From the IMG/VR virus record IMGVR_UViG_3300050033_000103, positions 1 to 32,057 of that record: a stretch of 32,057 nt of DNA; one strand, written 5' to 3'. Position 1 is the stretch's first letter. Each line of letters opens with the position of its first letter. This DNA comes from a virus. A model generated the notes under the pieces. It saw only the letters and a program-made list of their open reading frames with translations, had not been told where the DNA came from and ran no database searches. A program made the translations under genes and the position numbers. Positions 1-32,057 of this stretch are shown here, one piece after another.

Positions 1-81
1 ATCTCCGAGCCAATAAATGAAGAAACGCTTATAAAACTGTTTAAGAGGATGGAACAGATGCAGGGCGCAGCGTATCAGTAG
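1..81 (+). CDS. C-terminal end of a tail gene, probably tape measure (partial)
   Basis: Frame 1 is open from the first base to TAG at 79-81, while the other two forward frames close within 20 bases. The last 26 residues are charged and helical-looking (they include the stretch NEETLIKLFKRMEQM). In siphoviruses the gene directly before Dit is normally the tape measure protein, which fixes tail length. The assignment therefore comes from position only. The rest of the gene lies outside the window. Confidence 0.5.
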   Translation: MSEPINEETLIKLFKRMEQMQGAAYQ

Positions 82-105
82 ATCTGTAGGTAAATCTGTA
101 GGTAA
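82..105 (+). repeat. Two tandem copies of a 12-bp unit in the spacer before Dit
   Basis: ATCTGTAGGTAA occurs twice back to back, starting immediately after the TAG stop of the upstream gene; each copy carries in-frame stops. The second copy may supply the weak ribosome binding site (GTAGGTAA) for the gene at 112. It is one of several short tandem repeats that fill spacers in this genome. Confidence 0.8.
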
Positions 106-111
106 CGAATC

Positions 112-969
112 ATGCCAGAAAAAATCTATTGGGTAACGCCAGGAAATACGCCGATTGACCTTACCGACGGCACAATTTATAATGTGCGACAGGGGATCAA
201 CGGCAGGCACATGCCCACATTCACCTTTACAAGCCAAAAGATGTTTACCTATCCTGGTGAAGTGCTGCGCAATGTCAGTGTCAACAAACGTGAAATCGTA
301 TTACCGATAACCGTTTACGGCACAAGTGCGGAAAACATGCGCACGAACCTGCGCGCGCTGCAGGGGTATTTTGATCCGATGCAAGGACTTGGCGCATTAA
401 AATGGGTTTCAGACGATGTATCACCAATAACGCGACAGCTTGATTGCCGCTATGAAAGCGGCATGGAATTCCTGGAATCGCCAGACACAGGGGATTATAA
501 GACCAGGATCTTCACGCCAGTATTTATTGCGCACAGTCCTTACTGGTATGATCCAACGCCAGTGCAAACGCGATTAATTAACGGCACACACACCGTCGTC
601 AATTCCGGCGACGTTGACACATGGCCATTTATCACATGCACAACCCCTTTTTCAGACATCCTTTTGACCAACACGACCACAGGAAAAACACTTGAATGGT
701 CATATACCGGCACGCTAACCGTTGGATCAACGATTTATATAAACTGCATTCCAGGGCAACGATGCTGCTGCATCAATTCGGCAACCTGCGCAGGACTAGG
801 AAGTTGGCCGAGTGCTAATCCAGGACGCGCAGCATACCTTTTAACGCCAACCAGCACAATAAATTTCAATCTTGTGCCTGGCGACAATTCGATCAGTGTT
901 ACGGTTACCGGTGCAACACCAAACACGATACTGTATTTCAATCATTACAACCGATATAACGGGATTTGA
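112..969 (+). CDS. Distal tail (Dit-like) protein
   Basis: This 285-residue protein resembles siphovirus distal tail proteins, which form the ring joining the tail tube to the tip or fibres. The N-terminal 150 residues have the Dit-like pattern: a beta-rich start, a middle segment around residues 60-100 with the LRALQGYFDP stretch, and a segment ending in HSPYWYDPTP near residue 145. The C-terminal half is a second beta-rich, Thr/Asn-rich domain with a cysteine cluster (QRCCC) near residue 220. It sits between the putative tape-measure end and a Gp37/Tal-like gene, the usual siphovirus order. ATG at 112 is chosen because the region before it is repeat spacer. Confidence 0.75.
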   Translation: MPEKIYWVTPGNTPIDLTDGTIYNVRQGINGRHMPTFTFTSQKMFTYPGEVLRNVSVNKREIVLPITVYGTSAENMRTNLRALQGYFDPMQGLGALKWVSDDVSPITRQLDCRYESGMEFLESPDTGDYKTRIFTPVFIAHSPYWYDPTPVQTRLINGTHTVVNSGDVDTWPFITCTTPFSDILLTNTTTGKTLEWSYTGTLTVGSTIYINCIPGQRCCCINSATCAGLGSWPSANPGRAAYLLTPTSTINFNLVPGDNSISVTVTGATPNTILYFNHYNRYNGI

Positions 970-984
970 TCTTAGAGATACAAA

Positions 985-2343
985 ATGTCAACCGCATATA
1001 ATGACGATGTTGATTTGCAAATTTGGTCGCGCGATGCCAGCTTTAATCGCATGGAACTGATTGAACAGTGGTCAGAGTTTCACGTTGACTTGAAATGGGG
1101 GGATATGTCAACGTGGACATTATCAATGCCCACCGATGCATTTATGGACGCATTCCACATTGCAAACCTGGCAAATACCACGCTCGTCAACTTCGGCATC
1201 AAATCATATCGCAACCAGGAAATTTTTCCGCTTATTGCCGGTCCGATAACCGATGCGGCGCGCACATGGAACGGATCAGATGATACGATAGTGCTAACCG
1301 GATCAAGTGATGCTTACTGGCTCACCACCAGAATTATTGGGCCTTCATGGGTAAGTTGGCCTAGTGGGTGGTGGTATGACAGCGCAGGCGGATCAGCAGG
1401 CTACGACGTTTCGCAGGGGTTCACCAACACAAGAGCCGAATCAATAATGCGTGGTTTCTTATACCAGAATCTTACACCAGAGGGTTGCTCCATCGCAGGC
1501 CATCCTATCCCTGCGTTTTGGAGTGGTAGCGATCAAGCAACTGGAAGTCTTATAACCTACCAAGCGCGCCTGGAAACCGCATGGACTATGTGCAAAAATA
1601 TAATCCAGGCGAATACCGGCGGCAGCGGATATGCTGGCGATGCGGACCTGAGCGTTAACGTAGTAAACCCATATGACAGCGATTCTGTTATCAATGGCCA
1701 CGCATATCGCTTGTTTTTCAGTGTTGACAGAATAGACGACATGACATCAACGGCTGTCTTTGGCACAGATTTTGGGACAATCAAGAATTTTACGTACACA
1801 GAACGGCGACCAGAGGCAAACAGCGTCATGTGTGGCGGCCCAGACGTTGATCCAACAACGCATAAGGACAGCAGCGAACCAGGGTTTAGGTATTATAACC
1901 ATCACGCGGATGCAACCAGTGCTGCAAGATACGGACTTGTGGAAGAGTTTCTTGAAGCATCAATAAGCGCGCCAGCGCAAGGGGCGGCATACAATTTGAC
2001 CGATTTGGGAAATGCGATATATGCAAAAGCGGTTGCGGAACTGAAGCTGAAAGCATATAATGCATCGGTGGAGATCCAGCTTTCGCCAGATGACATGGTT
2101 TCATGTGGAAATATGTATGAGACAAACGGCGAATTTTGGTTAGGCTGCAAAGTAACCGCGAAACTTAACCAGCAAACAATAACTGACGTGATACGGGAAA
2201 TTAAGTTTGACTTCACGCAGGACCAGGGCGAGATCATAACGCCAACCGTCTGTGATGCATACAAGTTCTATTACACAAAGCCGATGCCGTTTGCGCACGA
2301 AAACCGATGGTCACTTAACGACATAACCAGGAACTGGCGATGA
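985..2343 (+). CDS. Siphovirus Gp37-like / tail-associated (Tal-like) protein
   Basis: This 452-residue protein directly follows Dit. Its N-terminus (DVDLQIWSRDASFNRMELIE, then a segment ending in WTLSMP) matches the start of the ReqiPepy6 Gp37-like family of tail-tip proteins, which form the central hub below Dit. The middle is rich in Trp/Gly/Ser. The C-terminal part has a typical EIQLSPDDMVSCGNMY-type beta domain and ends with an aromatic/basic tail. An AGAGAT box lies just before ATG 985. The gene overlaps the next one by ATGA at 2340. It probably contacts the host surface or anchors fibres; no peptidase motif is evident. Confidence 0.7.
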   Translation: MSTAYNDDVDLQIWSRDASFNRMELIEQWSEFHVDLKWGDMSTWTLSMPTDAFMDAFHIANLANTTLVNFGIKSYRNQEIFPLIAGPITDAARTWNGSDDTIVLTGSSDAYWLTTRIIGPSWVSWPSGWWYDSAGGSAGYDVSQGFTNTRAESIMRGFLYQNLTPEGCSIAGHPIPAFWSGSDQATGSLITYQARLETAWTMCKNIIQANTGGSGYAGDADLSVNVVNPYDSDSVINGHAYRLFFSVDRIDDMTSTAVFGTDFGTIKNFTYTERRPEANSVMCGGPDVDPTTHKDSSEPGFRYYNHHADATSAARYGLVEEFLEASISAPAQGAAYNLTDLGNAIYAKAVAELKLKAYNASVEIQLSPDDMVSCGNMYETNGEFWLGCKVTAKLNQQTITDVIREIKFDFTQDQGEIITPTVCDAYKFYYTKPMPFAHENRWSLNDITRNWR

Positions 2344-2579
2344 GAAAGAGAACCGACGCAGAAACGGTGGCAGCAGCGGCTAAATTGCACGCACTATTTC
2401 CAGCGCCTGGTAAACACAGTATTAAAAAACATCCGAAGCAACCCACGGTTGGGGGCGGACCAGCAACAAAACCGCACTCACTACAGATTGAAGAACTTGC
2501 GAAACGGGTTGATGCTTTGGAAACTCAATTTAAACAACTTAAAACGTTAACGCTAAAGCAGAAAGATAAGAAGAAGTGA
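2340..2579 (+). CDS. Small basic coiled-coil protein
   Basis: 79 residues, not recognised. The start overlaps the stop of the Gp37-like gene (ATGA), implying translational coupling. The N-terminal half is basic with Gly/Pro (residues 25-45). The C-terminal half, from IEELAKRVDALETQFKQLK onward, is a clear heptad coiled coil ending in a Lys-rich tail. It may be a minor tail or structural accessory protein, from context only. Confidence 0.65.
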   Translation: MRKRTDAETVAAAAKLHALFPAPGKHSIKKHPKQPTVGGGPATKPHSLQIEELAKRVDALETQFKQLKTLTLKQKDKKK

Positions 2580-3112
2580 TGAACATGGCAGGAAGGTGGC
2601 GGAATGGTAGCGGAAATAGACGCGGCAATGGTTCTAGTGGACGCGATACAGAACACGACGAGATACGCCGCGAATGCGAAAACTGCGGAACGCGGATAGA
2701 TGGACTTGAAAAGTTCTCCGATGAACTACGTTTAGGTCAAGTCCAGCGGGAAGAACAGATACGTGGTTTGCGGCATGATTTAGGTACCATGACGGGGCAG
2801 GTGGAATTGCACGTCACGGAATATCGCGCAGATAAGGTTTCATCAGCACTAGATATAGCAAACCTGCGGGGCGCTTTAGATGCATTTAAGGTGCAGACGG
2901 CCCAGGAAATTGCTACGGTGCGTGCAGATACGACGCTTGCACTCACGAATGCAAAGACAGAACTCGGCATTGCATTGGAAAGCGGATTGCGCCGACTTGA
3001 TAAAAAGTTTGACGATAACAAAACGTATTTCACGCGGTATTTCATAATTATTCTTGTAACGATGTTAACTGGTTTAGTCGTCGGAGGGGCGGCTTTTGTA
3101 ATGAACCGATGA
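2579..3112 (+). CDS. Coiled-coil protein with one C-terminal membrane helix
   Basis: About 177 residues. The N-terminal region is Gly/Arg/Asn-rich and includes a CENC pair; residues 35-145 are predicted to be long helices, and the last 25 residues form one hydrophobic membrane helix (FIIILVTMLTGLVVGGAAFV) with a short basic end. This layout resembles haemolysin XhlA-like or other holin-associated phage proteins, but the family is not certain. ATG 2579 overlaps the upstream stop (TGATG); a GTG at 2576 is equally possible. The position just before holin-like genes supports a lysis or membrane role. Confidence 0.65.
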   Translation: MNMAGRWRNGSGNRRGNGSSGRDTEHDEIRRECENCGTRIDGLEKFSDELRLGQVQREEQIRGLRHDLGTMTGQVELHVTEYRADKVSSALDIANLRGALDAFKVQTAQEIATVRADTTLALTNAKTELGIALESGLRRLDKKFDDNKTYFTRYFIIILVTMLTGLVVGGAAFVMNR

Positions 3113-3116
3113 ACAG

Positions 3117-3335
3117 ATGATACAATTAACAGGGCGCAGAACGGCGCAACAAACGAAACAACAAGAGTGGATGAATGCACACAAAACGCTGCATATCACC
3201 AATAACGCATATTCGTCAGTCTTAAAACACGCCGGAATGCTTCAATCGAAAAGAGGCAAGCATGTATCGGTATCCGAAGCAATAGAAGATTTGGCTAGGA
3301 TCGCAGAAGAACAAGCAGGTGGTGATATGCAATGA
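3117..3335 (+). CDS. Small RHH / VapB-antitoxin-like DNA-binding protein
   Basis: 72 residues. After a basic N-terminal arm (residues 1-25), the segment LHITNNAYSSVLKHAGMLQS followed by KRGKHVSVSEAIEDLARIAEEQ has the short strand, helix, turn, helix pattern of archaeal ribbon-helix-helix proteins, including the KRG-x-x-VS-x-x-EAIE block common in archaeal VapB-like antitoxins. No toxin gene is adjacent, so a regulator is more likely than an antitoxin. The stop overlaps the start of the histone-like gene (ATGA), so the two DNA-binding proteins are probably made together. Confidence 0.6.
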   Translation: MIQLTGRRTAQQTKQQEWMNAHKTLHITNNAYSSVLKHAGMLQSKRGKHVSVSEAIEDLARIAEEQAGGDMQ

Positions 3336-3517
3336 TAAGCAAAAAGATGTTTCACAAGGCGTTAATCGTAGCAGGCGCAACGCAGGTAAGTGATGCTGCA
3401 TTGGTTGACTTTGAAACGTGGATGACCACGTTTATGAACCAGGCAGCGGCAAAGGCCGTTCAGCGGATGCAGGCGGCAGGTCGCGTGAGAATTGAAGTAG
3501 CAGATTTAGGAGAGTGA
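3332..3517 (+). CDS. Archaeal histone-like (histone fold) protein
   Basis: 61 residues. From A14 to R51 it aligns without gaps to archaeal HMf-type histones: the AGA block at 14-16, VSD at 19-21, a 28-residue central helix, and AGR at 49-51 followed by a basic/hydrophobic loop and D58. The spacing from AGA to AGR is 38 residues, the same as in HMfB from memory. R51 and D58 occupy the places of the conserved Arg-Asp clamp. The third helix is cut short after ADL, so tetramer contacts may be lost or changed. A GGTGGTGAT ribosome binding site (3319-3326) precedes ATG 3332, which overlaps the stop of the RHH gene. It could compact viral DNA, modulate host chromatin or regulate transcription; the role is inference. 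Confidence 0.65.
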   Translation: MISKKMFHKALIVAGATQVSDAALVDFETWMTTFMNQAAAKAVQRMQAAGRVRIEVADLGE

Positions 3518-3526
3518 TCCAGAAGA

Positions 3527-3607
3527 ATGCAAGTAACATATCTCGAAGTAATAGCGACAATAGCTACGATTGGAATATGGCTATTAGTATTCGGTGTTAG
3601 ATTATAA
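3527..3607 (+). CDS. 26-residue single-helix membrane peptide
   Basis: ATG 3527 opens a 26-codon frame that is one hydrophobic helix (VIATIATIGIWLLVFGVRL) with a polar N-terminus. A GGAGAGTGAT box lies 12-20 bases upstream. Its position between the histone-like gene and the holin-like gene fits a lysis-cassette micropeptide, but so short a frame could also be chance. Confidence 0.4.
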   Translation: MQVTYLEVIATIATIGIWLLVFGVRL

Positions 3608-3635
3608 AATAAACTTCAAAGGTGGTGATATAAAA

Positions 3636-3860
3636 ATGGCTCTCAGAGTTGACCCAAATCCAACGATCCCGCTTTGGTGGGCAATCGTGCTGATGCTTGG
3701 CTTACTTGTGACCGTCATTAACTCGGTTGGTCAGTTTTTTACGCTGACAACGCAACAGATCGGCATAGTAGGCTTTGTGGCATTTGCCCTTACCGCTCTG
3801 GCGACGTTCCTTACGACGCTGGAAGCAGGACCAGTTGCATCAGTAGGACCGATGAGGTAG
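3636..3860 (+). CDS. Holin-like protein with two membrane helices
   Basis: 74 residues with two hydrophobic helices (about residues 12-32 and 42-62) joined by a short polar turn, and a short charged C-terminus. This matches the size and topology of class II holins, which make the membrane lesions that end infection. ATG 3636 follows a strong GGTGGTGAT ribosome binding site at 3621-3629. It is the last gene before a terminator and follows other membrane proteins. The two enzyme genes that could act with it lie elsewhere (11223-13744). The holin role is inferred from size and topology. Confidence 0.5.
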   Translation: MALRVDPNPTIPLWWAIVLMLGLLVTVINSVGQFFTLTTQQIGIVGFVAFALTALATFLTTLEAGPVASVGPMR

Positions 3861-3890
3861 GACACAATCAAGTCCTACTATTATTTTTTT
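3857..3890 (+). terminator. Hairpin plus T-tract terminator after the tail/lysis genes
   Basis: GTAGGAC (3857-3863) and GTCCTAC (3872-3878) form a perfect 7-bp stem with an 8-base loop, followed by TATTATTTTTTT to 3890. The left arm overlaps the stop codon of the holin-like gene. T-tracts alone end transcription in archaea, and the hairpin strengthens the case. Confidence 0.75.
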
Positions 3891-3924
3891 GGGAGTTGAA
3901 CATTGAAAACAACGATAAAAAATT

Positions 3925-4170
3925 ATGATCCTACATTTCGTCAAACCTATGACCGACGATCCACTGCCGCCGGTTCAAGTGGTTAAAATTGAAGTTGATG
4001 TGAAACAATCCCCTTTTAATGACGTGGAGATGCTAGGATTCCTAAAGAAGCTGATTGGCGAACGTATTGATACGCGGGTTAATATGCTTATACGGGCAAA
4101 TATGAAAGACCCTCACACGCTTACCCAAACGGGTTATAGTGATGTAAAAAGAACGCGGTCCAGAAAGTAA
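3925..4170 (+). CDS. Hypothetical protein
   Basis: 81 residues, not recognised. It has an acidic/proline start (TDDPLPPVQVVKIEVDVKQ), a central helix around FLKKLIGERIDTRVNML, and a basic end (VKRTRSRK). It lies after the terminator and faces the leftward gene block, so it may be separately transcribed. No clear ribosome binding site sits before ATG 3925; a TTG-started frame at 3903 with GGGAGTTGAA upstream competes. Confidence 0.4.
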   Translation: MILHFVKPMTDDPLPPVQVVKIEVDVKQSPFNDVEMLGFLKKLIGERIDTRVNMLIRANMKDPHTLTQTGYSDVKRTRSRK

Positions 4171-4343
4171 TGCTCAAAATATATGTTATGGGTAATAGCG
4201 ATCGGCGCTGCGGCGTTCGTTATTAAACAAAAGATAGGAATTGTCAAATTATAAAAGTCATTTCGCTTTATGCTTATTTTACGAAACGTCAAACGGCAAT
4301 ACGGCGTCCGACGTTAACCAAAATGATTTGTTCACCCTCACCT

Positions 4344-4484
4344 TTATGCTGCATCCGTTGAATGAATATAGCTATTAACCGCCCCGCCGCAGTATCTACA
4401 AACGAAGTATCTAGTTACGCGCTGCCACACATTTTCTAGTGCGTAATACCTTTGTCCACATCTTAGACACGTATAATGATGCAT
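4344..4484 (-). CDS. 46-residue zinc-ribbon protein
   Basis: The leftward frame from ATG at 4484 encodes two CxxC pairs (CLRCG near residue 6 and CRYCGG near residue 29), the pattern of a single zinc ribbon, with aromatic residues between. GAGGGGTGAAAA precedes the start, the same ribosome binding site type as its neighbours. It is the last gene of the leftward block. Small viral zinc ribbons often bind nucleic acid or host transcription proteins; the specific role is unknown. Confidence 0.6.
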   Translation of the reverse strand: MHHYTCLRCGQRYYALENVWQRVTRYFVCRYCGGAVNSYIHSTDAA

Positions 4485-4487
4485 TTT

Positions 4488-4718
4488 TCACCCCTCTTTT
4501 TCTATCTTTATATCTCCGCGCATCAATCCAACCATCAGCGATGCGAAATCTAAATTAGTTATAGCTTCTATTGATTCGTTTGTGGCCGGAAACTTATCAA
4601 TAAAGAACTTGAACGATAACTTGAACGATAAATTTATGCCCTCGTCATATACCACAAAGGTAATCTGGTCAAATTCAGTAAGTCTAAATTCCCCTAACTT
4701 CTTATGCCATTCGGTCAT
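4488..4718 (-). CDS. Hypothetical protein of the leftward block
   Basis: 76 residues, not recognised; mixed alpha/beta composition with several Phe residues (FKLSFKFFIDKFP) and an acidic/basic C-terminus. Its ATG overlaps the stop of the upstream 33-residue gene (ATGA), indicating co-translation. No membrane helix or metal motif is seen. Confidence 0.6.
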   Translation of the reverse strand: MTEWHKKLGEFRLTEFDQITFVVYDEGINLSFKLSFKFFIDKFPATNESIEAITNLDFASLMVGLMRGDIKIEKEG

Positions 4719-4816
4719 TTTTCACGCTCTTTTTCTTCTTCTTCAGTTCTTTTACGTGGTGGGTGTTGTCCTTCTTCTTCTGTTCCGTATCCTTCCCAAA
4801 TTAAAGGGTTAGTCAT
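4715..4816 (-). CDS. 33-residue highly charged peptide
   Basis: The leftward frame starts at 4816 after GAGGTGAAAA and stops within the ATGA of the next gene. The product is very rich in Glu and Lys (two runs of three or four Glu). The strong ribosome binding site and tight overlaps on both sides support translation despite its size. Function unknown. Confidence 0.5.
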   Translation of the reverse strand: MTNPLIWEGYGTEEEGQHPPRKRTEEEEKEREK

Positions 4817-5009
4817 TTTTCACCTCATTTTCTTCTAACCGCTTTAAAACGTCTCCTTTCAAAGTCCTTGGCTCGGAGATGAGGCCTGATAAGTCTAGGT
4901 GATAATGGTTTCCGGTTTTAACATCTTTAATAGCGTTCGCTACGGCGTTCGTTATCGCCCTCACTAAGGATTCCCCGTCGATGCCTTTTCCATTTTTCTT
5001 CTTTGTCAT
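4809..5009 (-). CDS. Hypothetical protein of the leftward block
   Basis: 66 residues from ATG 5009, not recognised. Residues 10-32 form an Ala/Val-rich amphipathic helix (LVRAITNAVANAIKDV); the end is charged. The frame is open further upstream, but that part lies within the zinc gene at 4927-5214, and ATG 5009 follows a GTGGGTTAT box. It overlaps the downstream 33-residue gene by 8 bases and the upstream gene by 83 bases. Confidence 0.5.
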   Translation of the reverse strand: MTKKKNGKGIDGESLVRAITNAVANAIKDVKTGNHYHLDLSGLISEPRTLKGDVLKRLEENEVKND

Positions 5010-5214
5010 ATAACCCACAAGAAAAGTCGATAAAATACGGAATATCAATCGTTCGATATTCAACACCGCTATGTCCGTTACAACGGATTTTGTGGCCGCC
5101 TCCTAACCCATACTTTTTATCAACGTATTCAATCTCAATTTCGCGCATCCACCCACAGTCTATACAGGGTATCTTTTTATTTGACAGTTCTTTAAAATCT
5201 AAATATGTAGTCAT
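4927..5214 (-). CDS. Small putative zinc-binding protein
   Basis: 95 residues. CIDCG near residue 17 and CNGHSG near residue 45 could make one zinc site (CxxC...CxxH). The remainder is beta-rich with aromatic residues. The last 28 residues are very basic/charged and overlap the start of the next leftward gene in another frame. GGGCTGAAAA precedes ATG 5214. The overlap may be true overprinting, or the stop may have been lost to a frameshift near 5000. Role unknown. Confidence 0.5.
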   Translation of the reverse strand: MTTYLDFKELSNKKIPCIDCGWMREIEIEYVDKKYGLGGGHKIRCNGHSGVEYRTIDIPYFIDFSCGLYDKEEKWKRHRRGILSEGDNERRSERY

Positions 5215-5230
5215 TTTTCAGCCCACTTTA

Positions 5231-5262
5231 AAAAGAAAAAGGGGAATTTAAATCTTAACCCC
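5231..5262 (-). terminator. Possible leftward T-tract terminator
   Basis: Read leftward, a GGGG...CCCC weak stem (5262 to 5241) is followed by TTTTTCTTTTT (5240-5230). It lies just after the stop of the membrane protein at 5264. Only four base pairs are certain, so the T-tract is the main evidence; the downstream genes could be partly uncoupled here. Confidence 0.35.
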
Positions 5263-5263
5263 C

Positions 5264-5575
5264 TTACTCAGTCACTATCGGAGCGACGCTTCCCTGTTGT
5301 CCTTGCACCCGTAGCAATACTTTAGATGCAGTCTTATGTGCGATTATCGGATATGCTACAAGTATGATAACCGTCCCGATCCCTAACGTTGGAATCGCCA
5401 CGATCAAAGCGACGACGATTGCGACAATCCATCCTATCGGAGAACCCCACGTATGCTTTTGCAGCATGGTAGAATTGGTTCCCTGTTCTTTGACGACGTA
5501 GCCGGTGGTAATGAAATCATCGATCACGCGCTGCATGTCATCCTGATTCTGCACGTCTCTCACTCTAGTTGCCAT
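5264..5575 (-). CDS. Small membrane protein with a hydrophobic hairpin
   Basis: 103 residues. The soluble N-terminal part (1-42) contains VIDDFITTGYVVKEQG followed by a Gly-Ser-Pro turn; residues 46-80 form two closely spaced or one long membrane segment (WIVAIVVALIVAIPTLG then VIILVAYPIIA), and the C-terminus is polar. Similar small proteins (D-F-x-x-x-GY-x-V followed by a membrane hairpin) occur in archaea and their elements, without known function. A strong AGGAGGTGAAT ribosome binding site precedes ATG 5575. Confidence 0.7.
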   Translation of the reverse strand: MATRVRDVQNQDDMQRVIDDFITTGYVVKEQGTNSTMLQKHTWGSPIGWIVAIVVALIVAIPTLGIGTVIILVAYPIIAHKTASKVLLRVQGQQGSVAPIVTE

Positions 5576-5599
5576 ATCTATTCACCTCCTATCAGATTT

Positions 5600-5728
5600 T
5601 TACTCCGCTTGAGTAAATGCGATATATCCTTCTATTAAACGATTTATGAGGTCGTCAAAAGACTCATCCATCCTTCCAAGTTCTCTGAGGCGTGAGTGTG
5701 TTTCATCTTTAACTGTTATTGTCTTCAT
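5600..5728 (-). CDS. 42-residue RHH / antitoxin-like protein
   Basis: The leftward frame from ATG 5728 begins MKTITVKDETHSRLRELG and continues with MDESFDDLINRLIEGY. This matches the archaeal family of tiny ribbon-helix-helix proteins with the E-SFDDLINRLI signature (VapB-like, often orphan). GAGGTAAT precedes the start. It is the first gene of the lower leftward operon and lies next to a possible operator at 5757-5781, so autoregulation is plausible. Confidence 0.7.
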   Translation of the reverse strand: MKTITVKDETHSRLRELGRMDESFDDLINRLIEGYIAFTQAE

Positions 5729-5756
5729 CTATCTATTACCTCTATTAATCTAATAT

Positions 5757-5781
5757 ACTAAGTGGTATAAATACCTTTAGT
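5757..5781. promoter_or_regulatory. Imperfect 25-bp palindrome with TATA-like core
   Basis: ACTAA (5757-5761) and TTAGT (5777-5781) flank GGTAT-AA-ATACC, giving a nearly symmetric element with a TATAAATA core. It lies 29 bases upstream of the RHH gene start at 5728. It could combine promoter and operator for the leftward operon, with the RHH protein as a candidate binder. Confidence 0.4.
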
Positions 5782-5814
5782 ATTTACTATATATGCTCCC
5801 AAGAAGGTTTTATA

Positions 5815-5837
5815 CCTACAAATCACGGAGTTGTAGG
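5815..5837. promoter_or_regulatory. 7-bp inverted repeat between two leftward genes
   Basis: CCTACAA (5815-5821) and TTGTAGG (5831-5837) form a perfect 7-bp stem with a 9-base loop. Read leftward it lies after the RHH/coiled-coil gene and is followed by TATAAAA, so it could be a terminator stem, an operator, or part of the promoter for the 5728-4344 operon. The sequence alone does not decide. Confidence 0.35.
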
Positions 5838-5860
5838 GGTTGTTACGAAAAGGAGCCTGC

Positions 5861-6199
5861 CTAGTCCTTGAAACGCAGAAATAGCTTAATTCGTGCCAGC
5901 CACGACGGCTTCTTACGCAGTTCTAAGGCATCACGGGCCGGAAGTAACTGTTTCGCCATAATCATAGCGGAAACACCGCGCAGAAGTTCAACATGTTCAT
6001 AAAGAATTTTGTTTTCTCGCCGGAGATAGTCAAGTTCCTGCTGGTTCTGCTGATCCTGATCTGATACTGTCAAAGAATAGTGCTCTTCAATGATATGCTG
6101 GATCACCTTCTGCCTCGAGATGCCTTCAGATTGTGATTGTTCCTCAATCTTATTGGTGCTCTCTTCTGGGATTTCGATTCGGATTTTAGTAGAAGGCAT
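5861..6199 (-). CDS. RHH DNA-binding protein with coiled coil
   Basis: 112 residues from ATG 6199. Residues 4-45 have a ribbon-helix-helix layout (strand TKIRIEIPEE, helix, GISRQKVIQHIIEEHY). Residues 50-75 form a coiled coil (ELDYLRRENKILYEHVELL), and the end is basic/aromatic, possibly peripheral at the membrane. An in-frame ATG at 6277 would add 26 residues, but those are translated across a perfect palindrome and look non-coding, so 6199 is preferred. The gene faces away from the rightward early genes across the control region and is a good candidate for the main regulator of both. Confidence 0.65.
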   Translation of the reverse strand: MPSTKIRIEIPEESTNKIEEQSQSEGISRQKVIQHIIEEHYSLTVSDQDQQNQQELDYLRRENKILYEHVELLRGVSAMIMAKQLLPARDALELRKKPSWLARIKLFLRFKD

Positions 6200-6255
6200 A
6201 ACGCATAGATAGTGATGTAGAGGGTATGTTAAACATTGCCATTTGCCATTCGAGT

Positions 6256-6271
6256 GTTTACTATAGTAAAC
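6256..6271. promoter_or_regulatory. Perfect 16-bp palindrome, likely operator
   Basis: GTTTACTATAGTAAAC equals its own reverse complement. It lies 57-72 bases upstream of the RHH gene start at 6199. RHH dimers commonly bind such palindromes, so autoregulation is a reasonable inference. The GTTTAC half-site recurs, inverted, at both edges of the 7646-7799 spacer. Confidence 0.6.
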
Positions 6272-6301
6272 GGCCATTTAAAAAATTCTGTATCTAAAGA
6301 A

Positions 6302-6325
6302 ATGGAAAGATGGAGAAATGGAGAA
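6302..6325 (+). repeat. Left triplet of the 8-bp repeat ATGGARAR
   Basis: Three units follow without gaps: ATGGAAAG, ATGGAGAA, ATGGAGAA. The same three units occur in opposite orientation at 6478-6501. The 16 bases ATGGAGAAATGGAGAA form a perfect inverted repeat with the right copy. Confidence 0.8.
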
Positions 6326-6477
6326 TTAGCACCATCCACACCCCGAAAATCCCTAAAAACGACACTTTATGAACGTGAGAGATAGATATTTATACATTAA
6401 CTCCATATGATTACTCACCTCTACTATTTGTGATAGATTTTATAATTTCATACTAGCGGCGTTTCGCAGCTAACTAT

Positions 6478-6501
6478 CTTTCCATTTCTCCATTTCTCCA
6501 T
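6478..6501 (-). repeat. Right triplet of the 8-bp repeat ATGGARAR
   Basis: On the reverse strand this reads ATGGAGAA, ATGGAGAA, ATGGAAAG with no gaps, mirroring the left triplet. Order and orientation suggest iterons or paired binding sites flanking the AT-rich centre of the control region. Confidence 0.8.
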
Positions 6502-6509
6502 TAGTTTTA

Positions 6510-6525
6510 AGTAACTTAGGTTACT
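6510..6525. promoter_or_regulatory. Spaced palindrome before the first rightward early gene
   Basis: AGTAAC-TTAG-GTTACT is a perfect 6-bp inverted repeat with a 4-base spacer, ending 11 bases before ATG 6537. No ribosome binding site is visible there, so the transcript may be leaderless or nearly so, and a protein on this site would block it. The half-site resembles the GTTTAC/GTAAAC palindrome at 6256. Confidence 0.45.
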
Positions 6526-6536
6526 CCTTATTAACG

Positions 6537-7106
6537 ATGGTAAAACCAGCAAGGCTCACAGTAGGGCTTCTTGAAGGCCGTGGTGATAAACTGACATCGG
6601 AGCTAAAATCTGACCTTCAAAAGCGAATACGGGATCGTGTGGTTAACTGCAAAATTCCAGATTGTTGGCTCTTGAAGCGAGGGGAAAGCCATCAGATATG
6701 CCTAGACCGGAGATATTTTGACAGCGACGTAGGTCGATGCATTCCAATCCGACAGGTTCTTTTCCAAACGACGTTTCATATGCTTCCGCCGATTGGTAGA
6801 ATTATCCGAATGGACTGTCTGCCGAAGGAGAATCAGGCACATTGTTTAAACCCTGCGCATTTTAAAATCGCCGGTTGGAAAATATCGGCAGAGGATCGAG
6901 ATCGCTTAGTGGATGAACTGGGATGGATAACACGGGAACAGATCGAGTGTCGGCGGCCTATGAAGAAGGGTAAGCAGATGGCAGATTGGGCATGGTATCA
7001 GACAGACGAAGGCCACAAAGAACTTGAGGAAAGGGCGGAACAAGAAAAGAAAGAAGCGAAGGATCGCGCTGAGGCAGAAGCGTATTTTGAGAGGGTATAT
7101 CAATGA
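6537..7106 (+). CDS. HNH-like nuclease-fold protein with a degenerate first histidine
   Basis: 189 residues. Residues 50-112 resemble the phage HNH/zinc-loop domain: a strand pair ending IIRMDC, then a short loop and CLNPAHF, which matches the usual C-x-NP-x-H block (N105, H108). The first His of the normal H-x-C motif is Met92, so catalysis may be lost and the domain may only bind DNA. Other Cys (C38, C43, C55, C68) could bind zinc. The C-terminal 40 residues are a charged helix (Glu/Lys/Ala). It is the first rightward early gene, preceded by the palindrome at 6510. Confidence 0.5.
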   Translation: MVKPARLTVGLLEGRGDKLTSELKSDLQKRIRDRVVNCKIPDCWLLKRGESHQICLDRRYFDSDVGRCIPIRQVLFQTTFHMLPPIGRIIRMDCLPKENQAHCLNPAHFKIAGWKISAEDRDRLVDELGWITREQIECRRPMKKGKQMADWAWYQTDEGHKELEERAEQEKKEAKDRAEAEAYFERVYQ

Positions 7107-7252
7107 AAGATTCAAAAATTTTAGATCGCGTGGTAGATGTTCTTGATGTTGGATATTTAGTTTATAAAAACGGTGACGGAAGGTCTTACTCGTATATCTC
7201 AGCTAGTTTAGATGAGCGCAGGGGGTTTGCACCCGAAACTGAAAGGCGATAA
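7103..7252 (+). CDS. 49-residue hypothetical protein
   Basis: The start overlaps the stop of the HNH-like gene (ATGA), and the end overlaps the next gene by 41 bases. The N-terminal 30 residues (KILDRVVDVLDVGYLVYKNG) look like a folded alpha/beta segment. The coupling supports translation; function unknown. Confidence 0.45.
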   Translation: MKDSKILDRVVDVLDVGYLVYKNGDGRSYSYISASLDERRGFAPETERR

Positions 7253-7646
7253 AGCACGTCTGCTTGCATTGGAAGCGCGGGAAGAACCGGAAACAGAAGT
7301 TACAGAACTGACGGCCCGAAGGTTCCAGGAAGTAGAAATGCGGCATCCAACTCTCATCATGGACGCTAAGGATTATGAGGCGTTGCGATCAGGGGACAAG
7401 CGGATTCTCATAGAGCGCACCAGCAGGCCAGGACTGCATGAGGATGTGACGGTTAACCCGCTAATCCGTGGTGAACCGCTCGAAATCGCAGACGCATTCA
7501 AACGCCCACTTGGCAGGTTCAAAGCTATTGACGTGAAAGGCGCAGGATTCAAAGACCTGGAAACATTCAAAGAATACTGGCAGGACAAATACGGTGTAGA
7601 GTGGAACCCGCAAGAAACGGCGCATGTAATCATATTCAAGCAATAG
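7212..7646 (+). CDS. ASCH-like (PUA-fold) domain protein
   Basis: 144 residues. From about residue 45 the pattern fits the ASCH domain: LIMDAKDYEALRSGDKRILI near the start, a middle strand with GRFKAIDVKG, and the ending FKDLETFKEYWQDKYGVEWN then a final strand AHVIIF. ASCH domains have a PUA-like fold and bind RNA or modified bases; some cleave RNA or deacetylate modified cytidine. Which of these applies is not visible. The N-terminal 40 residues are charged and may be an extra arm or a too-long start; no strong ribosome binding site marks ATG 7212. Confidence 0.6.
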   Translation: MSAGGLHPKLKGDKARLLALEAREEPETEVTELTARRFQEVEMRHPTLIMDAKDYEALRSGDKRILIERTSRPGLHEDVTVNPLIRGEPLEIADAFKRPLGRFKAIDVKGAGFKDLETFKEYWQDKYGVEWNPQETAHVIIFKQ

Positions 7647-7799
7647 TTTACATGAACCACGGTTAATACTTCCACACCGCTTTCGCTTCTTTTTCTATTT
7701 TCACAACCAAATAGCAAAGCTTATATTCTTAGGTCGCGTAAGCTCCTGTAGGAAGTTAACCACGGTTAGCTTTTGTTAATGAAAGAGGGAGATGTAAAC
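7646..7799. promoter_or_regulatory. Spacer with GTTTACAT inverted repeat and two AACCACGGTTA sites
   Basis: No gene is seen in this 154-base gap. GTTTACAT (7646-7653) and ATGTAAAC (7792-7799) are inverted copies at its two edges. AACCACGGTTA, nearly self-complementary, occurs at 7655-7665 and 7758-7768. A TTATATTC stretch near 7720 could be a TATA box. The half-sites match the palindrome at 6256, suggesting control by the same protein of the operon that starts at 7801. Confidence 0.5.
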
Positions 7800-7800
7800 A

Positions 7801-8193
7801 ATGGATGTAGAACTAGCAAGTCCAATATGGAAAGCAAAGAGGGTAGAGTTGGACACCGCGGCAGATCAGATATTGAGCGTATCAAAAGACCTGGCAGAAA
7901 AGACCAAACTCGTTAACGCCCTTAAAGACGATCTGGCCACGATGGAAGCAGAGATTCGCGTCAACGTCTGTATGCAGATGAATGCGCAGGGCCGCCCCCA
8001 ATATGCAAACCTGGACGCACAGAATGCAGCGGTTTTAATCGAAATGAAAAACAAACCGGATAAAAAGATTCTGCTGCTCGAATCGCTATGCGAAATCGAA
8101 TTGCTTAAAGCAAAACTAATCAGGCTTCACGAAACGCGCCGCGATACCAGGACTGAATCAGACTTGATTGCGGCGTTGATTGGGGGTGAATGA
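7801..8193 (+). CDS. Hypothetical coiled-coil early protein
   Basis: 130 residues. Most of it is helical with two heptad stretches (about residues 15-55 and 85-115) around a middle block QMNAQGRPQYANLDAQNAAV. That block resembles the DKGKPKYSNEEKR-type segment of a phage family found near recombination or nuclease genes. The resemblance is weak and no enzyme motif is seen. It opens the next early operon and overlaps the following gene by ATGA. Confidence 0.55.
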   Translation: MDVELASPIWKAKRVELDTAADQILSVSKDLAEKTKLVNALKDDLATMEAEIRVNVCMQMNAQGRPQYANLDAQNAAVLIEMKNKPDKKILLLESLCEIELLKAKLIRLHETRRDTRTESDLIAALIGGE

Positions 8194-8321
8194 TGAATCA
8201 AGAGAAAAAGGCATATTTTGATGAACTTGGCGCATCCGGCGAATGGACAACAAATCAATTCTTGCAAGCAGAAGTCGCGTATCAATTGAAACGCATTGCG
8301 GATCGGTTGGTAGCGAGGTAA
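8190..8321 (+). CDS. 43-residue hypothetical protein
   Basis: The start overlaps the upstream stop, following GGGGGTGA. The sequence has an amphipathic C-terminal helix (FLQAEVAYQLKRIADRLVAR). Tight coupling supports expression; function unknown. Confidence 0.45.
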   Translation: MMNQEKKAYFDELGASGEWTTNQFLQAEVAYQLKRIADRLVAR

Positions 8322-8326
8322 ACGAA

Positions 8327-8515
8327 ATGGCGAGCGAATCTTTGAACGCGATATACTGCCACAATTACGGCAGGGAATTTTCTAAGGAATGCTGCGATGT
8401 GTGCGAAAGCAAAACCAAAAGCCTGATTAGTGATGATGATTGCACATACCATGATTATGCGGCATCAGATCCTAAAGTATCCAGGTGTCCAACGTGTGGG
8501 AAAGTGTGGCGATGA
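8327..8515 (+). CDS. Cys-rich zinc-binding protein
   Basis: 62 residues with CHNYG, KECCDVCESK and a C-terminal CPTCGKVW zinc-ribbon knuckle; HxxxD-type His residues lie between. Six Cys and three His could hold one or two zinc ions. ATG 8327 is chosen because the frame lies just after the 43-residue gene. A viral nucleic-acid or protein adaptor is plausible, not shown. Confidence 0.55.
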   Translation: MASESLNAIYCHNYGREFSKECCDVCESKTKSLISDDDCTYHDYAASDPKVSRCPTCGKVWR

Positions 8516-8518
8516 ATA

Positions 8519-8689
8519 ATGGATACAAAAGCATATGCAGCAGGATGGACCGCACAGTTTGAAACAGAACGTTGGTGCGCCGTATGTATCCACGCCAACA
8601 ATCTAGGAAGTCCGTATGTCTGGTGCAAAAAGGATCATGCACATTATCCACACGATCACACATGCGGCAAATGGGAGATGACACAATAA
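8519..8689 (+). CDS. 56-residue Cys/His-rich protein
   Basis: WCAVCIHANN near residue 20, YVWCKKDHAH near residue 35 and a closing THE-type block DHTCGKW give a four-Cys pattern (CxxC, C, C) typical of one structural zinc site. The stop and the next start share TAATG at 8687-8691. Function unknown. Confidence 0.55.
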   Translation: MDTKAYAAGWTAQFETERWCAVCIHANNLGSPYVWCKKDHAHYPHDHTCGKWEMTQ

Positions 8690-8853
8690 TGGAAACAGTA
8701 AAAGTAAACAGACGTTCAAATGCAACGTCTGGCAAGTTACTTTTCAAAAGCTCTTGGATAAGTTTAATGAAGATGTGGTGGCTATTATTAGCAAATGGAG
8801 TTGCTACAATTCTGGTGGTTTACGGCACATACTTGGTTGTAATGCACCATTAA
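8689..8853 (+). CDS. Small protein with one C-terminal membrane helix
   Basis: 54 residues; the first 24 are basic, then residues 30-52 form one hydrophobic helix (MWWLLLANGVATILVVYGTY). The positive N-terminal side suggests it stays inside. Coupled to the upstream gene by TAATG. One of several single-helix proteins in the early block. Confidence 0.5.
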   Translation: METVKVNRRSNATSGKLLFKSSWISLMKMWWLLLANGVATILVVYGTYLVVMHH

Positions 8854-8854
8854 A

Positions 8855-9004
8855 ATGACACAAGAGGATCTTCAACACGAACTGACGCACGAAAGAAATA
8901 CCGACGAACATGATGCACTGTGGCAAGCGATTTCACAACGGGAAGATGAAACGCTTGCATTGCGAAAGGAACTGGAAGATTTGAAAAAAGTTTACCAGGG
9001 TTAA
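8855..9004 (+). CDS. 49-residue acidic helical protein
   Basis: Highly charged, with Asp/Glu/His in the first half and a coiled-coil-like end (LALRKELEDLKKVYQG). It starts one base after the upstream stop. Function unknown; an acidic DNA-mimic role is only a speculation. Confidence 0.45.
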   Translation: MTQEDLQHELTHERNTDEHDALWQAISQREDETLALRKELEDLKKVYQG

Positions 9005-9028
9005 TTATTATTTGGGGGCAACAAAACG

Positions 9029-9322
9029 ATAGCGCGAAACAAATCTGAATACCATGAAAAATGGGGCAGCGGCAGCGTCCGCAGCGGCAACCATACACTG
9101 GATGAATTGGACACCCGCATAATGCGCTGCATAGAAACAATGCCAGGAATCAACATTGCGCAGATATGGAAGGGAGTCAGACCGCGTGGCTCCCACCATA
9201 TTATTTATTATCGGATCAACACGCTTGAAAAAGCCGGTTTAATCGTTACAAAACGCGGAAACCGCAATGAACGTAAATGCTACGTCACTGCTAAAACCGG
9301 AACGGAAACCAGGACAGGTTAA
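9029..9322 (+). CDS. Winged-helix DNA-binding protein, start codon unclear
   Basis: The core, from about base 9107, reads LDTRIMRCIETMPGINIAQI, then a helix with SHHIIYYRINTLEKAGLI and a wing TKRGNRNERKCYVT: the pattern of an archaeal winged-helix regulator. The frame stays open and protein-like back to the TAA at 9002-9004, but it has no ATG, GTG or TTG before TTG 9107. GGGGGCAACAAA precedes ACG-ATA at 9026-9031, so ATA 9029 (or ACG 9026) may be the start. If TTG 9107 is used the protein has 71 residues. Confidence 0.5.
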   Translation: MARNKSEYHEKWGSGSVRSGNHTLDELDTRIMRCIETMPGINIAQIWKGVRPRGSHHIIYYRINTLEKAGLIVTKRGNRNERKCYVTAKTGTETRTG

Positions 9323-9441
9323 GCGGACGGGATTGAGTGATGGAACCTCTACGTCCTTCACCTAGAACCCTAGCCTATTCAGTTCATTCAGTCCCTTCTG
9401 CCAACGGGTTTCATCTCCTTTTGTGCATGGGCCTGTCCTGG
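9309..9441 (+). other. Structured non-coding stretch closed by a 10-bp inverted repeat
   Basis: CCAGGACAGG (9309-9318) and CCTGTCCTGG (9432-9441) are perfectly complementary. The loop can make further pairs (GGACG with CGTCC; GGGATTGA with TCAGTCCC allowing wobble), and it holds no reading frame of note. It overlaps the last codons of the winged-helix gene and ends 25 bases before the next start. It could be a structured leader or small RNA; one long stem could also be chance. Confidence 0.35.
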
Positions 9442-9466
9442 CCGTCAATCCGGCAGTAGGTGAAAA

Positions 9467-9616
9467 ATGACGCTTAGCAAAACAGATGCAATACTTCAAT
9501 TAGGGTGGCTCAAAGGCATAATCGATATGGGAATCAAGGAAGATGACCAAGCGATTAAAGACGATGCCGCCGAGGTGATTGACGATTTGCGTGCGTATCT
9601 TGAAGTAGAAAAATGA
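9467..9616 (+). CDS. 49-residue acidic hypothetical protein
   Basis: Preceded by GTAGGTGAAAA, one of the best ribosome binding sites in the region. The product is helical and acidic (KEDDQAIKDDAAEVIDDLRAYLE). Overlaps the next gene by ATGA. Function unknown. Confidence 0.55.
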   Translation: MTLSKTDAILQLGWLKGIIDMGIKEDDQAIKDDAAEVIDDLRAYLEVEK

Positions 9617-9756
9617 CCGACGAATCCGAGAATTGGAAAACACAGTTTGCGATAGTGCGGGAAGAAACGATTGAAAATCTCGCCGCAGAAATAACCGCAA
9701 TAATCTATGCGGAAATGGAGAAAACAAAATATTTGAGGGGAAAAAATGGCAATTGA
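9613..9756 (+). CDS. 47-residue hypothetical protein
   Basis: Coupled to the gene before it (ATGA) and overlapping the next by 11 bases. The sequence is one long helix (REETIENLAAEITAIIYAEM) with a basic end. The end of this frame carries the GAGGGGAAAAA ribosome binding site of the following gene. Confidence 0.45.
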   Translation: MTDESENWKTQFAIVREETIENLAAEITAIIYAEMEKTKYLRGKNGN

Positions 9757-10129
9757 AGTTAAAAGGTTGTATCAACCGAGCCAACAACCGGAAGAAACAC
9801 GCAGGAAGAACGCGATACGAAAGACATACCGATATGAGGGCGTGCCATTTGGCGATCCTGTGAAACTGGCAGGGTTCAGAGCGAAACTCATCAACATGGC
9901 AATTTCCTATGAACAGACGCATGCACGGACCGGCATAGGACGCAGAGGACTGCAATCATTGACAGAAGCGTGCGAAACAGGAATGTGGGCAAATGAAACC
10001 GTACACGTAGGCAAGTATCTAAAGCGAGCTAAAGAGCATTTCAAAAACATCTTTGGCTTCATTGATGACGATTTTACCTGCAAAACGTATTACTACAACG
10101 AATTCACAACTTTTTTAGAAGAGGTATAG
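9746..10129 (+). CDS. Hypothetical early protein
   Basis: 127 residues, not recognised. The N-terminal 35 residues are basic with RRKNAIRKTYRYEG. The central part has RTGIGRRGLQSLTEAC, and the C-terminus is aromatic and acidic (FGFIDDDF, YYYNEFTTFLEEV). ATG 9746 follows GAGGGGAAAAA. A nucleic-acid-binding role would suit the basic start, but no known domain is seen. Confidence 0.6.
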   Translation: MAIEVKRLYQPSQQPEETRRKNAIRKTYRYEGVPFGDPVKLAGFRAKLINMAISYEQTHARTGIGRRGLQSLTEACETGMWANETVHVGKYLKRAKEHFKNIFGFIDDDFTCKTYYYNEFTTFLEEV

Positions 10130-10132
10130 GAG

Positions 10133-10228
10133 ATGGACAAACTAATGAAGCTAAACAAAGACAGTAAATTAACACTCATTGCTTTAGTGGTGGCAACCTT
10201 TGTGGTTGCGCTGTTCGTGGTGGTATAA
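10133..10228 (+). CDS. 31-residue single-helix membrane peptide
   Basis: A Lys-rich start of 12 residues is followed by one Val/Ala-rich membrane helix to the end (LIALVVATFVVALFVVV). GGTATAGGAG precedes the start. Probably an inner-face anchored micropeptide; function unknown. Confidence 0.45.
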   Translation: MDKLMKLNKDSKLTLIALVVATFVVALFVVV

Positions 10229-10239
10229 AGGTGTAAAAC

Positions 10240-10428
10240 ATGGACGGCTACCAATTATTGTCAGTTGTTATCCTCTTAGCGTCAATAACAACATGGCTTT
10301 CTTTGCGCAATCTACTCGATAATGACCGTTACCACGCGGGATTGACTGAGTATTCGTTTGAACTGATCGCAATGGCGGTTTCGTGGGCCGCGGCGTTGTT
10401 GGTCGCAGCGTATCTTCTGGTGATTTAG
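10240..10428 (+). CDS. Small protein with two membrane helices
   Basis: 62 residues: helix one at about 5-24 (LLSVVILLASITTWLSL), a polar acidic loop (LLDNDRYHAGLTEYSFE), and helix two at 42-62. AAGGTGTAAAAC precedes the start. It has holin-like topology but sits in the early block, so a host-membrane or exclusion role is equally possible. Confidence 0.5.
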   Translation: MDGYQLLSVVILLASITTWLSLRNLLDNDRYHAGLTEYSFELIAMAVSWAAALLVAAYLLVI

Positions 10429-10438
10429 GAGCTAAAAA

Positions 10439-10654
10439 ATGCCAATAGACTGTAAGTTTTTTCCAGAACAGGAATGCCAGGTTACTAGAATTTCAGATTC
10501 GCCAACCATTGAAGAATGCACCGTTTGCGCCATCTTTTCAATCGGCATTGAACTTAGAGAGCTAAAGCGAGAATTCTACAACCAAACACACGGCAACGGC
10601 GCATTTGCATATATGGCCAGCGAACTGCGCGATTTGAAACAGAAGATGAGATGA
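10439..10654 (+). CDS. 71-residue four-Cys protein
   Basis: C5, C13, C27 and C30 (DCKFFPEQEC then ECTVC) form a probable single metal site at the N-terminus. The rest is helical (IELRELKREFY, ASELRDLKQKM). TAGGAGCTAAAA precedes the start. Function unknown. Confidence 0.5.
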   Translation: MPIDCKFFPEQECQVTRISDSPTIEECTVCAIFSIGIELRELKREFYNQTHGNGAFAYMASELRDLKQKMR

Positions 10655-10669
10655 CTAGAGGATAAAACG

Positions 10670-10810
10670 ATGAACACGCTAGACCAGATCGCAGCGGTCA
10701 TCTTTTTTTGTATAGTGGGGTATTTCGTTGCGTGGTTTGCTGTTGCGGAATGGTTAGTTGAGAGGGAAATGGGGCAAAACAATGGCATCAAACATTACCG
10801 AGCTTATTAA
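10670..10810 (+). CDS. 46-residue membrane peptide
   Basis: One membrane helix (VIFFCIVGYFVAWFAVAEWL, residues 10-29) with a short polar N-terminus and a basic/polar tail. The end overlaps the next gene by 29 bases. No strong ribosome binding site; AGAGGATAAAA lies before the start. Confidence 0.4.
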   Translation: MNTLDQIAAVIFFCIVGYFVAWFAVAEWLVEREMGQNNGIKHYRAY

Positions 10811-11003
10811 TAAGGATGAAGAAATTGCAGAACTGCAGGAAGAAATAGACGCGCTGACTGTAGCGCAGAACCAGAAGTGTGCAGACTGCACATTAGTCAA
10901 AGAGTTGAGCAAAAAGAACGCGGATCTTATGTCGAAACTGTCAATCAGAACGGCAGAGATTTCCAAACTGAAAGAGGACATCCAACAGTGTATCCAGAAT
11001 TAA
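10782..11003 (+). CDS. Coiled-coil protein with a Cys knuckle
   Basis: 73 residues. Residues 5-30 are an acidic coiled coil (INKDEEIAELQEEIDAL), followed by KCADC and a second helix to the end with one more Cys. The two helices around CxxC suggest a zinc-hook-like or disulfide-linked hairpin dimer. The start at 10782 is the first ATG after the GGGGC box. Confidence 0.5.
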   Translation: MASNITELINKDEEIAELQEEIDALTVAQNQKCADCTLVKELSKKNADLMSKLSIRTAEISKLKEDIQQCIQN

Positions 11004-11074
11004 TTCCGTGGCCTTTAATAACGTTTCTTTTAGGCAAAGGCTTCTACTGGTTGATCTGGATTTTCTTAGTTTAA
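10988..11074 (+). CDS. 28-residue membrane micropeptide, GTG start
   Basis: GTG 10988 follows GAGGACAT inside the end of the upstream gene. The product is almost entirely hydrophobic (WPLITFLLGKGFYWLIWIFLV). Small size makes this tentative. Confidence 0.35.
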   Translation: MYPELIPWPLITFLLGKGFYWLIWIFLV

Positions 11075-11088
11075 GATTGAGGTAAAAG

Positions 11089-11226
11089 ATGAGCGAAAAG
11101 ACGTATCACGCAATCCGTGTGGAATGCACCGTGAATAGAATGCTGGCCACTCCCCCAACAACGCGCAAAACAGATAGTTATACAGAACACGAAATGAAGG
11201 ATAAACTAAAGAAGGCGATAAAATGA
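11089..11226 (+). CDS. 45-residue hypothetical protein
   Basis: Preceded by GAGGTAAAAG and overlapping the glycosidase-like gene by ATGA. A short strand-like start (YHAIRVECTV), a Thr/Pro middle and a Lys-rich helix at the end (MKDKLKKAIK). Coupling to the lytic enzyme gene suggests joint expression; function unknown. Confidence 0.45.
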   Translation: MSEKTYHAIRVECTVNRMLATPPTTRKTDSYTEHEMKDKLKKAIK

Positions 11227-12251
11227 CAAACCTTAATTACGCGGCCAGCGTCACATCCGGTTCGATTGGCGACCTACCAAAGTATAAAACCGATTGGAAA
11301 ATAAACACCGTTGACTTAGTTTCAACCGGCGGCGCATCGAACACATACACCAAAGAATTAGCGTATATCAAATCGTTAAACCTGATTCCACGCCTGGACA
11401 TCGAAATGGATATATGGGCAGGTGGACAGATTCAAACGCCTATAGGGAATTTTTCCGGCTACCTGCAAGCACTAAAGGCGGCAGGATGGCCAACAGTCTG
11501 TAGTGAAGGCGGACGCTCTGGCGATCCTACTTTTATACGTGGCATGGGCCTGGGATATGTCAATTACAACTGCGATCAATGCGGATTGTGGAAAGACATA
11601 TACACCGACAACGGAACGGTGCTCAACCTTTGGGAAGCGTATTATCCTGCAGAAGTTCAATATATCACGCAGGGCGCAAGTTCTGGAAAACCCAATGGCA
11701 TACTCGCAGGCGCGTGGTCCAATTCCGGCGGTGATAACCAGATATTGGGCAATTCACTTGCAGGCACGCAACCGAGTTATCAATCAATCATTGCCTCACT
11801 TTTAGCAGCAGGCCGCAAGGTCACTGATTTCGAGGTTTGGGGCGGAGAAAATTCAAGCAGAGCTGAAAATTCAGCACTAGGATTTGATATAATCGTGGCA
11901 AACCTGCAGAAAACATATCCACCAAACGGTTCAACGCCAACCCCAACCCCAACACCACCAACAAAAACCGTCACCACAATATCTGAAATGTTCGTTGTAT
12001 CCAGCGGTGCTAACACAGACAGGTTCGTGGTTGGATCAGACAACGCAGTGTGGTGGATACGCAACGATGCAAAGCCGGTATCGCTCGGCGGAACAGCATA
12101 CGCAGGGACCATGCCAACCGCTGCATATATTGGCACTGATAACGTGCTGAACGTCTATATTCCAGGCACTGACCATCGTATATACAACAAAACATTGACA
12201 GGAACCACGTGGTCTGCTAAATGGAAAAACGTGGCGGATCAACTGCAGTGA
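11223..12251 (+). CDS. Glycosidase-like barrel protein with C-terminal beta (binding) domain
   Basis: 342 residues. Residues 1-235 show repeated hydrophobic strands ending in acidic residues, as in TIM-barrel glycosidases: IPRLDIEMD (E61), TVCSEGG (E95), LNLWEAYYPAE (E138) and FEVWGGE (E204). The family is not recognised and the catalytic pair is a guess. A Thr-Pro repeat linker (238-248) leads to a domain of about 95 residues with TDRFVVGSDNAVWWI and VSLGGTAYAG, almost the same as the end of the peptidase at 12653. Together they look like envelope-degrading enzymes with one shared binding module. No signal peptide is seen, so export or holin release would be needed. Confidence 0.55.
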   Translation: MTNLNYAASVTSGSIGDLPKYKTDWKINTVDLVSTGGASNTYTKELAYIKSLNLIPRLDIEMDIWAGGQIQTPIGNFSGYLQALKAAGWPTVCSEGGRSGDPTFIRGMGLGYVNYNCDQCGLWKDIYTDNGTVLNLWEAYYPAEVQYITQGASSGKPNGILAGAWSNSGGDNQILGNSLAGTQPSYQSIIASLLAAGRKVTDFEVWGGENSSRAENSALGFDIIVANLQKTYPPNGSTPTPTPTPPTKTVTTISEMFVVSSGANTDRFVVGSDNAVWWIRNDAKPVSLGGTAYAGTMPTAAYIGTDNVLNVYIPGTDHRIYNKTLTGTTWSAKWKNVADQLQ

Positions 12252-12261
12252 GGGTATAAAA

Positions 12262-12432
12262 ATGATAGACGGCGCACCAAAAAACAAACTAAAGAAAATC
12301 GTTCTGTTTCATAAAGAACTAGAGAAACAAGGAACGCCAGTTACTTCTAAAACAGCGAATAAAGCAACCAAAACCAGAAAGAAGGAAATGGTTCCAGCAT
12401 CAACAGTAGCAAAAACGAAAAAGAAAGCGTGA
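12262..12432 (+). CDS. 56-residue Lys-rich protein
   Basis: AGGGTATAAAA precedes ATG 12262. About a third of the residues are Lys or Arg, and there are no Cys or long hydrophobic stretches, so it may bind nucleic acid non-specifically. The stop overlaps the GTG start of the next gene. Confidence 0.5.
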   Translation: MIDGAPKNKLKKIVLFHKELEKQGTPVTSKTANKATKTRKKEMVPASTVAKTKKKA

Positions 12433-12656
12433 AGCGCATTGGTGGTTTGAAGGAATTCGAAACCAGAATTTGCGCAAACATAGATTGCAGGCGAGCATTC
12501 ACCATAATTAATTGGATGCGCGTGGGCAACAGTATCGTCAAAAGTGCTGGCAGAAAGCAGCGGTATTGTGACAAATGTTCACAATCCCATAATGCCAGGA
12601 CCAGGAACAAACGGATTGTAAACGAACATAAGGAAGTTAGAAAAGGTGAACAATGA
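12429..12656 (+). CDS. Zinc-binding basic protein, GTG start
   Basis: 75 residues. CANIDC at 15-20 and CDKC near 47-50 form a likely four-Cys zinc site. The rest is strongly basic (SAGRKQRYC, ARTRNKRIV). GTG 12429 overlaps the upstream TGA, and its own stop overlaps the peptidase start. Likely a nucleic-acid binding protein; exact role unknown. Confidence 0.55.
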   Translation: MKRIGGLKEFETRICANIDCRRAFTIINWMRVGNSIVKSAGRKQRYCDKCSQSHNARTRNKRIVNEHKEVRKGEQ

Positions 12657-13744
12657 AGAAAGAAGAGTTTAAGGGCGGGTGGCTCAGGCAACAACCAGAT
12701 CATAGGGATTATAGATTTGATGATGTTAGGAAAGCTATTATGCTTCCGGCATCCGTCGATCTGCGCAGCCAGATCAAACGGGTTAATGACCAGGACGGCA
12801 TAGGATGCTGTGTTGGCGAAGGATCCTGCGCGTGCTTTGCCGCATGTCAGGTGCGTTTAACCGGTTCCGATTTTCCAGGGTGCATCAAATACGAGTATAG
12901 AAACGCCAGGATATTATCAGGCACGTTTCCAGGTGATAATGGCGCTGATGTCAGAAGCGGCGTAAAAGCAACCGCCCAATATGGCGTCTGTCCAGAAAGC
13001 GATTGGCCGTTTGACACCAACATTGATGCAACGCCTCCAACAAAATGTGCAACCGACGCAGCGAAAGCAGAAAGCACCAACTACTATCTGCTTGATTCAA
13101 CGTCGGGCGCAGCGCAAACGCTCACCAATATTAAGACTGCATTAGCAGGCGGATTGTGTGTCGTGTTTGGCAGCACCGTTTACGAAAGCATTTTTAATGT
13201 CGGCAGCGACGGCATGATTCCTTACCCAACCGCCGATGATCCGGTTGCAGGCGGACACTGTATGCTGTGGGTTGGCTACGATGACGCAAAGCAGTGCTTC
13301 TTAACATTGAACAGTTGGGGGACAAGTTGGGGAATGAAAGGCTATGGTTGGCTTCCCTACAAGTATGTCACTGCTGGCCTGGCAAATGATTGTTGGGCAA
13401 TCGCAGCAGAATCAGAAATTAATCCGACACCGACACCAACCCCAACACCGACACCAGCAACAGTTACCACAAAATCAGAAATGTTTCCTGTTGTTTCGCC
13501 AAACGGCACAGATGTTGATAAATTCGTGGTTGGAACAGACAAAGCAGTGTGGTGGATACACAACGCAGCTAAACCAGTTTCGCTAGGCGGCATAGCATAC
13601 GAGGGAAAAATGCCAACCGCAGCAATTATCAGCGGCGTTCTCACAGTGTTCATCGAAGGAACAACCCAGGCGCAATACATGAAACAATACGTTAACGGCG
13701 CATGGACAGCAAAATGGCAGAACGTAGAATACCAACTGCAGTAA
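12653..13744 (+). CDS. Papain-family (C1) cysteine peptidase with C-terminal beta domain
   Basis: 363 residues. The start GGWLRQQPDHRDYRFDD is typical of prokaryotic C1 peptidases. The catalytic set is visible: Q47 six residues before C53 (as Gln19 and Cys25 in papain), H202 in GGHCMLWVGYDD and N220 in LNSWGTSWG. A repeated Thr-Pro linker (257-267) joins a beta domain (about 268-363) nearly the same as in the glycosidase-like protein. It probably cleaves the host surface protein or peptide layer for entry or release. It is not of the pseudomurein endoisopeptidase type. AAAAGGTGAACA precedes the start. No signal peptide is visible. Confidence 0.8.
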   Translation: MKKEEFKGGWLRQQPDHRDYRFDDVRKAIMLPASVDLRSQIKRVNDQDGIGCCVGEGSCACFAACQVRLTGSDFPGCIKYEYRNARILSGTFPGDNGADVRSGVKATAQYGVCPESDWPFDTNIDATPPTKCATDAAKAESTNYYLLDSTSGAAQTLTNIKTALAGGLCVVFGSTVYESIFNVGSDGMIPYPTADDPVAGGHCMLWVGYDDAKQCFLTLNSWGTSWGMKGYGWLPYKYVTAGLANDCWAIAAESEINPTPTPTPTPTPATVTTKSEMFPVVSPNGTDVDKFVVGTDKAVWWIHNAAKPVSLGGIAYEGKMPTAAIISGVLTVFIEGTTQAQYMKQYVNGAWTAKWQNVEYQLQ

Positions 13745-13774
13745 CGGCACAGATAAGTAGCAACAGAAGCAGCG

Positions 13775-13948
13775 ATAGAGGCAGACAGACCAGAACTAAA
13801 AAAAGGAACAGAAACCTGCGCGATTTGTGGAAAACCAATTGACCGTCGAAACGAAGGGTTCTATGAAAAGGCCATATTTTCTGACGGCGTATTTGGTTCA
13901 GAGATCACACATCCAGCATGTTACCACAGGAAACACCACCATAAATGA
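13775..13948 (+). CDS. Small zinc-finger protein without a standard start codon
   Basis: The frame is open from 13757 and reads ETCAICGKPIDRRNEGF, then later THPACYHRKHHHK before TGA 13946-13948, which overlaps the ATG of the next gene. CxxCGKPI...HxxCxH is a good zinc-binding pattern, and it resembles the next protein. No ATG, GTG or TTG exists in the open frame; ATA at 13775 is only a placeholder. It could be a start-loss remnant, use a rare start, or be translated by readthrough from the peptidase end. Confidence 0.45.
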   Translation: MEADRPELKKGTETCAICGKPIDRRNEGFYEKAIFSDGVFGSEITHPACYHRKHHHK

Positions 13949-14133
13949 CGCAACAAAAAAAAGAAGATCAAGAATTCAAACCAACCTTCCGTCCTGCTGC
14001 CACGTTGATTTGTGACCTGTGCGGCAAAGAGATTCACGGCCCAATTATCGGCAGATACACACAGGACCAGAAGAAACGGAACTGGCGGCATCAGGAATGC
14101 GATCTGGCTGTAGGGGATAAGGCAGGAAGTTAG
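13945..14133 (+). CDS. Small zinc-finger protein
   Basis: 62 residues. CDLCGKEI near 23-30 and RHQEC near 48-52 match the pattern of the preceding frame (C-x-x-C-G-K-x-I ... H-x-x-C), so the two look like a duplicated pair. It is placed directly before the small terminase gene. Small HNH-like or zinc-finger proteins often lie next to terminases, but no nuclease residues are seen here. Confidence 0.6.
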   Translation: MTQQKKEDQEFKPTFRPAATLICDLCGKEIHGPIIGRYTQDQKKRNWRHQECDLAVGDKAGS

Positions 14134-14145
14134 AAGTTTAGAAAC

Positions 14146-14631
14146 ATGCCAGCAGGCAGACCAACCAAATTCAATGCTAAACGCGCCAATTTAATCATAG
14201 AAGCAGTGCGCAAAGGAAACTTCATCACCACGGCAGCAAAGGCGGCAGGCGTTCACCAAACGACAATTGATAGTTGGCGCAGGAAGGGAAAAGAAGCCAA
14301 AAGCGGCAAATTACACAAATTTTACTTGGCACTGGAAGAAGCAGAAGCACTCGGAGAAATGGATGCCGTTGAGGATTGGCGCGAACTACGCAAGAAATCA
14401 CCAGAGGCAATCAAAGAATTCCTGCGCAGACGATACGAACATTGGAACGCACCGGAAAAGCATGAGGTAAAAGAAGAGATCGGCAACGTTGAGGATTTGA
14501 TTAATGCAAGAGTTGCAAAGTATATCGCCGTTAAACGAACAACAGGAAAACCTATATCTGGCAACAGTCCTGGCAAATCCGTGGATCAAAGACGAACCAA
14601 CGACAAAGCAGGAACTGTTTCTAAAGACTGA
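14146..14631 (+). CDS. terS: Terminase small subunit (DNA-recognition)
   Basis: 161 residues. The start AGRPTKFNAKRANLIIEAVR, then ITTAAKAAGVHQTTIDSWRRKG, is a helix-turn-helix DNA-binding domain typical of small terminases (residues 1-50). The middle is a helical oligomerisation region (about 55-110). It would recognise the packaging site and load the large subunit. The last 42 codons overlap the start of the large subunit gene in another frame by 128 bases; this end is basic and low in structure and may have arisen by overprinting. Confidence 0.8.
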   Translation: MPAGRPTKFNAKRANLIIEAVRKGNFITTAAKAAGVHQTTIDSWRRKGKEAKSGKLHKFYLALEEAEALGEMDAVEDWRELRKKSPEAIKEFLRRRYEHWNAPEKHEVKEEIGNVEDLINARVAKYIAVKRTTGKPISGNSPGKSVDQRRTNDKAGTVSKD

Positions 14632-15820
14632 GGCACGCGAAGCATTATTTGGTGGCGCAGCAGGTGGTGGCAAGTCCTACTGCCTCACGATGGCGGCCCT
14701 GCAGTATGTTGACGTTCCGTATTATAATGCGCTTCTGGTCCGTCGGACATATGGTCACTTGTCCCAACCTGGCGCTCTAATGGACATCATGCGCCAATGG
14801 TTAGAAGGATCGCATGGCGTTCATTGGGACCGTGTAGAAAACCTAATCACGTTTCCCAGTGGCGCGCAACTCAAATTTGGCTACTTGCGCAATGAGGCAG
14901 ATAAAGACCAATACCAGGGTGCAAACTATCACTTCATCGGCGTTGACGAACTGACGCAGTTTGATGAGGACCAGTATCTGTGGTTGATGTCCAGGAATCG
15001 TGCGCCTATCAGTGAAGCGGACATTCCTTTGCGAATGTGGTCAGCATCAAACCCTGGACGCAGAGGGCATTATTGGGTTAAGCAACGGTTTCTGATCGAA
15101 GGCGAATTGAAAGGCAGGACGTTTGTGCGCTCACTCTTGCAGGATAACCCACACTTAGATTATAACGAATACAAAAAGACGCTGGAAAACCTAGATCCCG
15201 TTACACGCCAGCAGTTACTTGATGGCAATTGGGACGTGGTGGCAGGCGGGGGATTCTTCCAACGGCAGTGGTTCAAGATCCTGGACACGCCGCCACAAAT
15301 CACGCTGAAAGTAAGGTTTTGGGACTTGGCGGCAACACCAAAGACAGAAACCAACGATCCCGATTGGACTGCGGGCGCATTGGTCAGCATGCATGACGGA
15401 TCATACTGCGTTGAAAACATCGTGCGCACGCAACAGACAGCGCAGAACGTCGAACAACTCATACGGCAAACCGCAGACATTGACGGCCCAGGCGTTGCTG
15501 TGATAATTGAGCAAGAACCAGGCGCGAGCGGGTTACAAGTTCTGGACTATTACCGGCGGCACGTTCTGCCAGACAGGAATTTGCGCGCGTTTAGGCCAAC
15601 AGGTCCAAAGGAAAGCAGGATTGCAATAGTTAGTTCACACGTCGAAAGCGGAAACCTTATGCTGCTTCGTGGAAATTGGATAAGTGACTTGCTGGACGAA
15701 GCGGAATTATTCCCTGATGGCCATGACGATCAACTTGATTCTATTGCTGGCGCAGTGGCGATGTTGCAACAGGCAGGCGGACGGACGCGCGTAAGATGGT
15801 TCGGGGGGCGGCAACGATGA
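14504..15820 (+). CDS. terL: Terminase large subunit (packaging ATPase/nuclease)
   Basis: 438 residues. A Walker A motif GGAAGGGKS spans residues 50-58, and a Walker B IGVDE ends at D148/E149. The C-terminal nuclease domain shows FWDLAATPK, VIIEQEPGASG and GHDDQLDSIAGA, the acidic residues that bind metal in RNase H-like terminase nucleases. The usual family start (NPW-x-x-x-EPT-x-KQ) lies at 25-36, so ATG 14504 gives a normal length. It pumps DNA into the prohead and cuts the concatemer. The stop overlaps the next gene (ATGA). Confidence 0.93.
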   Translation: MQELQSISPLNEQQENLYLATVLANPWIKDEPTTKQELFLKTEAREALFGGAAGGGKSYCLTMAALQYVDVPYYNALLVRRTYGHLSQPGALMDIMRQWLEGSHGVHWDRVENLITFPSGAQLKFGYLRNEADKDQYQGANYHFIGVDELTQFDEDQYLWLMSRNRAPISEADIPLRMWSASNPGRRGHYWVKQRFLIEGELKGRTFVRSLLQDNPHLDYNEYKKTLENLDPVTRQQLLDGNWDVVAGGGFFQRQWFKILDTPPQITLKVRFWDLAATPKTETNDPDWTAGALVSMHDGSYCVENIVRTQQTAQNVEQLIRQTADIDGPGVAVIIEQEPGASGLQVLDYYRRHVLPDRNLRAFRPTGPKESRIAIVSSHVESGNLMLLRGNWISDLLDEAELFPDGHDDQLDSIAGAVAMLQQAGGRTRVRWFGGRQR

Positions 15821-16596
15821 ATAATATCTATTTTGTCAGCGGCGGAAAAGATAGCACAGCGATGTTGCTTCATTCTTTAGAACTTGGAAACAAAATAGAT
15901 AGCGTCGTTTTTCTGGACACAACGATGGAGTTTCAACTATTGTATAATTATCTTGACGCCATAGACAAAGAGATCGAACAATACGGATTGCAGATTGAAA
16001 GAAGAATAACGGCAATCCATCAGTTTGATGAACGGTTTTATCAGGTAATCAAATCAGGACCACACAAAGGCGACATTCGCGGGTTTCCATATGCGGCGTT
16101 CAGCAGAATGTGCTGGATCAGACGGGAATTTAAAGCGTTTCCGAAACCAGCAGCAGACGATTGCCACCACATTGGCATTGCGTATGATGAACGGCACAGA
16201 ACAAAAAGAAAAACATACACAGAAGAAATTGAATGCGTTGGATGTGCGCCGTTCGCAGACGATTGCAACACAATGACCACACAAACATCCAAACATTTCA
16301 AGTTTCCGTTAATAGAATGGAAATTGACAGAGGCAGATTGTTTGGAATTTTTAAAACAACGCGGAATTGTAAACCAGTTGTATGACCACGTAACAAGAAT
16401 CGGCTGCTGGTTGTGTCCGTATCAATCAAAGAGATCTTTGTCATACCTTTACACCAACCACCCGCAGTATTGGAAACAACTGCTTCAATATGAAAGCGAT
16501 TCGCCGCAGGGGTTTTTAGCCAAAGGGAAACGCCTCAAAGAACTGGAAGCATCATTTGAAGTAGATAATAAATTTAAGCAATCGGTGTTGGCGTAA
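15817..16596 (+). CDS. PAPS-reductase-like / adenine nucleotide alpha-hydrolase protein
   Basis: 259 residues. SGGKDST at 8-14 is the PP-loop that binds ATP or PAPS. Further family marks are a CWIRREFK block (C99) and CWLCPYQSKRSL at 197-208. C140, C143, C150, C197 and C200 could bind a metal or iron-sulfur cluster. Phage proteins of this family often lie near terminases and are linked by context to base or sulfur modification (DndC is a relative), but sulfate reduction is unlikely without partners. GGGGGGCGGC precedes ATG 15817, which overlaps the terL stop. Confidence 0.8.
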   Translation: MNNIYFVSGGKDSTAMLLHSLELGNKIDSVVFLDTTMEFQLLYNYLDAIDKEIEQYGLQIERRITAIHQFDERFYQVIKSGPHKGDIRGFPYAAFSRMCWIRREFKAFPKPAADDCHHIGIAYDERHRTKRKTYTEEIECVGCAPFADDCNTMTTQTSKHFKFPLIEWKLTEADCLEFLKQRGIVNQLYDHVTRIGCWLCPYQSKRSLSYLYTNHPQYWKQLLQYESDSPQGFLAKGKRLKELEASFEVDNKFKQSVLA

Positions 16597-16597
16597 G

Positions 16598-16894
16598 ATG
16601 AACCAGAGCAAAGACTTCGATTGGATCACGAAAGGTTCAGACATTTCAGACATCACGATGCTAGAAGAACAACGGCACACCAAACTGATGGATGAATTTA
16701 GCAAAACGCGCAGGATTGAATTATTGGAAGGGCGCGCCAGAAATCTAGAGGCGCAGACTAACCAATTGGCGGCGCGCATAACCAGAGAAAGCGCACGCCT
16801 GGAAGAGCGTTTGGAAGAACTAGAAAGAATGGTCAAGGCGATTAACGGCGCAAAGGTCGGTCCAGTTATCCCTAGCCTAACCGACCACATCTAA
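16598..16894 (+). CDS. Coiled-coil protein
   Basis: 98 residues. From about residue 30 to 85 it is a continuous heptad coiled coil (RRIELLEGRARNLEAQTNQL and on to RLEERLEELERMV), ending with a short hydrophobic tail. It starts one base after the PAPS-reductase-like gene, within the packaging region. It might be a head accessory; not recognised. Confidence 0.55.
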   Translation: MNQSKDFDWITKGSDISDITMLEEQRHTKLMDEFSKTRRIELLEGRARNLEAQTNQLAARITRESARLEERLEELERMVKAINGAKVGPVIPSLTDHI

Positions 16895-16913
16895 AAACAA
16901 AGGTGGTGATTCA

Positions 16914-17003
16914 CTGCATATTGCTATATGCCATTGCAAAGTCGATCCATTCACATTGGCTGCATTCGTGGCATTCATTGTGGTTATCGCAATTTTAAGA
17001 TAA
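16914..17003 (+). CDS. 29-residue membrane peptide with possible CTG start
   Basis: A very strong AGGTGGTGAT site (16901-16910) precedes CTG 16914, which opens a frame with a CHC block and then one membrane helix (FTLAAFVAFIVVIAIL). The other two frames after this site give poor proteins. CTG starts are rare, so this depends on the ribosome binding site. Confidence 0.35.
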   Translation: MHIAICHCKVDPFTLAAFVAFIVVIAILR

Positions 17004-17011
17004 GGTAATAC

Positions 17012-17200
17012 GTGACGCAAGAACAAGTCCTGGAAGTCCTGCGAAAGAACGCACGCAGGGATATGACCATCACAGAGATAGCGCAGCAGGCCAGTTTGAA
17101 CTATCGCAATGCATCCAGAAACCTGCAGGATCTTAGCAAGTGGCGGATTGTTGAAGTTCATTCGCAGGCGAGTGTGAAACGATACAGGATAAAACGATGA
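17012..17200 (+). CDS. Small winged-helix DNA-binding protein, GTG start
   Basis: 62 residues. EVLRKNARRDMTITEIAQQA, then NYRNASRNLQDLSKWRIVEV and a basic wing end (VKRYRIKR) match archaeal MarR/ArsR-like winged helices. AAGGTAATAC precedes GTG 17012. It may regulate late genes; its stop overlaps the start of the next gene. Confidence 0.65.
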   Translation: MTQEQVLEVLRKNARRDMTITEIAQQASLNYRNASRNLQDLSKWRIVEVHSQASVKRYRIKR

Positions 17201-17397
17201 AAGAAATTCCGATTAAGAAGATTGCTGGCATCAACCGCACGCAGAAATGCCCACTGTTTAACACGGAATGGTATTCATCTGTCGATGTCTGCATAAGTTC
17301 CTGCGAAAGTTACGGCGGCATTGCGGAAGTTTCAAAGGGGAATGCAAAAAGCAAAGTCATACGATGTAATTTTAAACCCATAAAACTTGGAAGGTGA
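17197..17397 (+). CDS. Small Cys-containing protein
   Basis: 66 residues with KCPLFN, VCISSCESYGG and a last IRCNF. Four Cys in this order resemble small metal-binding proteins that often follow winged-helix genes. Overlaps the winged-helix stop (ATGA). Function unknown. Confidence 0.55.
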   Translation: MKEIPIKKIAGINRTQKCPLFNTEWYSSVDVCISSCESYGGIAEVSKGNAKSKVIRCNFKPIKLGR

Positions 17398-17407
17398 ACT
17401 AAAGAAA

Positions 17408-17746
17408 ATGACCACAGACTTAATAGTAAGAATAAAAGCGCCATTCACATTACTGCGCCAGAGTGCCAAAAGGTCAGACGTGTATGCAGACGTGACCAAT
17501 GATTATGAACGCGGATGGAAAGATGCCGACCACTTCTTTTGGGTTGTTCCAGACGGCAATTACCGCGTCCGTGGAAACAACTGCATTACTGATGCAATCG
17601 TGGATGATGGGAAGGTGGCGTTCAAAGCGGTTGGCGCTGATAAGGACAAGAAGGAACCAGAACCAACACTGGAAATTCCATATGAAGCACCAAAGGATAA
17701 ACTGAAATATCCGACGAAACCCAAAGCAAAGACCAAAAAACAGTAA
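17408..17746 (+). CDS. Hypothetical protein with Pro/Lys tail
   Basis: 112 residues from ATG 17408, chosen for the AAGGTGAACT site upstream; a longer TTG start is possible at 17387. The first 80 residues are beta-rich with HFFWVVPDGNYRVRGN. The rest is a Lys/Pro/Glu-rich flexible tail ending in KTKKQ. Possible minor head component by position; not recognised. Confidence 0.6.
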   Translation: MTTDLIVRIKAPFTLLRQSAKRSDVYADVTNDYERGWKDADHFFWVVPDGNYRVRGNNCITDAIVDDGKVAFKAVGADKDKKEPEPTLEIPYEAPKDKLKYPTKPKAKTKKQ

Positions 17747-17779
17747 ACTATTCCTTTCATAAGCGTTGATGACTTTTCA

Positions 17780-17959
17780 ATGCCTTTCCTAGAACGGTGG
17801 CAGTGGAACGTCATCTTAGCGCTGTTGATTTTCATACTTCTGATTTCCGTTTATGTGCTTGGCTATTATCTTGGCCAGCAATCCGTTCCAGCAACCTGCG
17901 TGAACTGCCACGTTCATTTAACCGATGTGATAACGCATGCCATCAATAACTCAACCTAA
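17780..17959 (+). CDS. Membrane-anchored mini protein with a CxxCH motif
   Basis: 59 residues. Residues 9-33 are a membrane helix (NVILALLIFILLISVYVLGYY). After it, residues 40-47 read TCVNCHVH, which includes CxxCH, the attachment motif of c-type haem, and further His follow (THA). The layout (anchor, GYYLG, then CxxCH) is like the beginning of NapC/NrfH-type membrane cytochromes, but no other haem sites exist. A zinc site (two Cys, three His) is the simpler alternative. It overlaps the portal start by 23 bases. Ribosome binding site weak. Confidence 0.5.
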   Translation: MPFLERWQWNVILALLIFILLISVYVLGYYLGQQSVPATCVNCHVHLTDVITHAINNST

Positions 17960-19514
17960 TCTTAAACCTAAACGTAACACCATTACTCAATACCAGGTCT
18001 TGACCCCTAAGAAGTCTTTTCCAACCAGGGTAAAGGACGCCATAACCACGTTGCTTGGCCAGCAATACGGCGTCAGTCCAACCGGCTTTGGTTTCAACCA
18101 GCGCGTGGTAGATATGCGACCAGGCCAACCCATCCAGGTAAGCAAAGACTTCCTGGCGCTGGCAATGGAAGCATATTCAAACAACCCGTTCTTTTATCGT
18201 GGTTGCAGGATCATCCTGGACAGTGCAAGCGACATTGACATTGATGTAGTCCAGAAAGAAACCAGCACCGACGATGACGGGAAGCCTAAGACTGAATGGA
18301 ACGATGCACCGGAAGATCATCCAATGCAACACATTCTTGAATGGCCATCAGACGATCAGAACTGGCACGATTATCAGGAAACCGTTATGCTTCACATGCT
18401 GTTGATTGGCCACTCATTCACGCACAAAGCGAAACCAAACAATCAACTTACCGCGCTGCGTCCTGATCTCGTTTCGATTGTTCCTGGTGAAGATGGCAGG
18501 GTTGACCATTACGAATACCGCCAGAACCAACAGCAGACAAAACCAGACATCTTTCCACCGGAAGAAATCATGCACCTGATGCTTATTGATCCCGTCAACT
18601 CACTTGGCGGCATCTCGCCTGCACAGGCAGCAGCAGCGTCAATTTTCCTTAACAACGTCGGCAGAGAGTGGAACAAAGCCAAACTAGAAAATACGGTTGG
18701 GTTAGGGGGCGTGTTCTATGGTGAAGCGCCACTTACAGAAAACCAGCAGGAACAGATTGAAAATAACGTGCTGGAACACGCAGGCGCACCCAACGCTGGC
18801 AGGTTTGCACTGCTTGATGGCGTTACAGGTTTTGAAGATTTGAGCGGCACTCCAAAAGAAATGGATTGGTCACAATCAATGGAACTGTCCGCGCATGAAG
18901 TCTGCATGGCATTAGGAATCCCAAAAGAACTGCTTTGGGGCGAAGCAACCTATGAAAACCTGGATCAATCAATGCGCCAGTTATACACACGCACGATCCT
19001 GCCACTGATGGGCAAACTGATTGACGGGCTAAACCATTGGTTAGCGCTTGATTATGGTGCAGACATTAAGTTTGAAATTGACATTGAAGGGATAATGGTC
19101 CTGCAGGAAGATTTGCAGAAGAAGGCGGAATGGATCATGCCGCTTGTCACGAATCGGATTGTCACGGTTAACGAAGGACGTGAGAAGTTAGGTTGGGAAG
19201 AACGCGAAGATTGTGAGATATTCCTAGAACCATCGCAACTTATGCCAGTTCAACCTGGCGAATCTGGCCAACAAGTCCCTAATCCAGCTCAGGATCAGGG
19301 GCAAGGCAATGCTGCAGGCGGCGCAACCTCACCAAAGCCTAATGCTGTTTCAACTCCCGCAGCACAAAACCCTGGGGTTCGCTCGCCCCCAGGAACGCCA
19401 GGGGTCGGCTCAACGCCTGGCAATGGCAATGGCAATGCGCCCCCTGCGAAGTCTAATGCCGCTGTGATGGACACACTGGACAAGATGAAGGCATTGGTTG
19501 AATCCAAATCTTAA
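17937..19514 (+). CDS. Portal protein (HK97-like family)
   Basis: 525 residues. Portal marks include FYRGCRIILDSASDIDIDV near 83, ALRPDLVSIVPGEDGRVDHY and EEIMHLMLIDPVNSLGGISP around 180-230, and MELSAHEVCMALGIPKELLW followed by YTRTILPLMGKLIDGLNHWL near 315-375. It forms the 12-fold ring through which DNA enters and to which the connector binds. The last 100 residues are a Pro/Gly/Asn-rich flexible tail ending in a short helix, longer than usual. It lies directly before the MuF and protease genes, the standard order. Confidence 0.9.
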   Translation: MPSITQPNLKPKRNTITQYQVLTPKKSFPTRVKDAITTLLGQQYGVSPTGFGFNQRVVDMRPGQPIQVSKDFLALAMEAYSNNPFFYRGCRIILDSASDIDIDVVQKETSTDDDGKPKTEWNDAPEDHPMQHILEWPSDDQNWHDYQETVMLHMLLIGHSFTHKAKPNNQLTALRPDLVSIVPGEDGRVDHYEYRQNQQQTKPDIFPPEEIMHLMLIDPVNSLGGISPAQAAAASIFLNNVGREWNKAKLENTVGLGGVFYGEAPLTENQQEQIENNVLEHAGAPNAGRFALLDGVTGFEDLSGTPKEMDWSQSMELSAHEVCMALGIPKELLWGEATYENLDQSMRQLYTRTILPLMGKLIDGLNHWLALDYGADIKFEIDIEGIMVLQEDLQKKAEWIMPLVTNRIVTVNEGREKLGWEEREDCEIFLEPSQLMPVQPGESGQQVPNPAQDQGQGNAAGGATSPKPNAVSTPAAQNPGVRSPPGTPGVGSTPGNGNGNAPPAKSNAAVMDTLDKMKALVESKS

Positions 19515-19524
19515 AGGTGATGGT

Positions 19525-19689
19525 ATGACGCACGCCAGGATTTTCCACTGCAGCAAGTGCGGCAAACCCATAACGGTTAACTTTTCATTGCGCGCACTAT
19601 GCCCCTTCTGTCAGGCACTGAACTTCTATAGTCTGGAAGAAAAGACAAATAACCAGACCTTACAGGAATGGAATGATGATGCCCGCTAA
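19525..19689 (+). CDS. 54-residue zinc-ribbon protein
   Basis: FHCSKCGKPI at 8-17 and LCPFCQAL at 29-36 give a complete two-knuckle zinc ribbon. AAAGGTGATGGT precedes ATG 19525. It sits between portal and MuF, where a structural zinc protein could be packaged, but a regulator is also possible. Confidence 0.65.
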   Translation: MTHARIFHCSKCGKPITVNFSLRALCPFCQALNFYSLEEKTNNQTLQEWNDDAR

Positions 19690-19891
19690 ACCAGATAATC
19701 CCGCGCCTAAGCCTAAACCAGAACGTCTGATTGTTACGGAAATGAAAGAGCAATTGGACACCCTAGAACAGCGCATGAAGGATGACGAACTGCACATACG
19801 ATTTCTAACCATCAAAAACAAGAAAGATAAAGCAGATCATGCGCGGTTGGTGTTGCGCATTCAGTCTGCAGAAAACTCCGATGGCCTTTAA
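19673..19891 (+). CDS. Small charged helical protein
   Basis: 72 residues; Pro/Lys-rich start (KPDNPAPKPKPERL) and then one long charged helix (EQLDTLEQRMKDDELHIRFL and on). Three consecutive Met codons leave the exact start open. The stop and the MuF start share TAATG. A small scaffold or head accessory would fit the place. Confidence 0.55.
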   Translation: MMMPAKPDNPAPKPKPERLIVTEMKEQLDTLEQRMKDDELHIRFLTIKNKKDKADHARLVLRIQSAENSDGL

Positions 19892-21366
19892 TGGCGTATA
19901 ATCTTAGAGATCCAAAGCAGCGGCAACGATACCGCTACTTCATGTTCAAGCGCAGGGATTCTTTTTTTCCGCCTGCTGAAAAGATAGTGAAGCGCACGTT
20001 CCAACAGATGCGCACGCCGGTTATTGCAGCGATAACTAGCACCAGCAAAGAATCAATCAAAGGCGTCAATGCGGCGATCAAATCCTTTGAACCGCAGACA
20101 CGCAAGATGATTCAAAGCATCTGGATAATGGCAGGCAATGATGGCTATAAATTCGCTGTGCAGAACTTCGGCAATCACCAGCAGAAGGTTGCCGCCTGGT
20201 TATCCTATGTTGCTGGTTATATGAACACGCAGGCAGGCGCAAAGATCAAAGGCATTACTGCTGAAACGCAGGATCTGATTCAACACGCGCTGTTTGCGGG
20301 AATGGAACAGGAAGAATCTATACCGGAACTTACGGACCGCGTGCAGGGCGTGTTTGATGGCATGGAAGATTGGAGGGCAACACGAATCGCACGCAGCGAG
20401 ACTGTAGATGCCTACAACCAGGCGACATTGCAACAGGGCCGCGACGCGGGCAGCACGCTTGATATTATGTGGATCGCTACAGACGATGACAGGACTAGGC
20501 CCGCGCACGCCGCGATGGATGGTGAAACAATACCACACGACCAGACAGAAGGGTTTGATTGTGAGGATGGAACCAATTGGCCAGGCGAGGCAGTCAATTG
20601 CAGGTGTTGCATTGGGCATGCAGTGCCAGAAGCAGGGGAAACGCCAGCGGAAGGAACAGAAGAACCGGCAGCGCAAGAAGGCGGCAATGTGATGGATGGT
20701 TGGCCACAGGCGCAGGGATCAAATGACTTCATAGACAATTATCCAGAATTAAATGATACTGTGGAGAATCTAGGAATTGCAACACATTCTGATATGGGTA
20801 ACGATTTAAGCGTTGCAAATACATTTGCGCAGGAAATTGGGGATGCGTTGGATGACGGAAGGTTGACCGCCAAACCAATGCTGCTTGATAGTTACGAAAT
20901 GCCAGAAAATGTGTTGATGCGTATAGATGCGAATTACAAATATTATGGTGAACCTGTTGGAACCAGGATTTCGTATAATTCAATATTGAGCCACGACGAT
21001 TGGGAAAGACTATTTGGTGAAAACCATTCTTTGATTGTAAATAACTTACCACCTGGAAACAGCATGGCTTATGCAAAAGATGCAGACGGCGCTATTAAAA
21101 TGGCAACAGATCATGAAATTGGGCATCAGATTATTGCAGACCAGGGAATGAACCATTACACTGATTGGTTTGATTATTACCATTCCGCATTGGGGAAAGA
21201 AGCACTTGGAAGAATGTCATTATACACAGGCAAAAATGAAGAAGAAGCATGGGCGGAAACATACACGATGTATGTAAACGGACAGCAAAGATATATACCC
21301 AATACGGCGCTTAATATGTTTAATAAGTGGGCAAAAATGGACGGATACCTTAAGGGATTAACATGA
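19891..21366 (+). CDS. MuF head protein fused to a zinc-metallopeptidase-like domain
   Basis: 491 residues. Residues 1-250 are a MuF/SPP1 gp7-type minor head protein, including ATRIARSETVDAYNQATLQQ, WIATDDDRTRPAHAAMDG and AVNCRCC. MuF proteins sit in the capsid near the portal and can enter the host with the DNA. After an acidic linker (250-270) comes a separate domain. Near its end it has H408-E409-I-G-H412 (HEIGH) and, 40 residues on, NEEEAWAET (E452/E456), the third-ligand pattern of zincin toxins. The fusion therefore resembles MuF toxin proteins of bacterial phages. Head-protein maturation by this domain is the main alternative. Confidence 0.8.
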   Translation: MAYNLRDPKQRQRYRYFMFKRRDSFFPPAEKIVKRTFQQMRTPVIAAITSTSKESIKGVNAAIKSFEPQTRKMIQSIWIMAGNDGYKFAVQNFGNHQQKVAAWLSYVAGYMNTQAGAKIKGITAETQDLIQHALFAGMEQEESIPELTDRVQGVFDGMEDWRATRIARSETVDAYNQATLQQGRDAGSTLDIMWIATDDDRTRPAHAAMDGETIPHDQTEGFDCEDGTNWPGEAVNCRCCIGHAVPEAGETPAEGTEEPAAQEGGNVMDGWPQAQGSNDFIDNYPELNDTVENLGIATHSDMGNDLSVANTFAQEIGDALDDGRLTAKPMLLDSYEMPENVLMRIDANYKYYGEPVGTRISYNSILSHDDWERLFGENHSLIVNNLPPGNSMAYAKDADGAIKMATDHEIGHQIIADQGMNHYTDWFDYYHSALGKEALGRMSLYTGKNEEEAWAETYTMYVNGQQRYIPNTALNMFNKWAKMDGYLKGLT

Positions 21367-21530
21367 CTGTAGAAGTTCCACAATGTATGTTCTGTGTCCA
21401 TCTGAAGAAAGGCACATACACCTGTAGCGCATTCCCTGTTGAGATCCCTAAAGACATATTGCTTAATAATTTTATGCACACGAAGCCATATCCAGGCGAT
21501 CACGGCATTTTGTTTGAAGCGAAACAATAA
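21363..21530 (+). CDS. Small Cys protein paired with MuF
   Basis: 55 residues. The pattern C-x-x-C-V-H ... C-S-AFP-x-x-IP-x-x-I ... H-T-K-P-Y-P-G-D-H-G-I-x-FE (residues 8-52) matches a small conserved protein seen next to MuF genes in many phages, function unknown. ATG overlaps the MuF stop (ATGA). It may bind or silence the MuF C-terminal domain inside the producing cell; this is inference from coupling only. Confidence 0.65.
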   Translation: MTVEVPQCMFCVHLKKGTYTCSAFPVEIPKDILLNNFMHTKPYPGDHGILFEAKQ

Positions 21531-21550
21531 ACTATATTTTACATATCTGT

Positions 21551-21587
21551 GCAGTTCCGCATAGAAATGCGTTTCAGACTAAACTGC
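21551..21587 (+). promoter_or_regulatory. Nested inverted repeat before the protease gene
   Basis: GCAGTT (21551-21556) pairs with AACTGC (21582-21587), and inside it CGCAT (21558-21562) pairs with ATGCG (21567-21571). A pyrimidine-rich stretch (TTATCTCTTTTA) follows, then AGGTGAT before ATG 21619. This gap of 88 bases may end the portal-MuF transcript and start or attenuate the capsid transcript. Confidence 0.4.
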
Positions 21588-21618
21588 GCTTATCTCTTTT
21601 ACTCAAATAGGTGATCTG

Positions 21619-22719
21619 ATGGCAGAACCACAACTTCTTTACAAAGATAATTCGCTGCCTCTTGAAACGCCAGATGAAAAGGGTTGGGTTGAAGGCTATG
21701 CCTCTGTCTATGACGTGGTTGATTCGCAAAAGGATGCTGTGGACCGCGGCGCATTCGCAAAGGCACTACTGAATCCTGGCAAGATTAAATTTCTCTGGCA
21801 ACATGATTATAAAAGGCCAATTGGCAGAATCCACAAACTTTGGGACGATGAAAAAGGCTTAAAGTATCGTGCGCGCTACAACCTCAAAACAAGTTGGGGC
21901 CGTGACGCATACGAAGCCGCCGTAAACCAGGACATTGACGGAAACAGCATTGGCTATGATCTGCGAAACGGAAAGGCATTCAAAGATGACGACGGGGTGC
22001 AACACCTTTCGGACATAAATCTTTGGGAAGTAAGCAACGTCACATTTCCCAGCAATGTTGAGGCAACTAATACTTCGGTGAAGTCCGATAGCATGTTTAC
22101 AAAATCAATAACGGATCAGGATAAGACGGACTTGCTGGCAGGTATAGACAAAGAAAACCTGCAGGATTTAACGTCATATCACAGGCGCTTGCATCAATGG
22201 TCTGCACAAGGCGCGCTTCTTACGGGTTTCTCACAATCTGATATGGATTGGCTGCACACGCAAGTCGAAAAGGCGATGTGCGCGATACACAAAGCAGCAA
22301 AACCGCCAGAAGATTGTGCAGATCCATCGCCGTTGGAATGGAAGAAATCAGACGGAACAGAAATTGAATTTAAATGCGCCCACATCAGCGCCGTAACGGA
22401 CCGGATCAAAGAACGTGAAAGTGCAAAAGATTCTGGTGGCAAAGGCGACGAACCGCCGGAAGAAAAACAGGGACGGGTTCTTTCAGCAAAGAACGAAAGC
22501 GATCTGCGCGACGCACACGGAAGTCTGAAAGATGCACACACAAAGATTGCTGGCGTTCTTAAACAAGTCACAGGCAAAGCACCGGCGGAAGATGTTACCG
22601 GCGAAGCAGCGCCACCAACACCTGTTGCTGACAACGGAAATGGAAAATCAGACGAAGCAATCAAATTAAAACTTACTGAAATTCTTGAAAACTTGAATCT
22701 TGTTAAATCGAAATCGTAA
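21619..22719 (+). CDS. Prohead protease (HK97 type) with long C-terminal extension
   Basis: 366 residues. The protease domain covers about 1-155. It has VEGYASVYDVVDSQKDAVDR, WQHDYKRPIGR with H62, and GNSIGYDL with S110, the His and Ser of the S78/U35 family. It cleaves the scaffold and capsid delta domain during maturation. The remaining 210 residues are charged and helical (including KNESDLRDAHGSLKDAH) and may act as a fused scaffold or be self-cleaved. AGGTGATCTG precedes the start. Confidence 0.85.
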   Translation: MAEPQLLYKDNSLPLETPDEKGWVEGYASVYDVVDSQKDAVDRGAFAKALLNPGKIKFLWQHDYKRPIGRIHKLWDDEKGLKYRARYNLKTSWGRDAYEAAVNQDIDGNSIGYDLRNGKAFKDDDGVQHLSDINLWEVSNVTFPSNVEATNTSVKSDSMFTKSITDQDKTDLLAGIDKENLQDLTSYHRRLHQWSAQGALLTGFSQSDMDWLHTQVEKAMCAIHKAAKPPEDCADPSPLEWKKSDGTEIEFKCAHISAVTDRIKERESAKDSGGKGDEPPEEKQGRVLSAKNESDLRDAHGSLKDAHTKIAGVLKQVTGKAPAEDVTGEAAPPTPVADNGNGKSDEAIKLKLTEILENLNLVKSKS

Positions 22720-22750
22720 CTGAATGATGAATGAGAGGGGACCAAACACT

Positions 22751-23986
22751 ATGCCTACAATGGAAGAACTAATTGTGGAACTTCAAAAAGGCGTGACCGA
22801 TTATAACTCAAAGGTTGATTCACGCTTTGATGAATTCGCAAACAACCAAAAGTCTATTGACGAACGGTTAAAAACCATCGAAACGAAGCAGAACACGCCA
22901 GGCAAAGGACTGATCGGTTTTGACAAAGACGATGATCTTGAATACAAATGGGACCAGGACTTTCAAAAATCCCTTTGGACCAAAGGCTACCAATACGACG
23001 AATTGACGTATATAAAGGAATTCGTTGATTCGCACAGCAAGCGTGAAACGCCTGATTATCTAAAGACCATCGCATCAAACGATCTGACTACCGGCGGCTA
23101 CTGGATGCCATTTACGATGTCAACCAGGGTAATCGAAAGGATCTTACTGCTTTCTCCACTGCGTAATATCGCATCAGTCGAAACCCTGCAAAATGGTGAC
23201 GAACTGGTGATGCTTGGTGAAGAAGGCACGATGCCTGCCGGTTGGACATCAGAACACGGCGCACGCGCTGCAACTGCCAACATGACGCTGACAGAACGCA
23301 GGATTCCAACGCATCCAATGTATGCGATGCCGATAATGACACAGAAGATGGCACGCATTGCCGCGTTCGACGTTGAAAGCTGGATGACCAGAAAGGTTAG
23401 TGCATATATGGCATACCTGGAAGGTGTTGCATTCGTCACTGGTGATGGCGCTGGCCAACCAGAAGGAATCATAACGGCAGCCAACAGGACAGGTTCAGTT
23501 GTTTCAACAACGGTTACTGGCGCGGCGGCGGCTATTTCTGATTTCGATTGCCTCATTGATCTGCAGGAATCCCTGCCAGAACAATACCAACAGAACGCCT
23601 GCTGGTTAATGACACGCGCAACCAAAGCATACCTGCGCAAGTTCCAGGACGGAATGGGGCGTTATATGCTTGAAGAAAACGTGCAAGCGCAATACGGCAT
23701 CTCGTCAGAAGTCATGGGCAAGTCCACTGACATGCTGCTAGGAAAGCCAATTGTGTATATGCCAGCGATGCAGGCGGTGGTTACGGCGGTTAACGGCGTT
23801 GACCAGATACCCATAATTTACGGCGACATACAGGAAGCCTACACCATCGTTGATAACCCAGGGATCTACACCATCCGCGATGAGATAACCACGAAGGGCG
23901 CGGTTTCGCTGTTCAGTGAACGGCTCGGTGTTGGCGGTGGCGCAGTTAACGAACGCGCTTACGTCGGACTGCAGGTTGGAACCTAA
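22751..23986 (+). CDS. Major capsid protein (HK97 fold)
   Basis: 411 residues from ATG 22751, which follows GAGAGGGGACC; a nearer upstream frame extension adds only nine residues. Residues 1-60 are a coiled coil typical of the scaffold-like delta domain. The shell part begins near GKGLIGFDKDDD and shows TTGGYWMPFTMSTRVIERIL, LEGVAFVTGDGAGQPEGI and FSERLGVGGGAVNERAYVGL, which are regular HK97 capsid features. It directly follows the protease gene. About 415 copies per shell would be usual for T=7, but that cannot be read here. Confidence 0.93.
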   Translation: MPTMEELIVELQKGVTDYNSKVDSRFDEFANNQKSIDERLKTIETKQNTPGKGLIGFDKDDDLEYKWDQDFQKSLWTKGYQYDELTYIKEFVDSHSKRETPDYLKTIASNDLTTGGYWMPFTMSTRVIERILLLSPLRNIASVETLQNGDELVMLGEEGTMPAGWTSEHGARAATANMTLTERRIPTHPMYAMPIMTQKMARIAAFDVESWMTRKVSAYMAYLEGVAFVTGDGAGQPEGIITAANRTGSVVSTTVTGAAAAISDFDCLIDLQESLPEQYQQNACWLMTRATKAYLRKFQDGMGRYMLEENVQAQYGISSEVMGKSTDMLLGKPIVYMPAMQAVVTAVNGVDQIPIIYGDIQEAYTIVDNPGIYTIRDEITTKGAVSLFSERLGVGGGAVNERAYVGLQVGT

Positions 23987-24016
23987 TCTAGTAAAAAGTG
24001 AAGGTGTGAAAAGATT

Positions 24017-24406
24017 ATGACACACACAACCGCAGTTTACTTTGACAACGGTGGCAGCGATATTGTCATTCAACCCACCGGATCAGTAACGCTTACGGGG
24101 GCCGTGGCATCGGTTGGATCGCTGACCGCTGGCACGTCACTGTTAGTAAACACAACGTCAGTTCTGACGGGTAACGTGACGATAGGCGCAAGCAAAGTCG
24201 TGATAACGGCGGCAACCGGATTAGTCACCATTGATGGCGGTGCAACAAACCCAGGTCTGAAACTGACCGGCGCAGGCAATGTAAGCGGAACCACGGCAGG
24301 AACCGCATATACAAGTGGCGCACCGTCTTTGTGCGCTGCACAACTGTCAATGCGCGTTTACATCGGAACAACGCCATACAGAATACCACTGTGGGCTGAC
24401 GCATAA
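24017..24406 (+). CDS. Beta-rich capsid decoration-like protein
   Basis: 129 residues, low in charge, with repeated Thr/Val/Gly strands (SVTLTGAVASVGSLTAG, LTGNVTIGASKVVITAATG) and a compact end (RVYIGTTPYRIPLW). The strand spacing suggests a short beta helix or trimeric spike. GAAGGTGTGAAAAG precedes the start. Its place right after the capsid gene makes a decoration or spike protein likely, with no recognised family. Confidence 0.6.
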   Translation: MTHTTAVYFDNGGSDIVIQPTGSVTLTGAVASVGSLTAGTSLLVNTTSVLTGNVTIGASKVVITAATGLVTIDGGATNPGLKLTGAGNVSGTTAGTAYTSGAPSLCAAQLSMRVYIGTTPYRIPLWADA

Positions 24407-24425
24407 CGCCCTAAATCTAGAACAA

Positions 24426-24602
24426 ATGGAAATAACCAAAGATCAGTTACTGGCCAAAGTTGCAGAGTATGAAGGTAGCAAGGCGCAGCACATTGCGGAA
24501 GCAAATGCCTGTGCCGGTGCTATTGGAGTGTGTCAGCAACTGATCGAAATTCTTGATACTGAAAAAGAAGAACCAACTCAAAAGGAACCAGAGGGAAAAT
24601 AA
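24426..24602 (+). CDS. 58-residue helical protein
   Basis: One long helix (ITKDQLLAKVAEYEGSKAQH, then ANACAGAIGVCQQLIEIL) with an acidic Pro/Glu tail. The pattern E-(T/S)-x-x-QH-x-A-x-x-x-A-x-x-GA-(I)-x-x-C-x-x-L is common in small proteins lying between capsid and fibre genes of various phages. Its stop is two bases before the next start. Function unknown. Confidence 0.6.
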   Translation: MEITKDQLLAKVAEYEGSKAQHIAEANACAGAIGVCQQLIEILDTEKEEPTQKEPEGK

Positions 24603-24604
24603 CT

Positions 24605-25090
24605 ATGTCGCAAAAAGACGAACTGCGCAGGATGAAAGTGGCCGTTAAGTTTGACTACACATCAATTACCAACGCCGCTGCTTTCCAAACCGCGCACACA
24701 ACCACCTGTGTAGATACGCAGGGATATGAAACGAATATGTATCTGTTGATGCTGCACGCCGCAGCCGTGACAGACAACTACGTTTTCACGCTGTATGAAT
24801 CTGATACAAGCGCAACCGATACGCCAGGCACAACGATGACGGCATGCGGAACTGGCGATGTCATAGCCGTTGTCGATGACAACGATGCAACGATAAAGGC
24901 AAAGATCAGTGCGGCAGGCGTGCTTACGACCACGGCAGCCACCACCGACAATGGCCACGCATATATCTTTGAATATCTCGGCACAAAGCGTTGGATCAAA
25001 TTGTATGCAACAGTTGGAGCAGTAACGATTCCAATGACGTTGTTTACGATCCAGATGCACCCACGCCACGGCCCTTACTACAGTCCTTAA
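24605..25090 (+). CDS. Head-associated beta protein (minor head/decoration)
   Basis: 161 residues. The layout (short helix, strand VKFDYTSITNAAAFQTAHTT, VTDNYVFTLYESDT, a long Thr-rich beta part, and YLGTKRWIKLYATVGA near the end) resembles phage minor head proteins that follow the capsid gene. GAGGGAAAATAACT precedes the start. Followed by a terminator. Confidence 0.55.
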   Translation: MSQKDELRRMKVAVKFDYTSITNAAAFQTAHTTTCVDTQGYETNMYLLMLHAAAVTDNYVFTLYESDTSATDTPGTTMTACGTGDVIAVVDDNDATIKAKISAAGVLTTTAATTDNGHAYIFEYLGTKRWIKLYATVGAVTIPMTLFTIQMHPRHGPYYSP

Positions 25091-25099
25091 ACGTAGAAT

Positions 25100-25135
25100 C
25101 AGCAGTTTAACCCTGCTGGTTCTTTTCCTTTATTT
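25100..25135 (+). terminator. Hairpin plus T-rich terminator after the head genes
   Basis: CAGCAG (25100-25105) and CTGCTG (25113-25118) form a 6-bp stem with a 7-base loop, followed by GTTCTTTTCCTTTATTTC. It separates the head genes from the fibre cassette. Confidence 0.6.
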
Positions 25136-25184
25136 CGCATTCGCGCCTATTTAGGTCAAACCTAGATACATCACAGGTAAAATT

Positions 25185-26576
25185 ATGACAAACGATATTA
25201 CGAAGCAGCGCCCAAAGACGGGAAGAACGCTGCGTGAAGATTCTTCTGTTATTAACACTGCAGATTTGCAGGCGTTAAACACCACTGTTGTAACAACAAC
25301 GCCGCTGATAATTGATGCCGTTTACACTGGCGCAACGCTTGACACATTATCCATTTTTCCAGTTCCTGCAATGGCATTCGCTTATGCACAGTCAGATGTG
25401 GCAAGCGCCACGCTTGGATTTCTGATTGAGCAAAGCGATAATGCAAATATGTCATCGCCAAGCACGATTGTTTCAGCGACGGCATCAGCCGGTGCTCTTA
25501 CGGCCCTGGCTCCAACGGCGATAACGAAGCGATACGTCCGCGTCAGATATACCAATGCGCACGCCAACCCACAAACCACGTTTATATTACTATTTGGATA
25601 TACAAGTGGAACGGAAAACGTCACAACAATAACGGGGTCAGTTACGGCGACGCTATCAAGCCAGGCATTCACAAATGCAATTCTTACGGCTGTTGAAGAT
25701 AACATTACGCACACGCTTGGCGTTCAGATAAAAGGCGTGCGACCCGCAGCAGCAGGATGCTATGCGCATAGGGCAACGCTTGTTGCACCGGATCTTGTTG
25801 GCGCAGTCGCAACCGCACCGACAGTTCCGACGTTCGCAGATGCAACGGCAAACCCAAGTAGCGCGCTCACCAATGTAGCATATAAAGCGGCGTATGTAGT
25901 GCGAAACGGCATGGGTGTAACTCTTGCATCGGCATTAGCAACGGTAACACCAACAAACGGCCACATGGTTCGCGTGACGATCCCCGCAGCATGGGGCTCT
26001 GCCCTTAGCGATACGGACTTGATATATGAAATATTCATGTCAACGGATGCTGCCCCCCTACACATTGCAACGTTCACAGGCGCACAGTTAGCGGCAAGCG
26101 GCACGTCGAATCACGGATGTTACGTCATCACAGCAGAAACACCCGTCACAACTGCTGCAGACGCAAGAGCGGCATGGGCCGTTGATATAGGTTGTGTAGG
26201 AACGGGCATTGCAACGACCAACGCGATGTTTGCAACCAGCACCGCATATTCACAAGCCACGATTGCCGGATTAACGCCGGTTGCAACGACAGGATACAAT
26301 AATGCTGATGTGTTTGTGGATGCGACGCCAACAGCATATTCAGTAGGGGCCGCAGCACCTTCGCTGACGTTAATTCCTGTATATCTAAACGATAAACAAA
26401 CCGCTAATTATCATGTCGGCGCGCCTATCGTTATGAACATATTAGGCGGTGCTGGTCAATCATTCCGACAATTGTATAATCTGACCACAAACGGCGCAAG
26501 TGTGATGATTCTGGTTGGAAGTATCGCAAATGTTACTGTCAACAGAATTGATATAACGCCAACGAGTGTGGTCTGA
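25185..26576 (+). CDS. Large beta-rich structural protein, probably fibre or spike
   Basis: 463 residues, rich in Ala/Thr/Val and poor in charge. It has several repeated beta modules: residues 30-150 (SNN-type strands, YVRVRYTNAHANPQTTF), 200-330 (Ala-Pro-Thr-rich, AAYVVRNGMGVTLASALATV) and 340-463. The pattern is of a virion surface protein; no enzyme motif or named family is recognised. ACAGGTAAAATT precedes ATG 25185. Its stop codon is the first unit of the heptamer repeat at 26570. Confidence 0.6.
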   Translation: MTNDITKQRPKTGRTLREDSSVINTADLQALNTTVVTTTPLIIDAVYTGATLDTLSIFPVPAMAFAYAQSDVASATLGFLIEQSDNANMSSPSTIVSATASAGALTALAPTAITKRYVRVRYTNAHANPQTTFILLFGYTSGTENVTTITGSVTATLSSQAFTNAILTAVEDNITHTLGVQIKGVRPAAAGCYAHRATLVAPDLVGAVATAPTVPTFADATANPSSALTNVAYKAAYVVRNGMGVTLASALATVTPTNGHMVRVTIPAAWGSALSDTDLIYEIFMSTDAAPLHIATFTGAQLAASGTSNHGCYVITAETPVTTAADARAAWAVDIGCVGTGIATTNAMFATSTAYSQATIAGLTPVATTGYNNADVFVDATPTAYSVGAAAPSLTLIPVYLNDKQTANYHVGAPIVMNILGGAGQSFRQLYNLTTNGASVMILVGSIANVTVNRIDITPTSVV

Positions 26577-26649
26577 GGTCTGAGGTCTAAGGTCTGAGGT
26601 CTAAGGTCTGAGGTTTAATGTCTAATGTCTAAATGTCTGAGGTCTGAGG
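26570..26649 (+). repeat. Heptamer tandem repeat GGTCTRA starting in a stop codon
   Basis: About eleven units of the 7-bp motif GGTCTGA / GGTCTAA (later units GGTTTAA, TGTCTAA) run without gap. The first unit (26570-26576) contains the TGA stop of the fibre gene. As seven is not a multiple of three, TGA and TAA appear in all forward frames. It fills the whole spacer to the next start. Confidence 0.9.
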
Positions 26650-26657
26650 CATAAAAA

Positions 26658-26768
26658 ATGGCAGCATCACAACCAACGGGAAACTCCGGTGGAACGCCTA
26701 TACGAAAGTGGTCTGGAAACACATACTGCCGAAAAATGGCATGGCGAAAAGGGGCGGTATTTAGGTGA
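26658..26768 (+). CDS. 36-residue hypothetical peptide
   Basis: ATG 26658 follows GAGGCATAAAAA, the same 14-base leader as the gene at 28805, so it may be a true start. The product is basic (IRKW, YCRKMAWRKG) and ends just before the next gene's ribosome binding site. It could instead be the displaced start of the next gene after a frameshift. Confidence 0.35.
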   Translation: MAASQPTGNSGGTPIRKWSGNTYCRKMAWRKGAVFR

Positions 26769-26772
26769 AAAA

Positions 26773-27942
26773 ATGACCGCGATAGGACTTCAATGGGTTC
26801 AATCGACCGACGCTTATACGCGCCTGGAAGCAACGGCGGGAATGACCGCGGCACAGGCAACGGCCCTATGCAATACGATGGGTCCTTACCAGTATATGCG
26901 CCGCTGTAACGTGCTTGACAACGGCACAATAAGCGCATTTTACGGCGACCGATGTTACGATGATTCAGCCGCTGGCGTGGCTACAAACGGGCAGGCAATG
27001 GTGAACGTCAAAAAGTTTTGGTATGCAACGGACTTCGCAACGGCGGGGACTTACCGATGGTATATCTCTGACACAGGAACTGAGACAATACATCAGGGTT
27101 CTCCGACAGCATGGAAGGTGTATCCGGCGTTTATCAGGAACGGCGTTACCTACAACGATTTATTTGTTGCCGCATACAAGGGGTCAATCCGCGTTATAAA
27201 CGGGCAAGGATGGTATGAATCAAAAGCCGGAGTATTGCCAACGACTAGCACAGAGTGCCATACCCTTTGCGGCACATATGAAACTATCTCAGGGAATAAC
27301 ACCTTAGCGGGCACGCACGGAACTAACTGGATCCCCTATGATTTTCTGTCACACTCCATGCTCCAGATGTTATTCTTACTCGAATACGGCACGTTTAACA
27401 GTCAATCGGTGTTTCCAGGCGTGACAAACTTAGCTACCAATATAAGGGTGAATACTGGACTTACCCCGTTGCTTGGCAATTCTAGTGGACAAGCAACCTA
27501 CGTTGTTCCTTCTACTGGCGAAACCACATACCCGTTTAGTTATAGGGGGATCGAAGGGCTGTGGGGGGACTATGTAACGCTGCTTGCAGGGATTAATATT
27601 AAAGCGGATCATATGCCGTGGGTGGCGGATCATGGTTTTGCACAAGATACATTCGACGGCACTATCTACGTTGACACCGGAGTTACCTTACCATCTGCCG
27701 ACGGGTATATCTCAGACATAGCGCATACTGCGTCATTTGATTATGGTTTTTTAGCCAGCGCCGCTACAGGATCCTCCACAACCAAACTATGTGATTGGCA
27801 CTGGCAGCAGTTGGGTAACTGTTTCCCGAGAGTTAGCGGGGCATCAAACATGGGGAGTTATTACGGTTTGTTTGAATTTGATACTACGCTCACAACAAGC
27901 AACGGCGGTGCTGGAAATACGCGGTTGGTTTTCTATAAATAA
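26773..27942 (+). CDS. Receptor-binding-like protein with possible C-type-lectin fold
   Basis: 389 residues from ATG 26773, preceded by TTAGGTGAAA, the ribosome binding site used elsewhere here; an upstream GTG (26689) would add 28 less typical residues. The middle has a segment found in phage tip proteins (MLQMLFLLEYGTFNSQSVFP). The end WQQLGNCFPRVSGASNMGSY followed by GGAGNTRLVFY resembles the C-type-lectin/formylglycine-type domain of receptor-binding proteins, including targets of diversity-generating retroelements. No reverse transcriptase is present in the window. It probably recognises the host surface. Confidence 0.6.
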   Translation: MTAIGLQWVQSTDAYTRLEATAGMTAAQATALCNTMGPYQYMRRCNVLDNGTISAFYGDRCYDDSAAGVATNGQAMVNVKKFWYATDFATAGTYRWYISDTGTETIHQGSPTAWKVYPAFIRNGVTYNDLFVAAYKGSIRVINGQGWYESKAGVLPTTSTECHTLCGTYETISGNNTLAGTHGTNWIPYDFLSHSMLQMLFLLEYGTFNSQSVFPGVTNLATNIRVNTGLTPLLGNSSGQATYVVPSTGETTYPFSYRGIEGLWGDYVTLLAGINIKADHMPWVADHGFAQDTFDGTIYVDTGVTLPSADGYISDIAHTASFDYGFLASAATGSSTTKLCDWHWQQLGNCFPRVSGASNMGSYYGLFEFDTTLTTSNGGAGNTRLVFYK

Positions 27943-27966
27943 TCAGAAATTCAGAAATTCAGAAAT
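27943..27966 (+). repeat. Three tandem copies of the 8-bp unit TCAGAAAT
   Basis: The repeat starts at the base after the stop codon of the receptor-binding-like gene and is followed by two AAAAAACT-like units up to the ATG at 27991. No other content is seen in the spacer, and no clear ribosome binding site. Confidence 0.85.
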
Positions 27967-27990
27967 AAGAAAAAACTAAAAAACTAAGAA

Positions 27991-28764
27991 ATGACAACAT
28001 ATTACAACTCCATCGTTTGCATTGGTGATAGCATAACCGCAGGCGGCACTACTAATGTCTTAGGCATCCCTGTTCACTATGGTTGGCCATACAGACTTGC
28101 GGCAAGAATGGGTCAACCGTCATCCGTAATAGACAAAGGCGTTGCAGGCGATACAAGCGGCCCATATTGCGGACAAGCGTATTACGTTAATCTAGGTGCA
28201 GGCGGCGATATGCTCACGCGGTTTGACACGGACGTTATTGCATTACATCCGGCATTTGTGATTATTCTTGCCGGAACAAATGACATTTACCGATACATAT
28301 ACGGAGCGGCAGGTTGCCCGCAAGTTGATGGCGTTCCTTATTTGACGGCTAATATTACAACTATGTGCGCGAAGGCAGAAGCCGCGAACATCAAACCAGT
28401 TCTGGCAACGATAACGCCATACCATGAGCAGTGGATAAATTTAGCGACTAATCCGCACACATATGGCGGTTGGTATGATACGTTCATAACAGAAGCGAAT
28501 ATTTGGATAACGGCGTTTGCTGCGGCACAAGGATATTACTGCATCGACTTTCACTCAGCAGTAGAAGATCCGGCGAATCCAGGGCATATGATTCCGGCGT
28601 ATTTAGTCGGCACAGGCTATCCACATCCAAACGCATTAGGGCATCAAGCGATGGCGGATTGTATTGACATTAGCCAGTTTGAATATGACGGGACAGTTGA
28701 AGAAATAACCGCAACGTTCGACGTTAATCAAAATATAACCGTCCCTGTTGGTTGGAATGTATGA
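27991..28764 (+). CDS. SGNH/GDSL-type hydrolase
   Basis: 257 residues. GDSIT with S14 (block I), VAGDTSG (block II region), GTND with N97 (block III) and PHPNALGH with H212 (block V) give a nearly full SGNH set. The acidic residue normally three before the block V His is Gly209, so the triad may use another acid or activity may be weak. These enzymes remove acyl groups from surface sugars or lipids. Within a fibre cassette it is probably a virion-bound esterase that trims the host coat. Confidence 0.8.
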   Translation: MTTYYNSIVCIGDSITAGGTTNVLGIPVHYGWPYRLAARMGQPSSVIDKGVAGDTSGPYCGQAYYVNLGAGGDMLTRFDTDVIALHPAFVIILAGTNDIYRYIYGAAGCPQVDGVPYLTANITTMCAKAEAANIKPVLATITPYHEQWINLATNPHTYGGWYDTFITEANIWITAFAAAQGYYCIDFHSAVEDPANPGHMIPAYLVGTGYPHPNALGHQAMADCIDISQFEYDGTVEEITATFDVNQNITVPVGWNV

Positions 28765-28804
28765 CGTTACGAGATACCGTAACGAGAAGAGGCAGGCATA
28801 AAAA

Positions 28805-29344
28805 ATGACGGGGCATCCTTACAACGGCGGGGCATTGCGTCTAGGCGGAAAAATAGGCACAGAGACGATAGCGTGGGGCGATGATACAAACAGTCCCATA
28901 TACATCGCGCTTATGGACAGCACCTACACGCAGGATGTAGAAAACGACGTTCATTTCTCAGACATTAGCACGCATGAGATTGCAAATACCGGAACATATC
29001 CCAAGGCCGATTTCAGCGGCAGCTTAGACGCGGCGAATCAGTTAACGACTGTGACGCCATATATTGAATCAAAGCTTTTCGCTCCGTATAATTATGTCGT
29101 CTATAATGCAAACGCAGGGGCAACGCCTGCATACTCAATTTTGTGGACAGGGGTAACATTCACTGACATAAGCGGCGCGTGCATCTTTAAGAAAGGCGCG
29201 ACCGCCGCAACAAGTCCGCTGTTCTGCTTTATATCAGACCTGTCTATTGTTAGTGTAGCGGGGGACAAATACTATGTCCTCTTTGATTCGATTGTGGGCG
29301 GCAATCACACGACATTGGGAATATACCACAGGCAGTTGTTCTAG
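28805..29344 (+). CDS. Phage fibre-region structural protein
   Basis: 179 residues. The start (LGGKIGTETIAWGDDTNSPI then YIALMDSTYTQDVENDVHFS) matches a phage structural family whose members begin with a short strand, a W-D-x-D turn and IKVALL-like strands. The rest is beta-rich. GAGGCATAAAAA precedes ATG 28805. Likely a capsid or tail fibre component; exact place in the virion unknown. Confidence 0.6.
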   Translation: MTGHPYNGGALRLGGKIGTETIAWGDDTNSPIYIALMDSTYTQDVENDVHFSDISTHEIANTGTYPKADFSGSLDAANQLTTVTPYIESKLFAPYNYVVYNANAGATPAYSILWTGVTFTDISGACIFKKGATAATSPLFCFISDLSIVSVAGDKYYVLFDSIVGGNHTTLGIYHRQLF

Positions 29345-29365
29345 GTTCTAAGTTCTAAGTTCTAA
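29338..29365 (+). repeat. Heptamer tandem repeat GTTCTAR starting in a stop codon
   Basis: Four units (GTTCTAG, then GTTCTAA three times) run from 29338. The first contains the TAG stop of the gene ending at 29344. The unit differs from the 26570 heptamer, but the arrangement is the same. Confidence 0.9.
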
Positions 29366-29383
29366 GGGATTTACAGGGAAAAA

Positions 29384-29683
29384 ATGGCAGACGTAACTGC
29401 AACCTTTTCAAGCATAGGCGAATTTGAACGCGCATCATGTCTTACAACGTCGCTGTATATGCGTGTATATGCGTCATTTTCAAGCATAGGCGAATTTGAA
29501 CGCGCATCATGTCTTACAACGCGCTTGGGAACGTGGTATGCATCATTTTCAAGCATAGGAGAATTTGAACGGAACGCCTGCAGTCTGCAGTGCGTGATAA
29601 GTAATATTCTAAAGGTTTACACACAACCGATAACGGCGTATCTTGACGAAACACAACCGATAACGGCGTATCTTAATACGTAG
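29384..29683 (+). CDS. Internally repetitive small protein
   Basis: 99 residues. The segment FSSIGEFERASCLTT occurs twice and a shortened third copy follows (FSSIGEFERNAC), spaced 24 and 23 residues; then TQPITAYL occurs twice ten residues apart. The copies are almost identical in DNA, so the duplications are recent or kept equal. ACAGGGAAAAA precedes ATG 29384. Each repeat carries one Cys. It may be a fibre-like or antigenic-variation peptide; the family is unknown. Confidence 0.6.
   Translation: MADVTATFSSIGEFERASCLTTSLYMRVYASFSSIGEFERASCLTTRLGTWYASFSSIGEFERNACSLQCVISNILKVYTQPITAYLDETQPITAYLNT
29405..29572 (+). repeat. Three direct repeats within the coding region
   Basis: A 45-base unit starts at 29405 and recurs exactly at 29477; its first 26 bases recur with one change at 29546. 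Distances are 72 and 69 bases, both multiples of three, so the frame is kept. Confidence 0.9.
29621..29674 (+). repeat. Two direct repeats of 24 bases at the gene end
   Basis: The unit beginning ACACAACCGATAACGGCGTA occurs at 29621-29644 and 29651-29674, 30 bases apart and in frame. A second, unrelated repeat family in the same small gene. Confidence 0.9.
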
Positions 29684-29690
29684 GTGAAAA

Positions 29691-30110
29691 ATGACGGACC
29701 TTACCTTAGTTGCAGGCTCTGCGCGAAGATATATTGTCACGCTATTAGACACGCAAGAATCTGCGAAACCAATTGATTTCACCTTTATTGACACAATCGA
29801 ATGGGAAGTTAGGGGCGGCATACAATTAATGCTGGAAAAAAGTTTGGCGGCAGGAACTATTTCAATCATCAATGCAACGGGATATGATCCAGACGGCAAC
29901 ATTGTTCCGCAATTCTCAATGTCACTATTGGCTGTTGATACTGCACCGGAAGCCGCATATGAAGGCGCTCCAATACTTGGATCGACAACAGCTAAGAAAC
30001 AATATAAGCACGAATTACGCCTAAAATTTTTAGACGGGACACAGGAAGTTCCAGAATCGTTTATGGGGCGGTTTACCGTAACGCCTACAACCACATGGGA
30101 GGGCGCATGA
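29691..30110 (+). CDS. Beta-sandwich virion protein, perhaps a fibre N-terminal/anchor domain
   Basis: 139 residues. The pattern (TLVAGSARRYIVTLLD, then IDFTFIDTIEWEVRG, and YKHELRLKFLDGT ... ESFMGRFTVTPTT) matches the small Ig-like domain proteins of phage baseplates or fibres (as in BppU starts). GTAGGTGAAAA precedes the start. It lies between fibre genes and the head-tail connector genes, so it may link both. Confidence 0.5.
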   Translation: MTDLTLVAGSARRYIVTLLDTQESAKPIDFTFIDTIEWEVRGGIQLMLEKSLAAGTISIINATGYDPDGNIVPQFSMSLLAVDTAPEAAYEGAPILGSTTAKKQYKHELRLKFLDGTQEVPESFMGRFTVTPTTTWEGA

Positions 30111-30133
30111 TAGTGGTAGCGTGATGTGATAGC

Positions 30134-30691
30134 ATGATACAGATAGTTACACCGCCAGTAGATGAACCAGTGGATGGTGCAGACGTTCAGACGTTTCTGC
30201 GCCTGGACAGCGATGATTATAATGACCGACTACAGCAGTTTGCCACATCTGCGCGAATAGCCGCAGAAAACTACACCAGGCGCGCATTCATCACGCAGAC
30301 CTGGGTGCAGACGCTGGACATCGTGCAGGTCCAGGATAACATTGCGATAATGCGCCCACCACTGCAACAGATTGATAACATAACCTTTTACAACACGAAA
30401 GATGCCGCGGTGCTGCAAGATCCGACGCAATACAACGTTGACACGACATCTGAACCCTGCCGCATCTATCTTAAAATTGGCTATGCCTGGGCAATGGGCA
30501 TCGCTCTGCGTAACTATGACTGCATGGCGATCACCTTTGATGCGGGTTACGGCGATCTTGCTTCTGACGTGCCGCAGGAAATACGGGACTGCATCATTGA
30601 AGCGGCGGCATATTATTTCACGCAGGGATCTACCGGAGTGCTGCCGCCTGATGTGATAACGAAACTGCAGACGTATCGTGTTTACCTATAA
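30134..30691 (+). CDS. Head-tail connector protein (gp6-like adaptor)
   Basis: 185 residues. The start (VTPPVDEPVDGADVQTFLRL, then a helix DRLQQFATSARIAAENYTRRAFI) and the later VPQEIRDCIIEAAAYYF are the usual marks of HK97 gp6/SPP1 gp15-like adaptors. They form a ring below the portal. The start lies 23 bases after the upstream stop in a GTGATG-rich spacer. Confidence 0.85.
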   Translation: MIQIVTPPVDEPVDGADVQTFLRLDSDDYNDRLQQFATSARIAAENYTRRAFITQTWVQTLDIVQVQDNIAIMRPPLQQIDNITFYNTKDAAVLQDPTQYNVDTTSEPCRIYLKIGYAWAMGIALRNYDCMAITFDAGYGDLASDVPQEIRDCIIEAAAYYFTQGSTGVLPPDVITKLQTYRVYL

Positions 30692-30706
30692 GGATAAACT
30701 AAGAAA

Positions 30707-31117
30707 ATGGCAATAATGCAAGTGCCGCAGCAGCAGCCAACCCAACCAGCGCAACCGCCGTTCTGGTTATTCAGAAACCGCGTTGACATCATAGAACTTA
30801 CCGAAGTATCAGACGGCTACGGTGGCCTGCAAGATCCCGTTGAAACTGTCATTGCAACGGCATGGTGTGCGATAGAAAAGACATTCAAGACACCATCACC
30901 ACGTTTGGGGACGGAACACGCATATGCAGGAACCATTGAAGGGACAGCATTTTACAAAGTGACAATGTGGTATAATCCTGACATCACCATCAAACACTGG
31001 ATCAGACGAAGCAACGGCAAGATGCTGAACATTTACGAATTGAACAATGTAGAAGAACAAGACCTTTTCCTGGAAATGTTTTGCTTTGAAAGGACTATGC
31101 CGACAGGCGGAATTTAG
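30707..31117 (+). CDS. Head-tail joining (stopper-like) protein
   Basis: 136 residues. FRNRVDIIELTEVSDGYGGL, VIATAWCAIE and a C-terminal strand set with WIRRSNGKMLNIYELNNVEE match phage head closure proteins (SPP1 gp16 / HK97-like). The N-terminal 20 residues are Pro/Gln-rich and flexible. It closes the capsid after packaging and binds the tail. Order with the adaptor and gp10-like genes supports the call. Confidence 0.8.
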   Translation: MAIMQVPQQQPTQPAQPPFWLFRNRVDIIELTEVSDGYGGLQDPVETVIATAWCAIEKTFKTPSPRLGTEHAYAGTIEGTAFYKVTMWYNPDITIKHWIRRSNGKMLNIYELNNVEEQDLFLEMFCFERTMPTGGI

Positions 31118-31119
31118 TA

Positions 31120-31479
31120 ATGGAAATAAAAATCGCAGTTGACAAAACAGACATAACGGCAATTGTCCAGGCTAAAATTGATGACATAAAGGCAAAAGCA
31201 GCAACGGCGCTGTATCAGGGCGGTGAGTTGATTGCCACCGCCTGCAAAGAAAACGCGCCGGTTGATACCGGTCTGTTGCGCGGCAGCATCGAAGTTGAAC
31301 AGGTCAGCGATACAGAAGTGCAGGTTGCACCGCACACTGATTATGCTTATTACGTGGAAGTTGGACACCACACGCGCAGCGGCAGTTTTGTTCCTGGCCA
31401 ATGGTATATGCGAAACGGCACAGAAGAATCACGCGATGCGGTTGCGGATTATATTAGAAGTCAGTTGACAGAAGAATAA
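31120..31479 (+). CDS. HK97 gp10-like tail-completion protein
   Basis: 119 residues. ACKENAPVDTGLLRGSIEVE (residues 40-60), TDYAYYVEVGHHTRSGSFVP and the ending ESRDAVADYIRSQL are the standard signature of the HK97 gp10 family, needed for head-tail joining. It starts two bases after the upstream stop. Confidence 0.9.
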   Translation: MEIKIAVDKTDITAIVQAKIDDIKAKAATALYQGGELIATACKENAPVDTGLLRGSIEVEQVSDTEVQVAPHTDYAYYVEVGHHTRSGSFVPGQWYMRNGTEESRDAVADYIRSQLTEE

Positions 31480-31482
31480 ATC

Positions 31483-31902
31483 ATGACAAAGACGCGCGAA
31501 TCTTCAATTCTGGAAGTCGCCTATGCCATTTTAACCACGTTGAACACCAACACGCACCTGGTTGAAACACACGGCTGCAGTTCATTTGATTATGTGCCAG
31601 AAAGCACACAGGAACCGTATATTAATCTGGATAATCCAACAGAAGCGCCCTGGGATTGCCTGAATGACGAATACGGGGAGCGCGTAACCTATATCTTACA
31701 TATCTGGTCAGTGTATCGTGGTGCTAAAGAATGCGCCGACATAATAGCGCACATAAAAGAATTGCTGGATAACCAGGATTTAACCATTACAGGATATGAC
31801 CACATAAGAACGCGGGTTGATTTTTCAAACGTAATTCGCGACATGGACATGCTGCATTATCATGGCATCGTTTCTTTGTCCTTAAACGTGGTGCAGCAGT
31901 AA
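31483..31902 (+). CDS. Tail terminator-like protein
   Basis: 139 residues. SSILEVAYAILTTLNTNTHL, a middle with YINLDNPTEAPWDCLND, HIWSVYRGAKECADIIAHIK and a last strand set match DUF3168-like tail terminators, which cap the tail tube. It follows the gp10-like gene and precedes the major tail protein, as usual. Confidence 0.8.
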   Translation: MTKTRESSILEVAYAILTTLNTNTHLVETHGCSSFDYVPESTQEPYINLDNPTEAPWDCLNDEYGERVTYILHIWSVYRGAKECADIIAHIKELLDNQDLTITGYDHIRTRVDFSNVIRDMDMLHYHGIVSLSLNVVQQ

Positions 31903-31941
31903 GGCGGTAGAAGTAGCAACAATAAGAGGCGATAGAAAAAG

Positions 31942-32057
31942 ATGGCAATAACTAAAGGCATATTGGGTTGTCTGCAGGCGTCGAACGTTGCAGGCGGCGC
32001 AGGTGCATACAACATAGTTGCGCAGATGAACACACTGGAAGCAAAGTATTCAATGAA
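31942..32057 (+). CDS. Major tail (tube) protein, N-terminal part only
   Basis: The 38 codons from ATG 31942 begin MAITKGILGCLQASNV and include VAQMNTLEAKYSM, as in siphovirus tube proteins; the gene is cut by the window edge. Position after the tail terminator supports the call. If the last base were joined to base 1, the frame would end after five more codons, so the edges are not adjacent in the real genome. Confidence 0.7.
   Translation, partial: MAITKGILGCLQASNVAGGAGAYNIVAQMNTLEAKYSM

Follow-up and report, generated by a model that had tools for sequence, protein, structure and literature searches.

The gene and its surroundings

The window analysed here, meaning the whole 32,057-nt stretch of viral DNA, carries at positions 3332–3517 of the plus strand (stop codon included) a gene for a 61-residue protein with the translation MISKKMFHKALIVAGATQVSDAALVDFETWMTTFMNQAAAKAVQRMQAAGRVRIEVADLGE, which we describe below as a virus-encoded histone-fold protein. 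A Shine-Dalgarno-like stretch at 3317–3326 on the plus strand, AGGTGGTGAT, can be read from the sequence ahead of its ATG, with the Shine-Dalgarno-like GGTGGTGAT standing 5 nt upstream of the start codon. The histone gene comes after tail genes. Downstream of it are a gene for a small membrane protein (3636–3860, plus strand), which looks holin-like by eye and has two hydrophobic stretches, and a terminator-like hairpin with a T run behind it (3856–3879, plus strand), likely the 3' end of the histone-bearing transcript. The gene sits among tail, lysis and packaging genes, and in four of five lineages it is found upstream of a gene for a papain-like peptidase. In the lineages of G002 and L056 only a few bases separate its end from the peptidase gene; in G001 and G004 the gap is a few hundred bases. 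In G002 and G003 the histone gene stands just upstream of both the peptidase gene and the terminase genes.

The initial annotation had proposed that the histone is co-translated with a ribbon–helix–helix (RHH) protein and that the pair might coat viral DNA. The upstream ORF in question (3117–3335, plus strand; 72 aa) does overlap the histone start by an ATGA at 3332–3335, but this overlap is a feature of the window that is not conserved in the relatives. Relatives of the upstream ORF occur in G004 (45% identity), approximately 11.5 kb away from the histone gene of that virus, and in G001 (26%), again away from the histone. The protein resembles an RHH protein by eye only: it has no Pfam RHH match, Foldseek returned no convincing RHH structure (NikR appeared only at E 6.3), and its monomer model shows an extended stretch followed by helices at residues 29–46 and 52–71. 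As the usual neighbour of the histone is the papain-like peptidase gene, the upstream ORF cannot be called a conserved partner, and a DNA-coating pair of histone and RHH protein finds no support when the RHH fold is unconfirmed and the pairing is not conserved.

Several other features of the window were recorded. The proteins encoded at 11223–12251 (glycosidase-like by eye, with no Pfam match) and 12653–13744 (a papain-like C1 peptidase) share a common C-terminal domain after a TPTPTP linker and are probable lysis or envelope-binding proteins. A PAPS-reductase-family protein is encoded at 15796–16596, between the terminase and portal genes. The divergent intergenic region at 6278–6536 contains 34-nt inverted repeats 144 nt apart, 79% complementary with exact parts of 16 and 14 nt, together with AT-rich TTTATA-like boxes, and may serve as an operator, an origin or a promoter. 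None of the genes in the window (1–32057) was recognised as encoding a tape-measure protein, and the record is probably incomplete, seemingly lacking the tape-measure part of the tail module.

Conservation of the gene

The histone gene family comprises nine IMG/VR contigs including the window, with six distinct sequences that are each 61 aa long and all end in D-x-G-E; one relative (L056) was added to the IMG/VR matches by a degenerate DNA pattern search. The presence of the gene in several head-tail virus contigs bears out the earlier description of the protein as virus-encoded. Relatives in IMG/VR are 69–75% identical to the protein of the window, and comparison of the window's gene with four of them gave pN values of 0.15–0.21 against pS values of 0.53–0.91. 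This low pN relative to pS identifies the ORF at 3332–3517 as a real gene whose protein is under purifying selection.

The degree of conservation stands out when two virus backbones are compared, one represented by the window, G002 and G003 and the other by G001 and G004. Between these backbones the histone is 69–75% identical, whereas capsid, portal and tail proteins are 19–25% identical, and non-histone proteins as a whole fall at 19–48% where the alignment covers half of their length or more (one 24-residue match excepted). Recent transfer as the entire cause of this conservation can be ruled out, because synonymous sites differ strongly. Searches further afield found no match to the window's histone in phage or plasmid records by tblastn, no cellular or proviral relative in scans of genome contigs, and no viral relative in a fold search of BFVD.

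Evidence for a histone fold

The protein aligns without gaps to HMfB from α1 to the start of helix 3, with each residue n corresponding to HMfB residue n+1. The HMf-type layout noted in the initial annotation, with a 38-residue AGA-to-AGR span and no gaps, is thus confirmed by the alignment (residues 14–51 here and 15–52 in HMfB, counted inclusively), and the chain stops at D58-L-G-E, the site at which helix 3 would begin. The ungapped BLOSUM62 score against HMfB at offset +1 was 55, compared with a mean of 21.1 (sd 4.3) and a maximum of 54 in 20,000 shuffles. A profile search against archaeal histones, the check set out in advance, also found similarity: the profile–profile score from hhalign against four archaeal histones was 32.3, above the maximum of 26.2 in 1000 column shuffles (mean 9.9, sd 2.2). 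When an HMM of four archaeal histones was run over 391 ORFs from the window and its relatives, the family ranked first and the next protein scored 8.5 bits.

Database searches are to be read with the caveat that no single match to the protein meets a strict or curated cut-off. The sole NCBIfam match is NF043032 (archaea_histone), found in all six aligned members with a best E of 0.0014 and a score of 18.7 bits, far below the curated cut-off of 50. Single-protein searches of Pfam and PHROGs gave no histone match, and the Pfam histone family did not match the protein. In the PDB, the archaeal histone HPhA ranked top in a single-sequence search (E 0.37), and five of the six matches to the family profile were histone-fold proteins in register (CENP-X and HPhA; E 0.2–0.6), with CENP-X in first place.

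The AlphaFold2 monomer (mean pLDDT 83.7) consists of α1 at residues 4–13, a loop and a 28-residue α2 at residues 21–48, with no α3 and with low confidence at residues 57–61. A fold other than that of a histone was looked for, and the monomer model and Foldseek gave a histone fold instead, with histone-fold entries making up 49 of the 50 PDB matches listed, all at E-values above 1. Since helix–loop–long-helix models favour so abundant a fold, the structural result backs the sequence result rather than constituting independent proof of it. Taken together, the family search, the profile comparison and the structure prediction support an archaeal-type histone fold for the 61-aa protein, and the original proposal of a histone cut short at helix 3 has held up.

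Surfaces retained and lost

Residue roles in archaeal histones have been assigned to the dimer core, the tetramer interface and the DNA contacts (PMC6136690, PMC13260811), and enabled us to follow each surface along the viral chain. Predicted helix α1 (residues 4–13; 3341–3370) is followed by loop L1 (residues 14–20, AGATQVS; 3371–3391), predicted helix α2 (residues 21–48; 3392–3475) and loop L2 with the C-terminal end (residues 49–61; 3476–3514), all on the plus strand. The dimer core is retained in α2, with A24, L28, L32, I39 and A43 of HMfB represented by A, F, M/I, A and A in the four tabulated sequences and the six-row alignment. Loop L1 keeps its valine and the equivalent of the stacking glycine G16, and α2 is of nucleosomal length, the 36 residues from G15 to R51 equalling those from G16 to R52 in HMfB. 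The R–D clamp, an arginine and an aspartate seven residues apart (PMC13260811), is likewise retained, R52–D59 of HMfB becoming R51–D58, invariant in all six sequences.

The surfaces that join one dimer to the next are altered. The dimer–dimer interface of nucleosomal histones consists of L46, H49, D59 and L62 (PMC6136690), and these positions are occupied by R (R45), A (A48), D and the final E in the tabulated sequences and the six-row alignment; helix α3, ten residues long in the HMf type, is absent, the chain ending three residues past D58 in every member. Among the DNA contacts, the four tabulated sequences have K/D/H/L in place of the minor-groove arginine R10 and Q (Q18) in place of the other, R19. 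The RV motif accordingly reads QV (HV in one family member), and RKTV reads RxR[IV], with K53 lost and T54 changed to R (R53). The protein has therefore kept the dimer core and the R–D clamp and lost the tetramer interface, α3 and both minor-groove arginines.

Host

The virus had been described as archaeal, and on this point the evidence is divided. In favour, genes for DUF7557 proteins are found in the window (a DUF7557/VapB-like antitoxin-type protein at 5600–5728 on the minus strand, E 8e-10) and, as related genes, in G001, and among 14 control genomes they were matched only in the archaea Haloferax and Methanosarcina. Against this, the terminase is closer to those of Peribacillus plasmid elements (50–52% identity) than to that of the Methanothermobacter virus psiM100 (45%). 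HVO_A0114 was considered as a further host marker and dropped because it matches all 14 control genomes. The window and the 17 loci scanned contain no tRNA gene and so offer no tRNA-based clue to the host, and scans for sigma-70 promoters (38 promoter-like sites against 33.9 expected) and terminators were uninformative in this respect. An archaeal host is likely, as the better guess rather than a demonstrated fact.

Discussion

A virus-encoded histone that appears able to pair but not to chain is most simply read as a capstone on host hypernucleosomes. We put the probability at about 0.4 that the protein acts in this way, pairing with host histone and stopping hypernucleosome growth. In this model, an archaeal-type histone reduced to α1-L1-α2-L2 would have kept the surfaces of the handshake dimer and lost those that chain dimer to dimer. 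It would most likely pair with a host histone, or else with itself, and such dimers may cut short or weaken the hypernucleosome of the host, in the way proposed for cellular capstone histones. The chromatin on viral or host DNA could thereby be loosened, for instance ahead of the packaging of naked viral DNA, although both the timing and the benefit of such loosening are conjectural. Because the chain-linking part is missing, the protein may cap or break up host chromatin in infection, and disturbance of host chromatin, suggested in the initial annotation as an alternative to coating of viral DNA, is our leading idea. More tentatively, a family of archaeal head-tail viruses may encode a dominant-negative histone, which in the infected cell would pair with host histones and cut hypernucleosomes short. 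If true, this would show viruses of archaea acting on host chromatin, and would provide a 61-residue reagent for asking whether capped hypernucleosomes alter transcription or defence in archaea.

The main rival to the capstone reading is a self-sufficient homodimer that bends or coats viral DNA without wrapping it, in the manner of HBb, and so serves as a nucleoid protein rather than an antagonist; we regard this as possible, if doubtful. The retained dimer core would permit it, and K4, K41, R45, R51 and R53, invariant in the six-row alignment, could form another DNA surface. Foldseek also matched the bacterial histone HBb (9ezz, 8fvx), and cellular histones without α3 exist (PMC11390915, PMC6136690). 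However, both minor-groove arginines are replaced and K53 is lost, and the net charge of the tabulated sequences is 0 to +1, compared with +3 for HMfB counted alike.

Two further readings are both unlikely. The protein might associate late with the viral genome or the packaging machinery, and might even enter the capsid, as its late-gene position would suggest, behind the tail genes of the window and, in G002 and G003, shortly ahead of the genes for the papain-like peptidase and the terminase. That position nevertheless varies between viruses, and tailed-virus capsids normally hold DNA packaged at high pressure without histones. It is similarly improbable that the protein is a histone-fold transcription regulator or scaffold, akin to NF-Y or CENP-X, with a non-histone partner from host or virus. 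CENP-X is the best PDB match of the family profile, the DNA-contact residues are changed, and strong conservation between viruses whose backbones have diverged suggests that the partner is conserved too, but the sole NCBIfam match is an archaeal-histone model, and both the R–D clamp and the AGA..VS loop are traits of archaeal histones. Least credible of all is a helix-loop-helix viral protein that resembles a histone by chance, for while no database match rises above a curated cut-off and Pfam gives no histone match, the shuffle controls, the ranking controls and the independent fold matches are concordant.

Histones are known in giant viruses of amoebae and also in some phages, where they carry an extra domain. 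A survey of archaeal tailed viruses does not mention histones (PMC8651126), and HMfB has no match among INPHARED phage records. Separately from the 61-residue family, we observed full-length canonical archaeal-type histones on six IMG/VR contigs (L016–L021), some of which may be host DNA; the histone of L017 adjoins head-tail connector-like genes, and that of L018 lies near two repeat-containing peptidase-like genes.

The viral protein fits none of three known classes: nucleosomal histones, α3 histones and the described phage histones. With HMfA/HMfB and HPhA it shares the ungapped α1-L1-α2-L2 arrangement, an α2 of equal length, the AGA..VS loop, the R–D clamp and the dimer core; unlike them it has no α3, L46, H49 and L62 are replaced, and RV and RKT have become QV and RxR. 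The α3 histones, which include face-to-face and bacterial dimer histones, have a truncated α3 and an α2 four to five residues shorter than that of nucleosomal histones (Schwab et al. 2024, PMC11390915). The viral protein resembles them as a short, single-domain histone with a rudimentary or absent α3, yet its α2 keeps the nucleosomal length. Phage histones, in turn, are extended by a C-terminal helical tetramerisation domain, according to the same study (Schwab et al. 2024, PMC11390915); they share with our family an origin in tailed prokaryotic viruses and a truncated α3, whereas all members described here are 61 aa long and lack a C-terminal domain.

The closest parallels come from cellular histones. 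The capstones Msp_0383 and Msm_1260 are marked by a hydrophobic or acidic residue at position 49 (Stevens 2020, PMC7776873), and in the viral family the equivalent residue is alanine in all six sequences. Both thus have a residue other than histidine at this position and a predicted loss of the dimer–dimer contact, but in the cellular capstones a changed residue weakens the interface, while the viral protein has no α3 at all. The lokiarchaeal histone HLkE is C-terminally truncated, too short for α3, and rated unable to form hypernucleosomes (PMC6136690); it is cellular, and it resembles the viral protein in description, the end of the viral chain also being too short for α3. In concept, the nearest relatives of the viral histone are the cellular capstones (PMC7776873) and this truncated lokiarchaeal histone (PMC6136690).

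Follow-up and report, generated by a model that had tools for sequence, protein, structure and literature searches.

We found that the heptamer array at positions 26570-26649 of the phage record IMGVR_UViG_3300050033_000103 is best explained as a young heptanucleotide simple sequence repeat, in which the gene end GGTCTGA underwent a tandem duplication and slippage then added further copies. We put the probability of this reading at roughly 0.86. The record (32,057 bases, analyzed at its full length and called the window below) belongs to a tailed phage with terminase, portal, prohead protease, Mu F-like and major head protein genes, and it also carries a papain-family cysteine protease gene at 12653-13744 (PF00112). 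Isolated phages searched with the gene upstream of the array (25185-26576) gave no match, and the tail, capsid and portal genes gave distant matches only. Another record, L005, is a near-identical strain that starts at window position 27853 and shows 3 differences in 4205 bases from there onward.

TRF reported the array at 26570-26649 with a period of 7, 11.3 copies and a score of 88, and also as the 14-mer GGTCTAAGGTCTGA with a score of 102; this result and a base-by-base reading confirmed the eleven units of the original prediction. Units 1 to 6 read GGTCTGA, GGTCTGA, GGTCTAA, GGTCTGA, GGTCTAA and GGTCTGA. Units 7 to 11 read GGTTTAA, TGTCTAA, TGTCTAA, TGTCTGA and GGTCTGA, with a single A inserted at 26633 ahead of unit 10 and a trailing GG after unit 11. 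Seven of the 11 units match GGTCTRA exactly and the other 4 are one base off. The mutations are staggered, a 14-mer higher-order unit is present, and unit decay increases toward the 3′ side. The best 60-nt segment contained 50 period-7 matches, compared to 26-31 in 15 second-order Markov simulations, so that the head-to-tail seven-base copies exceed chance in the manner of a heptanucleotide simple sequence repeat. Because 7 = 1 mod 3, there are stops in all frames of the array.

Unit 1, the seed heptamer GGTCTGA (26570-26576, plus strand), is made up of the final seven bases of ORF 25185-26576 (..GTG GTC TGA): four coding bases, then the stop TGA. The derived copies (26577-26649, plus strand) comprise ten units, the inserted A and the trailing GG. 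With the first 7 nt forming the gene end, 73 of the 80 nt of the array are intergenic. The spacer to the next ATG (26658) measures 81 nt; the array had been described as filling all of it, which is accurate for these 73 nt and not for the last 8 nt before the ATG (CATAAAAA), which are non-array sequence.

The upstream gene (25185-26576, plus strand) encodes 463 aa and is fiber-like by position. Its product had no Pfam family and no PDB sequence match, and its PHROG match is a family of unknown function. To find relatives we scanned IMG/VR with the protein, which gave 6 loci, and with an alignment, which gave 11 loci including the same six. These correspond to 11 distinct contigs with a homologous gene end (L137-L142, L257, L258, L259, L261 and L262), which have the C-terminal 270-315 residues in common. 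The C-terminus stops at the same residue in all 11, reading TPTSVV in a five-row alignment. None of the 11 carries the array. Their next ATG lies 0, 2 or 3 nt past the stop, versus 81 nt here. In the six relatives in which it was measured, the distance from the stop to the tail gene is 129, 129, 130, 130, 130 and 150 nt, versus 196 nt in the window.

The gene end of L258, TGTGGTCTGAGCTATG, contains a single GGTCTGA followed by the same G as in the window, and no array; the other relatives end in GGTGTAA, GGTTTAA, GGTGTGA, GGTATAA or TGTGTGA. As L258 has exactly one GGTCTGA, the repeat unit is the ancestral gene end, amplified in the lineage of the window only. The sequences compared thus show an old unit, part of the gene, and copies that arose later. 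The claim that the gene end itself had been copied in tandem therefore holds for this array, and none of the relatives showed the array as conserved coding sequence.

We propose that the seven terminal bases of the upstream gene, stop included, would first have been duplicated in tandem, and that the units would then have been multiplied by slippage, most likely during replication. The 14-mer GGTCTAAGGTCTGA suggests at least one later step in which two units were copied together. Since every unit has a stop, the upstream protein would have been left untouched, and the array could thus be tolerated in an unconstrained spacer.

Recombination junctions had been offered as an alternative to slippage, and the array might be the scar of an exchange that swapped the fiber cassette at the gene end. 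The upstream gene is indeed mosaic, with a group of relatives at 65% that matches residues 149-463 only, the backbone relatives L145 and L149 carry different genes at this position, and arrays cluster in the cassette. However, the border of the mosaic is near residue 149, in the front part of the gene and away from the array. The order of protease, capsid, 24605-like gene, upstream gene and tail gene is kept in L258, L259 and L261, and the tail gene after the site is homologous in these three and in L137-L139, L141 and L142. Because gene order is continuous through the site, a recombination junction is unsupported there, and we consider such a scar very unlikely.

We also weighed whether the array could be an error of assembly. 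The junction, searched as an exact sequence in IMG/VR, returned 0 matches, and no independent record spans 26570-26649. Against this, the array, at 80 nt, is shorter than a usual short read and has internal variants that allow its placement, and a second array in the same phage is unchanged in the independent record L005. An assembly artefact is accordingly highly improbable.

We then considered whether the array does anything in the phage. Plus-strand RNA of the array folded no better than shuffled sequences (z +0.93), and minus-strand RNA folded worse than shuffles (z +2.3). There was no intrinsic terminator, defined as a G+C-rich hairpin with a T run, at 26570-26657; a terminator-like site is present at 25095-25123, before the upstream gene. 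With no terminator in the array and a fold not above chance, a terminator or structured RNA found no support. A broader possibility is that the array is a functional element: it might insulate the two genes from each other in translation or offer tandem binding sites to an RNA- or DNA-binding protein, as has been proposed for the TAACTGA repeats near start codons. It ends 8 nt upstream of an ATG, has stops in all frames, and is sense-oriented and overlaps the upstream stop like some TAACTGA sets (PMC4679880). Yet it is missing in all 11 relatives with the same gene end, its units decay toward the 3′ side, and neither RNA folding above chance on the plus strand nor a terminator-like site was found. 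We regard a functional element as unlikely; the array is probably harmless and without a function of its own.

The sole likely effect of the young repeat would be on the spacing of the genes around it. Downstream lies a small ORF of 36 aa (26658-26768, plus strand), the positional counterpart of a 41-47 aa ORF in the relatives, to which its sequence similarity is weak (pairwise scores 9 and -5). Because the array parts ORFs that lie 0-3 nt apart in the relatives, the translational coupling of the upstream gene to the small ORF has probably been lost. Abutting the ATG of the small ORF is the ten-base sequence GGCATAAAAA (26648-26657, plus strand), which recurs exactly before gene 28805 and may serve as the start-site leader; a 13-mer, GGCATAAAAAATG, occurs exactly at 26648 and 28795 only. 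More generally, the starts at 26658, 27991, 28805, 29384 and 29691 have A-rich leaders upstream and no clear Shine-Dalgarno site, which may hint at the host. The tail protein (phrog_5302; 26773-27942, plus strand) had its start set by likeness to the N-termini of its relatives; viral contigs scanned with this protein gave no matches.

A second array, with another unit, had been predicted at 29338, and we confirmed it. It reads GTTCTAG(GTTCTAA)3G (29338-29366, plus strand), and its first unit, GTTCTAG, contains the stop TAG of ORF 28805-29344. The array is identical in L005, with no change in copy number, which would be the direct sign of slippage; in L149, the end of this gene (28805) is not conserved. 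Its unit GTTCTAA is one base from the GGTCTAA of the first array. Among pairs of the phage's own gene ends, 24 of 406 are equally alike before the stop, so near-identical units would be expected in ~6% of pairs, a point against independent births. That the two arrays do not stem from one inherited repeat, as was originally held, fits units that differ by one base and gene-end pairs that are as alike, without being proven by them.

Other tandem repeats occur nearby. The spacer 27943-27991 after the tail gene is built of two distinct octamer arrays: TCAGAAAT in 3 copies (27943-27966, plus strand), which begins one base past the tail-gene stop, and AAAAAACT in 2.3 copies (27970-27987, plus strand), before the ATG at 27991. 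The gene that starts there (27991-28764), within the tail cassette, encodes a GDSL-like lipase/acylhydrolase (Pfam PF13472) with ~32% identity in L149 and L150. The 99-aa product of ORF 29384-29683 is internally repetitive, with three copies of FSSIGEFER and two of QPITAYL. At the junctions comparable with L149 the spacers have lengthened: that between the tail gene and the lipase gene measures 48 nt here versus 8 nt in L149, and that between gene 28805 and the next gene 39 nt versus 2 nt.

We counted exact tandem arrays, defined as exact runs with a period of 5-24, and found 9 in the 32 kb of the window versus 1 in 109 kb of nine relatives; 30 third-order Markov simulations gave a mean of 0.27 and a maximum of 2. 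Five of the 9 fall within 25185-29683 (binomial 0.004, the region having been selected post hoc). This supports in part the idea of a process acting on gene ends in the fiber cassette. Elsewhere in the window, in a region poor in long ORFs, two arrays of one octamer at 6296-6329 and 6474-6507 (AGAAATGG and its complement) lie 144 nt apart in facing orientation. Together they make an imperfect inverted repeat of 34 nt (79%) that includes perfect stretches of 14 and 16 nt and may mark the two ends of a small element or form a hairpin.

The likeness of the two units raised a further explanation, in which GKTCTRA would be a dispersed, sequence-specific repeat family that had spread from a host genome or some other element, with both arrays as copies of it. 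Three consecutive GKTCTRA units were present in 15 viral stretches and in at least 117 stretches of bacterial genome contigs. In some genomes a single unit is repeated at many places (GTTCTAA in G016 and GTTCTGA in G024). Among 247 Bacteroidota genomes, however, GKTCTRA was found in 9 (one of them preselected), compared to 2 for each of two permuted patterns and 3, 6 and 11 for three reversed patterns. Because GKTCTRA falls inside the 2-11 range of the six patterns, its spread needs no special explanation, and a privileged repeat family was rejected, control patterns of equal degeneracy being as common or commoner. The unit is, moreover, local gene sequence in L258. A dispersed family is thus an improbable source of the arrays.

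Heptanucleotides have been described as the most abundant class of long simple sequence repeats in most genomes, with slippage proposed as their origin (Mrazek 2007, as cited in PMC4679880). The first array resembles these repeats in its heptanucleotide class, in being longer than chance and in the slippage proposed; they were, in that account, described in bacteria, while the array lies in an uncultured tailed phage. Direct repeats of the heptamer TAACTGA are reported from Beggiatoaceae, Cyanobacteria and Bacteroidetes, with 169 sets of the one unit in one bacterial genome (MacGregor 2015, PMC4679880). As in the phage, the TAACTGA unit is seven bases long, carries a stop, and is intergenic and in sense orientation, and according to the same account some sets overlap the upstream gene's stop, giving stops in all frames, and most lie just before a start codon (PMC4679880). 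Unlike them, the phage has the unit GGTCTRA and two arrays with near-identical units (one base apart); its unit coincides with the end of the gene, and the ancestral state with one copy can be seen.

GGGNATC repeats in Xanthomonas and Nostoc are described as lying mostly <50 bp from a stop, on the coding strand, some of them overlapping the stop (Rehm 2015, PMC4692102). They are G-rich and, by that description, form G-quadruplexes (PMC4692102), whereas GGTCTRA is without any run of three Gs. In the papers searched we found none of the four 14-mers of the GGTCTRA array, no work joining heptamer repeats with phage tail fibers, and no work on heptanucleotide simple sequence repeats in bacteriophage genomes. 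Heptamers at stops are already known; what is new here is the visible single-copy ancestor, in a phage.

We also surveyed where GKTCTRA arrays lie relative to stop codons, using the at least 117 stretches of genome contigs together with the viral contigs. Among the matches listed we counted 147 arrays and kept 106, leaving out the window, L005, repeats of the same 40-nt upstream stretch, arrays <300 nt from the end of a locus and pieces <60 nt from the last. Genes were taken to be the longest ORFs of at least 80 aa, with no annotation used, and the arrays come partly from one genome and are not independent. Of the 106 arrays among the matches listed, 26 began within -10 to +28 nt of a stop on their own strand and 8 lay so in the antisense orientation (p 0.003), an excess that shrank to 33 versus 25 at -50 nt. 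Within ORFs we found 0 of 106 arrays in sense and 23 of 106 in antisense orientation among the matches listed. Part of the sense-antisense asymmetry is forced, as a unit in sense orientation brings its stop with it and so has no place inside a gene.

Again among the matches listed, 11 of the 21 arrays that start 0-28 nt past a sense stop were in register with it, where 3 were expected (p 0.00004), compared to 3 of 12 antisense arrays. Register with the stop is not forced in that way, yet invasion of a gene end by an array, followed by decay of the array's first unit, would also produce it. Birth and invasion are separable only by comparisons such as that with L258. Taking all heptamer arrays in four bacterial genomes gave 4 in 1.6 Mb, a sample too small for a general test.

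The survey offers suggestive support for the wider idea that, across bacteria and phages, heptamer arrays with stops in their units generally arise at stop codons, which we hold only tentatively and think rather doubtful. Under it, the four last coding bases and the stop would be duplicated, because only there can a frame-shifting duplication of seven bases spare the protein, and the arrays would later spread or persist as spacer DNA.

Intergenic heptamer repeats have long been described in bacteria, and the phage case bears on their origin. It places the states before and after side by side, with a single GGTCTGA at the gene end of one phage and eleven units in its relative. Where heptamer arrays come from can thereby be examined by counting across gene families. 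If stop codons are indeed their general birthplace, widespread intergenic heptamers would be fossil gene ends.
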